From: Gloeomargarita sp. SKYB120
GTDB lineage: Bacteria > Cyanobacteriota > Cyanobacteriia > Gloeomargaritales > Gloeomargaritaceae
Direction: 5' to 3'
Assembly: GCA_025062155.1 (NCBI GenBank)
Contig: JANXAM010000020.1
Coordinates: 1 to 45,660 of the forward strand
DNA: 45,660 bases
Both the position numbers and the translations under genes were made by a program. The notes beneath the pieces were generated by a model that worked only from the letters and a program-made list of their open reading frames with translations, made no database searches and was not told the origin of the DNA. Of the stretch, positions 1 to 45,660 are shown piece after piece. Every line of letters begins with the position of its first letter. Positions within the stretch are counted from its first letter, which is position 1.

Positions 1-326
1 TGCAGTACTATGCTTGTCGAGAACCGGAACGCTGGCGCGGGTGTGGTCAGGAACCGGCGCGATTGATTCACCTCACCGAAGCCGACCTACTGCCCTTGCC
101 CGGTTGCGTGCTGGACGTGCAGTACAAGAATGGAGAATTTCACGCCCAGATACGACCCGGCTACCGGTGCGAATTTGAGTACCAGGGACAAAAACGGCAA
201 GTGGACATTGGCTGGCGGGTGAATCCCACCACGTTTATCAGTTACGACCGGGGAGTGGACCCGCAAACGGGCCAAGCGTTGTGGGGCGCACTCATGGGGC
301 CGTACATTTTCCAGAAACGGGAATGA
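1..326 (+). CDS. cpcT: phycobiliprotein lyase CpcT/CpeT family, C-terminal part (5' end outside window)
   Basis: The frame is open from base 3 to a TGA at 324-326 and enters the window already coding, so this is the last ~107 residues of a longer gene. The C-terminus shows the CpcT/CpeT (DUF1001) pattern: a YACREPERW segment, PLPGC, a central YRCEF strand and the closing YDRGVDP...WGALMGPYIF block. Family members are small beta-barrel proteins that attach phycocyanobilin to a cysteine of the phycocyanin beta subunit (around Cys-153/155), acting in the cytosol during phycobilisome assembly. The stop overlaps the ruvA start (ATGA), so the two are probably cotranscribed. A CpeT-type specificity cannot be excluded, but no phycoerythrin gene is visible here. 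Confidence 0.85.
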   Translation, partial: QYYACREPERWRGCGQEPARLIHLTEADLLPLPGCVLDVQYKNGEFHAQIRPGYRCEFEYQGQKRQVDIGWRVNPTTFISYDRGVDPQTGQALWGALMGPYIFQKRE

Positions 327-934
327 TTGGGTGTCTCCAGGGGCAGGTGTTATCTATCAACCCAGCAACGGGGAAATGGCTGGTCACGTTACTGGTGCAG
401 GGGATTGGCTGGGAAGTCCAGGTGGGACAACGATGCGCCCAGACGCTCACCCCTGGCCAGAGCGCTCAGCTCTTCACCCATCTCCAGTGCCGCGATGAGC
501 AACTGGCGCTCTACGGCTTTGCGAGTGCGACTGAACGGGATTTGTTCCGGCAACTGCTGCGCGTCAATGGTGTTGGCCCGCAACTGGCCTTGACCCTGCT
601 GGACACCTTTACCCCGGCGGAACTGGTGCAGGCGATTGTCAACGGCAATGTCGCACTGCTCAGCCAAACCCCCGGCGTCGGCCCGAAGACAGCCCAGCGT
701 CTGGCACTGGAACTACGACAGCCATTGCAACAGTGGTCGGGCATCCCATGCGAAGAAGGCGCTGTGACCCTGCCCGCAACGCTACAGGAAGAAATTACAT
801 TGACCCTGAGCGCCCTGGGTTATACAACCGCCGAAATTAGCCAGGCCCTGGCCCAACTGCGTCAAGACCCCCAGTGCCAGCAGACAACCGACGTGGAGGT
901 GTGGATTCGCCAGGCGATTCGCCGGTTGGGTTAG
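323..934 (+). CDS. ruvA: Holliday junction branch migration protein RuvA
   Basis: This 203-residue protein is the DNA-binding subunit of the RuvAB complex, which drives branch migration of Holliday junctions in recombinational repair. It begins with MIGCLQGQV, the usual RuvA OB-fold start, and has two helix-hairpin-helix motifs, NGVGP near residue 82 and PGVGPK near 117-122. A C-terminal domain that would contact RuvB runs from about 155 to 203. An upstream extension of 14 codons is open, but the ATG at 323 matches the family N-terminus and overlaps the cpcT stop by ATGA, which implies translational coupling. ruvB and ruvC are not in the window. Confidence 0.95.
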   Translation: MIGCLQGQVLSINPATGKWLVTLLVQGIGWEVQVGQRCAQTLTPGQSAQLFTHLQCRDEQLALYGFASATERDLFRQLLRVNGVGPQLALTLLDTFTPAELVQAIVNGNVALLSQTPGVGPKTAQRLALELRQPLQQWSGIPCEEGAVTLPATLQEEITLTLSALGYTTAEISQALAQLRQDPQCQQTTDVEVWIRQAIRRLG

Positions 935-1013
935 CAATTTATGCACTTTTGTAGCCAGAGATGAATATCTGTCAACGAAGTCAAGGGATTGGCCAAACCA
1001 CAGGGGGTTTGGT

Positions 1014-1116
1014 TATAGCTGAGCACAGAATGCTTGACATGGGCAGCAACCGGGAACCTACATGTTTTCCTGTTGGTTGCTTCTCAAGCGCGACAACCTA
1101 AATGTTTCCTGCTATA
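1014..1116. mobile_element. MITE-like element 1 (103 bp), IS630-type TA ends
   Basis: The stretch begins with TATAGC at 1014-1019 and ends with its inverse GCTATA at 1111-1116. Inside are nested inverted arms: GCTTGA (1032-1037) with TCAAGC (1084-1089), and GCAACC (1046-1051) with GGTTGC (1075-1080). It has no coding capacity. The right end read inward (TATAGC, then AAA, TTTAG, TTG at matching spacing) resembles the start of the IS630-family element at 45571. The left end TATAGCTGA matches the right end of the 102-bp element at 33163-33264. TA boundaries fit IS630/Tc1-mariner insertion. The MITE assignment is inference. Confidence 0.5.
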
Positions 1117-1344
1117 GAAGCGTCCTGCGCCTGGGTAGAAAGTCCGCTTGTTCTTTGGCGCGCTGTCCACGGCACCTTTTCCCTACCTGCAAGGAATCGG
1201 GAGCAGCATGGGTGGGCGTTTTGACAGGCTTTTGCTCAGGTGCGAGCGGCGGTCGTACCGCAGTCACTGGGTCGTGTGAGTCTCCGGCCACCTGACCATC
1301 CGCGAGCCTGGTTTGCGTGCAACAGTGGCTTGCCGGTGGGATTC
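1117..1344. other. gene-free stretch, nothing recognised
   Basis: A 98-codon frame is open on the minus strand (1112-1408), rich in Pro, Thr and Ala. It has no recognisable domain or ribosome binding site, lies just downstream of the glnA terminator, and its start sits inside the repeat at 1345-1422. I do not call it a gene. No tRNA, known small RNA signature or terminator is evident between the MITE-like element and the repeat. Confidence 0.4.
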
Positions 1345-1422
1345 CGTTGGCGGTGGGAGAAGTTGTTGGGAGTGCCGTTTGCCCAGCAGCCTGTGGAGAA
1401 ATGTCCATAGCTTTAGGAACGG
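1345..1422 (+). repeat. 78-bp dispersed repeat, copy A
   Basis: This segment matches the reverse complement of 45468-45545 over its whole length with roughly ten mismatches. Shared blocks include GGGAGAAGTTGTTGG, AGCAGCCTGTGG and AAATGTCCATAGCTTTAGGA. Similarity stops abruptly after GGAACGG, where copy A runs into the glnA terminator and copy B runs into a gspE-like pseudogene. Its nature (transposon debris or repeat family) is unknown. Confidence 0.65.
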
Positions 1423-1424
1423 TT

Positions 1425-1452
1425 AAAAAAAGCCTCCGCCCAAGGCAGAGGC
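1425..1452 (-). terminator. rho-independent terminator of glnA
   Basis: On the minus strand GCCTCTGCC, loop TTGG and GGCGGAGGC form a 9-bp stem (one wobble pair), followed by a run of seven T residues. It lies about 40 nt past the glnA stop codon and points in the direction of glnA transcription. Confidence 0.85.
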
Positions 1453-1492
1453 GTTGCAGTTGGAGGTTGCCATCACGGCTGCCGTCGAACCC

Positions 1493-2914
1493 TCAACCGT
1501 CGTAGTAGAGGGCAAACTCGTAGGGATGGGGCCGTAGACGCATAGGGTTAACTTCGTTGTCCAGCTTCCAGTTGATCCAGTTCTCGATAAAGTCCTCTGA
1601 AAACACCCCGCCCGCTAGCAAAAACTCGTGGTCTTTTTCCAAAGCGGACAAGGCATCCTCTAGCGAACCCGGCGTCGAAGGCACCTGCGCTAGTTCCTCC
1701 GGCGTGAGTTCGTAGATGTTCTTATCCAGTGGTTCGCCCGGGTCAATCTGGTTTTTGATCCCATCCAGACCCGCCATCATCATGGCTGAGAATGCCAGGT
1801 AAGGGTTGCACATGGGGTCTGGGCAACGGAACTCCAGCCGCTTGGCCTTGGGATTGTCTCCCGTCACTGGAATCCGAATCGCTGCCGAGCGGTTGCCCTG
1901 GGAATAAACCAGGTTCACAGGCGCCTCAAACCCCGGCACCAGCCGCTTGTAGGAATTGGTCGTGGGATTGGTAAACGCCAGGAGCGCCGGCGCGTGCTTC
2001 AGCAGGCCCCCAATGTACCATAAGGCGACTTGGCTCAACCCCGCGTACTTATCTCCGGCAAACAGGGGCTGCCCGTCCTTCCAAATCGACTGGTGGGTGT
2101 GCATCCCCGAACCATTGTCGTTAAACAGGGGCTTGGGCATAAAAGTCGCCGTCTTCCCCCGCCGCCGCGCCACGTTTTTGATTACATACTTATAGGTCAT
2201 CAGGTAGTCCGCCGCTGTTACCAGGGGTGAGAACCGGAACCCCAACTCGCATTGCCCCCCAGTCGCCACCTCATGGTGATGTTTTTCAACCGGCACCCCG
2301 CAGGCCGCCATCGTCAGCAGCATTTCCGTGCGCAAATCCTGGAGCGTATCGCTAGGCGACACGGGGAAATAGCCCTCCTTGTAGCGGGGTTTGTAGCCTA
2401 GGTTGCCCCCTTCTTCGACGCGACCACTATTCCAGCGCCCCTCAATCGAGTCCACATGGTAGTAGCACTCGAACTCCCGCTGGTCAAAACGCACGTCATC
2501 AAACACGAAAAATTCTGCTTCCGGCCCGAAGTAGGCCACGTCTCCAATCCCGGTGCTGATCAGGTAATCGGCGGCGCGCTGGGCAATCGCCCGGGGACAC
2601 CGCCCGTAGGTACTCCCTGTGCGCGGTTCCCAAATCGTGCAGATCATGCTCAGGGTGGGTTCCGACATGAACGGGTCAATCCAGGCGGTCGCTGGGTCGG
2701 GACGCATTAACATATCGGACTCATTAATGGTCTTCCAGCCCCGGATACTCGACCCGTCAAAGGGCATGCCTACCTCAAACGTGTTCTCGTCAATCAACTC
2801 GCTGGCATAACTGCAGTGTTGCCACACCCCCAGCATATCCACAAACTTCAGGTCCACCATGCGGATATTCTGGTCCCGAATCATCTGTAAAACGTCCTGC
2901 GCCGTCTTTGCCAT
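1493..2914 (-). CDS. glnA: type I glutamine synthetase (GlnA)
   Basis: This 473-residue cytosolic enzyme condenses ammonium and glutamate with ATP, the entry step of the GS-GOGAT nitrogen cycle. Family features are [11 protein letters not shown], the [12 protein letters not shown] metal-binding block, KHHHEV, the ATP loop [18 protein letters not shown] and the C-terminal [10 protein letters not shown] around the tyrosine that is adenylylated in enterobacteria. The start is ATG at 2914, preceded by AGGAG at a good distance; an 11-codon upstream extension has no family support. It is transcribed away from apcF, with an NtcA-type promoter upstream and a strong terminator downstream. Cyanobacterial GlnA is usually controlled by small inactivating factors (GifA/GifB), which are not in the window. 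Confidence 0.97.
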
Positions 2915-2956
2915 CAGCACTGCTCCTGAACATCTGCTCGCGTCCACAATGCGCCG

Positions 2957-2999
2957 ATTTTAGGCAGCAAGCGCGCTGGGTGTTTGTATCTTGGGATAC
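2957..2999 (-). promoter_or_regulatory. NtcA-activated promoter of glnA
   Basis: GTATCTTGGGATAC at 2986-2999 is an exact GTA-N8-TAC NtcA box. On the minus strand a TAAAAT -10 hexamer (2962-2957) follows 23 nt later, the spacing of class II NtcA promoters, where the box replaces the -35 element. The glnA start codon is about 40 nt beyond. The box is nearly palindromic and also lies 110 nt upstream of apcF, so an effect on that gene is possible but not shown. Confidence 0.85.
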
Positions 3000-3109
3000 C
3001 ATTTACTGGCGGGGTCATGGTTACAGAGTGCAACGAACCGTCGCCCGATGGGGTTCTCGTGGTAATCTATTTGCTGGACTTTCAATCCCTAGATTTTTTA
3101 GACAACGCC

Positions 3110-3616
3110 ATGCGAGATGCCATCACCAGTTTAATCGCCCGTTATGACCTAGCCGGACGTTACTTTGACCGGAATGGAATTGAGCGTTTACAAGCCTACT
3201 TTGATACGGGGTTGGCGCGGGTGCAGGTGGCGCGGATGATCACTGCCGAAGCCGCCAATTTGGTGCGTGCCGCCGCCTCCCAATTGTTTACCGAGCAGCC
3301 GGAGTTGATCCGTCCGGGGGGCAACGCCTATACCACCCGGCGCTACGCCACCTGCCTGCGGGACATGGATTACTTCCTGCGCTATGCCAGTTATGCCCTG
3401 GTGGCCGGCAACAACGATGTCTTGGACGAACGGGTGCTCGAAGGACTGCGGGAAACCTATAATTCGCTGGGGGTTCCCTTGGGGCCATCGGTGCGGGGCA
3501 TTCAGATATTAAAGGAAAAAGTACAGGCGATGGCAGCGCAGGCGGGTATTACCGGCGATTTCATTGCCGAACCCTTTGACTACCTAGCCCAGGGCTTGAG
3601 CGAGCAAGACGTTTAA
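3110..3616 (+). CDS. apcF: allophycocyanin beta-18 subunit (ApcF)
   Basis: This 168-residue phycobiliprotein of the phycobilisome core partners with the core-membrane linker in the basal cylinders that pass energy to photosystem II. The chromophore-binding Cys is at residue 82 in RRYATCLRDMDYFLRY. ALVAGNNDVLDERVLEGLRE and the absence of ApcB-specific features favour ApcF over ApcB. The start is set at the ATG at 3110 (MRDAITSLI), the invariant family N-terminus; a further 42 upstream codons are open but would run across the glnA promoter region. It diverges from glnA, and tlyA follows 3 nt after its stop, in the same frame. Confidence 0.9.
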   Translation: MRDAITSLIARYDLAGRYFDRNGIERLQAYFDTGLARVQVARMITAEAANLVRAAASQLFTEQPELIRPGGNAYTTRRYATCLRDMDYFLRYASYALVAGNNDVLDERVLEGLRETYNSLGVPLGPSVRGIQILKEKVQAMAAQAGITGDFIAEPFDYLAQGLSEQDV

Positions 3617-3619
3617 CCC

Positions 3620-4441
3620 TTGAAGGAACGGCTGGATACGCTGCTGGTCACCCAGGGGCACTTTCCCACCCGTGAGCAGGCGCGTCGGGCGATTCAGGCG
3701 GGTTGGGTGCAGGTCAATCGCCAGGTGGTGGACAAGCCAGGAGCGCTCGTGCCAGCAGACAGCGCCATTACTATCCAGTCGCGGGCGCCCTACGTTTCGC
3801 GGGGTGGCGAAAAACTGGCCCATGCCCTGTGTACATTTGGTATTGCCGTGGCTGGCCGTGTGGCGCTCGATGGGGGGATTTCAACAGGCGGGTTTACAGA
3901 TTGTTTACTCCAGGCGGGCGCGCGGCGCGTTTATGGCGTGGATGTGGGTTATGGGCAAGTGGCCTGGCAATTGCGGCAGGACCCCCGTTTGAAACTCTTA
4001 GAGCGCACCAACCTGCGGTATTTGCAACCGGAACAGATTTACGGCCCTGACGACCCCTGGCCCGATTTAGGGGTCTTGGACTTGTCATTTATTTCAGTCA
4101 CGAAGGTACTGCCCGCCGTGTGGCATTTACTCTTACCCCCGCGCGAGCTAGTGGTGCTAGTGAAACCCCAGTTTGAAGTGGGCCGGGAACAGGTGGGCAA
4201 AGGCGGTGTCGTGCGGTCGCCCCAAGCGCAGGCGCAGGCCATTCAATCCGTCGCCCAGGCCGCTACAACCTTGGGCTGGCATGTGCAGGGCCTCACGGCA
4301 TCCCCCTTGCTGGGACCGGCAGGCAACCGGGAGTTTTTGTTATGGCTGCGGATGACCCACCCGTCTGGGCAACTCGACTGGCCGGCGTTGCTTGCGCAAG
4401 TGGTGACGGACCATGACCCTACCACTGGATTCGGCAATTAA
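3620..4441 (+). CDS. tlyA: TlyA family rRNA (cytidine-2'-O)-methyltransferase
   Basis: The 273-residue protein has an N-terminal S4 RNA-binding domain (about residues 2-60, RLDTLLV...REQARRAIQAGWV) followed by an FtsJ/RrmJ-like Rossmann methyltransferase with the motif LDGGISTGGFTDCLLQ and the later LDLSFIS and KPQFE segments. TlyA proteins methylate cytidine 2'-hydroxyls in 16S and/or 23S rRNA; some members are reported as haemolysins. The only workable start is TTG at 3620, because the apcF stop is in the same frame one codon upstream. Translation is therefore probably coupled to apcF. Confidence 0.88.
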   Translation: MKERLDTLLVTQGHFPTREQARRAIQAGWVQVNRQVVDKPGALVPADSAITIQSRAPYVSRGGEKLAHALCTFGIAVAGRVALDGGISTGGFTDCLLQAGARRVYGVDVGYGQVAWQLRQDPRLKLLERTNLRYLQPEQIYGPDDPWPDLGVLDLSFISVTKVLPAVWHLLLPPRELVVLVKPQFEVGREQVGKGGVVRSPQAQAQAIQSVAQAATTLGWHVQGLTASPLLGPAGNREFLLWLRMTHPSGQLDWPALLAQVVTDHDPTTGFGN

Positions 4442-4474
4442 GATGGCAAATAAGTCCCCTGATGCCGACCGACT

Positions 4475-4837
4475 ATGCAACTCACGGCCTATCTCCACAC
4501 CGCCATCACGGTGCGGGACCTGCAACGGGCGCAAGCGTTTTACGAAGGGGTGCTGGGCCTGCAACCGGTGCATCGCGCCTTGAATTTCCCTGGCGTCTGG
4601 TATGAAATTGGCGGGGTGCAGATTCATCTCATCGAACAGCCCCACGTCCACCCAGAACGACCCGACCCCCATCGCTGGGGACGCAACCCACACCTGGCGT
4701 TTGCCGTCAAGGATTTAGCGCAGGCCGAACAGGAATTGCGTGCTGCCGGTTATCCAGTGCAGAAAAGTACCTCAGGACGGGCGGCGTTGTTTACCCAGGA
4801 CCCGGACGGCCATATCCTCGAACTCAGCCAGGTGTGA
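4475..4837 (+). CDS. VOC (glyoxalase/bleomycin resistance) family protein
   Basis: This 120-residue protein forms one vicinal-oxygen-chelate unit with paired beta-alpha-beta-beta-beta modules. Possible metal ligands are visible: His in AYLHTAITV (residue 8), His in HLAFAVKDL, and Glu in DPDGHILELSQV near the C-terminus. FYEGVLGLQPV is the usual helix and strand after the first module. The family covers glyoxalases, dioxygenases and antibiotic-binding proteins, so the substrate cannot be named. It lies 33 nt after tlyA and 62 nt before ispG on the same strand. Confidence 0.8.
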   Translation: MQLTAYLHTAITVRDLQRAQAFYEGVLGLQPVHRALNFPGVWYEIGGVQIHLIEQPHVHPERPDPHRWGRNPHLAFAVKDLAQAEQELRAAGYPVQKSTSGRAALFTQDPDGHILELSQV

Positions 4838-4899
4838 CCTTCCTCCTAGCCGCCCCAGGCACTAGAATTGAAGGCAAGCGGTGTATCCATCCCTGAGTT

Positions 4900-6132
4900 A
4901 TGCAGACCCTGGAAAAGCCAGCATCTACGCCCTATACCGATTTGCCCGTTACATTTCCGCGTCGGCGCACCCGCCCCGTGCGCGTGGGAAACGTAACCAT
5001 TGGCGGCGACCATCCCATTGTTGTACAGTCCATGATCAACGAGGACACGCTGGATGTGGAGGCATCGGCCAAAGCGATTGAACGGTTGCATCGGCTGGGG
5101 TGCGAGATTGTGCGGGTGACGGTGCCTAGCTTGGCCCATGCCCACGCCGTTGGGGAAATTCGCCAGAAACTACGACAGCAATACATGGACGTACCCCTGG
5201 TGGCGGATGTCCACCACAACGGCATGAAAATTGCGCTGGAGGTGGCCAAGCATGTGGACAAGGTGCGGGTCAATCCAGGGTTGTATGTGTTCGAGAAACC
5301 CAAGCCCAATCGCACGGAATACACCCAGGCGGAGTTCGATGAAATTGCGGAAAAAATCCGGGATACCCTAGCGCCCCTGGTAAAGTTGCTCAAGGCCGAA
5401 GGCAAGGCGATGCGCATTGGGGTCAACCACGGGTCCCTGGCAGAGCGCATGTTGTTTACCTACGGGGATACGCCCGAAGGGATGGTGGAATCGGCGCTGG
5501 AATTTATCCGCATCTGCGAATCGCTAGATTTCCGCAACCTGGTGATTTCTCTCAAGGCGTCGCGGGTGCCGGTGATGATTGCCGCCAATCGCCTGATGGT
5601 CAAGCGCATGGATGAACTGGGGATGGATTACCCACTCCATATCGGGGTGACCGAAGCAGGCGATGGGGAATACGGTCGCATCAAGTCCACGGCGGGGATT
5701 GCCACCCTGCTAGCAGAAGGGATTGGCGATACGATTCGGGTGTCGTTGACAGAAGCGCCGGAGAAGGAAATTCCGGTATGCTACAGTATTCTACAGGCTC
5801 TGGGGCTACGCCGGACGATGGTCGAGTATGTGGCCTGTCCGTCGTGTGGCCGCACGTTGTTTAACCTGGAGGAGGTCTTGCACAAGGTTCGGGAAGCGAC
5901 GAAGCACCTGACTGGCTTGAACATTGCCGTGATGGGGTGCATTGTCAACGGGCCAGGGGAAATGGCGGACGCAGATTATGGGTATGTCGGGAAAACGCCA
6001 GGGGTAATTGCCCTGTATCGCGGTCGGGAGGAAATCAAACGGGTGCCCGAGTCGGAAGGCGTAACAGAGTTGATTAATCTCATCAAAGCGGATGGCCGTT
6101 GGGTTGATCCGCCGGCAGACACAACAACATAG
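4900..6132 (+). CDS. ispG: 4-hydroxy-3-methylbut-2-en-1-yl diphosphate synthase IspG (GcpE)
   Basis: This 410-residue iron-sulfur enzyme of the MEP isoprenoid pathway reduces MEcPP to HMBPP; cyanobacteria draw the electrons from ferredoxin. The [4Fe-4S] ligands are visible as Cys313 and Cys316 in CPSCGRTLF and Cys347 in [10 protein letters not shown]. The N-terminal TIM barrel holds [13 protein letters not shown] and RVNPGL. The length suits the bacterial type without the plant insertion. A protease gene (11 nt later) and a Z-ISO-type carotene isomerase follow on the same strand, suggesting an operon with an isoprenoid/carotenoid link. Confidence 0.96.
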
Positions 6133-6143
6133 GGGGATGCATC

Positions 6144-7427
6144 ATGACACACCAGCAATGGGCGCGGGGCGTAGCCATCGGAGCGACAGCAACAGTAGCA
6201 GTTAGCTTCTTGGCCACCGGTGTAGGGAAACAGAGTTGGGCCAGCTTGAAAGAAAGTCCCAAGCAACTGGTGGATGAGGTCTGGCAGCTCATTTACCGGG
6301 ACTACGTGGACCCGTCGTTTAACCAGACCAACTGGAAGCAAGTCCGCCAGCAGTATCTCAGCCGGGAATACAGCAGCAAGGAAGAAGCCTACAAGGCTAT
6401 CCGCGAGATGCTGGAAAAACTGGGCGACCCCTACACGCGCTTCCTCGACCCCAAACAATTTGCCAACCTGCGGATGGATACCTCGGGGGAATTGCACGGG
6501 GTTGGCATCCAATTGGCGCAGGAGGAAAAAACGAACCGGCTGGTGGTGATTGCCCCGATTGAAGATACGCCGGCGGCGCGGGCGGGTATCTTAGCCCAGG
6601 ACTACATTGTCTCCATTGACGGGCGCAGCACCAAGGGCATGGACATCAACGAGGCGGTGTCCCTGATTCGCGGCAAACCGGGGACGACGGTAACCTTGGT
6701 GATTGAGCGGGGCGGTCAGCTTTTGACCTTTACGTTGAAACGGGAACGGATTGAACTCCATGCGGTGCGGCACGAGGTGCGGGAAACGCCGGCGGGCAAG
6801 GTGGGCTATATCCGCATGACCCAGTTCAACGCCAATTCTCCCCAAGACATGCGCGAGGCGATTCGCAAGCTGGAGTCCCAAGGGGTAATTGGTTACATTC
6901 TGGATTTGCGGTCGAATCCAGGGGGCCTGTTGCAAGCGAGTATTGAAATTGCCCGCATGTGGATGGAACGGGGCACGATTGTTTCGACAGTGACACGCGC
7001 CGGGGAAGCGGAGCGGTACGAAGCGTCGCGACGGCCTTTGACCAACCGGCCCTTGGTGGTGCTGGTGGATGGAGGTTCTGCAAGCGCGAGTGAAATCCTG
7101 GCCGGGGCATTGCAGGACAATCGCCGGGCGGTGTTGGTGGGTACAAAAACCTTTGGCAAAGGGCTGGTGCAATCGGTGCGGGAACTCCAGGACGGTTCGG
7201 GTGTGGCGATTACTATTGCCCGCTATTTGACGCCCAATGGTCGCGACATCAACAAGGAGGGCATCAAGCCGGATGTGGAAATCAGTCTCACGGACGAGCA
7301 GCGGGAAAGAATTATCCGGGACCGAGCGATTGGCACACCGGCGGACCCCCAATTTGCGCGGGCGTTGGATGTGCTAACTGATATTGTGCGCAAGGGGACG
7401 CCGATTCAACGGGGCGCGGTCCACTAG
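6144..7427 (+). CDS. carboxyl-terminal processing protease (CtpA family, S41)
   Basis: The 427-residue product has an N-terminal hydrophobic segment (about 9-28), which looks like a signal sequence or membrane anchor, so it probably acts in the thylakoid lumen or periplasm. A PDZ domain spans about 115-200 (GVGIQLAQ...DGRSTKGM). The S41 Ser/Lys dyad lies in GGSASASEI (residues 310-318) and TFGKG (Lys339). In cyanobacteria one paralogue, CtpA, trims the D1 precursor of PSII, while CtpB and CtpC have other roles. I cannot tell which paralogue this is. An AGGGGG ribosome binding site precedes the ATG. The neighbour genes ispG and the Z-ISO-like gene are 11 and 6 nt away. Confidence 0.9.
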   Translation: MTHQQWARGVAIGATATVAVSFLATGVGKQSWASLKESPKQLVDEVWQLIYRDYVDPSFNQTNWKQVRQQYLSREYSSKEEAYKAIREMLEKLGDPYTRFLDPKQFANLRMDTSGELHGVGIQLAQEEKTNRLVVIAPIEDTPAARAGILAQDYIVSIDGRSTKGMDINEAVSLIRGKPGTTVTLVIERGGQLLTFTLKRERIELHAVRHEVRETPAGKVGYIRMTQFNANSPQDMREAIRKLESQGVIGYILDLRSNPGGLLQASIEIARMWMERGTIVSTVTRAGEAERYEASRRPLTNRPLVVLVDGGSASASEILAGALQDNRRAVLVGTKTFGKGLVQSVRELQDGSGVAITIARYLTPNGRDINKEGIKPDVEISLTDEQRERIIRDRAIGTPADPQFARALDVLTDIVRKGTPIQRGAVH

Positions 7428-7433
7428 CGATAC

Positions 7434-8126
7434 ATGTCCCACGTCGTTATCCTGGGGTGGTTGCTCGGGTTTGCCTTGGTCCATAGCGGTCTTGCTGCCT
7501 TACGACCCCGTGGGGAAAAGGTCCTGGGCGCGCGTGGGTACCGCGTGCTGTTTGCCAGTTTGAGCTTGCTGATTGCCGTCCCGATGCTGGCTTATTTCTT
7601 GAAACACCGCTACGACGGGGTGCAGTTGTGGCAAGTGCAGGACGTGCCGGGGATACGGGCGCTAGTGGCGGTTCTCACCGTGATTGCCTTTCTATTTCTC
7701 TATCCGGCGACGTTTAACTTGGGGGAGATCGCTGCGATTCAAAAACCGCAAGTGCATCTCTATACCCAGGGCATTATCCGTATCTGTCGCCATCCCCAGA
7801 TGGTGGGCCAAACCCTATGGTGTATCGCCCATACCTTGTGGATTGGCAGTTCGTTTGCGCTGGTGACATCCCTGGGGTTAATCGCCTATCACTTGTTTGG
7901 CGTCTGGCATGGCGACCGGCGCTGGGGGCAACGGTATCCCGAAGCCTTTGCGGTTCTAAAAGCGCAGACTTCCATCATTCCCTTCAAAGCGATTTGGGAA
8001 GGCAAACAAAAGTTAGTGCTCTCTGAATTTTTACGCCCAGCCTATGCGGGAGTTGCTGTTTTTGTCGCTATCGTGTACTGGTTACACCCGCAGATGTGGA
8101 GGTGGGCCGAGCGATTGCCGTGGTAA
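7434..8126 (+). CDS. NnrU family membrane protein, likely 15-cis-zeta-carotene isomerase (Z-ISO)
   Basis: The 230-residue integral membrane protein has about six hydrophobic segments and the NnrU/Z-ISO signature: LVHSGLAALRPRG near the N-terminus, RICRHPQMVGQTLWC in the middle, and HLFGVWHGDRRWGQRYPEAF. Plant Z-ISO is a haem-dependent enzyme that isomerises 9,15,9'-tri-cis-zeta-carotene before the desaturation steps leading to lycopene. The conserved histidines are compatible with haem ligation, but I cannot prove function. It starts 6 nt after the protease gene and is downstream of ispG, which supports a carotenoid role. NnrU proteins linked to denitrification are the alternative. Confidence 0.75.
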   Translation: MSHVVILGWLLGFALVHSGLAALRPRGEKVLGARGYRVLFASLSLLIAVPMLAYFLKHRYDGVQLWQVQDVPGIRALVAVLTVIAFLFLYPATFNLGEIAAIQKPQVHLYTQGIIRICRHPQMVGQTLWCIAHTLWIGSSFALVTSLGLIAYHLFGVWHGDRRWGQRYPEAFAVLKAQTSIIPFKAIWEGKQKLVLSEFLRPAYAGVAVFVAIVYWLHPQMWRWAERLPW

Positions 8127-8145
8127 GTCAGGGAAAAAATTGACT

Positions 8146-8353
8146 TTGACAGGTAGTCGGGTAGAACTGGCCGACGGAGAAATCCTTGTCATGTCGCTTA
8201 CGAGCAAATTGTGCGATTGGGTGTTCTAGAGCAATGAGAAATCAGAGCTTGCCGTTTTGGAGTTGGGGTGTTGCCGAGTACTGGATTGTTGACCCCGCTG
8301 AACAAAAGGTCACTGTTTGGACGAATCACACATACGCCCCCAAATCCAACTGA
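8146..8353 (+). pseudogene. decayed Uma2 family (DUF820) gene
   Basis: Two Uma2-like blocks survive in different frames. VELADGEILVMSLTS is at 8161-8205 (the usual ELVDGEL..MSPTS segment), followed by a stop at 8227. GVAEYWIVDPAEQKVTVW is at 8267-8320 (the conserved EYWIVDP strand of this putative nuclease family), ending in TGA at 8351. The middle of the domain is missing, so this is a deleted and frameshifted remnant. An intact Uma2 gene is at 37216-37785. The gene-free interval 8127-8434 holds nothing else that I recognise. Confidence 0.75.
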
Positions 8354-8434
8354 CGGTTGAGCAGCGATTGCAATACTCTGGACGCCCGTGAAGCTCCCTA
8401 TGGTAAATTACACCCGATAGTCAACGGTTGACCC

Positions 8435-9874
<1,440 letters not shown>

Positions 9875-9993
9875 CATTTTGGCGATAGCAGGGCAATTTC
9901 ACGGCATCAAACCGGGGTTGGGCGCTTGATCCCTGGGGATTTTTTGCGTAAAGTGCAGGGTAACGTTGTGATCCCGTGGTACGGGTTCCCGAT

Positions 9994-11223
9994 ATGACCC
10001 AGAAAGATGTGCCGCTGGAGGAGATGACCCTGCGGGAATTGCGTCGCCTGGCCAGCGAGTTGGGCATCGCTCGCTATAGCCGGATGCGCAAGTCCTATCT
10101 GGTCACAGCAATTCGGGCGGCAGAGTTACAAACCACTCGTTCCCATCAATCCCCCACGACGCAGGAGGCGCAAACGACCGTGGACAGTGACAAACCGACC
10201 ATGCCGGCGCAAACCCTGACGGCAACGGCATTGCAGGATGTGGATGAGGGCCTACCCGATTTACCGGGGGGCTATGGCGAGAGCCGGATTGTCCTAATGC
10301 CCCGCGACCCCCAATGGGCCTATGCCTACTGGGATATTCCCAACGAAGCACGGGAGGAGCGGCGCAAACAGGGCGGGCAGCAATTGGCGCTGCGCCTGTA
10401 CGACGTTACGAATATCAACTTGGAAGTGCAGGCACCCCACAGTGTGCAGGAGTATGCCTGCGATGAACTGGCCCGGGAATGGTACTTGCCGATTCCTGTA
10501 AGCGACCGAGACTATGTGGTGGAAATTGGCTATCGCACCGCAGACGGGCGGTGGTTGAGCCTGGCGCGGTCAGCGGCGGTGCGGATTCCACCGGTCTATC
10601 CCTCGGATTGGGTCGAGGACCACTTCATCACGGTGGGGTTTGAGGAGGACCTGCGGGGCCGGCGGTTCTTCCAATTGGTGCCCCCCAGCGAGCGACAACC
10701 AGCTGCAGAAACGCCGGTGTACGACGAGGTGATGCAACGGGCGGCGGCGGCTGAATCCATGCGGGTGGCGGGTTCCCTGTACGGCTCGATGCAGCACGTG
10801 CCTGGCTCCCTGGTCAGCAGTGCCGAGTTTGCCGTGAGTTCCTACGTGTTCCCATCGGGGATTGGGCGCTGGGCTATTCCCACGCTGTCGGGGATTGGGA
10901 TGTCGGGCGTTGGGTTTGCCGCTTCAATCCCGCCGATGCGCCCCCGCAAGTTCTGGCTGGTGGCCGATGCGGAATTGATTGTCTACGGAGCGACAGAGCC
11001 GGATGCGACGGTGACCGTGGGGGGTCGCAAGATTCAACTCAATCCCGACGGCACGTTCCGGTTCCAGATGAGCTTCCCCGATGGCAACCTGGATTTCCCC
11101 ATCTTTGCGGTAGCCGCTGACGGGGAGCAGACCCGCGAAATCCACATGACCTTCGACCGCCGCACCCTGTCGCGCCGCACCAACACCCGCGAAGAGGCGG
11201 TGGAGGAGTGGTTCATGGGCTAA
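9994..11223 (+). CDS. DUF4912 domain protein with N-terminal Rho-N/SAP-like motif
   Basis: The product is 409 residues long from the ATG at 9994 (six upstream codons from GTG 9976 are also open). Residues about 8-45 (MTLRELRRLASELGIARYSR...) read as a Rho N-terminal or SAP-type helix-extended-loop-helix, a nucleic-acid-binding fold. A low-complexity Thr/Gln linker follows, then the DUF4912 domain from about 85 to 235, with RIVLMPRDPQWAYAYWDIP as its hallmark. The C-terminal part carries a beta-rich module (WLVADAELIVYGATEPDATV). DUF4912 proteins are common in cyanobacteria and firmicutes without an assigned biochemical role. A terminator follows directly. Confidence 0.8.
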   Translation: MTQKDVPLEEMTLRELRRLASELGIARYSRMRKSYLVTAIRAAELQTTRSHQSPTTQEAQTTVDSDKPTMPAQTLTATALQDVDEGLPDLPGGYGESRIVLMPRDPQWAYAYWDIPNEAREERRKQGGQQLALRLYDVTNINLEVQAPHSVQEYACDELAREWYLPIPVSDRDYVVEIGYRTADGRWLSLARSAAVRIPPVYPSDWVEDHFITVGFEEDLRGRRFFQLVPPSERQPAAETPVYDEVMQRAAAAESMRVAGSLYGSMQHVPGSLVSSAEFAVSSYVFPSGIGRWAIPTLSGIGMSGVGFAASIPPMRPRKFWLVADAELIVYGATEPDATVTVGGRKIQLNPDGTFRFQMSFPDGNLDFPIFAVAADGEQTREIHMTFDRRTLSRRTNTREEAVEEWFMG

Positions 11224-11250
11224 GGGCTGACAACTCCTGTGGGATGGGCG

Positions 11251-11285
11251 CAACCCGCTGGTGAGGACCAGGGGGTTGTTTTTTT
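11251..11285 (+). terminator. rho-independent terminator after the DUF4912 gene
   Basis: CAACCC and CTGGT pair with ACCAG and GGGTTG around a GAGG loop, followed by seven T residues. It lies 28 nt past the DUF4912 stop and between two convergent genes. Confidence 0.8.
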
Positions 11286-11288
11286 GCC

Positions 11289-12872
11289 CTAAAGTTGGGA
11301 GGACTCCGGGGTTTGGTTGTTCTGCAACGTACTGCCAATGCCCTGCAAAATCCCCCGCCCAATGAGTCCCAGACCGCGCCCAATGATCCGCGTCAACAGG
11401 TAGGCTGTGGTGCGCCCCAGGTAGTTGGCAATCGCCCGTAGCACGGGCGCTATGGCATCCTGGAACTCTAGCCACAGGGTGACCAGCCAGGGGATGCCCC
11501 GCAGTTGGGCCAGTTCCGCCGTTCGCCCCGCATAGACCGGGTAGGTGACAATCGCCTGGTTTTGGATGCGCAGCAGTTGATAGCGGCTTTCAAAGATGGC
11601 GCGGGGTTCCTCCCAGTACTTCTGCCAGCGGTAGCGTTGGGAAAGCTGGTTGCGCAGGCGTTCGGTCTCCCGCGTGGAAATCAGGGTGCGCCGGTAAAAC
11701 CGCTGCTTGACCGAGTCGTGGTGGGGAAAGCAGTTGAGCAGGGGTTGGACAACGGCATTAGCTACCTGGATGACCAGGTTTTCCAGGAGCGCCGCTGCGT
11801 GGTCCGCCGCAATTTGGCTGTTGGCAGCGTACAACACCCCATCAATCTGCAGGGGCGCCTGAAACAAGTGATAGCGCAACAGGTCCTCCACCAGCGGAAT
11901 CTTCGCCAGGATCAAGGTTTCAACGGTTGGCTGCTGCGCCAGGAGCGTCTCTAGCACCTCCTGCCCGTCAATTGTGTAGTATCGCCCGACAAACTCCGTC
12001 AAGGACTCCTGCCACAGGCGCCGTAGCAGGTCCGGGATGCGCGGGGTCACCTCCGCCTCCGTAACACGAGCCTCGATCAACTCGGCCAGGAGGGTCTCCC
12101 AGCGATTGAGAACCGTGTTCCACAGCTCCCGCTGCTTCTCAAACCGCAGCAGGTCCGTTTCCAACAGCAGGCCGCTGTCATTGCGCAGGGTCTGGTTAAA
12201 CGCCTGGCGCACCCGGTTGACTCGTTCGCTTGGGGGCAATGCCATAGGGGGACGCACCACCTGCGGCGGCGGCGCCAACACCGGTCCCGGTCGCCAGAGC
12301 CACGTGAGCAACCACCGCGCGGCGCGCAATTCCCGTTGGCGGCCTTTGATGATCTGGCGTTCCCACCAAGGACGTGGGCGCTGTTGCCACTGCTCGCACT
12401 GCCGTAGCGCAGCTTCAATTTGCTGCAACCCCTGCTGGTACAGGTGGGAGCGCCAGGCGGGGGTCACCCGTTCCGGCTGTAGCCAGGGGGAATAGCCGCT
12501 CAGCAGCGCCTGCATCCAACGCCACAAAGTCAGCGCCGGCGTCGTTCGTTCGACATAGGCCGCCAAACCCAGTTGTTGATACCCCAATAGCTGGTCGCGG
12601 CTGGCCGGCGGTCCCAGGGCTAGGATGGGCAAGTGGGGATAACGGCGCTTGAGGGATTGGCACAGGGGAATGTCGGTGACCTCCAAATCCAGCACCAGCA
12701 AATTCACGAGCGGCTGGGCCATCTGTAACCGCTCGCTCAAGAAATTCTGTAGCTCCTCTGGCCGGTCGGTGGTAATGACCTGCGCCAAGCCCTGTTGCTC
12801 CAGCCATGAGGACAAGCCCAACCGCAGGATCGGCTCACGACTGGCCAGCAAAATCACCGGTAAGTTGTTCAT
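11289..12872 (-). CDS. Ycf55-like protein (DUF3685) with degenerate receiver domain
   Basis: This 527-residue protein belongs to the DUF3685/Ycf55 family of cyanobacteria and red-algal plastids. Residues 1-125 look like a response-regulator receiver: VILLASREPILRLGLSSWL, the phosphoacceptor-position aspartate in LLVLDLEV, and a final QLGLAAYVERT. The usual acidic pair after beta-1 and the conserved lysine are missing, so phosphorylation is doubtful. The rest is alpha-helical DUF3685 with no catalytic motif. Ycf55 has been linked to a two-component output in plastids, but its function is unsettled. The start overlaps the PBP2 stop by ATGA, so the two genes form an operon. Confidence 0.8.
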   Translation of the reverse strand: MNNLPVILLASREPILRLGLSSWLEQQGLAQVITTDRPEELQNFLSERLQMAQPLVNLLVLDLEVTDIPLCQSLKRRYPHLPILALGPPASRDQLLGYQQLGLAAYVERTTPALTLWRWMQALLSGYSPWLQPERVTPAWRSHLYQQGLQQIEAALRQCEQWQQRPRPWWERQIIKGRQRELRAARWLLTWLWRPGPVLAPPPQVVRPPMALPPSERVNRVRQAFNQTLRNDSGLLLETDLLRFEKQRELWNTVLNRWETLLAELIEARVTEAEVTPRIPDLLRRLWQESLTEFVGRYYTIDGQEVLETLLAQQPTVETLILAKIPLVEDLLRYHLFQAPLQIDGVLYAANSQIAADHAAALLENLVIQVANAVVQPLLNCFPHHDSVKQRFYRRTLISTRETERLRNQLSQRYRWQKYWEEPRAIFESRYQLLRIQNQAIVTYPVYAGRTAELAQLRGIPWLVTLWLEFQDAIAPVLRAIANYLGRTTAYLLTRIIGRGLGLIGRGILQGIGSTLQNNQTPESSQL

Positions 12873-14653
12873 CGGCGTTTCTGGGCAAAATAGGTCTCGA
12901 GCACCCGCAGCACCATAGGGCCGGCCACGCTGCCACCCCCACCGCCGGAATTTTCCCCAAACGCCACCACCACAATCTCTGGCTTATCCGCCGGCGCGTA
13001 GGCCCCAAACCAGGTGTGGCTCGGGCGGGGTGGGTCTTCAGCCGTGCCGCTTTTGCCGGCAATGGGCGGGAGATGACTCACGTTCAACACGGTGCCTGTG
13101 CCGCTGGTCACCACCCGGCGCAACCCGCGTCGCAGGATGTCCAAGGTCGTGGGGCTAAGACCGATGGGTGTGCGCAGGGGCGGCGGGTCTCCCGGCGCGC
13201 GGTAAAGGTGAGGACGCACCCGATAACCCCCGTTGGCCACCACCGCAAACATCACCGCCAACTGCAACGGCGACACCTGGAGAAACCCCTGGCCGATGGA
13301 CATGTTCACTGTATCACCCGCGTACCAGGGTTCCTTGACAGTTGCCCGTTTCCAGGCCTCGTCGGGAACCAGCCCCGGCGCTTCCTCCGCTGCCAGTTCG
13401 ATCCCCGTCTTTTCCCCAAACCCGTAGCGCCGTGACCACTCAATAATCGGTTCCGCCTTCGTCCCTAGGGCAATCTGGTAAAAAAACGTGTCGCTGCTCC
13501 AGGCCATTGCCCCCACGAAGTCCAACGGGCCGAACCCTGCCCGGTTCCAATCCCAGAACTGGATGCCCCCCACAGTTATAAAGGGATAGGTGGGGAGAAC
13601 TGTGTCGGGACGAAAGCGCCCGGATTCCAGCGCCGCCGTGGTGGTGACCACTTTGAACGTGCTGGCCGGAGGATAGACCTGCAACGCCCGATTCACAAAC
13701 GGAAAACTGCGCCGTTGGAGTTCCCGCCACTGCTGGGGAGTCACCCGCCCGGAAAAGATGTTGGGGTCAAAGCTCGGAGAACTCACCAGCGCTCGCACCG
13801 CCCCGTCACGGGGGTCTATTGCAACAATCGCGCCTCGCCGGGTTCCTAAGGCGCGTGCCGCCGCCCGTTGCAAGTCTAAATCCAGCGTCAAGGTCACATC
13901 ATGCCCAGCCACCGACGGCTTTTTCCCTAGAATCCGCAGCACTTGGCCGCGCGCGTCCACCTCCACCTGCTGGCCGCCCCATTCCCCCCGCAGGCGATGC
14001 TCTAGTGCCGCCTCGATGCCCATCTGGCCAATCACATCCCCCAGACGGTAGTTCTGGTGCTGACGCGCTTTCAACTCCTGCTCACTAATCTCCCCCGTGT
14101 AGCCGATGACATGGGCCAGCAATTCCCCGTGGGGGTAGTGGCGGATCGGCTCGGCGTTGAGAATCACGCCCGGCAACCGGTCGCTGTGTTCCATCAGGGC
14201 CGTAATCTGGGCTGGACCAATCCCCCGCGTCAGTCGCAGCAGGTAAGGGGAGTAGTAACCCGCGCGTTGCAGGCGATTTTGCATTTCCTTCTCAGGCATG
14301 TCCAGCAGACGGGCCAGGGTCGCCAGGGTGCGGGGCCATTCCTCGGGACGCTGGGCAACTGGCCACAGGAATACCGAGTAGGATAACCGGCTTCCAGCCA
14401 GTAGGCGCCCCTGCCGGTCAAAGATCCGACCCCGGTCGGGGGGTTTGGGAATGAGGCGAATCCGGTTGTTATCCGCCATCTGCCGGAACTCTTCGCCCTT
14501 GACCAACTGGAGGTAGGCCAACCGACCGCCAATGCCACCAAACAGGACCAGCGTTATGACCGTCATCAGCACCAGTGCCTGCTGGCCCCGCCCGACCACG
14601 ACCTCTGCCCAGGGCGAAAACCGCAGGCGCGTCGCCGATTGCCAGAGCACCAT
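12869..14653 (-). CDS. mrdA: penicillin-binding protein 2 (class B transpeptidase)
   Basis: The 594-residue membrane-anchored DD-transpeptidase crosslinks lateral-wall peptidoglycan. It has one N-terminal membrane segment (about 27-50, LVLMTVITLVLFGGIGGRL), a class B dimerisation domain, and the transpeptidase motifs S331-T-F-K (PPASTFKVV), SSD near 386-388 in the SxN position, and K534-S-G-T. Glycine-rich GENSGGGGG occurs near the C-terminus. In rod-shaped bacteria this protein works with RodA and MreB; those genes are not in the window. It is upstream of the Ycf55-like gene with a 4-nt overlap and divergent from the SYLF gene. Confidence 0.93.
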   Translation of the reverse strand: MVLWQSATRLRFSPWAEVVVGRGQQALVLMTVITLVLFGGIGGRLAYLQLVKGEEFRQMADNNRIRLIPKPPDRGRIFDRQGRLLAGSRLSYSVFLWPVAQRPEEWPRTLATLARLLDMPEKEMQNRLQRAGYYSPYLLRLTRGIGPAQITALMEHSDRLPGVILNAEPIRHYPHGELLAHVIGYTGEISEQELKARQHQNYRLGDVIGQMGIEAALEHRLRGEWGGQQVEVDARGQVLRILGKKPSVAGHDVTLTLDLDLQRAAARALGTRRGAIVAIDPRDGAVRALVSSPSFDPNIFSGRVTPQQWRELQRRSFPFVNRALQVYPPASTFKVVTTTAALESGRFRPDTVLPTYPFITVGGIQFWDWNRAGFGPLDFVGAMAWSSDTFFYQIALGTKAEPIIEWSRRYGFGEKTGIELAAEEAPGLVPDEAWKRATVKEPWYAGDTVNMSIGQGFLQVSPLQLAVMFAVVANGGYRVRPHLYRAPGDPPPLRTPIGLSPTTLDILRRGLRRVVTSGTGTVLNVSHLPPIAGKSGTAEDPPRPSHTWFGAYAPADKPEIVVVAFGENSGGGGGSVAGPMVLRVLETYFAQKRR

Positions 14654-14768
14654 CGGTTGCGGCTCAGAAATCTATCCTTTTTCATAGCACAAATGGGCTG
14701 AGTGCAACGGGAACTGGGACCCGGCTGCCAACGTCCTCTGCCGATAAACATCAAGGGGAGTGAAGGGC

Positions 14769-15449
14769 ATGCGTTACGGTTTGCTCATGGGGTTGATTCC
14801 GGCAGTGGTCATCACTGTTGCTCAACCAGCTTGCGCCAGCGACCTGGACGAACAAATTCAAAACGCCGCCGATACGTTAGCGTCCTTCATGGCCAACCCA
14901 AACCAGCGCATCCCCCGCAGCGTGTTGCGTCAAGCCCGGGGGATTGCCATTTTGCCAGGTGTCACCAGCGCTGGGTTTATCTTTGGGGGGATGGGTGGGT
15001 CCGGCATCATTACGGTCAAACATGACAACGGTCGCTGGAGCAACCCGATTTTTGTCAATATTGCCGGTGGGAGTGTGGGCCTCCAGGTGGGCGCTCGCTC
15101 CTCAGACATTGTGTTGGTGTTCATGAACCAACGGGCTGTACGGACGCTCTTGCGACAATCGTTTAGTTTAGGGGGAGATGTGGGAGTTGCCGCTGGACCT
15201 GTAGGGAGCAATGCCGTTGTACCAACCGATGCGCCGGGAAACGTGGATATTTACGCCTATTCCCGCAGCGCTGGGTTATTCGCCGGTGTGAGTTTAGCCG
15301 GGCAGAAGATTTCGTTTAATCGCGACCGCACCGAGGCTTTTTATGGACGTTCGCCCTTGACCGCCCAGACGGTGTTCAACGACCCCACGATTCCCATCCC
15401 GCCGGTGGTGGAACGTTTGCACCAGACCATCAACCGCGCCATGCAGTAG
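14769..15449 (+). CDS. SYLF (Ysc84-like) lipid-binding domain protein, exported
   Basis: The 226-residue product begins with a signal peptide (MRYGLLMGLIPAVVITVAQ, predicted cut after ACAS). The rest is one SYLF/Ysc84 domain: VLRQARGIAILPG, AGFIFGGMGGSGII, GGSVGLQVGARSSDIVLVF and SRSAGLFAGVSLAGQKI. In eukaryotes SYLF domains bind phosphoinositides; the bacterial role is unknown, presumably at the periplasmic membrane surface. The ATG at 14769 is chosen because AAGGGGAG sits 8 nt upstream; a GTG at 14760 is in frame but too close to that site. It diverges from PBP2. Confidence 0.85.
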   Translation: MRYGLLMGLIPAVVITVAQPACASDLDEQIQNAADTLASFMANPNQRIPRSVLRQARGIAILPGVTSAGFIFGGMGGSGIITVKHDNGRWSNPIFVNIAGGSVGLQVGARSSDIVLVFMNQRAVRTLLRQSFSLGGDVGVAAGPVGSNAVVPTDAPGNVDIYAYSRSAGLFAGVSLAGQKISFNRDRTEAFYGRSPLTAQTVFNDPTIPIPPVVERLHQTINRAMQ

Positions 15450-15700
15450 GAAGCGGGGGCGGTACCCCCAGGGATGAACCTAGCCTTGAGTATTGCCACC
15501 GTTTGTGCTGGGGAGATACAAGGTGCCGAGGCAGTGGAGCGAGCGAAGGATAAATTTTGGACAGGACGCCACTCCCACCCAACTAGGTCATGACCCTGGA
15601 GGTCAATCGGCAACCTAGCGGCGTTGCTAACACCATGCGCTCGCGAATGGATTTTTGAATGCCAAGCTGGTGACCGCTGGCTTTTTACTACGGGGAGTGA
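15450..15700. other. short intergenic stretch, no gene recognised
   Basis: The stretch lies between two convergent genes. It contains a GC hairpin near 15453-15470 without a T-run and a weak stem followed by five T residues near 15662-15688. Short frames on both strands have no similarity I recognise. Confidence 0.4.
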
Positions 15701-16168
15701 CTAGCCCTGGGTGAGAATTTTCTGGACAATCTGCATGCCGGTCACTGCCTGCCAGCCGAATAGCCCCAGCACCAGGCCATTGATGGTGATGTGCAGCGCG
15801 CGTGCCCAATCTTTCCCCTGCTGCATCAGGGGAGCCAGGGACGCCGAAAAGGCAATCAACCCCGTCATGCTCAAGCCCACCAGCAAATGGGGACCCACAA
15901 ACAGTTTTTTATTGTTGATGTACGTGACGGCCATCCCCCCTAGCGTGCCCCAGACCATCAGCACGAGCAGTAGGGCACCGACCTGAAAATGCACCTCCCG
16001 AAACTTAGCCTTGAGCAGGCGGCTTTTTTCTTCGCCCTTGGCGGTGCGGGTGCGAATCACCTGGATCCCTGTGTACAGGGCATAGCCACTCAGGGCCAAC
16101 AGCAACCACATCAACACCGGATGAAAAAAGGGCAACGCTGGCTTCAGCCAATCAGGAACCGTGATCAT
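15701..16168 (-). CDS. DUF4079 membrane protein
   Basis: The 155-residue protein starts at the ATG at 16168 (MITVPDWLKPALPFFHPVLM), preceded by GGTGGAG; an eight-codon GTG extension is possible. It has four hydrophobic helices, and conserved histidines in FFHPVLM, REVHFQVGALLL, VGPHLLVGL and LHITINGLVL are spaced as in cytochrome-b561-like bundles. The family is widespread in cyanobacteria and present in plants. Haem binding is a reasonable idea from the histidines but is inference. It is 30 nt downstream of the NYN gene, which in turn follows carA. Confidence 0.75.
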   Translation of the reverse strand: MITVPDWLKPALPFFHPVLMWLLLALSGYALYTGIQVIRTRTAKGEEKSRLLKAKFREVHFQVGALLLVLMVWGTLGGMAVTYINNKKLFVGPHLLVGLSMTGLIAFSASLAPLMQQGKDWARALHITINGLVLGLFGWQAVTGMQIVQKILTQG

Positions 16169-16198
16169 CGCTCCACCCCCTCGGATACACACCCGCCA

Positions 16199-16702
16199 TC
16201 ATAGCGTATCGTTCTCAAGCCACTGCCGCAACCGCGCTTGGACGGCCTGGGGTAAGCCCCGCGACGGCCGTGGGGAGGCTGTAGAACGGTGTTGGGAGTC
16301 CAGCTGCGCGATAGCTTGCCATAGGGATTGAGATGACATCCACTCCGCGCCGTAGCCTCCTGCGGTCATCCAGGCCAACCGGTCGGAGGTCACCACAATC
16401 AACCGCTGGTCACGGCCTCGGTGCTGGGCGCAAAACCGCTCAATGTAGGCGTCTGCCGTCGTTCCATACCCCGTGTAACACACCTGCACCCGGTCCGTAA
16501 TCGGCTCCCAGCGCTCTGGCTGCGGGCACCGGTGGGCGTCGAAGATGATGTAGGTCTCGTAGCCCTGCATCGCGCTATAGTTGCACAGGTGTTCGATGAG
16601 TGCTTGCCGGTGGGGGTCTAGGTCGCCCTGGCGCAAGTCCCACTTAGCCCCGATGACGTTATAGCCGTCCACCACCATCAGGGTCGCTGCTTTGGGTGAC
16701 AT
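16199..16702 (-). CDS. NYN domain (YacP-like) putative ribonuclease
   Basis: The 167-residue protein has a PIN-like NYN fold: LMVVDGYNVIGAKWD carries the first acidic residue, YIIFDAHR the second, and TADAYIERF plus VVTSDRLAWM the rest of the metal site. Members such as YacP/Rae1 cleave RNA, in Bacillus on the ribosome. Start choice: ATG at 16702 (MSPKAATLMVVDGYN), because a 26-codon upstream extension would run back into the carA 3' end. It lies 22 nt after carA on the same strand, with the DUF4079 gene behind it. Confidence 0.82.
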   Translation of the reverse strand: MSPKAATLMVVDGYNVIGAKWDLRQGDLDPHRQALIEHLCNYSAMQGYETYIIFDAHRCPQPERWEPITDRVQVCYTGYGTTADAYIERFCAQHRGRDQRLIVVTSDRLAWMTAGGYGAEWMSSQSLWQAIAQLDSQHRSTASPRPSRGLPQAVQARLRQWLENDTL

Positions 16703-16724
16703 GCTGGGAAAGATAAAAAAATCT

Positions 16725-17885
16725 CTAACTATGGTAACGCGCCCGTTTCTGCCGCCGGTACTGTTCCATGCGGCGGACAAATTCGGCGAAGTAATAGTCA
16801 GCGTCGTGGGGGCCAGGGCTGGCCTCCGGATGGTACTGCACCGAAAACACCGGTAGTTCCTGGTGCGCCAGTCCAGCCACCGTCTGGTCGTTGAGATTCC
16901 AATCCGTGATGCGCCATTGGGGCGGAAGCGTTTCCGGCGCTAGGGCAAACCCATGATTTTGACTGCTCATGGCAACGTGTTGTCCTGCTCCCACTGGGTG
17001 ATTCAGCCCGTGATGCCCGAATTTCAACTTGTAGGTCTGGCCGCCGGAGGCCAATCCCAGAATCTGATGTCCCAAACAAATGCCAAACATGGGCCGCCCG
17101 CTGTTCAGCAGCTCCCGCACCGTTTGAATCCCCTCGGTCACCGCCGCCGGGTCGCCAGGGCCGTTGGAAAGAAAGATACCATCCGGGTCGTAGCGCAAGA
17201 TGTCCGCTGCTGAGGCAGTCGCCGGCACCACGATCACCCGGCATCCGTAACTGGCCAGTCGCCGCAGGATGTTGTACTTAATCCCAAAATCTATCGCCAC
17301 CACCACGAAGGGGTCAGGACGGGTTGGTGGTGAAGCAAATTCCCAGGTTTTCGGGGTGGGGGTCTGCCACTCGTACACGTGAGGCGTGGTCACGCGGGGC
17401 ACCAGGTTTAGACCGGTCATGGGGGGCGCCTGGGCAACCTGGTCCAGCAACTCCTGGGGGTCGAGGATTTCAGTGGAAATCGCGCCGTTCATGGCTCCCT
17501 GTTCCCGCAGCCGCCGGGTCAGCATCCGAGTGTCCACACCGGTAATCCCCACCACTTGCCACCGCTCCAAATAGGCCAGCAGGGATTCTGTGGCCCGCCA
17601 ACTGCTGGGCTGGCGGCACCCGTGCCGGACAATGATCCCCTGCACCTGCACCCGGCTAGATTCTTCGTCCTCGGGGTTGACGCCGGTATTGCCCAGTTCG
17701 GGATAGGTGAATAGGACGATCTGGCCGCAGTAGCTGGGGTCAGTGATGACCTCCTGGTAGCCGGTCATGCCAGTGTTGAACACTACTTCCCCGATGGCCG
17801 TGCCCCTGGCGCCGTAGCGGTAGCCCCGTACAGCCGTGCCGTCGGCCAAAACCAGTAATGCCGGTGGGGGCGTCATCATGCCCAT
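16725..17885 (-). CDS. carA: carbamoyl-phosphate synthase small (glutaminase) subunit
   Basis: The 386-residue subunit hydrolyses glutamine and channels ammonia to CarB for carbamoyl phosphate, feeding arginine and pyrimidine synthesis. The N-terminal domain carries [21 protein letters not shown]. The class I amidotransferase domain from about 195 has Cys270 in FGICLGHQ, and His352 and Glu354 in [10 protein letters not shown]. The start is ATG at 17885, and a second ATG two codons later is equally possible. It diverges from ccdA across 66 nt. carB is not in the window, as is usual for cyanobacteria. Confidence 0.96.
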
Positions 17886-17951
17886 AACCGCTATCCTAAC
17901 ACGCCCTGGTGCTTCCTGTTACAATTTGTGTAGATTCTGAGGGGGAGACGG

Positions 17952-18647
17952 ATGGACCTTGCCAGCACGCTCTACCTGTGGGAGCATTGGGCGGACCGGT
18001 GGGTGGTGCAGGAACTGCAGCATTTGACGCCCTGGAGTGTGGGGCTGGTGTGGGCGGCGGGATTGCTCACCAGTTTGAACCCCTGCGTGCTGTCGCTGTT
18101 GCCGGTGACGGTGGCCTGTTTGGGCGGCGACCGGCGGGGCGATTGGCGGCAAGCAAGCTGGTTTACGTTGGGACTAGCGACAACCTTGACGGGATTGGGG
18201 CTTGGCGCGGCGCTGCTCGGTCGGGTGTATGGTCAATGGGGCAAGGGCCTGCCGTTGCTGGTGGCGGGCGTCGCCATCGTCATGGGATTGGTCCTGCTGG
18301 AGGTGTTACCGTTGCCGGTGTGGACGGGGCCGTCGCTGGGGGGAACCGGACACTGGCGGGCCTACGGCCTGGGTTTGACGTTTGGGCTGAGCGCGTCACC
18401 CTGTAGTACGCCGGTGCTGGCGACGTTGTTGGCCTGGGTGGCCAGTACGGGCAATGCTCTGCTGGGGCTAGGGCTGTTGTTGGCCTACACGTTGGGGTAC
18501 ACGTTGCCCGTGTGGGTGGCGGGGGCATTTACGACGACAGTGCGCTACTGGTTACGGCTGCGCCCGATTTCCCGCTGGTTTCCCTGGGGGAGCGGTGCTG
18601 TGTTGCTGGGTTTTGGCGTGTACACCCTCTGGAGCCAGCTGGTCTAG
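17952..18647 (+). CDS. ccdA: cytochrome c biogenesis protein CcdA
   Basis: This 231-residue polytopic membrane protein has about six helices. It has the two cysteines of the family, in LTSLNPCVLSLLPV and SASPCSTPVLATLLAW, which shuttle reducing equivalents from stromal or cytosolic thioredoxin to the lumen side. In cyanobacteria it serves System II maturation of cytochromes f and c6 together with CcsA/CcsB and a lumenal thioredoxin. GGGGGAG upstream supports the ATG at 17952, and TACAAT (17920-17925) is a plausible -10 box. Its stop shares CTAG with the stop of the convergent oxidoreductase gene. Confidence 0.93.
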   Translation: MDLASTLYLWEHWADRWVVQELQHLTPWSVGLVWAAGLLTSLNPCVLSLLPVTVACLGGDRRGDWRQASWFTLGLATTLTGLGLGAALLGRVYGQWGKGLPLLVAGVAIVMGLVLLEVLPLPVWTGPSLGGTGHWRAYGLGLTFGLSASPCSTPVLATLLAWVASTGNALLGLGLLLAYTLGYTLPVWVAGAFTTTVRYWLRLRPISRWFPWGSGAVLLGFGVYTLWSQLV

Positions 18648-19696
18648 GGAACCACCAGGGACTTTTCCAGGCCGTTGCAGGGAGTGGACCAGAGCTGGTT
18701 GTGCAGGGCAATTTGCTCGATGCGGGTAGCCAGCCGCAGGGCCTTCAGGGCCTGTTCCCCGCCGACAGAAGGTTGGTTGCCCTCCCGCACGCAGTGGACA
18801 AAGTGCTCCAGCTCCGCCTGCAGCGGCTCGATGTTGCTGGCATAGACTCGTTCCACTAATTCGTCCTGCCGGTAGAGCACCTGGCCAGTGGGCTGGCCGG
18901 GCAGATGCCGATGAATGAGGATTTCGTTGTTCAAAAAATCGGCCTCGGTGAGAGAATGTTTGCCGTGGACCGTCAGGCGGCGCACCTTGCGATGGGTGAC
19001 CTTGCTGGCGGTTAAGGAGGCAATCACCCCGTTGTCAAACATCAAGGTAGCGGTGACGTAGTCCAGGGCGTGGGTGCCGCTGGCGGTCAACTGCACCACC
19101 GGCGCAGCCGTGAGTTCCAGCAACAAATCAATGTCGTGGATCATCAAGTCCAGGACAACCGAGACGTCGTTGGCCCGCTGGGAGTAGGGACTCAAGCGAT
19201 GGGCCTCCAATGCCAGGATTTCCTCCTGGTGCAACACCCTTTGCAGTTCCCGAAACGCCGGGTTGAAACGTTCGATGTGCCCTACCTGCAGGATGCAATT
19301 GGCCTCGGCGGCGGCGTTGACCAGCCGTTCCGCCTCAATGACGCTGGCGGCGATGGGTTTTTCCATCAGGATATGGACCCCTTGCCGGATACAGGTCAGG
19401 CCCACGTCGTAGTGCAAACGGGTGGGAACCGCGACGCACACCGCCTCCACGTGGGGCAACAAATCCCGATAGTCCTCGAAAAACCGTACCTGGTATTTCC
19501 CCGCCAGTTGGAGGCCCCGTTCCACGTTAATGTCGGCAATGCCCACCAGGCGCACATCCTTGAGAAAGCTCAGCACCCGCACGTGGTGTTGCCCCATGTT
19601 CCCGACTCCAATCACCCCCACTGCAATCGGACGCGCGCTGTTGATACCAGGGTTTGTCAGAGCGGGCACGGGTGGCAACTCCTCAAACACCAACAA
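18644..19696 (-). CDS. Gfo/Idh/MocA family NAD(P)-dependent oxidoreductase
   Basis: The 350-residue protein has an N-terminal Rossmann domain (VGVIGVGNMGQHHVRVL), AVCVAVPTRLHY and the catalytic-type EKPIA motif, followed by the C-terminal alpha/beta domain with LDLMIHDIDLLLEL. Family members oxidise or reduce sugars and related polyols; UDP-sugar oxidoreductases of surface polysaccharide pathways are the closest in style, but the substrate is unknown. The start is uncertain: TTG at 19696 opens the frame, GTG at 19690 is also available, and residues 1-25 are not conserved. Its stop overlaps that of ccdA. Confidence 0.85.
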   Translation of the reverse strand: MLVFEELPPVPALTNPGINSARPIAVGVIGVGNMGQHHVRVLSFLKDVRLVGIADINVERGLQLAGKYQVRFFEDYRDLLPHVEAVCVAVPTRLHYDVGLTCIRQGVHILMEKPIAASVIEAERLVNAAAEANCILQVGHIERFNPAFRELQRVLHQEEILALEAHRLSPYSQRANDVSVVLDLMIHDIDLLLELTAAPVVQLTASGTHALDYVTATLMFDNGVIASLTASKVTHRKVRRLTVHGKHSLTEADFLNNEILIHRHLPGQPTGQVLYRQDELVERVYASNIEPLQAELEHFVHCVREGNQPSVGGEQALKALRLATRIEQIALHNQLWSTPCNGLEKSLVVP

Positions 19697-19811
19697 CCAC
19701 CGACATCCAGCCCCATCCTAACATACTTGGGTGGGAGCGCTAAAATCAGAAATCCGGTATAACAACGCACCTTGGCGTTGGATAATGAAGTCAGGCGCGT
19801 GAACGATAGAC

Positions 19812-20333
19812 ATGGCTTGGATAGACCGGCAGGGACGTATCGGCGGCAAGGTGAGTGTGATTGACCTGGGGGCGCTGGTGGTCGTCCTGCTCGTGCTGGT
19901 GGGCATTTTCCTGGTGCCGGGGGGAACCGGTTCGGTGGCCCAAGTGGGGCCGAGTCAACCGGTGGAAATTGACATGATGGTGCGGGGATTGAGCGTGGTC
20001 CGCCCCGAAACCCTTATTCGCCCTGGGGACAGGGCCAGTTTCATCGTGCGCAACCAACCCTCGGGCCATCTGACTGTGAAGCATCTGGCCATCTTTCCGC
20101 CGCAAGTCGAAGTTCCCCAACCGGATGGGTCGGTGAAATTTTTGCCGGATGCCCGTTCCCAGAACCGTTACCTGCGGGACATGATGATTACGTTGACGGG
20201 GACGGCGCAAATCGTGGACGGTGGTGTGGTCCTGGGGAATACCAAGCTGAAGGTCGGCGTACCGGTGGAACTGGAGGGGCCGCAATACAACCTGCGGGGG
20301 TCGGTGATGGATGTCCGGGTGGGGTCAGGATGA
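19812..20333 (+). CDS. DUF4330 domain protein
   Basis: The 173-residue protein starts with MAWIDRQGRIGGKVSVIDLG and one membrane helix (about 20-37, ALVVVLLVLVGIFLV). The remainder is a beta-rich domain on one side of the membrane. This N-terminal pattern is typical of cyanobacterial DUF4330 proteins, which have no assigned function. Its stop overlaps the start of the LOG family gene (ATGA), so the two are translated together. It diverges from the oxidoreductase; GGTATAAC near 19755 could be a -10 region. Confidence 0.8.
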   Translation: MAWIDRQGRIGGKVSVIDLGALVVVLLVLVGIFLVPGGTGSVAQVGPSQPVEIDMMVRGLSVVRPETLIRPGDRASFIVRNQPSGHLTVKHLAIFPPQVEVPQPDGSVKFLPDARSQNRYLRDMMITLTGTAQIVDGGVVLGNTKLKVGVPVELEGPQYNLRGSVMDVRVGSG

Positions 20334-21379
20334 CGGTCACGCCGCCGGAGCAAATGCCCCCCGATGTGCTGGCTTGGTTGGCGCAATTGGATACGGCCAA
20401 ACACGGCAAGTGGATGCGGCGAGCCTTGGAATCGCTGCTGCGGCTCTCCCAAACCTCCCTTGACCGCCTGGATTGGAAGATCATCGCCGGCGCGATTCAA
20501 GACATGGAGCAGGGGTTTCGGGTGTTTCAGCCCTACCGCCAGGTGCGGAAAATTGCCCTGTTTGGTTCGGCGCGCATTGGTCCTGACGACCCCAACTACC
20601 AACTGGCGGTGCAATTTGCGCGGTGCATGGGTGAACAGGGATTTATGGTCATGACGGGGGCTGGCGGCGGCATCATGCAGGCCGGCAATGAAGGCGCGGG
20701 AACCGAACGTTCCTTTGGACTCAACATCCAACTGCCTTTTGAGCAGGGCAGCAATGCCTTTGTCAGCGACAGCCCGCGCTTGATCAATTTCAAATACTTC
20801 TTTACCCGCAAGCTATTTTTCCTGCGGGAGACGGACGCGGTGTGCGCCTTTCCAGGGGGCTTTGGCACCCAGGACGAGGTGTTTGAGGCCTTGACCCTGT
20901 GCCAAAACGGGCGCTGCCCGCCCATTCCCATCGTGTTGCTCGAGCAGCCGGGGGGCACCTACTGGCGGGCGTGGGACGCCTTTGTGCGGGAGCATTTCTG
21001 GCGTACCCACCTGATCAGTCCCGACGACGTGGAACTCTACACCATCACCGATTCCGTGGCGGTGGCCTGTCAAACGATTCGCCAGTTCTACCGGGTCTAT
21101 CACTCCAGTCGCTACGTGCGCGATGAGTTTGTGCTGCGGTTGCACCATCCCTTAGCAGAAGCAGTGGTGGCGCAGTTGAACGAAGAGTTTGCCGATATTG
21201 TCGCTGAGGGGGTCATGTACCAGCGAGGCGCATTTCCAGAAGAAATGGGGGACGAGACCGACCATCTGCCGCGCCTGGTGTTTCGCTTCAACCAGCGGGA
21301 CTACGGGCGGCTGTACCAGCTCATCCGGCGGTTGAACGAATCGGGAGGTGAGGCAAGTGCCCACCCCGAATGGCGCTGA
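20330..21379 (+). CDS. LOG family protein (nucleotide phosphoribohydrolase fold)
   Basis: The 349-residue protein has the Rossmann-like LOG core: FGSARIGPDDPNY, MTGAGGGIMQAGNEGA and the catalytic PGGFGTQDEVFE motif (P-G-G-x-G-T-x-x-E). LOG enzymes release the base from nucleoside 5'-monophosphates and were once misnamed lysine decarboxylases. Long N- and C-terminal extensions flank the core, as in many cyanobacterial homologues, so cytokinin activation should not be assumed. It overlaps the upstream DUF4330 gene by 4 nt and the downstream cation-efflux-like gene by about 23 nt. Confidence 0.85.
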   Translation: MTVTPPEQMPPDVLAWLAQLDTAKHGKWMRRALESLLRLSQTSLDRLDWKIIAGAIQDMEQGFRVFQPYRQVRKIALFGSARIGPDDPNYQLAVQFARCMGEQGFMVMTGAGGGIMQAGNEGAGTERSFGLNIQLPFEQGSNAFVSDSPRLINFKYFFTRKLFFLRETDAVCAFPGGFGTQDEVFEALTLCQNGRCPPIPIVLLEQPGGTYWRAWDAFVREHFWRTHLISPDDVELYTITDSVAVACQTIRQFYRVYHSSRYVRDEFVLRLHHPLAEAVVAQLNEEFADIVAEGVMYQRGAFPEEMGDETDHLPRLVFRFNQRDYGRLYQLIRRLNESGGEASAHPEWR

Positions 21380-21941
21380 ATTGCGCCGCACCGTCCTGAC
21401 CGTGGCGTTGCTGAACTTCGCCTACTTTACCGTAGAAGCGGGAATTGCCGTGACGATTGGCTCGGTGTCCCTGTGGGCCGATTCAATCGATTTTTTGGAG
21501 GACACCCTGCTGAATGCCCTGGTGTACAGGGCGCTGGGCTGGCGACGCCGTTACCAAACATGGGTGAGCCTAGGTCTAGCGGGTTTGTTATTGATGCCGG
21601 CGCTGGCGACCTTGGGTTCCCTGTGGCGCAAGTTGCAAGCACCCCTGCCGCCAGAACCAGTACCCCTGTCGCTGGCGGGTCTGGGGGCCTTGGCGGTCAA
21701 CTGGTTGTGCGCCCTGTTGTTGTTGCGATTTCGCCACCAGGGCAGCAGCTTGGCGCTGGCGGCGTTTTTCTCGGCCCGCAACGATGCGCTCGCGAACCTG
21801 GCCATCATCCTGGCGGGGTTGCTCACCGCTGCTTATCCCTCCCCTTGGCCAGATGTGGTGGTCGGGGTGGGGATTTTCGCCCTCAACACCGATGCTGCCT
21901 GGAAGGTGTACCGCCAAGCCCGCGCGGAACAGCAAACCTAG
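21357..21941 (+). CDS. cation diffusion facilitator-like membrane protein
   Basis: The product of 194 residues has about five hydrophobic helices. TVEAGIAVTIGSVSLWADSIDFLEDT resembles the second helix of cation diffusion facilitators, where SLxxDSxxxxxD supplies the metal ligands; here Asp residues in ADSIDFLED remain. ALAAFFSARNDALANLAIILAG matches the second metal-site helix (HxxxD in canonical members, here ARNDA). It lacks the C-terminal cytosolic domain. GTG at 21357 is favoured because GGGAGG lies 8 nt upstream; GTG at 21348 is too near it. The loss of a canonical histidine makes transport activity uncertain. Confidence 0.7.
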   Translation: MPTPNGAELRRTVLTVALLNFAYFTVEAGIAVTIGSVSLWADSIDFLEDTLLNALVYRALGWRRRYQTWVSLGLAGLLLMPALATLGSLWRKLQAPLPPEPVPLSLAGLGALAVNWLCALLLLRFRHQGSSLALAAFFSARNDALANLAIILAGLLTAAYPSPWPDVVVGVGIFALNTDAAWKVYRQARAEQQT

Positions 21942-21983
21942 GGTGCTAGAATAATTCGACTTGGGAGAGTTTCGTCGCCGCGC

Positions 21984-22301
21984 ATGAAGTACTACTACGT
22001 TTTGGCCAGTGAAAAATTTCTCACCGAAATCGAGCCGTTAGAGGAGGTCTTTCGGGAGCGGACGAAATATTACCAGCGGGAAGGTAAGGAGATTGATTTT
22101 TTCCTGGTGCGGCGTCCTGCCTTTTTGGAAGCTCCTGAATTTGCCGAAGTAAAGGCCAGATGTCCTCAACCGGCGGCGGCCATTGTCACCACCAATCCAG
22201 ATTTCGCCACCTTTATGAAGTTGCGGTTGGAGTTTGTGCTAACCGGCAGTTTTGAAGCGCCGTCGCCCACCATTCCCGACCCTTTGGCCAGCACCGTTTA
22301 A
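21984..22301 (+). CDS. ycf54: Ycf54, MgPME-cyclase accessory protein (DUF2488)
   Basis: The 105-residue protein matches Ycf54 throughout: YYYVLASEKFLTEIEPLEEV, KEIDFFLVRRPAFLEAPEF and IVTTNPDFATFMKLRLEFVL. It is an accessory subunit of the aerobic Mg-protoporphyrin IX monomethyl ester cyclase (AcsF/CycI) and is needed to build the isocyclic ring of chlorophyll. An extended -10-like sequence, TGCTAGAAT, lies about 30 nt upstream. Its stop shares TTAA with the stop of the convergent lptF-like gene. The chlorophyll gene chlD is 3.3 kb away. Confidence 0.92.
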   Translation: MKYYYVLASEKFLTEIEPLEEVFRERTKYYQREGKEIDFFLVRRPAFLEAPEFAEVKARCPQPAAAIVTTNPDFATFMKLRLEFVLTGSFEAPSPTIPDPLASTV

Positions 22302-23464
22302 CGGTCGGCTTGACGCAAGAGATAAACACCTGTGAGCAGTCCCAACACGTTCGGGAACCAAGCGCCAATTACGGGGGCGATCACACCCGCTTGACTCATC
22401 ACATCGCCGATAAACATCAGCAGGTAATAGATAAAGATAATGACCACGCTCAAACCAAACGCCCAACCACTCGAACTGCGGCGGGGTAAACTTCCGAGCG
22501 CCGTGCCTACCACCCCCATCACTAAACAAATAAAGGGGATTGCAATTTTTTGTTGAATCCGCACCTGCCATTCCCGAATCCGCGCCAGATTGCCGCTGCC
22601 TTCCAGGATTTTCAAATACCGCCGCGCTTCCCAAAAACTCATTTCTTCAGGGGTGCGCCGCTGGGTGGCCAGGTCAAAAGGGGCTTTGGGCAAGGTAATT
22701 TCTTGCTTTTTGAACTGGATAATGTTGCGGTAACTGCCGTCGTAGGCCACCAGGTAAATCGTACCGTTGTGAAATTCCCAGGCCATGCGTTCAGCATTCC
22801 AAAATCCTGTCTCGGCGGTGAGAATTTGTTGCAATCCCTCCTGGGAAAAATCCAACACCGTCAATCCCCGCATGTAGCGCCCGTCGAACCGGCTGGCGTA
22901 AAACAACCGCTGCAATTCTTTGCCGGTGGTCTGGTCGAACTCTTGATAGATAATGTTGCGCCGCTCCACACGGGGCCGGTCTTTGTCCAGGGCCTGCCGC
23001 ACAAGGACGGTTGCCTGGTAGTTGGTCACAGGAACAACGGCTTCGTTAAAGGCAAACGTCAAGCTGGTGGTGAACAAGCTGAAAATGAGAGCCGGAACCA
23101 CCCACCGCCGGGCCGGGATGCCACAGGCTCGCAGGGCAATCAACTCGCTATTAGCGCTCAAGCGGCTGTAGGTGAGCAACGTCGCCAGCAACGTCGCCAT
23201 CGGAAACGCCAGCCCAATGAAGTAGGGAGCCTTGAGTGCCAGGACCTGAAACGCAAGGGTTAGGGGCAGACCCGACTCCACCACCCGCCGTACTGTTTCA
23301 AACAGCGCCCCCACCGACAGGCCCAGCGAACTAAAAGCCCCCATCCCAAAAACAAACGGCCCGATAAACAGCCGCAGCAGGTAGCGGTCCAGCAACGGTA
23401 CTCTGTGACTCCAGAAGCTCAGAAACTTGTGGATGCGGGTTGCGGGAGAAACAACCGTTGCCAT
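22298..23464 (-). CDS. LptF/LptG family permease (YjgP/YjgQ)
   Basis: The 388-residue protein has three N-terminal membrane helices, a soluble beta-jellyroll-like middle (about 130-290), and three C-terminal helices (FICLVMGVVGTALGSLP..., LSVVIIFIYYLLMFIGDVMS). LLDRYLLRLFIGPFVFGMG is the usual start of the family. These permeases pair with the LptB ATPase to extract lipopolysaccharide from the inner membrane and push it along the LptC-A bridge. Cyanobacteria typically carry one such gene. Its stop overlaps that of ycf54, and its start is 25 nt downstream of queA. Confidence 0.88.
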   Translation of the reverse strand: MATVVSPATRIHKFLSFWSHRVPLLDRYLLRLFIGPFVFGMGAFSSLGLSVGALFETVRRVVESGLPLTLAFQVLALKAPYFIGLAFPMATLLATLLTYSRLSANSELIALRACGIPARRWVVPALIFSLFTTSLTFAFNEAVVPVTNYQATVLVRQALDKDRPRVERRNIIYQEFDQTTGKELQRLFYASRFDGRYMRGLTVLDFSQEGLQQILTAETGFWNAERMAWEFHNGTIYLVAYDGSYRNIIQFKKQEITLPKAPFDLATQRRTPEEMSFWEARRYLKILEGSGNLARIREWQVRIQQKIAIPFICLVMGVVGTALGSLPRRSSSGWAFGLSVVIIFIYYLLMFIGDVMSQAGVIAPVIGAWFPNVLGLLTGVYLLRQADR

Positions 23465-23489
23465 CGCACCTGTCCGAGGAGCACTTCCC

Positions 23490-24587
23490 CTAGTGTGCCA
23501 TATCCGGTAGGAGCAACATGGCGTCCCCTAGCGAATAAAACCGGTAGCGTTCCCGTATCGCCTCCTGATACAGGTGCATCACCCGTTGCCGCCCGATCAA
23601 CGCGCTCACCAGCAGCAACAGACTGGATTTGGGCAAGTGGAAATTGGTCATCAGCCCATCAATCACCCGCCATTGGTAACCGGGATAGATGTAGAGATTC
23701 ACCTTGCCAGTGGTGGGTTGCAGGGTTCCCCCTTGAGCCGCCGCCTCTAACGCCCGCGTCACAGTCGTGCCCACAGCAATCACCCGCCCGCCCTGCTGTT
23801 GCGTTTGCTGAATTTTCGCCACTGTCGCTGCTGACACTTCTATCCATTCACTATGCAACTGGTGCTGCCGGATATCCGACGTACTCACCGGGCGAAAAGT
23901 GCCCAGACCCACGTGCAGGGTAATCATCGCCTGGGCAATCCCCCGCGCCTGCAACCGCGCCAGTAATTCTTCGGTAAAATGCAACCCCGCCGTCGGTGCC
24001 GCAACGGAGCCAGCGACTTGGGCATAGACCGTCTGGTACTGGCTAGGGTCGCCCTGGAAACGCTCGATATAGGGTGGTAACGGCAATTCCCCCATCTGTT
24101 CCAGCAGGGGCCATAACTGGGTCGGATTTAGCACGGTGCCATCAGGCGTTTGAAACGTCACCCAGCGGCCACCGGTTTCCGGGTCTCGCGCTTGCACCAC
24201 ACCGACCAGTTGGGGTTGGCCTTGGGCTGGAAACGTCACCTGCATCCCAACGCGCACCCGCCGTCCTGGACGCACCAGCACCCGCCATGCATCACCTTCT
24301 CCAGGCTCTAGCAATAAAAACTCTGTCAGACCTCCGCCGGGTCGCACGCCCTTCAATCGCGCCGGAATCACCTTGGTGTTATTGAGCACCAGCAAGTCGC
24401 CCGGACACAACAAATCGGGCAAGTCGTACACATGGCAATGGCGATGGGTATTTCGATAGACCACCAGCAACCGCGCGTGGTCTCTGGGCACCATCGCAGA
24501 CTGGGCGATGAGTTCGGTGGGCAAGGGATAGTCGTAGTTGGCGAGTTCCCAATCGCCTTCACTGGGTGGGTGTGCAGGAAAAGGCAT
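23490..24587 (-). CDS. queA: S-adenosylmethionine:tRNA ribosyltransferase-isomerase QueA
   Basis: The 365-residue enzyme transfers and rearranges the ribosyl moiety of SAM onto 7-aminomethyl-7-deazaguanine in tRNA, giving epoxyqueuosine. Family blocks are YDYPLPTELIAQ, RDHARLLVV, GDLLVLNNTKVIPARLKG, PPYIER, TAGLHFTEELL, THVGLGTFRPV-like LHVGLGTFRPV, and TNFHLPKSSLLLLVSALIGR. The first 17 residues are extra compared with most QueA proteins, so the true start might lie slightly downstream. The lptF-like gene follows 25 nt after its stop. Confidence 0.95.
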   Translation of the reverse strand: MPFPAHPPSEGDWELANYDYPLPTELIAQSAMVPRDHARLLVVYRNTHRHCHVYDLPDLLCPGDLLVLNNTKVIPARLKGVRPGGGLTEFLLLEPGEGDAWRVLVRPGRRVRVGMQVTFPAQGQPQLVGVVQARDPETGGRWVTFQTPDGTVLNPTQLWPLLEQMGELPLPPYIERFQGDPSQYQTVYAQVAGSVAAPTAGLHFTEELLARLQARGIAQAMITLHVGLGTFRPVSTSDIRQHQLHSEWIEVSAATVAKIQQTQQQGGRVIAVGTTVTRALEAAAQGGTLQPTTGKVNLYIYPGYQWRVIDGLMTNFHLPKSSLLLLVSALIGRQRVMHLYQEAIRERYRFYSLGDAMLLLPDMAH

Positions 24588-24700
24588 ACAAGTGTATCAG
24601 TTAACTGGGTGGCTAAGCCTTTTGTGGTCCAGAGTTAATCCAGAAGTGTTGAATCTTGCAATAAAGCTTAACATCCTAAGTCACGAGGATAGTCTAGGGG

Positions 24701-25330
24701 CAGTTGGGTTTGGGTGAGGCCATGAGTATAATTACTTGCCCTCCCGTTGCCAGTCTCAAAATATTGTGAAGTACAGTCATATCCATAATGGAAAACGGCC
24801 ATCGGCAATTTACGCCTGAAGCCAGGAAGAAATCCATTTCAGAAGCGCAAAGGTAACTTGTTAGAGCGACTTTCAATCGGAGCCATTTCACGGGTGACCG
24901 GAATTTCACAGTCTTGGCTGTATAAAATTGTGTAAAGCAAAAGGCAATTTATACATCAGAAATGATGAATATTCAGCTCTATGACGATGAAGAGATAGAA
25001 CTGGGATGCGAAGAGATATGGTCGTTTTGTCTCCAAGGGCTCTGGCTGCTTCTAGAGAGAAAGAAACGTATGATTTTAGCGGCTTGTCTAGGAGACAGAA
25101 GCATAGAGACAGCGAAAAATTATTTGGTGGAAACGAGCAAAATTTTGTACTAATTTTCTTTGTCAGTTCATTGGAAGGTTATTCCGAGATCTCAACAGGA
25201 AGCCGGTACCAAAGGGAGTAGTAAAACATACTTGATTGAGCGCTTCAACAACACCCCTAGACAGGGAGTTAGCCGCTTGGCTAGGAGAACCCTGTGCTTT
25301 ATGATGCATCATTACTTACATGGCACTACC
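24701..25330 (+). pseudogene. degraded IS1-family transposase, copy 1
   Basis: Pieces of an IS1-type transposase appear in order but in several frames. First is a start region with zinc-finger remains (MSIITCP at 24723). Then comes the helix-turn-helix part LLERLSIGAISRVTGISQSW near 24860-24920, a catalytic-region stretch (CEEIWSF and GLWLLLERKKRMILAACLGDRSIETAK, 25003-25120), and the C-terminal IERFNNTPRQGVSRLARRTL near 25232-25290. Stops and indels separate them, and the segment between the GDRS block and the C-terminus is shortened. The first ~230 bp match the second remnant at 33428-33803 in inverse orientation. The rest of the gap (24588-24700, 25331-25530) shows nothing else I recognise. 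Confidence 0.8.
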
Positions 25331-25535
25331 AGCATGGGCATGTCGTTGCTGTAGGTAACGCAACCGCTGCACTAGGTGGTAATCATCCCTTGACCTGCTT
25401 GAACACCTTGCTCTGGGTTACATCTACTGCTACCCCCACCACCAGGTAGGGCTAGCCTTGCTAGGGCGTCCGCCGAGGGCATTCATTTGTTAGCTAGCCG
25501 CACTGATAGTTGAATATCGCTGACTTACCCAGCAT

Positions 25536-25664
25536 TTGTCGCCCCAGGAAAGCTATGATCGGCTCTGGCAAGGCCATGAACGGATTTGCTCTAACTGGGA
25601 CACCACTTCAGCGGCGCAATGGCAAATCTACTGGCGGGTCTACCAATGGGTGGTGAACGAGTGA
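25536..25664 (+). CDS. possible small protein overlapping the chlD start
   Basis: A frame of up to 47 codons is open from 25524 to TGA at 25662-25664; the only usual start codon is TTG at 25536, giving 42 residues. The peptide is Trp/Tyr-rich and reads like protein ([29 protein letters not shown]). Its stop overlaps a GTG (25661) that is one candidate start of chlD, as GTGA, the pattern of coupled genes. There is no ribosome binding site and no homologue that I recognise. It may instead be the tail of a gene destroyed by the nearby IS1 insertion. Confidence 0.3.
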
Positions 25665-27595
25665 CCTTTCCCTTGAGCGCTGTCGTGGGGCAGGAACGGG
25701 TGAAGCTGGCTCTGCTCCTGGGGGCGGTGGATATGGGACTGGGCGGCATCTTGCTAGCGGGAGCCAAGGGAACCGCCAAATCTGTACTGGCGCGGGCAAT
25801 CCATGCGTTGTTGCCCCCTATCGAAGTGGTGCGCGGCTCCCCTTACCAGGACGACCCCCAGCACCCGCAAGAGTGGCCGTTTCCCCAGGCTCAGGTGCAG
25901 ACCCAAGTCATCACGCCCCCGTTTGTGCAGATTCCGCTGGGGGTGACGGAAGACCGGTTGGTAGGGGCGATTGATGTAACCGCTTCGCTCAAACAGGGCA
26001 CGGCAGTGTTTCAACCCGGACTTCTCGCCCAGGCCCACCGGGGCATTTTGTATGTGGATGAATTGAACCTGCTCGACGATGGCGTGGTCAACATCTTGTT
26101 AACGGTGTTGGCCGAGGGAGTAAACCGGGTGGAACGGGAAGGCATGAGCGTTGTCCATCCCTGTCGTCCATTGCTGATTGCCACCTACAACCCCGAGGAA
26201 GGAGAAATCCGTAGCCACTTGCGCGACCGGTTCGCCATCCAATTGACCATGACGCCGCTGGCGGACCTGAACGAACGGGTAGAAGCTGTGACCCAAGCGC
26301 TCCGCTACGGCGATGACCCGCTCGGGCTGTGGGCAGAACATCAGGCGGAAATTGAAGCGCTGCGGACGCAACTACTCCTGGCGCGGGAATGGTTGCCCAC
26401 GGTGACCTTGACCAGGGAGCAAATGGCTTATCTGGTGGAAGAAGCGCTGCGGGCGGGCGTCCAGGGCCATCGGGGCGAACTCTTTGCGGCACGGGTGGCT
26501 CGCGCCCATGCGGCTTTCTGGGGACGCAACCAGGTGAACGCTGAGGATTTACGAGTGGCCGTGGAATTGGTGATTGTGCCCCGCGCGACCACGATTCCCC
26601 AAACCCCAGCGCCGCCCCCCCCACCCCCGCCGCAACCCCCAGCCAACGAGACACCCGAAACAGAAGACCAGGAGCCGCAAGAGCCAACCGACGCTCCTAG
26701 CATCCCAGAAGAATTTGTGTTTGACCCGGAAGGTGTGATTCTCGACCCCAACCTGCTGGACTTTGCCCAGAAATGTCGCCCCCGCGCCCGCGCCGGTCAA
26801 CGCAATCAAACCCTGTCCCAAACCCGCGGGCGTTATGTCAAACCCGTGTTGCCCCAGGGTCCCCATCCCCGGATTGCTGTTGATGCCACACTACGGGCGG
26901 CAGCTCCCCACCAGAAACGCCGGCGCCAGGCCCAGCCCCATAAAAAAGTTGTGGTCACTGCTGACGATGTGCGGGCTAAACGCCTGGTGCGCAAGGCGGG
27001 GGCGTTGATTATTTTTGTGGTGGATGCATCGGGTTCGATGGCGCTCAACCGGATGCAGGCAGCCAAGGGCGCTGTTTTGCGCTTACTCACCGAAGCCTAT
27101 CAAAACCGCGACCAGGTGGCCCTGATTCCATTCCGGGGTGAACAGGCGGAAGTGCTGTTGCCCCCCACCCGCTCGGTTGAAGCTGCCCGGCGTCGGCTCG
27201 ACCAACTGCCCTGTGGCGGCGGGTCCCCCTTGGCGCATGGGTTAACGCAGGCGGTGCGCGTGGGATTAAACGCTCGGCAGAGCGGCGATATCGGCCAGGT
27301 GATTGTAGTAGCAATTACCGATGGACGGGGGAATGTGCCACTGGCGCGCTCGTTGGGTCAACCCGTGGACCCCCAGGTGGACATCAAAGGTGAACTGCTC
27401 GATATTGCCGCCAAGATGCGCGCGCTGGACTTTCGCCTGCTGGTCATCAACACGGAAAACCGGTTCGTTTCCACGGGTTTTGCCAAGGAACTGGCCGAAA
27501 AAGCTGGGGGGAATTATTACCACCTGCCGCGGGCTAATGAACAAGCGCTCGCCCAGGTCACCCAAAACGCTCTCAAAACGCTACGTCAGGGTTAG
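25646..27595 (+). CDS. chlD: magnesium chelatase subunit D (ChlD)
   Basis: ChlD works with ChlI and ChlH to insert Mg2+ into protoporphyrin IX, the first committed step of chlorophyll synthesis. The product is about 649 residues. It has an AAA+ domain with [18 protein letters not shown] and a Walker-A-like [13 protein letters not shown], an acidic proline-rich linker ([11 protein letters not shown], then EDQEPQEP), and a C-terminal integrin-I/VWA domain with the MIDAS motif VVDASGSM. Three starts compete: ATG 25619, ATG 25646 (GGCGGG 7 nt upstream) and GTG 25661. I chose 25646; the conserved family N-terminus begins just after 25661. Its stop shares TTAG with that of the convergent glycosyltransferase gene. 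Confidence 0.93.
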
Positions 27596-28737
27596 GTGCT
27601 GCTTTGCAACAGTCCCCCCGGTTGAATCTCCAGCCAGCGACCCCGCCAGTACACCCGTCGTCCCACGGCTCCAGCCAGCCACACGCCAAAACTTAAAACA
27701 TCCCGCAGCGGCAAGGCCCACAACCAGCGGTACAGCCCTGGACACCGGAACACGTGAATGGCTGTTACAGCCTGTGCCAAACGCAGCGCATACATTCCCA
27801 GCACCAGTAGGACTGCCCAGCTTGCCCCCTGGCTCACGAGCAGTAGTAAAACCCCGTACACCAGCCCAAACGTCGCCCCCAGGCCGTAGTATTGCCAGCC
27901 CCGGTTCATACGAATGGTTCTGGCCCAGCGCAATTCCCGTTGCAGCACTTGCCCCACCGACTCCCGGCCACAGCAGTTATCCAGGACATAGGGCGACATC
28001 TCGACTCGGAATCCCGCCGCCCGTGCCAGCCGCCCCATGTGGAAATCCGAACCAATGCGATTGACGACTTGTTCCAGACCCCCCCAGGCCCGCACGACAT
28101 CCTTGCGCGTGGCAATGGTCGGCCCCAGGGCATAGCGCAACCCCCCATCCAGCGCCCGTCCCAGCAAAAAGGCCGGCAAAAACTCCACACACCGGTTGAG
28201 AGACGCCAACGCTGCCCCCAAAAACTGCGGGTGATGGTCCATGTAGCCACAGGTCACCAAACCAATTTCCGGTTGATGCAAGGGGGCGGTCACGGTGGCT
28301 AAATAATCCGGCGTCACCCGGATATCGCTGTCGGCAAACACCACCATTTCATAGCGAGCCGCCTGCAACAGATGGATCAGATTACTGACTTGATAGTTCA
28401 CGCCGTAGATGTGTAAACCGTAAATCAGGCGCACGTGGGGATAGGTGACTAAAAGTTCGCGTAGCAAAGGAACAGCCGGATCATCCGGTTCCATGACACC
28501 GAAAATCACTTCGTACTGGGGATGACGTTGCTGACAAAATGAACGCCAATTTTCGGCTGCACCTTCGTCCAACCCCCGCACTGGGATCAGTAACGAAACC
28601 CCCGCCGGTTTTTCTGGTAATACCAAGCCTGTTTGTTCACGGGCAAACGCCAGCCCAACCCAGCTATTAAACAGATAAAAAATTGCACTACAAATGACCA
28701 ACAATGTTAATACAATTTGTACGCTTAATACCAGCAT
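27592..28737 (-). CDS. family 2/21 glycosyltransferase (ceramide glucosyltransferase-like)
   Basis: The 381-residue membrane enzyme has an N-terminal helix (about 5-28), a GT-A domain with VSLLIPVRG, the metal-binding ADSDIR (DxD type), the acidic [14 protein letters not shown] region and QRELRW (the QxxRW motif), then two or three C-terminal helices. This arrangement is that of GT21 ceramide glucosyltransferases and the hopanoid-related HpnI proteins. Cyanobacteria lack typical ceramides, so the acceptor is probably another lipid. The stop overlaps that of chlD; the desaturase gene diverges about 110 nt upstream. Confidence 0.8.
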
Positions 28738-28848
28738 AGGCGGTCATGGAGTTTACCTTTGGCTTCAGGGTATCATGGGCGGGTCAGGTACGGTCGCACC
28801 GTCGAGATTCTGTGATAAAGTAAGCAAGGTTGATTTCAGGTTCGCAAT

Positions 28849-29667
28849 ATGACAACGACGACAGCGCCGCGTTTGCCGCTGGACTGGGTAACGATTTTTT
28901 TCATCGGAGTGATTCACTTGGGTGCGCTTCTTGCTTTTGTCCCAGGGATGACCAACTGGAGTGCGGTGGGAGTGATGTTGATTTTGTACTTCATCACGGG
29001 GGGCTTGGGCATCACGTTGGGATTTCACCGGCTCATTACCCATCGTAGTTTTGAAGTGCCCAAAGGGTTGGAGTATTTTCTAGCGTTTTGCGGAACGTTG
29101 GCCTGTCAAGGAGGACCGATTGATTGGGTAGGGTTGCATCGGTTGCACCATTTGCATTCAGACCAGGAAGACGACCCCCATGATTCCAACCGGGGTTTCT
29201 GGTGGAGCCACATGGGCTGGATGTTACACCATTTGCCCCAGGATCAAGAGATTCCCAAATACACCAAAGATATCAATCAAGACGGGGTGTATGTGTTTTT
29301 GCAGAATTGGATGTTGCCCTTGCAAGTGGGGTTGGGATTACTGTTGTTTGCCCTAGGGGGATGGCCTTGGGTGGTTTGGGGTATTTTTGTGCGCTTGGTT
29401 TTCGTCTATCACGCGACTTGGTTTGTTAATAGCGCCACGCACAAATATGGCTATCGCACCTATGAAACCCAAGACCGTTCAACCAATTGCTGGTGGGTGG
29501 CGTTGCTGGCCTTTGGCGAAGGGTGGCATAACAATCACCATGCGTTTCCCCATTCGGCGCGGCACGGATTGCGCTGGTGGGAAATTGATGCGACATGGAT
29601 GATGATCTGGGCGTTGCAAAAACTGGGATTGGCCACGAAAGTACGCCTGGTCAACGGGCCAGCCTGA
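28849..29667 (+). CDS. desC: acyl-lipid/acyl-CoA delta-9-type fatty acid desaturase
   Basis: The 272-residue membrane di-iron enzyme has the three histidine boxes HRLITH (60-65), HRLHH (97-101) and HNNHH near residue 226, together with four hydrophobic stretches. It introduces the first cis double bond, normally at delta-9, into membrane-lipid acyl chains; cyanobacterial DesC uses ferredoxin as electron donor. The gene is probably monocistronic: a stretch of about 110 nt separates it from the divergent glycosyltransferase, with TGATAAAGT as a possible -10 region, and the DUF2499 gene starts about 60 nt downstream. Regiospecificity is inferred from family type only. Confidence 0.88.
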   Translation: MTTTTAPRLPLDWVTIFFIGVIHLGALLAFVPGMTNWSAVGVMLILYFITGGLGITLGFHRLITHRSFEVPKGLEYFLAFCGTLACQGGPIDWVGLHRLHHLHSDQEDDPHDSNRGFWWSHMGWMLHHLPQDQEIPKYTKDINQDGVYVFLQNWMLPLQVGLGLLLFALGGWPWVVWGIFVRLVFVYHATWFVNSATHKYGYRTYETQDRSTNCWWVALLAFGEGWHNNHHAFPHSARHGLRWWEIDATWMMIWALQKLGLATKVRLVNGPA

Positions 29668-29726
29668 CCGGTCAATGTCCCCTGCCCGGTGTGTTATGGT
29701 GACTACAGCGAGCAGTAAGGGAGACG

Positions 29727-30002
29727 ATGCACGCGCTGTCGCTGCCGACGTGGGTAATCCACATTGCCAGTGTGCTGGAGTGGGGGACGGCGATGGTTCT
29801 GTTTTGGCAATACGGCTGGCGCACGTTCACCTGGGCGATGATTCCGGCGCTGGGGGGAGCCATGTGCGCGATTACCTGGCACTTTTTTGACAATGACCCG
29901 GCGCTGAGGTGGTTGGTCACGGGGCAAGCAGGGCTGACGTTGTTCGGGAATTGCGCGCTCTGGTGGGCCGCCTGGAATTTAATGCGCACCGCCAAGCCAT
30001 GA
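29727..30002 (+). CDS. DUF2499 membrane protein
   Basis: The 91-residue protein has three hydrophobic segments, starting MHALSLPTWVIHIASVLEWG and containing the family segment MIPALGGAMCAITWHFFDN. DUF2499 proteins are found in cyanobacteria and plastid-bearing eukaryotes and have no assigned activity. A ribosome binding site AAGGGAG precedes the ATG. Its TGA overlaps the ATG of the DUF3593 gene, so the two products are probably made in equal amounts and may form one membrane complex (inference). Confidence 0.8.
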   Translation: MHALSLPTWVIHIASVLEWGTAMVLFWQYGWRTFTWAMIPALGGAMCAITWHFFDNDPALRWLVTGQAGLTLFGNCALWWAAWNLMRTAKP

Positions 30003-30286
30003 CGGAGAACCTGCTGTTTGCGCTGTCGCTGTTTCCGTACCTGGGGTTTCTCTGGTGCCTGCACCGGGCCAAAGCGCCGCGCGGGATTCTGGTGGGGTTT
30101 GGACTAACGTTGCTGTTTGTCGCCATCAGCATCCCGGCGGGTGTGGCGGCGCAACGTTGGTATGGCCGGTCGCTGGCGGATGTGGACTGGTTACACGGGG
30201 GAGCGGAGTTTTGGCTAACGGTGGCGAATGCCAGTTTGGTGCTCGGGCTGCGGCGGGCACTGCGGCAAAAGGCGGAAACGACATGA
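29999..30286 (+). CDS. DUF3593 membrane protein
   Basis: The 95-residue protein has three hydrophobic helices (LLFALSLFPYLGFLWCL, GILVGFGLTLLFVAISIP, FWLTVANASLVLGL) and the family block SLADVDWLHGGAEFWLTVAN. It is another family restricted to cyanobacteria and green-lineage plastids with unknown role. The ATG at 29999 overlaps the DUF2499 stop (ATGA), and its own stop overlaps the epimerase start in the same way. The ATG lies inside a longer out-of-frame reading and was chosen from family similarity and this coupling. Confidence 0.8.
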   Translation: MTENLLFALSLFPYLGFLWCLHRAKAPRGILVGFGLTLLFVAISIPAGVAAQRWYGRSLADVDWLHGGAEFWLTVANASLVLGLRRALRQKAETT

Positions 30287-31293
30287 CCGGTGTCATTTGG
30301 GTCACGGGAGCGGCGGGGTTTATCGGGTTTCATTTCGCGCGGGCGTTGCTCGACCAGGGGCGACGGGTCATCGGCATTGACAATCTCAATCCCTACTACG
30401 ATGTGCAACTCAAACGGGACCGCTTGCAGCAATTGAAAAATGACCCCAATTTTGTGTTTGTGCATTTAGATTTGGCCGACCGCGCGGGGGTGGAACAACT
30501 CTTTGCCCAATTTCCGCCGGAAATCGTGGTGCATTTGGCGGCGCAGGCGGGGGTGCGCTATTCCCTAGACCATCCCCACACCTACGTCGAAAGCAATGTA
30601 GTCGGGTTTCTCCATATCTTGGAAGGCTGTCGCCATCAGCGGGTGAAACATCTGGTGTTTGCGTCATCTAGTTCCGTCTATGGGCTGAATACCAAGATGC
30701 CTTTTTCAGTCAAAGACAACGTGGACCACCCGATTAGCCTGTATGCAGCGACGAAAAAAGCGAATGAATTGATGGCCCACACCTACAGTTATTTGTTTAA
30801 TCTGCCGGTGACGGGACTGCGATTTTTTACGGTTTACGGCCCCTGGGGACGCCCGGATATGGCCTTGTTCAAATTCACCCGCGCCATTTTAGAAGGCCAG
30901 CCCATTGATGTCTATAACCACGGCCAGATGGAACGAGACTTTACCTACATTGATGATGTGGTGCAGGGAATGTTGGGGGTGCTAGAGCAAATTCCCACGC
31001 CAAACCCAGGACTAACGGATTTCCACCCAGGGGTGAGTGTGGCGCCCTACCGGCTCTACAACATCGGCAACCACCGGCCCGTGAAACTGCTGTATTTCAT
31101 CGAAGTGCTCGAGCAGGCGTTGGGACGCACGGCAATTAAAAATTTCTTGCCCCTGCAACCGGGGGATGTGCCGGCCACCTACGCCGATATTGCTGATTTG
31201 ACTGCAGCGGTGGGATTTCTCCCCCATACCCCCATCGAAGAAGGCATTCCCAAATTTGTAGCCTGGTATCGGGATTATTACCGCATTTCCTGA
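30283..31293 (+). CDS. NAD-dependent epimerase, UDP-glucuronate 4-epimerase type
   Basis: The 336-residue extended short-chain dehydrogenase starts MTGVIWVTGAAGFIGFHFAR. It has TGAAGFIG for NAD binding, DNLNPYYDVQLKRDRL as in UDP-GlcA 4-epimerases (GaeA/Cap1J type), the catalytic SSSVYG and YAATK, and RFFTVYGPWGRPDMA. It would convert UDP-glucuronate to UDP-galacturonate for surface polysaccharide. The open frame extends 76 codons further upstream, but the ATG at 30283 matches the family start and overlaps the DUF3593 stop. The glycosyltransferase gene begins at the last base of its TGA (TGATG). Confidence 0.9.
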   Translation: MTGVIWVTGAAGFIGFHFARALLDQGRRVIGIDNLNPYYDVQLKRDRLQQLKNDPNFVFVHLDLADRAGVEQLFAQFPPEIVVHLAAQAGVRYSLDHPHTYVESNVVGFLHILEGCRHQRVKHLVFASSSSVYGLNTKMPFSVKDNVDHPISLYAATKKANELMAHTYSYLFNLPVTGLRFFTVYGPWGRPDMALFKFTRAILEGQPIDVYNHGQMERDFTYIDDVVQGMLGVLEQIPTPNPGLTDFHPGVSVAPYRLYNIGNHRPVKLLYFIEVLEQALGRTAIKNFLPLQPGDVPATYADIADLTAAVGFLPHTPIEEGIPKFVAWYRDYYRIS

Positions 31294-32393
31294 TGCGCAT
31301 TGTCTTTGTTGTCACTCGGGGAGATGCGATTGGCGGCGCACAAATTCATGTGAAAGATTTGGCCATCCATTTGCGAAAAATCGGCCACACCGTAACAGTC
31401 ATTTCTGGCGCCGGGGAACCCTTCCAGCAATTACTAGCCCAACACGCAATTCCCCATCACGTCCTGCCGGAACTGGTGCGACCACTCCATCCCTGGAAAG
31501 ATGTCCAAGCCTACTGGATACTCCAGCAATTGCTAGGGAAATTGCAACCGGATGTGGTCTCGATTCACTCCAGTAAAGCGGGGATTCTGGCGCGGTTGGT
31601 CTGCTATCAACGCCGGATTCCCTTTGTGTTTACGGTGCATGGGTGGTCGTTCGGGATGCCCAGCCGGTTGGCCTTTTTTTATCGTTGGCTGGAACGACGA
31701 TTTGCAGCGATCACACCCAAAATCATTTGTGTAGCAGAGGCCATCCGAAAGCAGGGAATCGCTATCGGCATTGCACCAGAAAAGCTGGTCACCATTTACA
31801 ACGCCATGCCGGATATTCACCCAGAACTGCGGGCGCAACCGGGGCAAGGTCCACCCGTGCGCATTATGACCGTGGGACGCCTGGAACCCCAAAAAGCCCA
31901 CGCTGATTTACTGCAGGCGGTCGCGCAATTAGCAAACCCCGAGGTGCGGGTGGACATCGTCGGCGATGGTCCCTTGCGCGAGGACTTGCAGCAGTTGGCG
32001 TCGGCATTGGGTTTGCAGGAGCAAGTCACGTTTTGGGGCTATCGCCCGGATGTGGCGCGTTTGCTGGCCCAGGCCCATATCTTTGCCCTGATTTCCCACT
32101 GGGAAGCGTTTCCGCGTTCAACGCTAGAAGCCATGCGCGCTGGGTTGCCGGTGGTGGTTTCGGATGTCGGGGGCGCTGCCGAGGCCGTCGTTCCAGGAGT
32201 CACAGGGTACGTGATTCCGCCGGGTGACCAGGAACAACTTGTGCAGTGTTTGCAGCGGTTGGTTCAAGACCCCATCCATCGCCAGCAATTAGGGAATGCC
32301 GGACGCCAGCGCTACGAAGCCCTATTTACGTTTGAGCGACTGTTGCAGGAGACCCTAACGGTGTATGCCCAGGTGACGGGACTTAGCCCATGA
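31293..32393 (+). CDS. family 4 glycosyltransferase
   Basis: This 366-residue GT-B enzyme begins MRIVFVVTRGDAIGGAQIHVKD, the glycine-rich acceptor-side loop of GT4 proteins. The GTB N-domain contains DVVSIHSSKAGILARL and FTVHGWSFG. The donor domain has TVGRLEPQKAH and FPRSTLEAMRAGLPVVVSDVGG, with the E-x7-E-like pattern. It likely adds a sugar, perhaps galacturonate supplied by the upstream epimerase, to a lipid-linked oligosaccharide. It is coupled to the epimerase by a 1-nt overlap. Its 3' end overlaps the end of fabG by 11 nt on the opposite strand. Confidence 0.88.
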   Translation: MRIVFVVTRGDAIGGAQIHVKDLAIHLRKIGHTVTVISGAGEPFQQLLAQHAIPHHVLPELVRPLHPWKDVQAYWILQQLLGKLQPDVVSIHSSKAGILARLVCYQRRIPFVFTVHGWSFGMPSRLAFFYRWLERRFAAITPKIICVAEAIRKQGIAIGIAPEKLVTIYNAMPDIHPELRAQPGQGPPVRIMTVGRLEPQKAHADLLQAVAQLANPEVRVDIVGDGPLREDLQQLASALGLQEQVTFWGYRPDVARLLAQAHIFALISHWEAFPRSTLEAMRAGLPVVVSDVGGAAEAVVPGVTGYVIPPGDQEQLVQCLQRLVQDPIHRQQLGNAGRQRYEALFTFERLLQETLTVYAQVTGLSP

Positions 32394-33123
32394 CCAAGCC
32401 GCCATCGATATGGAATACCTGCCCCGTGATGTAGCGCGCCGCTGGATGCAAGCCCAAAAAGGCCACCAGACCCGCCACTTCTTCCGGTTCGCCAAAGCGC
32501 CCCAACGGGATTAACTTGAGCCATTCGTCCTTTTTCAATTCCGCTGTCATTTCTGTAGCAATAAAGCCGGGCGCCACCGCATTGACTGTAATCCCCCGGG
32601 AGGCGTACTCCTTGGCGACGGTGCGGGTGAGTCCGATGACGCCGGCTTTCGCAGCGCTGTAGTTGACCTGACCAGGGTTGCCCATGACACCGGCAATCGA
32701 AGTGATGTTGATAATCCGGCCTGATTTTTGCCGCATCATGACCTTAACCGCCGCTCGGGTGCAGTAGAACACGCCGTGCAGGTTGAGGTTGATGACCGCG
32801 TGCCAGTCTTCATCCTTCATGCGCACCAGCAAGCCATCGCGGGTGATGCCGGCATTGTTGACGAGGACATCGACTCGCCCCCACTGCTCTGTAACCCGCT
32901 GGAACAAGGTTTCCACCTGGTCGGGCTGAGAAACGTCCGCTTGGACGAGCAACGCCTGGCCCCCACAGCGTTCCACTTCCTGGGCGACTGTTTCCGCCTC
33001 TGTGGCCGAGCGATGAAAATTCACCACCACCCGCGCCGGATGAGCGGCAAACGCCAAAGCTGTTGCCCGGCCAATGCCGCGGGATGCACCGGTGATCACC
33101 ACGACGGGTAAATCCTGCGCCAT
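32383..33123 (-). CDS. fabG: 3-oxoacyl-[acyl-carrier-protein] reductase FabG
   Basis: The 246-residue short-chain dehydrogenase has GASRGIGRATALAF for NADP binding, NNAG, the catalytic Ser in INITSIAGVMG, Tyr and Lys in NYSAAKAG, and a C-terminal YITGQVFHIDGGLVMG. It reduces beta-ketoacyl-ACP in type II fatty acid synthesis. The G-x-x-G-x-G pattern, ACP-reductase-like VMGNPGQVNYSAAKAG and its length support FabG rather than another SDR. It is followed upstream (on its 5' side) by a gene-poor island beginning with a MITE-like element. Confidence 0.93.
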   Translation of the reverse strand: MAQDLPVVVITGASRGIGRATALAFAAHPARVVVNFHRSATEAETVAQEVERCGGQALLVQADVSQPDQVETLFQRVTEQWGRVDVLVNNAGITRDGLLVRMKDEDWHAVINLNLHGVFYCTRAAVKVMMRQKSGRIINITSIAGVMGNPGQVNYSAAKAGVIGLTRTVAKEYASRGITVNAVAPGFIATEMTAELKKDEWLKLIPLGRFGEPEEVAGLVAFLGLHPAARYITGQVFHIDGGLVMG

Positions 33124-33162
33124 CCGTACTCCTGAACCTGAGCGTCCTGATTATCCCACAGT

Positions 33163-33264
33163 TATAGCTAAGCTATCTATACTGGTCATCTTTTAGGTTG
33201 CAGGGCGCAGCTTCGGCTTGGGTTTTCCTATCATCGCCCTGACAAACTGAAGCGGTCAGCTATA
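33163..33264. mobile_element. MITE-like element 2 (102 bp), IS630-type TA ends
   Basis: TATAGC at 33163-33168 and GCTATA at 33259-33264 are inverted ends; counting the flanking T and A the match becomes TTATAGCT and AGCTATAA. An inner inverted pair, CAGGGCG (33201-33207) and CGCCCTG (33235-33241), could form a hairpin. Its length is within 1 bp of the element at 1014-1116, and it shares TTTAGGTTG and the TATAGCTGA end with it. There is no coding capacity. It sits about 40 bp upstream of fabG. Confidence 0.5.
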
Positions 33265-33427
33265 AAACTTAGTTTTGATTGGGCAAGGAAAGGTTGCTAT
33301 CCAGCACCAATTCGGCATACAAATCCTGGCGAATTGGCTGTAATTGTTTCAACCCCGTCAGGTTGTGCGGGCTATACCACCATGACGTGGCAATTTTTGT
33401 AGATAAGCCGTTGCCCTATGATATCGG
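33265..33427. other. intergenic stretch, nothing assigned
   Basis: A short minus-strand peptide frame (about 33270-33365) reads plausibly as protein (LTGLKQLQPIRQDLYAELVL) and may be the tail of a lost gene, but it has no start and no family I recognise. No promoter or RNA gene stands out. Confidence 0.3.
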
Positions 33428-33803
33428 TTATGCTTGTCTTGAGTTACAGGGCACAATCCGATGATTGGGTTTCCGATGATCTCTCTGACCGCTAAAGTAG
33501 CTTGGTATAGAACCGCAAAGGGAGCATGTTTCATCGTGCTCTAGCTCTATGTGCTCTAGCTCTATCTCTACGATTTCCGATGTGGCGCATTTATATAGCC
33601 AAGATTGAGAGATACCTGTCACCCGAGAGATAGCCGCAATTGAAAGTCGCTCTAACAACATTTTATCCACTAATTGCTTCTACTCTCCAAGGAATGTATT
33701 AATGTATTTCTTTCAGGCGTAAATGGATACGACCGTACTTCTCAATATTTTAGACTGGCAAAGGGGGCAAGTAATTGTACTCATGGCTTCACCCAAATCC
33801 AAG
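33428..33803 (-). pseudogene. truncated IS1-family transposase, copy 2
   Basis: Read on the minus strand, this begins with a short N-terminal frame (MSTITCPLCQSKILRSTVVS, zinc-finger-like) near 33785 and, after a disrupted part, continues with MDKMLLERLSIAAISRVTGI, the IS1 helix-turn-helix region, then IELEHDETCSL, a degraded CDEMWSF catalytic start. Similarity to IS1 stops there, so the catalytic domain is lost. It matches the 5' part of copy 1 (24701-24920) in inverse orientation. Each copy keeps segments that the other lacks, which suggests independent decay of two insertions. Confidence 0.75.
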
Positions 33804-34041
33804 TGTCCCTATTTCAACCATTACAAAAACAAGACGACCGTCTAGGCTTCTCATCCCCTAGGTCGTAGAGCGCAACCCCACCCTTTTGTAGTTCTTGCCC
33901 TTCACGTTTTCACTAGAGTCTACCCCTTTGGCTTAAGCCCTATCGAGTAGCCCGCCTCAGACTCCGGGTTGGTCTGCAAACGTTGTGAGCACAATCTGTC
34001 GGTGTAATTGTCAGATTTATCAAGGTTTTGTGCTTTGGGGA
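33804..34041. other. gene-free stretch between IS1 remnant and tRNA
   Basis: There is no gene that I can support. A hairpin at about 33834-33871 (GACC and CTAGG arms) resembles the structured ends of small transposons, and minus-strand frames of up to 36 codons are open, but without recognisable family similarity. It is probably decayed mobile DNA. Confidence 0.35.
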
Positions 34042-34114
34042 TGGAGAATAGGAGACTCGAACTCCTGACCTCTGCGGTGCGATCGCAGCGCTCTACCAAC
34101 TGAGCTAATTCCCC
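34042..34114 (-). tRNA. tRNA-Ala, anticodon CGC
   Basis: The minus-strand sequence folds as a full cloverleaf of 73 nt. The acceptor GGGGAAT pairs with ATTCTCC and the discriminator is A. The D arm starts GCTCAGTTGGTAGAGC, the anticodon stem is CTGCG/CGCAG with loop ATCGCAC (anticodon CGC), and the T arm is AGGAGTTCGAGTCTCCT. The G3:U70 pair is the alanine identity element. CCA is not encoded. The anticodon arm contains the octamer GCGATCGC, the cyanobacterial HIP1 palindrome. gpsA lies 9 nt upstream on the same strand. Confidence 0.95.
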
Positions 34115-34122
34115 AGCATCTT

Positions 34123-35055
34123 CTATGATAGCTTGTCGGCGGCAAATTCGGCCTTCAAATCCCGCTCCATTAGGGCGGCAACAGCCTGCTGGGGAGTCAC
34201 CCGCCCTTGGAGCAAGTAGTACACCTGCTGAGCAATCGGCACGGCAATTCCCCGCTGGTCGGCTAGTTGCACTAACACCTGCGTCGTATTCACCCCCTCG
34301 ACGGTGGTTTGCAGCTCCCGGAGCATATCGGAGAGGGTGCGCCCCTGCGCCAGCCCGTACCCTAACCGGTAGTTGCGACTCAAGGGACTGTTACAGGTGG
34401 CCAGCAAATCCCCTAGCCCGGCCAGACCATACAGCGTTTGGGCTTGGGCACCGAGCGCCACCGCCACCCGCACCATTTCCGCTAGCGCCCGCGTGATCAG
34501 ACCGGCTTTGGCATTTGCCCCCAGACGCAAGCCATCACAGACCCCAGCGGCAATCGCCATGACGTTTTTCAAAGCACCGCCCAGTTCCGTCCCCAAGGGG
34601 TCGTCGTTGGTGTATACCCGCAGGCGTTCAGAGGCCAAGACGCGTTGCACCCGTCGCGCCGCCTCCGGTTGATAACTAGCCGCCACGGTCGCTGCTGGTA
34701 ACCCCTGGGCAATCTCGGCAGCCAGGTTGGGTCCAGAAACGGCCACTACCGCCTGCTGGGGAAAGGCACTTTGCCAACGCTGGGTCGGCGTGGTGTAGCT
34801 GTCGGGGAGCAAGCCCTTGGTGGTACTGACAATCACGGTCGCTGGCGCTAAGGGCGGCATGGCCTGCAGGACCGGTAACACTCCCGCTGCGGAGACGGCA
34901 ATCACTACCAGCGTGGCGGTCTGAACCGATTCGGCAAGCGGTTGAGGGGAACGGCGTGACCAAACCTGCACGGGATAACCGTTCTGGCGAATCAGCTCGG
35001 CTAGCAGGGACCCCCACACTCCGGCGCCCACAACCGTTACGCGCTCTGGGTTCAT
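34123..35055 (-). CDS. gpsA: glycerol-3-phosphate dehydrogenase [NAD(P)+] GpsA
   Basis: The 310-residue enzyme reduces dihydroxyacetone phosphate to sn-glycerol-3-phosphate, the backbone of membrane glycerolipids. It has VTVVGAGVWGSLLAEL for dinucleotide binding, VIVSTTKGLLP, VAVSGPNLAAEIAQGLPAA, the active-site Lys region GGALKNVMAIAAGVCDGL, and GLAGLGDLLATCNSPLSRNY. Length is slightly shorter than the 330-340 residues of many homologues. It is coupled to the upstream (5') TPR gene on the other side: the TPR stop and gpsA start arrangement at 35052-35055 is an ATGA overlap. Confidence 0.93.
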   Translation of the reverse strand: MNPERVTVVGAGVWGSLLAELIRQNGYPVQVWSRRSPQPLAESVQTATLVVIAVSAAGVLPVLQAMPPLAPATVIVSTTKGLLPDSYTTPTQRWQSAFPQQAVVAVSGPNLAAEIAQGLPAATVAASYQPEAARRVQRVLASERLRVYTNDDPLGTELGGALKNVMAIAAGVCDGLRLGANAKAGLITRALAEMVRVAVALGAQAQTLYGLAGLGDLLATCNSPLSRNYRLGYGLAQGRTLSDMLRELQTTVEGVNTTQVLVQLADQRGIAVPIAQQVYYLLQGRVTPQQAVAALMERDLKAEFAADKLS

Positions 35056-35840
35056 CGCACGAGCTGCTGGAGCAAACGGGTGACCTGGGCTAGACCGTCA
35101 CGGTCGTTTTGTTGCCGGAACAGTTGGGCGGCCTGTTGCCAGGCTTCGATGGCCTGCTGGCGTTCGCCTAGGGCGCGATGGGCCACCCCTTTCTGGGCAT
35201 AGGCGGCGGCGAGCTGGGGGTTATAGCGCAAGGCTGTGTCGAAATCGGCCAGAGCTTTGCGATAGGCCTTCATAGCTAGCCACGTGCTCCCCCGCTGGTA
35301 ATACGCCTGGGCAAACTGCGGTTGCCGCTCAAGCAGGGCGTTGCAGTCGGCGAGCGCCGCTTGGTAATTCCCTTGCAGTCGGTAGGCCTTGATGCGGTTG
35401 AGATGGGCATCTGCGAAATCAGGCTTGAGACGCAGGGCTGCACTGAAATCGGCAATCGCTTGGGTATAGTTGCGGCCCCGTGCGTAGGTGATCCCCCGGT
35501 TGTTGTAGGCTTCGGCAAAGTTGGGTCTGAGTTGAATGGCCCTGGTGAAATCCTGAAGAGCTTCTGGGTATTTGCCCATATCGCTGTAGACGGACCCCCG
35601 ATTGTAGTAGAGTTCGGCGTCCTGGGGGGCTAGGTCAATCGCTTGGCTCAGCAGTTGAATGGCCGCTGGGTAATCGCCCGCCTGCGCTTTGGTTACCGCT
35701 TCCCGGTTGAGTTCGTCCTGGCGGGTTTGGGTGGGTCGCACCGGCGGCTGGGAAGGTAGTAACTGGAATTGGCAGCCGTTGCTCAAAACTAAGAGCGCCA
35801 GACCGAGGCATCGCCCGAGACTTCTGTAAAGCGGCGTCAT
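35052..35840 (-). CDS. TPR-repeat lipoprotein
   Basis: The 262-residue protein has a lipoprotein signal peptide: a hydrophobic segment LGLALLVLSNGC, with Cys23 in the lipobox. About six tetratricopeptide repeats follow, each with the AxxxYYNRGxxYxxxGxYxxAxxDFxxAIxLxP theme, from residue about 45 to 245. TPR arrays mount protein-protein contacts. The partner is unknown, and the protein is presumably tethered to a membrane facing the lumen or periplasm. Its stop overlaps the gpsA start on the same strand. It is divergent from psaF across 142 nt. Confidence 0.85.
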   Translation of the reverse strand: MTPLYRSLGRCLGLALLVLSNGCQFQLLPSQPPVRPTQTRQDELNREAVTKAQAGDYPAAIQLLSQAIDLAPQDAELYYNRGSVYSDMGKYPEALQDFTRAIQLRPNFAEAYNNRGITYARGRNYTQAIADFSAALRLKPDFADAHLNRIKAYRLQGNYQAALADCNALLERQPQFAQAYYQRGSTWLAMKAYRKALADFDTALRYNPQLAAAYAQKGVAHRALGERQQAIEAWQQAAQLFRQQNDRDGLAQVTRLLQQLVR

Positions 35841-35982
35841 AAAAAATTACATGGTGTTACAAGTTTACAGAACATTGCGACACGGCTGCGTGGAGGGACA
35901 GGTCAGGCTATAGTGGGGCCTGATGTGGGGTGTTGCGGATTCTCCCACCACCTGATTTTATCCGTGATGAGAGGAAAAGGAG

Positions 35983-36537
35983 ATGACCAAAGTCCTGGCT
36001 TTCGTCCTGGCACTGGTGCTGTGGTGTGTGTGGGCACCTGCAGCCCAGGCGGATGTCGCCGGCTTGACCCCCTGTCGGGAATCGGCGGCGTTTCAGCAAC
36101 GATTGCAGAATGAAGTAGCTACACAGGAGGCGCGTTTGGCGTTGTACGCAGCGGGGAGTCCGCAGGCGCAGGCGATTGAGCGGCGGATTGCCCAAACCAA
36201 GGCCCGCTTCGAGCGCTACGCTGCCCAAGGCTTGTTGTGTGGGGAGGACGGTCTCCCGCATTTGATTGTCGATGGGCGCTGGTCGCACGCGGCGGAATTC
36301 ACTCTGCCAGGGTTGCTGTTTCTGTACATGGCTGGGTGGATTGGCTGGGCTGGACGAGCCTATTTGATCGCCATCCGGTCGTCAAAGGAACCCACTGAGA
36401 AGGAGGTCGTTCTGGATGTGCCGCTAGCCATCCGCTGTATGTTGTCGGGCTTCAGCTGGCCGGTGATGGCGTTCCGGGAGTTAACCACGGGGCAATTAAC
36501 CGTGCCGGATGCGGAAATTTCTGTTTCTCCGCGCTAG
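35983..36537 (+). CDS. psaF: photosystem I subunit III (PsaF), plastid-like form
   Basis: PsaF lies at the lumenal side of PSI and, in plastids, docks plastocyanin or cytochrome c6. The 184-residue precursor has a signal peptide (cut after APAAQA, residue 23), LTPCRES with Cys31, [17 protein letters not shown], the membrane helix [19 protein letters not shown], and a typical AEISVSPR end. Between AFQ and RFERY it has about 36 residues (38-74), against about 19 in the cyanobacterial PsaF sequences I remember. The extra part resembles the helix-loop-helix of plastid PsaF, though with few lysines. GAGAGG lies 8 nt upstream of the ATG, and TATAGT near 35909 may be the -10 box. Confidence 0.95.
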
Positions 36538-36550
36538 TGAGGTGGTTACC

Positions 36551-36676
36551 ATGCAGGACTTGCAACGGTATCTTTCGACGGCGCCGGTGCTACTGGCGAT
36601 TTGGCTGTTCATCACAGCGGGCCTTTTGATTGAAATCAACCGGTTCTATCCCGATGCGTTGGCTTTTCCCTTTTAG
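36551..36676 (+). CDS. psaJ: photosystem I subunit IX (PsaJ)
   Basis: This small membrane protein of 41 residues reads [18 protein letters not shown], then one transmembrane helix and the family ending [13 protein letters not shown]. PsaJ packs against PsaF at the PSI periphery and holds chlorophylls and carotenoids. GAGGTGG precedes the ATG. It lies 13 nt after the psaF stop and 15 nt before psaL, so the three genes are one transcription unit ending in a clear terminator. Confidence 0.95.
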
Positions 36677-36691
36677 TTTGGAGGTGGACCC

Positions 36692-37162
36692 ATGAGTGAG
36701 GAATTTGTGCGGCCCTGGCGGGGCGACCCGATGCAAGGGCATTTGGAAACGCCGGTGAGCGCGGGTTTGGGCATGGCGCTTATCAACAATTTGCCGGCCT
36801 ATCGCCCTGGCCTGGAACCCTCGCGGCGGGGGCTGGAAATCGGTATGGCCCATGGCTACTTTCTGGTCGGTCCATTTTACAAGCTGGGTCCGCTGCGGGA
36901 TTCGGAGTATGCCCTAGCAGCAGGCGTGATGGCCGCCCTGGGAGTAGTGCTGATTGCGACGGTGTGTCTGTCGCTCTACGGCAGTGTGTCTTTTGATAAA
37001 CCGACACCGGGGGGGACAACCGACCAACTGCAGACGGCGGAAGGCTGGAGCAGCTTTACTGGCGGGTTTCTCATCGGTGGCGCTGGGGGAGTTGCTTTTG
37101 CCGGCGTGCTCCTGTTTTTCTTGCCAGTCTTGCAGGGGATTGGCAACAACCTGTTTAACTAA
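36692..37162 (+). CDS. psaL: photosystem I subunit XI (PsaL)
   Basis: The 156-residue membrane protein contains NNLPAYRPGLEPSRRGLEIG and GYFLVGPFYKLGPLR (the conserved N-terminal stroma region and first helix) and two further helices ending in LPVLQGIGNNLFN. PsaL governs PSI oligomerisation into trimers or tetramers. GGAGGTGG precedes the ATG. psaI, the usual partner of psaL in trimer-forming strains, is not next to it; instead psaL closes a psaF-psaJ-psaL cluster. A terminator follows 24 nt downstream. Confidence 0.95.
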   Translation: MSEEFVRPWRGDPMQGHLETPVSAGLGMALINNLPAYRPGLEPSRRGLEIGMAHGYFLVGPFYKLGPLRDSEYALAAGVMAALGVVLIATVCLSLYGSVSFDKPTPGGTTDQLQTAEGWSSFTGGFLIGGAGGVAFAGVLLFFLPVLQGIGNNLFN

Positions 37163-37186
37163 CGCTGGCAGAGCGAGCTGTTTGCG

Positions 37187-37216
37187 GGGGGCTAACCAAG
37201 TAGCTCCCTTTTTTTT
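37187..37216 (+). terminator. rho-independent terminator of psaFJL
   Basis: GGGGGCTA pairs with TAGCTCCC (one wobble) around the loop ACCAAG and is followed by eight T residues. It lies between psaL and the convergent Uma2 gene. Confidence 0.85.
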
Positions 37217-37785
37217 CACAGGACCAACAATTCAAAAATGGCCTGGGCGGTGATGCGCCAATCCGCCAGCACGTCTAGCACGGGCAGGGCTTCATCCCCC
37301 CGTTTCAGTTCGGGAATGTCGTCGCCGGTGTAGGTCAGCACCGCCTGGCGTTCAGGCAGCACCAGCCACCCCACCTGGGCGCCGCTGGTCATAGCGACAC
37401 CAATTTTGTTCATCACCTGCAGGGGAGACTGTGCCGGCGATAGGATTTCGATGAGCCAGTCGGGAACACCGGTCACGGTATCGGCAATGGCGCCATCGGG
37501 CTGAAAGGGGATGTTGGACCAGCGCAACACCACAATGTCAGGGACGATGGATACGTCTCCAAAATTGCAGCGCAGTTCGGGGAAGGCAAAAGCTAATTTG
37601 GAGGGCTGGGCAATCTGGTTAATAGCGGAGGCCAGCCGAACTTGCAAGACGCTGTGGTGAAATTGGGGCATCGGTTTCACAACAACTTGCCCATGGATAT
37701 ATTCACTGGCGGGTTTGGTCTCGGGAAGCGCCAGGAATTCCTGCAGGGACAACCGTTGCGCCGATGCCCGTTCAGCAACCATCAC
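37216..37785 (-). CDS. Uma2 family endonuclease-like protein (DUF820)
   Basis: The 189-residue protein is a full-length Uma2: RLSLQEFLALPETKPASEYI at the N-terminus, then HGQVVVKPMP, VSIVPDIVVLRW, PDWLIEILSPAQSP and AQVGWLVLPERQAVLTY, with the conserved Asp, Glu and Asp positions of a PD-(D/E)XK-like site. Cyanobacterial genomes carry many copies; activity and targets are unknown. It converges on psaL, and the psaFJL terminator touches its stop. A decayed relative is at 8146-8353. Confidence 0.88.
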   Translation of the reverse strand: MMVAERASAQRLSLQEFLALPETKPASEYIHGQVVVKPMPQFHHSVLQVRLASAINQIAQPSKLAFAFPELRCNFGDVSIVPDIVVLRWSNIPFQPDGAIADTVTGVPDWLIEILSPAQSPLQVMNKIGVAMTSGAQVGWLVLPERQAVLTYTGDDIPELKRGDEALPVLDVLADWRITAQAIFELLVL

Positions 37786-37806
37786 TGGGCCGAATATTGC
37801 TTGCCC

Positions 37807-38217
37807 CTAATTTAACACCAGCACTTTTTGCGCGGTAAGGCGTTGCAGAGTGTAGAAAACGAGCAAGTCTAACGTGACCTTGCGCTCGTCAATCATGAAG
37901 GATTCAATGGTGCTAGGGGGTGCGCCGTAACTGCTGTAGGTGAAGGTCTTTAACCCCTGCAACGTTCCTTGGGTAAACGTGATGGTGAACTCGTGTTGCC
38001 CGTCCGCCCATCGCCCCCGCACTTGGTTTTGCTCGGGCACCCATTGCAATTCCACGTCGGTGATCCCCCTGGCGGCCATTGCTGCCTGAAGCGCTGGTAG
38101 AAAATGCTCCTGTACAAACGCGGGCAAGGGTTTCGCTTCAATGGGAGGGGCTTTGGGGGCGGCCTTTTCCTTGGCGGCGGGCTGGCCTTCCGTCGGTGGC
38201 GGCTCGGCGTTGGTCAT
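37807..38217 (-). CDS. DUF2996 domain protein
   Basis: The 136-residue protein has an acidic, Pro/Lys-rich N-terminus (PPTEGQPAAKEKAAPKAPPI) and then a compact domain with PLPAFVQEHFLPALQAAM and VRGRWADGQHEFTITF, ending in FMIDERKVTLDLLVFYTLQR. This is the DUF2996 family, conserved in cyanobacteria and plastid eukaryotes with no established role. It lies 3 nt from the MoaD-like gene on the same strand, so they share a transcript. Confidence 0.8.
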   Translation of the reverse strand: MTNAEPPPTEGQPAAKEKAAPKAPPIEAKPLPAFVQEHFLPALQAAMAARGITDVELQWVPEQNQVRGRWADGQHEFTITFTQGTLQGLKTFTYSSYGAPPSTIESFMIDERKVTLDLLVFYTLQRLTAQKVLVLN

Positions 38218-38220
38218 GAC

Positions 38221-38496
38221 TTAGCCCCCTGCAATCGCCGGTACAATGCTCACTTCATCTCCGTCCCGCAAGGGAGTCTCCCGTCCCTGGAGAAACCGGA
38301 TGTCTTCGCTATTGACAAAAATATTCACGAACCGGCGAATCTGGCCTGACTCATCGCACAGGCGGTTTTTAATCCCCGGCCACTGCCGCTCCAGCGACTC
38401 TACCAGTTCCGCCACCGAGGTCGCTTCACACTCAACCACCTCTCGGTCTTGGGTGAGTTTCTGCAAGGGCGTGGGAATCAACACCCGTACTGCCAT
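38221..38496 (-). CDS. MoaD/ThiS family sulfur-carrier-like protein
   Basis: The 91-residue protein has a beta-grasp fold pattern, with [30 protein letters not shown] and the C-terminal [10 protein letters not shown]. The terminal Gly-Gly is the site that is adenylated and thiocarboxylated in MoaD, ThiS and CysO-like carriers. Cyanobacterial members of this length often sit near amino acid synthesis genes and may serve cysteine or cofactor pathways. It is upstream of, and nearly abutting, the DUF2996 gene. Confidence 0.85.
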
Positions 38497-38545
38497 AGGC
38501 GCTGCTCCTATTCAATCCCCATGTCGTACTATGGTATCGCCCGCG

Positions 38546-39610
38546 CTAGACCTTGGCAACCACCTTTTCCGGTAGGGTTGGGCTGGGCATCCGCAAACTA
38601 TCGGCCACGCTTTTGAGGGAAGCCGCCACCGGCACCGCAATGAACACCCCCAGCAGTCCCGCCAGTTTCGCCCCCAGCAACAACGACAAGATAATCCACA
38701 CTGGATTGAGGCCCACCACGTCCCCCAGAATCCGCGGCGCAATCAAATGCTCGTTCAACTGGGCCAACAGCAGGGCCGTCGCCAAGACTTTCAGTCCCAA
38801 CCAGGCATTCTGCAGCGACAGCAAGAAACTAATCACGACGATAGAAACCGCACCGCCAAAGGGCACCAGGCTGGCTAGACCAATAATCAACCCGAACAGC
38901 AACGCCAGCGGCACCTGCAGCACCACAAACGCCAGGGTCATCAAACTGCCCAGCACCACGCCAATGGTGGCTTGGCCTAGGAAATAGTTGTAGAAATTGC
39001 GGTGTAAAGACTCCCGCACCAGGGACCCCAGCCGCTCCGGCAGCCAGGAAAACAACCCCGTCCACAACCGCTCCCCGTATAAGACCAGATACAAAGTCAG
39101 CACCAACGTCAGGATCACATCCACCGCCCAACTGACCGTATCCACTGCCAAGCCCAGCACTCGGGCCGTCACCGTTTTGAGCTGCCGGGAAATGCTGGTG
39201 GTCAACTGGTCGGCCAGACCGCTCAAGTCCAAATTCAACTGGTGCGCCTGCGCCCACTGTTCTAAGCTCTCGAGCTGGGCAGTTCCCGAGGCCAACCAAT
39301 TCGGCAAGCGCACGACCAGTTCATTCACCTGCTTGATCACCACCGGCACCAGGGTAATCCCCGCCACCGTCAGACCACTGACCGCCGCCAGCAAGACGAC
39401 CAGCACCGCCCAGGAGCGTCGCATCCCCCACGACTGCAACAACTCGATGGGGTAGTTCAGCAAAAAGGACAACACCGTGGCAATCACCAGGATATTCACT
39501 AGAGGTTGCAGGTAATTGACCGCCGTCAACAGTAGCCAGCCGTTGAGCACCACCAGCGGCAAGGCCAGTCCCCAGGTCAACCAGGGCGGTAATGAGCCAG
39601 CTATGCGCAT
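38546..39610 (-). CDS. AI-2E family transporter
   Basis: The 354-residue membrane protein has about eight hydrophobic segments. The C-terminal half carries the family pattern: FYNYFLGQATIGVVLGSLM, ALLFGLIIGLASLVPFGGAV and LNPVWIILSLLLGAKLAGLLG. A cytosolic loop (about 70-140) precedes it. Proposed substrates range from autoinducer-2 to Na+/H+; none can be assigned. The ATG at 39610 is chosen over GTG at 39619 because GGAG lies 8 nt upstream of it. The gene begins inside the last codons of the dus gene. Confidence 0.88.
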   Translation of the reverse strand: MRIAGSLPPWLTWGLALPLVVLNGWLLLTAVNYLQPLVNILVIATVLSFLLNYPIELLQSWGMRRSWAVLVVLLAAVSGLTVAGITLVPVVIKQVNELVVRLPNWLASGTAQLESLEQWAQAHQLNLDLSGLADQLTTSISRQLKTVTARVLGLAVDTVSWAVDVILTLVLTLYLVLYGERLWTGLFSWLPERLGSLVRESLHRNFYNYFLGQATIGVVLGSLMTLAFVVLQVPLALLFGLIIGLASLVPFGGAVSIVVISFLLSLQNAWLGLKVLATALLLAQLNEHLIAPRILGDVVGLNPVWIILSLLLGAKLAGLLGVFIAVPVAASLKSVADSLRMPSPTLPEKVVAKV

Positions 39611-40635
39611 TGGGGCCACTCCTGTGCCTGCAAACGCTCCAGCGTGCGGTCAATCAGGGCCAAGCCTTCGTCCAAGGTCTCAAAGCGACTCGCCGCTTCC
39701 CGAAATTGAGCGGCACCGGGAAACTCCCGTGCATACCAGGCCAAGTGCTTGCGCGCCTGCCGTAACCCGGTTTCCCCCTTGTACTCCCACAGAGCCAACA
39801 AATGCTCACGGGCGCAGGTCAGGCGTTGCACAGGGGTAGGAGGGGGCAAGACTTCACCGGTGCGGAAAAAGTGGTCAATTTCCCCCACCAAAAACGGATA
39901 CCCGAGCGTCCCCCGCGAACACATGACGCCATCCGCGCCAGTCATTTCTAGGCACGCCACCGCCGCTGCAATCGAAAAAATATCGCCATTGGCAATCACG
40001 GGAATCTGGACCACTTGCTTGACGCGGCCAATCCACTCCCAGCGGGCAGGACCGTTGTACCCCTGGGCGCGTGTCCGGGCATGGACAGTGATCAATTGCG
40101 CTCCCGCCTGCTCCATCCGCTGGGCAAATTCCACGATGTTAATTTCCTGGTCGTTCCAACCAATGCGGGTTTTGACCGTCACTGGCACGGGGGCGACCGC
40201 CTGCACCACCGAGCGCACAATCGCTTCCGCCAGTTCTGGTTGCCGCAACAGGGAGGAACCGCCGCCATTTTTGGTGATTTTATTCACCGGGCAGCCCATG
40301 TTGATATCCACAACGTCCGCGCCTTCCGCCACGGCCCGCTCAGCAGCAGCAGCTAAAAAATCAGGGCGACAGTCGAAGAGCTGAATCCCCACCGGGTGCT
40401 CGCCGGGGTCGAGTTCCATGATCCGGGGCAATTGCCGCATGTAGTGCAACCCCGTGGCGCTGACCATTTCGGTGTACATCAGCGAGTAGGGGGCAAAACG
40501 CCGCACCAACCGGCGAAACACCAAATCCGTCACTCCCGCCAAGGGGGATTGGAACACCCGACTATGAACCTGCAACGGTCCAATTTGCAGGGGCGTGCGC
40601 ATTCGCTCTTGCAGCGCCGGACTCAGAGTTGGCAT
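39601..40635 (-). CDS. tRNA-dihydrouridine synthase (Dus)
   Basis: The 344-residue flavoenzyme reduces uridines in the tRNA D-loop. Features are FQSPLAGVTDLVFRRLVRR, MYTEMVSATGL, DINMGCPVNKITKNGGGSSL (with the catalytic Cys in GCP), VTVKTRIGW, ITVHARTRAQGYNGPARWE and IPVIANGDI. The start is set at 40635 (MPTLSPALQERMRTPLQIG), which agrees with cyanobacterial homologues. An ATG 13 codons upstream is overlapped by a TATAAT -10 box and would lie at or before the transcription start. The AI-2E gene overlaps its 3' end by 10 nt. Confidence 0.9.
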   Translation of the reverse strand: MPTLSPALQERMRTPLQIGPLQVHSRVFQSPLAGVTDLVFRRLVRRFAPYSLMYTEMVSATGLHYMRQLPRIMELDPGEHPVGIQLFDCRPDFLAAAAERAVAEGADVVDINMGCPVNKITKNGGGSSLLRQPELAEAIVRSVVQAVAPVPVTVKTRIGWNDQEINIVEFAQRMEQAGAQLITVHARTRAQGYNGPARWEWIGRVKQVVQIPVIANGDIFSIAAAVACLEMTGADGVMCSRGTLGYPFLVGEIDHFFRTGEVLPPPTPVQRLTCAREHLLALWEYKGETGLRQARKHLAWYAREFPGAAQFREAASRFETLDEGLALIDRTLERLQAQEWPQCA

Positions 40636-40672
40636 GGTGGGTGTAAATATTGTGCAGGCGGTGGTGTCTTCC

Positions 40673-40678
40673 ATTATA
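40673..40678 (-). promoter_or_regulatory. candidate -10 box (TATAAT) for the dus gene
   Basis: A perfect TATAAT on the minus strand lies between the phosphatase gene stop (40684) and the dus start. No clear -35 element is visible; the expected region reads CGATTG. If real, transcription would start near 40666, making the ATG at 40635 the start codon. Confidence 0.4.
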
Positions 40679-40683
40679 GGAAG

Positions 40684-41784
40684 CTAGCGAAAACACAATC
40701 GTAGCAGGCACAAATCATCCGGCCAATGCTCGCCGACGCGGGGGATATGGGACAAAAGGGAAGCAGTATCTTTCCCCGTCGCCAGCCATTGCACTAGGGC
40801 TTCCCGTCCCCACAACTGACCGCTTGGCGGGAGAGGAATCTCGTAGGCCCCGTCGCTAAACAGGTACAGGCAGCTACCCGGGGTTAGCACCTGCTGGTAT
40901 TCGCGGTAGTCCACGTCCGGAAACATTCCCACTGCTAAACCCTGGCCTGGCAGCGTCTGGACCTGCCCGTCTTCCCACAGCACTGCCGCCGGGTGACCGG
41001 CGCTGGCGTAGGTCAATTGCCGCGTTTGCCGGTCATACACCCCGTACCATGCCGTGAAGTACTTGTCCTTGTGCTGCTCCATCGGAAAAAGACGGTTTAA
41101 CCGGGCCAGCACCGTCGCCGGCTGATGTAAATCCCCGATGGAACCCGAGCGCAGGAGATTCAACACCGAGACTGATAACAAGGCAGCACCCACCCCATGT
41201 CCCGCCACATCCACCACGTAGAACACCAACCGCTGTTCATCCAGGTCGAAGTAGTCAAAGCAATCGCCCCCCAGCTCGGTGGAGGGTTGATAGACCCAAT
41301 CGGCGGTGACGTCGCCCGTCTGGCGAGGCGCTGGCAGCAGGGAACGTACGTAGGCCGCCGCTTCAGCCAGCTCGTCCTCCAGGCGTTTTTTTTGGTTTTG
41401 CAGGTCCTGGTTCAACTGGTAGAGCCGCAGTCCGGCCCGCACCCGCGCCTGCAACTCACTGGCGTCAATGGGTTTGACCAGGAAATCGTCGGCGCCCGTA
41501 TCCAGCCCCTGCACCCGGTCAGCCACTTGGTCCCGCGAAGTAAGCAGGATGAAAAACGTGGTTGCCAGGGCGGGGGTTTGCCGCACCCGCTGGCAGACCT
41601 CCAACCCGTTGAGACCCGGCATCATCCAGTCGCAGATCACCAGAGCCGGTTGCCAACGTTGCACCAGCTCCCACCCCTGCAACCCGTCGGCAGCGACCGT
41701 CACTTCATAGCCCTGCTGCTTGAGACTGTGTTGCAGCATCAGGCGCATGGTGGGGTCGTCATCGATGACCAAAACTTTTGCCAT
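40684..41784 (-). CDS. response regulator with PP2C/SpoIIE-type phosphatase output
   Basis: The 366-residue protein has a receiver domain, residues 1-120 (KVLVIDDDPTMR, phosphoacceptor Asp52 in VICDWMMPG, LTSRD, and Lys in FLVKPID). A coiled linker (about 130-160, NQKKRLEDELAEAA) leads to a PPM/SpoIIE phosphatase domain with GGDCFDYFDL, YVVDVAGHGVGAALLS and SDGAYE. Such RsbU/SpoIIE-like proteins dephosphorylate anti-anti-sigma factors in partner-switching cascades. The start ATG at 41784 is the conserved receiver start; 15 further codons upstream are open. It diverges from an RsbW-like ATPase gene 26 nt away. Confidence 0.92.
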   Translation of the reverse strand: MAKVLVIDDDPTMRLMLQHSLKQQGYEVTVAADGLQGWELVQRWQPALVICDWMMPGLNGLEVCQRVRQTPALATTFFILLTSRDQVADRVQGLDTGADDFLVKPIDASELQARVRAGLRLYQLNQDLQNQKKRLEDELAEAAAYVRSLLPAPRQTGDVTADWVYQPSTELGGDCFDYFDLDEQRLVFYVVDVAGHGVGAALLSVSVLNLLRSGSIGDLHQPATVLARLNRLFPMEQHKDKYFTAWYGVYDRQTRQLTYASAGHPAAVLWEDGQVQTLPGQGLAVGMFPDVDYREYQQVLTPGSCLYLFSDGAYEIPLPPSGQLWGREALVQWLATGKDTASLLSHIPRVGEHWPDDLCLLRLCFR

Positions 41785-41810
41785 AGAATCAAAGATAACG
41801 GAATTCCAGG

Positions 41811-42290
41811 GTGCTCTTGACGCCTGCATCGCCGGATGCGCATTCTTATCCTGCAGCGCTCCGAATGGGTCGGCTGGTGGTTCCCTCCGACATTGGGGCG
41901 TTGACCCAGGTGCTAGATTGGTTTGGCCAGTTCAATCAACCACCCTTGACTTACGAAATCTGGTGGTTCTGTCAACTGGTGTTGGACGAAGGTTTCACGA
42001 ACGCGGTGCGCCACGCCCACCGGGGCCTGCCCGCGACCACGCCCATTACGGTAGAGGTGCAGGTGTTTCCCGAAGCGATTGAGATGCGGATTTGGGACCA
42101 GGGGCCGGCGTTTGACCTGCAGGCCAAGCTGGCGGAGGTAGCCCAACTGCCCCTGGATCCCGAACCCGAAGGGGGTATGGGCTTGCTGTTTCTAACCCGC
42201 TTTGCCGACGTGGTGGAGTACCAGCGGCACCAGCACCAGAATTGCCTGTTTCTGCGCAAGCAATTCCCGCCCGCGTCTTCCCAGGGTTAG
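41811..42290 (+). CDS. RsbW-like anti-sigma factor/histidine kinase-type ATPase
   Basis: The 159-residue protein is a lone GHKL ATPase of the HATPase_c_2 type: [15 protein letters not shown] (N box), [11 protein letters not shown] (G1 box) and GGMGLLF (G2 box). Proteins like this phosphorylate an anti-anti-sigma factor or bind sigma directly in partner switching. No STAS protein is adjacent. The divergent PP2C response regulator is a natural antagonist. The start is uncertain: GTG 41811 opens the frame, TTG 41817 and ATG 41865 are alternatives. The stop shares TTAG with that of ndhS. Confidence 0.85.
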
Positions 42291-42493
42291 GGTTTGACGG
42301 TGGCATCGGCGGGGGCCAGGTCCTTGAGGTCAAAGGTCACAAGCTTGTCCCAGTTGCCCCCCTCAAAAAGCACCGCGGCCTTGCCGTCGCTAAGACGCTG
42401 CACTTGCCCCTGGAACCCGTAGTACACATCGCCGGGGTTGATCACCCGCACGGGGGCGCCGGGTAGGATGGCCGTTGGCTTGAGGTCGCTCAC
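42287..42493 (-). CDS. ndhS: NAD(P)H-quinone oxidoreductase subunit S (NdhS)
   Basis: The 68-residue protein has the SH3-like NdhS fold: [39 protein letters not shown] and [13 protein letters not shown]. NdhS sits at the ferredoxin-docking site of the photosynthetic NDH-1 complex. The open frame extends 73 codons further upstream, but the start is GTG at 42493, preceded by GGAG about 10 nt upstream; this gives the typical length. Its stop overlaps that of the RsbW-like gene. It diverges from cysE. Confidence 0.88.
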
Positions 42494-42607
42494 AGTTGTC
42501 GCACTCCAATCTTGCTCCTTCCACTGTAGGCGGAATTGTCGACGTCGGCAAGCAGGCGGCTCCCAAATCGCGTATGATGGGAAGGAAGCGCTCAACCAGG
42601 AAAGGTC

Positions 42608-43321
42608 ATGCGGGTATTGGAGACCCTGATTGCCGATTTCCAGATCATCTTTGAGCGGGACCCAGCGGCCCGCAATCCCCTGGAGGTGCTGTTGTGTTAT
42701 CCGGGATGGCATGCGGTGTTAATGTACCGGCTAGCCCACGCCCTGTACCGGTTGAAAATTCCCCTCATTCCCCGGCTGATTTCCCATATTGCTCGGTTTT
42801 TGACGGGGATCGAAATCCATCCGGGTGCCCAGATCGGCAAGGGCTTTTTCATTGACCACGGCATGGGCGTGGTGATTGGGGAGACCACTGTGATCGGGGA
42901 TTACTGTTTGCTCTACCAGGGTGTCACGCTGGGGGGGACCGGCAAGGAAAAGGGCAAACGCCACCCCACACTGGGCGACCATGTAATTGTTGGCGCTGGG
43001 GCCAAGGTCTTGGGCAATATCACGATTGGGAACCATGTGCGGATTGGGGCTGGGTCAGTAGTGCTTCGCTCGGTGCCGTCCCATTGCACGGTGGTGGGGG
43101 TGCCGGGTCGCCTGATTTGTAAAGACGCGACGGTGGAACCCCTGGAGCACGGGCGCTTGCCCGACTCGGAGGCCCAGGCCATTCGGGTGCTGGCGGATCG
43201 GATTGAAGAGCTGGAGCGGCAAGTGCAGGCGCTGCGCCAGGGTCAGACGCCCCCTGAACCCCCGATGGTAGCCGCTCAGCACAAGGCGCTGGAGGAATTT
43301 CTCGACGGGGCGGGCATTTAG
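42608..43321 (+). CDS. cysE: serine O-acetyltransferase (CysE)
   Basis: The 237-residue enzyme acetylates serine, the first step of cysteine synthesis. The N-terminal helical part ([20 protein letters not shown]) is followed by the left-handed beta-helix of hexapeptide repeats, [20 protein letters not shown], then [40 protein letters not shown] and [21 protein letters not shown] charged tail of about 40 residues extends beyond the core. The ATG at 42608 follows AGGAAAGGTC. Its stop shares TTAG with the convergent kinase gene. Confidence 0.95.
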
Positions 43322-44952
43322 AGAAAATCGGTGCGCCGGGGCGGTGGACCAAACAGGGCCTCCAGGCGTTTGAGAGCGGCTCGCGCTGAAGGAAAGCGTT
43401 TTTGCCAGTCTGGTTGCAGGAGACCGCTGAGCAGCTCCCCCAACCGGTCGCTCACCTGCACCTGCCCTTGCCAATCCAGGGCGTTGAGGCCGGGAAGCTG
43501 TGGCAATTCTTGAGGAGACCGACCCGTAAGCGCCTCAATGGCAATCACGCCCAGGGCGTAGAGGTCGCTAGTGAGATTGGGCTGTCCCCAGGCCTGCTCG
43601 GGCGCCATGTAACCGGGTTTGCCGACCACGACGGTGTGTTCTGATTTCCCCAGCAGGGTGGAGGACGCCACCTTGACAGCCCCAAAGTCAATCAGCACGA
43701 GTTTTCGGTCCGATTCCCGCCGCAGGATGTTATCGGGGGTGAGATCCCGGTGGATGACGCGGTGTCGTTGCACAAACTCCAGGATGGATAACAGCTCCCA
43801 CAGCAGCCAGACCACGTCCATTTCTTCCCAAAGGTGCTGGGGACCCAACTCCTGGCGCAGGGGATGCCCAGCGATGAAGTCCTGGACCAGGTAGAAATCG
43901 TCTCCCACCTCGAGGTAGGCCAGCAGCAGAGGAATCTGGTCATGCCGCCCTAGGGTTTCTAGGGTTGCGGCTTCGGTGGCAAACAGGCGCCGGGCGGTCG
44001 CTAAGGTGGTGGGGTCGGCGGTGCGCAGCCGCAGACGTTTGATCACGCACAGCGGTTCGCCAGGCCGGTGCTGGTCGCGCCCGAGATAGGTTTCTCCAAA
44101 CCCGCCGGTTGTCAACAGCCGTTCCACGCGGTAACGTCCCCCGATGAGGCCGTGTTCCTGGGGTTGCTCCGCCGGTCGTCCCACCAGCAGGAGTCCCGCT
44201 AGCCCCGCCAAGGGAGACAGGGGTTGCAGCGTAAACACCGCCGGTTGCCAAGCGTCGGACCCCACCCGCAGTCGCAGCCTGACCTGAGGTGCCAGGGTCT
44301 GCTGTTGCAACAGCGCCTGGGTTTGACCATCCACAAACGCCTGCCGGTCCTCCGGATGGACAAATTCCAACCAGTCCCGTCCCAATACCTGGGCCAGGCT
44401 GTGACCCCACCATTGGGCTAGCGCTGGATTCTGGTAGTAAATCCGGCCTTCGGGGCTAAGAACGGCCACCAAATCCCGCACCAACGGCTCTAGCACCCGC
44501 CCCACCTGCAGTTCCGCAGGGACCTGGGCCAGGGGTTGGGGTGGCATTGGGTAGATGGTCAAGGTTTCGTCGCCTGGGCTAGTCAGCGGTGGAGCTAGCG
44601 CGTCTGGTAGGGTGGCGGTGCAATGGAACCGGATCACGTCAGGCGGTTCCCGGTCAAAGGCACATCCCAGGCTAATTTCCCCCTCAGCGGGGAGGCGAAT
44701 TTCCTCGCCCCGGACGTGCAACACCTGGGACGGCTCTCCCCAGCGGACAAAGGTGCCGTTGCGGCTTTCATCCCGCAGGTAGAAATCGGGAGGACGGTAC
44801 TCGATGCGGGCGTGGTAACGGGACGCAAAGGAGTTGTCCACGATGAGGTCGCTGGTGGGATGTCGCCCTAACAGGGCATGGGGCCGCATCGGACCGAGCC
44901 ATAGCTCCTGACCGTTGCTCTGTAAGTGCAAATAACCGGCTGGTGCTGTCAC
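43318..44952 (-). CDS. serine/threonine kinase with FHA and PAS domains
   Basis: The 544-residue protein has three domains in order. FHA spans about 25-95 ([32 protein letters not shown]), a phosphothreonine-binding module. PAS spans about 155-258 ([20 protein letters not shown] and [10 protein letters not shown]). A Hanks-type kinase spans about 273-535, with a glycine loop [11 protein letters not shown], Lys305 in VIKRL, HRD at 401-403 followed by NIL, DFG at 422-424, and PGYMAPEQ. Its start (GTG 44952) has no clear ribosome binding site and lies within the trailing frame of the gspE pseudogene. It is cytosolic, with no membrane segment. Targets are unknown. Confidence 0.9.
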
Positions 44953-44964
44953 GGGGGATTCGCA

Positions 44965-45478
44965 AGGGGTTTGTTTCCAATTTACCCTGCGGGTCCAACA
45001 CGCGGCGCAGTTCGGCCAGCGTCGTCATCGATCGCCACAAGGTACTGGCGCAATTCCCGTACGGTGCCCTGGTAGATGAACTGGCGCATGGGGTCTGTCA
45101 CCTCCAGCAGTTCAATCACGGCAATCCGTTCGAGATAGCCCGTTCCCAGGCACTGGGCGCACCCCTGTCCTCGTCGCCAGTGTTGGGCGTCCATCCGAGA
45201 CTGGCCAACTCCTCGGGCGCGGGTCGGTAGGGCACGGCACAGTGAGGACATACCCGCCGCACCAACCGCTGTCCGAGACCCCCAGCAGGGCATCGCTGAT
45301 TAGGCCGGGGTTGGGGCCCAAATCCCGCAGGCGGGGAATAGCCGTCGCCGTGTCAATTGTGTGCATCGTCGTCAGCACCAGATGCCTCGTCAGGGCGGCG
45401 CGCACTACCGTCGCGGATTTCCCCCACCATGATGATGTCGGGGTCTTGGCGCAGGATGGCCCGCAGGCCGTTCCTAAA
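44965..45478 (-). pseudogene. gspE/pilB-type secretion ATPase, C-terminal remnant
   Basis: Read on the minus strand, GspE/PilB blocks appear in sequence but in alternating frames. They are [99 protein letters not shown] and LAELRRVLDPQGKLE. At least four frameshifts and a small deletion after VGEIRD break the gene, and the Walker A half is absent. The upstream boundary coincides with repeat B and, 90 bp beyond, the IS630 element. The function of an intact relative is type IV pilus or type II secretion assembly. Confidence 0.85.
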
Positions 45479-45545
45479 GCTATGGACATTTAGCCACAGG
45501 CTGCTAGGTGAACGGCTCTTCCAACAACTTCTCCCGCCGCCTGCA
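45468..45545 (-). repeat. 78-bp dispersed repeat, copy B
   Basis: This is the inverted partner of 1345-1422, differing at about ten positions. On this strand it contains ATGGACATT followed by a stop, whereas copy A has no stop there. One border is the gspE pseudogene; the other lies 25 bp from the IS630-type left end. Confidence 0.65.
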
Positions 45546-45570
45546 GGAGTGGAGCGTCATCGCTGTAGTC

Positions 45571-45660
45571 TATAGCTAAAAATGTTTAGCTTGGCATAGA
45601 ATAGGGCTAATGAGTTCATAGAGGTTTTTCATGTCTAAGCCTTACAGCACAGACCTGCGT
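45571..45660 (+). mobile_element. left end of an IS630-family insertion sequence (cut by window edge)
   Basis: TATAGC at 45571-45576 begins a 60-bp leader containing the perfect inverted repeat AGCTAAA-AATG-TTTAGCT, followed by a transposase start at 45631. TA at the boundary is the usual IS630 target. The leader start is similar to the right end of the MITE-like element at 1014-1116. Confidence 0.65.
45631..45660 (+). CDS. IS630-family transposase, N-terminal fragment (continues past window)
   Basis: The ATG at 45631, with GAGG 6 nt upstream, encodes MSKPYSTDLR, a typical N-terminus of cyanobacterial IS630 transposases (K-P-Y-S-x-D-L-R). Only ten codons are inside the window, so integrity cannot be judged. 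The helix-turn-helix and DDE catalytic domain would follow. Confidence 0.7.
   Translation, partial: MSKPYSTDLR

Follow-up and report, generated by a model that had tools for sequence, protein, structure and literature searches.

A plastid-length lumenal domain in Gloeomargarita PsaF, probably inherited from early cyanobacteria and free of the plastid lysine face

The window analyzed here is a 45,660-nucleotide stretch of DNA from Gloeomargarita sp. SKYB120, and it carries an ordinary Gloeomargarita psaF gene whose product has a long, plastid-type lumenal domain. We consider it likely that the helix-loop-helix in this domain is ancestral, that it was deleted in the crown cyanobacteria, and that it was passed to plastids, where it gained its lysine face. 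Should the long form be ancestral, events took place in the opposite order: plants charged an old scaffold rather than gained one, and most of the cyanobacteria that have been studied represent the derived case. In structure papers published through 2026, the PsaF helix-loop-helix is regarded as a eukaryotic feature, and the form found in cyanobacteria is taken as the point of departure. The claim in recent papers that cyanobacteria lack the extension is contradicted by the present data, because it fails for early-branching lineages. Strictly, the eukaryote-only label fits the charge and not the helix-loop-helix motif.

Features of the psaF region of the window (coordinates are those of the whole stretch)
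Feature	Coordinates	Strand	Basis
psaF, photosystem I subunit III, 184 aa	35983..36537	+	PF02507, E 2.4e-72
Signal peptide, residues 1-23, ending ..APAAQA before DVAGLTPC	35983..36051	+	read from sequence; cleavage inferred
Lumenal helix-loop-helix, mature residues 12-58 (plastid-type extension)	36085..36225	+	AlphaFold2, cysteine spacing, T. elongatus comparison
Transmembrane and stromal part of PsaF, mature residues 77-161	36280..36534	+	AlphaFold2, alignment
psaJ, 41 aa	36551..36676	+	PF01701, E 7.8e-22
psaL, 156 aa, third gene of the psaF-psaJ-psaL cluster	36692..37162	+	PF02605, E 9e-54

The identity of the gene and of its host is straightforward. The Pfam model PF02507 is covered over 169 of its 172 positions with a score of 242.8 bits against a cut-off of 27, and the protein is therefore a full-length member of the family. 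Its closest named counterpart is the PsaF of Gloeomargarita sp. SKYG116 (95% identical), a genome with which the window shares 79% DNA identity over 3.1 kb. In a genome database, the window genome is also grouped in one genus with six others. These three observations place it in Gloeomargarita, as the preliminary description had guessed. This genus is the nearest known relative of plastids according to literature cited in PMC11304991.

The mature start of the protein lines up with the DIAGLTPC or DVAGLTPC of plastid PsaF, and the similarity continues into the lumenal part. Between the AFQ and RFERY motifs there are 36 residues, compared with 18 in PsaF of the T. elongatus type, and the excess of 18 agrees well with the 17 or so estimated at the outset. 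The conserved cysteines C8 and C63 are separated by 54 residues, a spacing also found in PsaF from spinach, Chlamydomonas, and the red alga Porphyridium, and the segment between them aligns to plastid PsaF without a gap at 54 of 54 positions. Because of this gapless alignment, and because the segment is kept in all eight Gloeomargaritaceae genomes searched, the extension cannot be attributed to chance.

Structure prediction is consistent with this alignment. An AlphaFold2 model built from a 32-sequence alignment contains helices at residues 12-29 and 37-58 with pLDDT values near 95, which matches the two helices around an 11-residue stretch proposed from the letters alone and gives the protein a predicted N-terminal helix-loop-helix of plastid length. 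Membrane and stromal helices follow at 77-109, 114-119, and 123-146, in a part of the protein that can be aligned to long and short PsaF alike. The overall pTM of the model is only 0.56; a probable reason is that, with the subunit modeled in isolation, nothing holds the lumenal part in a set position against the membrane part. When the model was compared with the PDB by Foldseek, the top 44 matches were all eukaryotic (plastid) PsaF chains, many of them gap-free over the whole length. The first cyanobacterial match, the short form 1jb0, ranked 45th and required 163 columns for a 141-residue target. The best PDB matches by sequence alone likewise include the plastid chains 7y7b, 8wm6, 9kz9, and 7y5e. 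The plastid-like pattern noted earlier is thus borne out, and the predicted fold matches that of plastid PsaF.

Plastid PsaF from red algae, cryptophytes, glaucophytes, and the green line belongs to the same family, is ∼47%-60% identical to the window protein, and has, in the sequences read, the same 54 residues between cysteines and the same predicted helix-loop-helix. The short PsaF of T. elongatus (1jb0), Synechocystis, and Nostocales shares the family and the transmembrane and stromal part, with ∼60% identity in the case of T. elongatus, but its 29-34 residues between cysteines leave no space for two long helices. Gloeobacterales PsaF (7f4v from Gloeobacter violaceus and 9e0j from Anthocerotibacter panamensis) is long, with 45 and 53 residues, and resembles the window protein in having docking positions without net positive charge. 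It is, however, just 30%-39% identical to the window PsaF, and the Gloeobacter form is nine residues shorter. A model of the Anthocerotibacter protein also contains two helices (12-30 and 37-59); only its secondary structure was used because the whole model superposes poorly on solved PsaF (TM ∼0.5, rmsd ∼11).

What distinguishes the window protein from its plastid counterparts is the docking face. In mature PsaF numbering, K20, K23, and K27 contact cytochrome c6, and K16, K19, and K20 have also been marked (PMC13036084); another paper gives six PsaF lysines at 78-92 in precursor numbering (PMC9579051). The N-terminal domain of Chlamydomonas PsaF has earlier been transplanted into Synechococcus elongatus PSI (Hippler 1999, cited in PMC13036084). 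We scored eight positions (12, 16, 19, 20, 23, 24, 27, and 30 of the mature protein), with 12 and 24 added to the published set because plastids have Lys there. In the window PsaF these residues are A, Q, Q, N, A, T, A, and A, and the lysine-rich face is absent, as previously claimed, with none of the eight being Lys or Arg. The net charge at these positions is 0 in the window protein and averages 0.0 in Gloeomargaritaceae, −2.4 in Pseudanabaenaceae, −2.6 in the family we take to be Thermostichales, and −0.3 in Gloeobacter and its kin. In plastids the mean is +4.5, ranging from +3 to +4 in the red line to +6 to +7 in the green line, a gradient defined by eight plastid sequences. Other sampled cyanobacterial long forms also lack the docking lysines, apart from scattered single ones and two in some Gloeobacter.

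The domain as a whole is not free of positive charge. The preliminary description counted a single lysine in the AFQ to RFERY stretch; the lysine count is correct, but seven arginines had not been counted, and together with the one lysine they outweigh five glutamates between the cysteines to give a net charge of +3. This charge lies almost entirely on helix 2 (net +3), and helix 1, which is the docking helix in plastid PsaF, has a net charge of 0.

The electron donors present a similar picture. Cytochrome c6 from the window genome has a net charge of 0 and a pI of 6.9, and the same protein in three relatives (G085, G241, and G427) ranges from −1 to +2. Unlike the green-algal protein, it has no acidic patch: residues E69, E70, E71, and D65 of Chlamydomonas cytochrome c6 (1cyi) correspond to P, T, D, and G. 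It retains R66, which is essential in cyanobacteria (residue roles from PMC13036084). A contig end truncates the plastocyanin of the window genome itself. The plastocyanin of G085 has a net charge of 0 and a PHRGAGM motif with the cyanobacterial Arg. With PsaF lysines and the cytochrome c6 acidic patch both absent, the plant-type electrostatic contact is missing on both sides. These donor charges agree with the proposed model, but donor charge varies widely among cyanobacteria and the comparison is no statistical test. The plant, green-algal, and Cyanophora-like PsaF probes and the Chlamydomonas cytochrome c6 probe served for searching only, and later comparisons use sequences from PDB entries; Cyanophora PsaF was compared through match tables alone. 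As a separate observation, the plastocyanin gene of G241 (locus L171, bases 1685-2220; G241:C1 ∼2857150-2857715) is split by a 536-base stretch of N, after which coding resumes. This stretch could be an inserted element or an effect of masking.

To survey the long form, residues between the two conserved cysteines were counted in 133 genomes. Two length groups emerged, one of 29-34 residues (70 genomes, plus one at 37) and one of 45-68 (62 genomes). The value of 62 out of 133 is not a natural frequency, because genomes were picked to cover families and most of the long matches. Long PsaF is present in all eight Gloeomargaritaceae, all 32 Pseudanabaenaceae, all eight Thermostichales (f25), five of six genomes in the family of Gloeobacter and its kin, and the single genomes of families f56, f57, and f58. 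Further long forms occur in f53 (one), f52 (one), f55 (three), and one of six f18 genomes. Most crown families have none, their short forms falling at 29-34. Gloeobacter has an intermediate spacing of 45 (37 in one relative), and Anthocerotibacter panamensis has 53. Three of the family names rest on direct matches: plasmid contigs from two f26 genomes are 100% matches to Pseudanabaena sp. PCC 7367 and Synechococcus sp. PCC 7502, the PsaF of G393 (f50) is identical to 7f4v over the 97 residues tested, and that of G443 (f58) is identical to 9e0j over 152 residues. The longest spacing seen, 68 residues, belongs to G417 (f57, locus L080), a small early-branching genome.

No report of this distribution was found in the literature searched, which covered a minority of subscription papers; the distribution may be taken up in the Anthocerotibacter PSI paper that accompanies 9e0j. 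Where PMC9000952 compares Gloeobacter PsaF with short forms, the passage concerned notes a different loop (Gln31-Asp36) and not a longer stretch.

The spread of the long form was placed on a species tree of 16 ribosomal proteins (2461 columns, 60 genomes), rooted on Gloeobacterales and with plastids left out. For Gloeobacterales, ribosomal genes were taken from a second region because the rest of the operon sits elsewhere in those genomes. The IQ-TREE topology, which carries no support values, branches in the order Gloeobacterales, f25 with f56, Pseudanabaenaceae, f53, Gloeomargaritaceae, and crown. FastTree, whose local supports were used, deviates from this order at weakly supported nodes. 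Fitch parsimony reconstructs a long root with three to five changes, and a two-state Markov (Mk) model gives a root P(long) of 0.997-0.999. At the node uniting Gloeomargaritaceae with the crown, P(long) is 0.92-0.93 on one tree and 0.50-0.55 on the other, which puts f9 beside Gloeomargarita with a support of 0.04. The deep long state is therefore firm, with the point of loss less securely placed. Given its breadth across cyanobacterial lineages, the extension is best read as an ancestral trait rather than a novelty of Gloeomargarita and plastids.

Several long forms do not follow this pattern of early retention. Those of f52, f55, and G467 (one f18 genus) nest inside the short crown, which implies that psaF was transferred horizontally or that the long form was lost more than once. 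A tree of the C-terminal part of PsaF joins them with the deep-branching f53, although these genomes are distant from each other on the ribosomal tree, and this grouping points to a possible horizontal transfer of psaF. The loci involved in this grouping are L105 (G395), L107-L109 (f55), L110 (G467), and L106 (G396). Far-red PsaF2 was also considered as a source of the crown long forms and set aside; in one paper its loop is described as shortened, not extended.

If transfer of this kind were general, the species distribution as a whole would reflect exchange of psaF rather than ancestral retention. We judge this improbable, because the main early lineages consistently have the long form and are recovered as separate PsaF groups, one per lineage, in the full-length tree. 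A similarly small chance is assigned to repeated independent insertion, by which the plastid resemblance would be convergence. The long forms within the crown (f52, f55, and G467) and the differing length in Gloeobacter would fit such a history. However, the 54-residue segment aligns without gaps across Gloeomargaritaceae, Pseudanabaenaceae, f53, and plastids, and A13, F14, a similar loop, and an R-F/Y..Y end of helix 2 recur among the cyanobacterial long forms.

The least probable reading is a single gain shared by Gloeomargarita and plastids before the plastid endosymbiosis, which the common 54-residue length, the plastid PsaF chains among the best PDB matches, and the union of plastids, Gloeomargaritaceae, and Pseudanabaenaceae in the full-length tree might suggest, but which is already largely refuted by a long root state and by the occurrence of the extension in all PsaF found from Pseudanabaenaceae and Thermostichales and in almost all from Gloeobacterales. 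The preliminary description had favored this reading, seeing the extension as a sign of kinship with the plastid ancestor and expecting it to be uncommon in unrelated cyanobacteria. The domain is indeed plastid-type, but its occurrence in Pseudanabaenales, Thermostichales, Gloeobacterales, and at least three further families runs partly against that expectation and leads us to reject the extension as a synapomorphy of Gloeomargarita and plastids. PsaF trees were also set aside as a means to place plastids. The 99 columns of the C-terminal tree, in which plastids do not group with Gloeomargarita, are too short to resolve their position, and part of the signal in the full-length tree comes from the extension itself.

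Returning to the ancestral long form, the following history can be proposed. Early cyanobacteria would have had the long helix-loop-helix, which early-branching lineages keep. In Gloeomargarita it may form an uncharged wall that projects next to the donor pocket, with donors docking chiefly in the hydrophobic PsaA/PsaB groove and by way of their own conserved Arg, as in other cyanobacteria, and PSI would then form no tight, fast PsaF-dependent donor complex. A deletion of ∼18 residues would have taken out the scaffold in crown cyanobacteria. After the origin of plastids, helix 1 would have acquired lysines, in small number in the red line and in greater number in the green line, while plastid donors turned acidic to create the plant-type docking site. 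The earlier idea that the fold preceded its basic face fits these data and appears strengthened, in that the long form seems old and its docking positions are uncharged.

The uncharged scaffold may plausibly guide donors sterically or support the contact between PsaF and PsaB. That the ancestral form, lost in the crown, still shapes donor docking in early lineages by nonelectrostatic means is a tentative proposal, and one that we would hold somewhat less probable than its opposite. If the long form is indeed ancestral, Gloeomargarita, Pseudanabaena, and Thermostichus would be living intermediates for the rise of electrostatic donor docking.

The surroundings of psaF are also of interest. Upstream, positions 33200-34120 form a region of ∼0.9 kb with few long ORFs and with short ORF fragments, adjoining a tRNA-Ala(cgc) gene (34039-34115, minus strand). 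Pfam searches of this region returned sub-threshold matches only, and the fragments might represent a decayed mobile element. The psaJ gene starts 13 bases past the psaF stop, and the order psaF-psaJ-psaL is contiguous in eight of eight Gloeomargaritaceae (loci L001, L002, L006, L048, L050, L051, L052, and L056). This linkage has been tied to tetrameric PSI. The question of whether Gloeomargarita PSI is tetrameric has been raised (PMC8760143). Directly downstream from psaL, and convergent with it, lies a gene for a putative endonuclease of the Uma2 family (37216-37785, minus strand).
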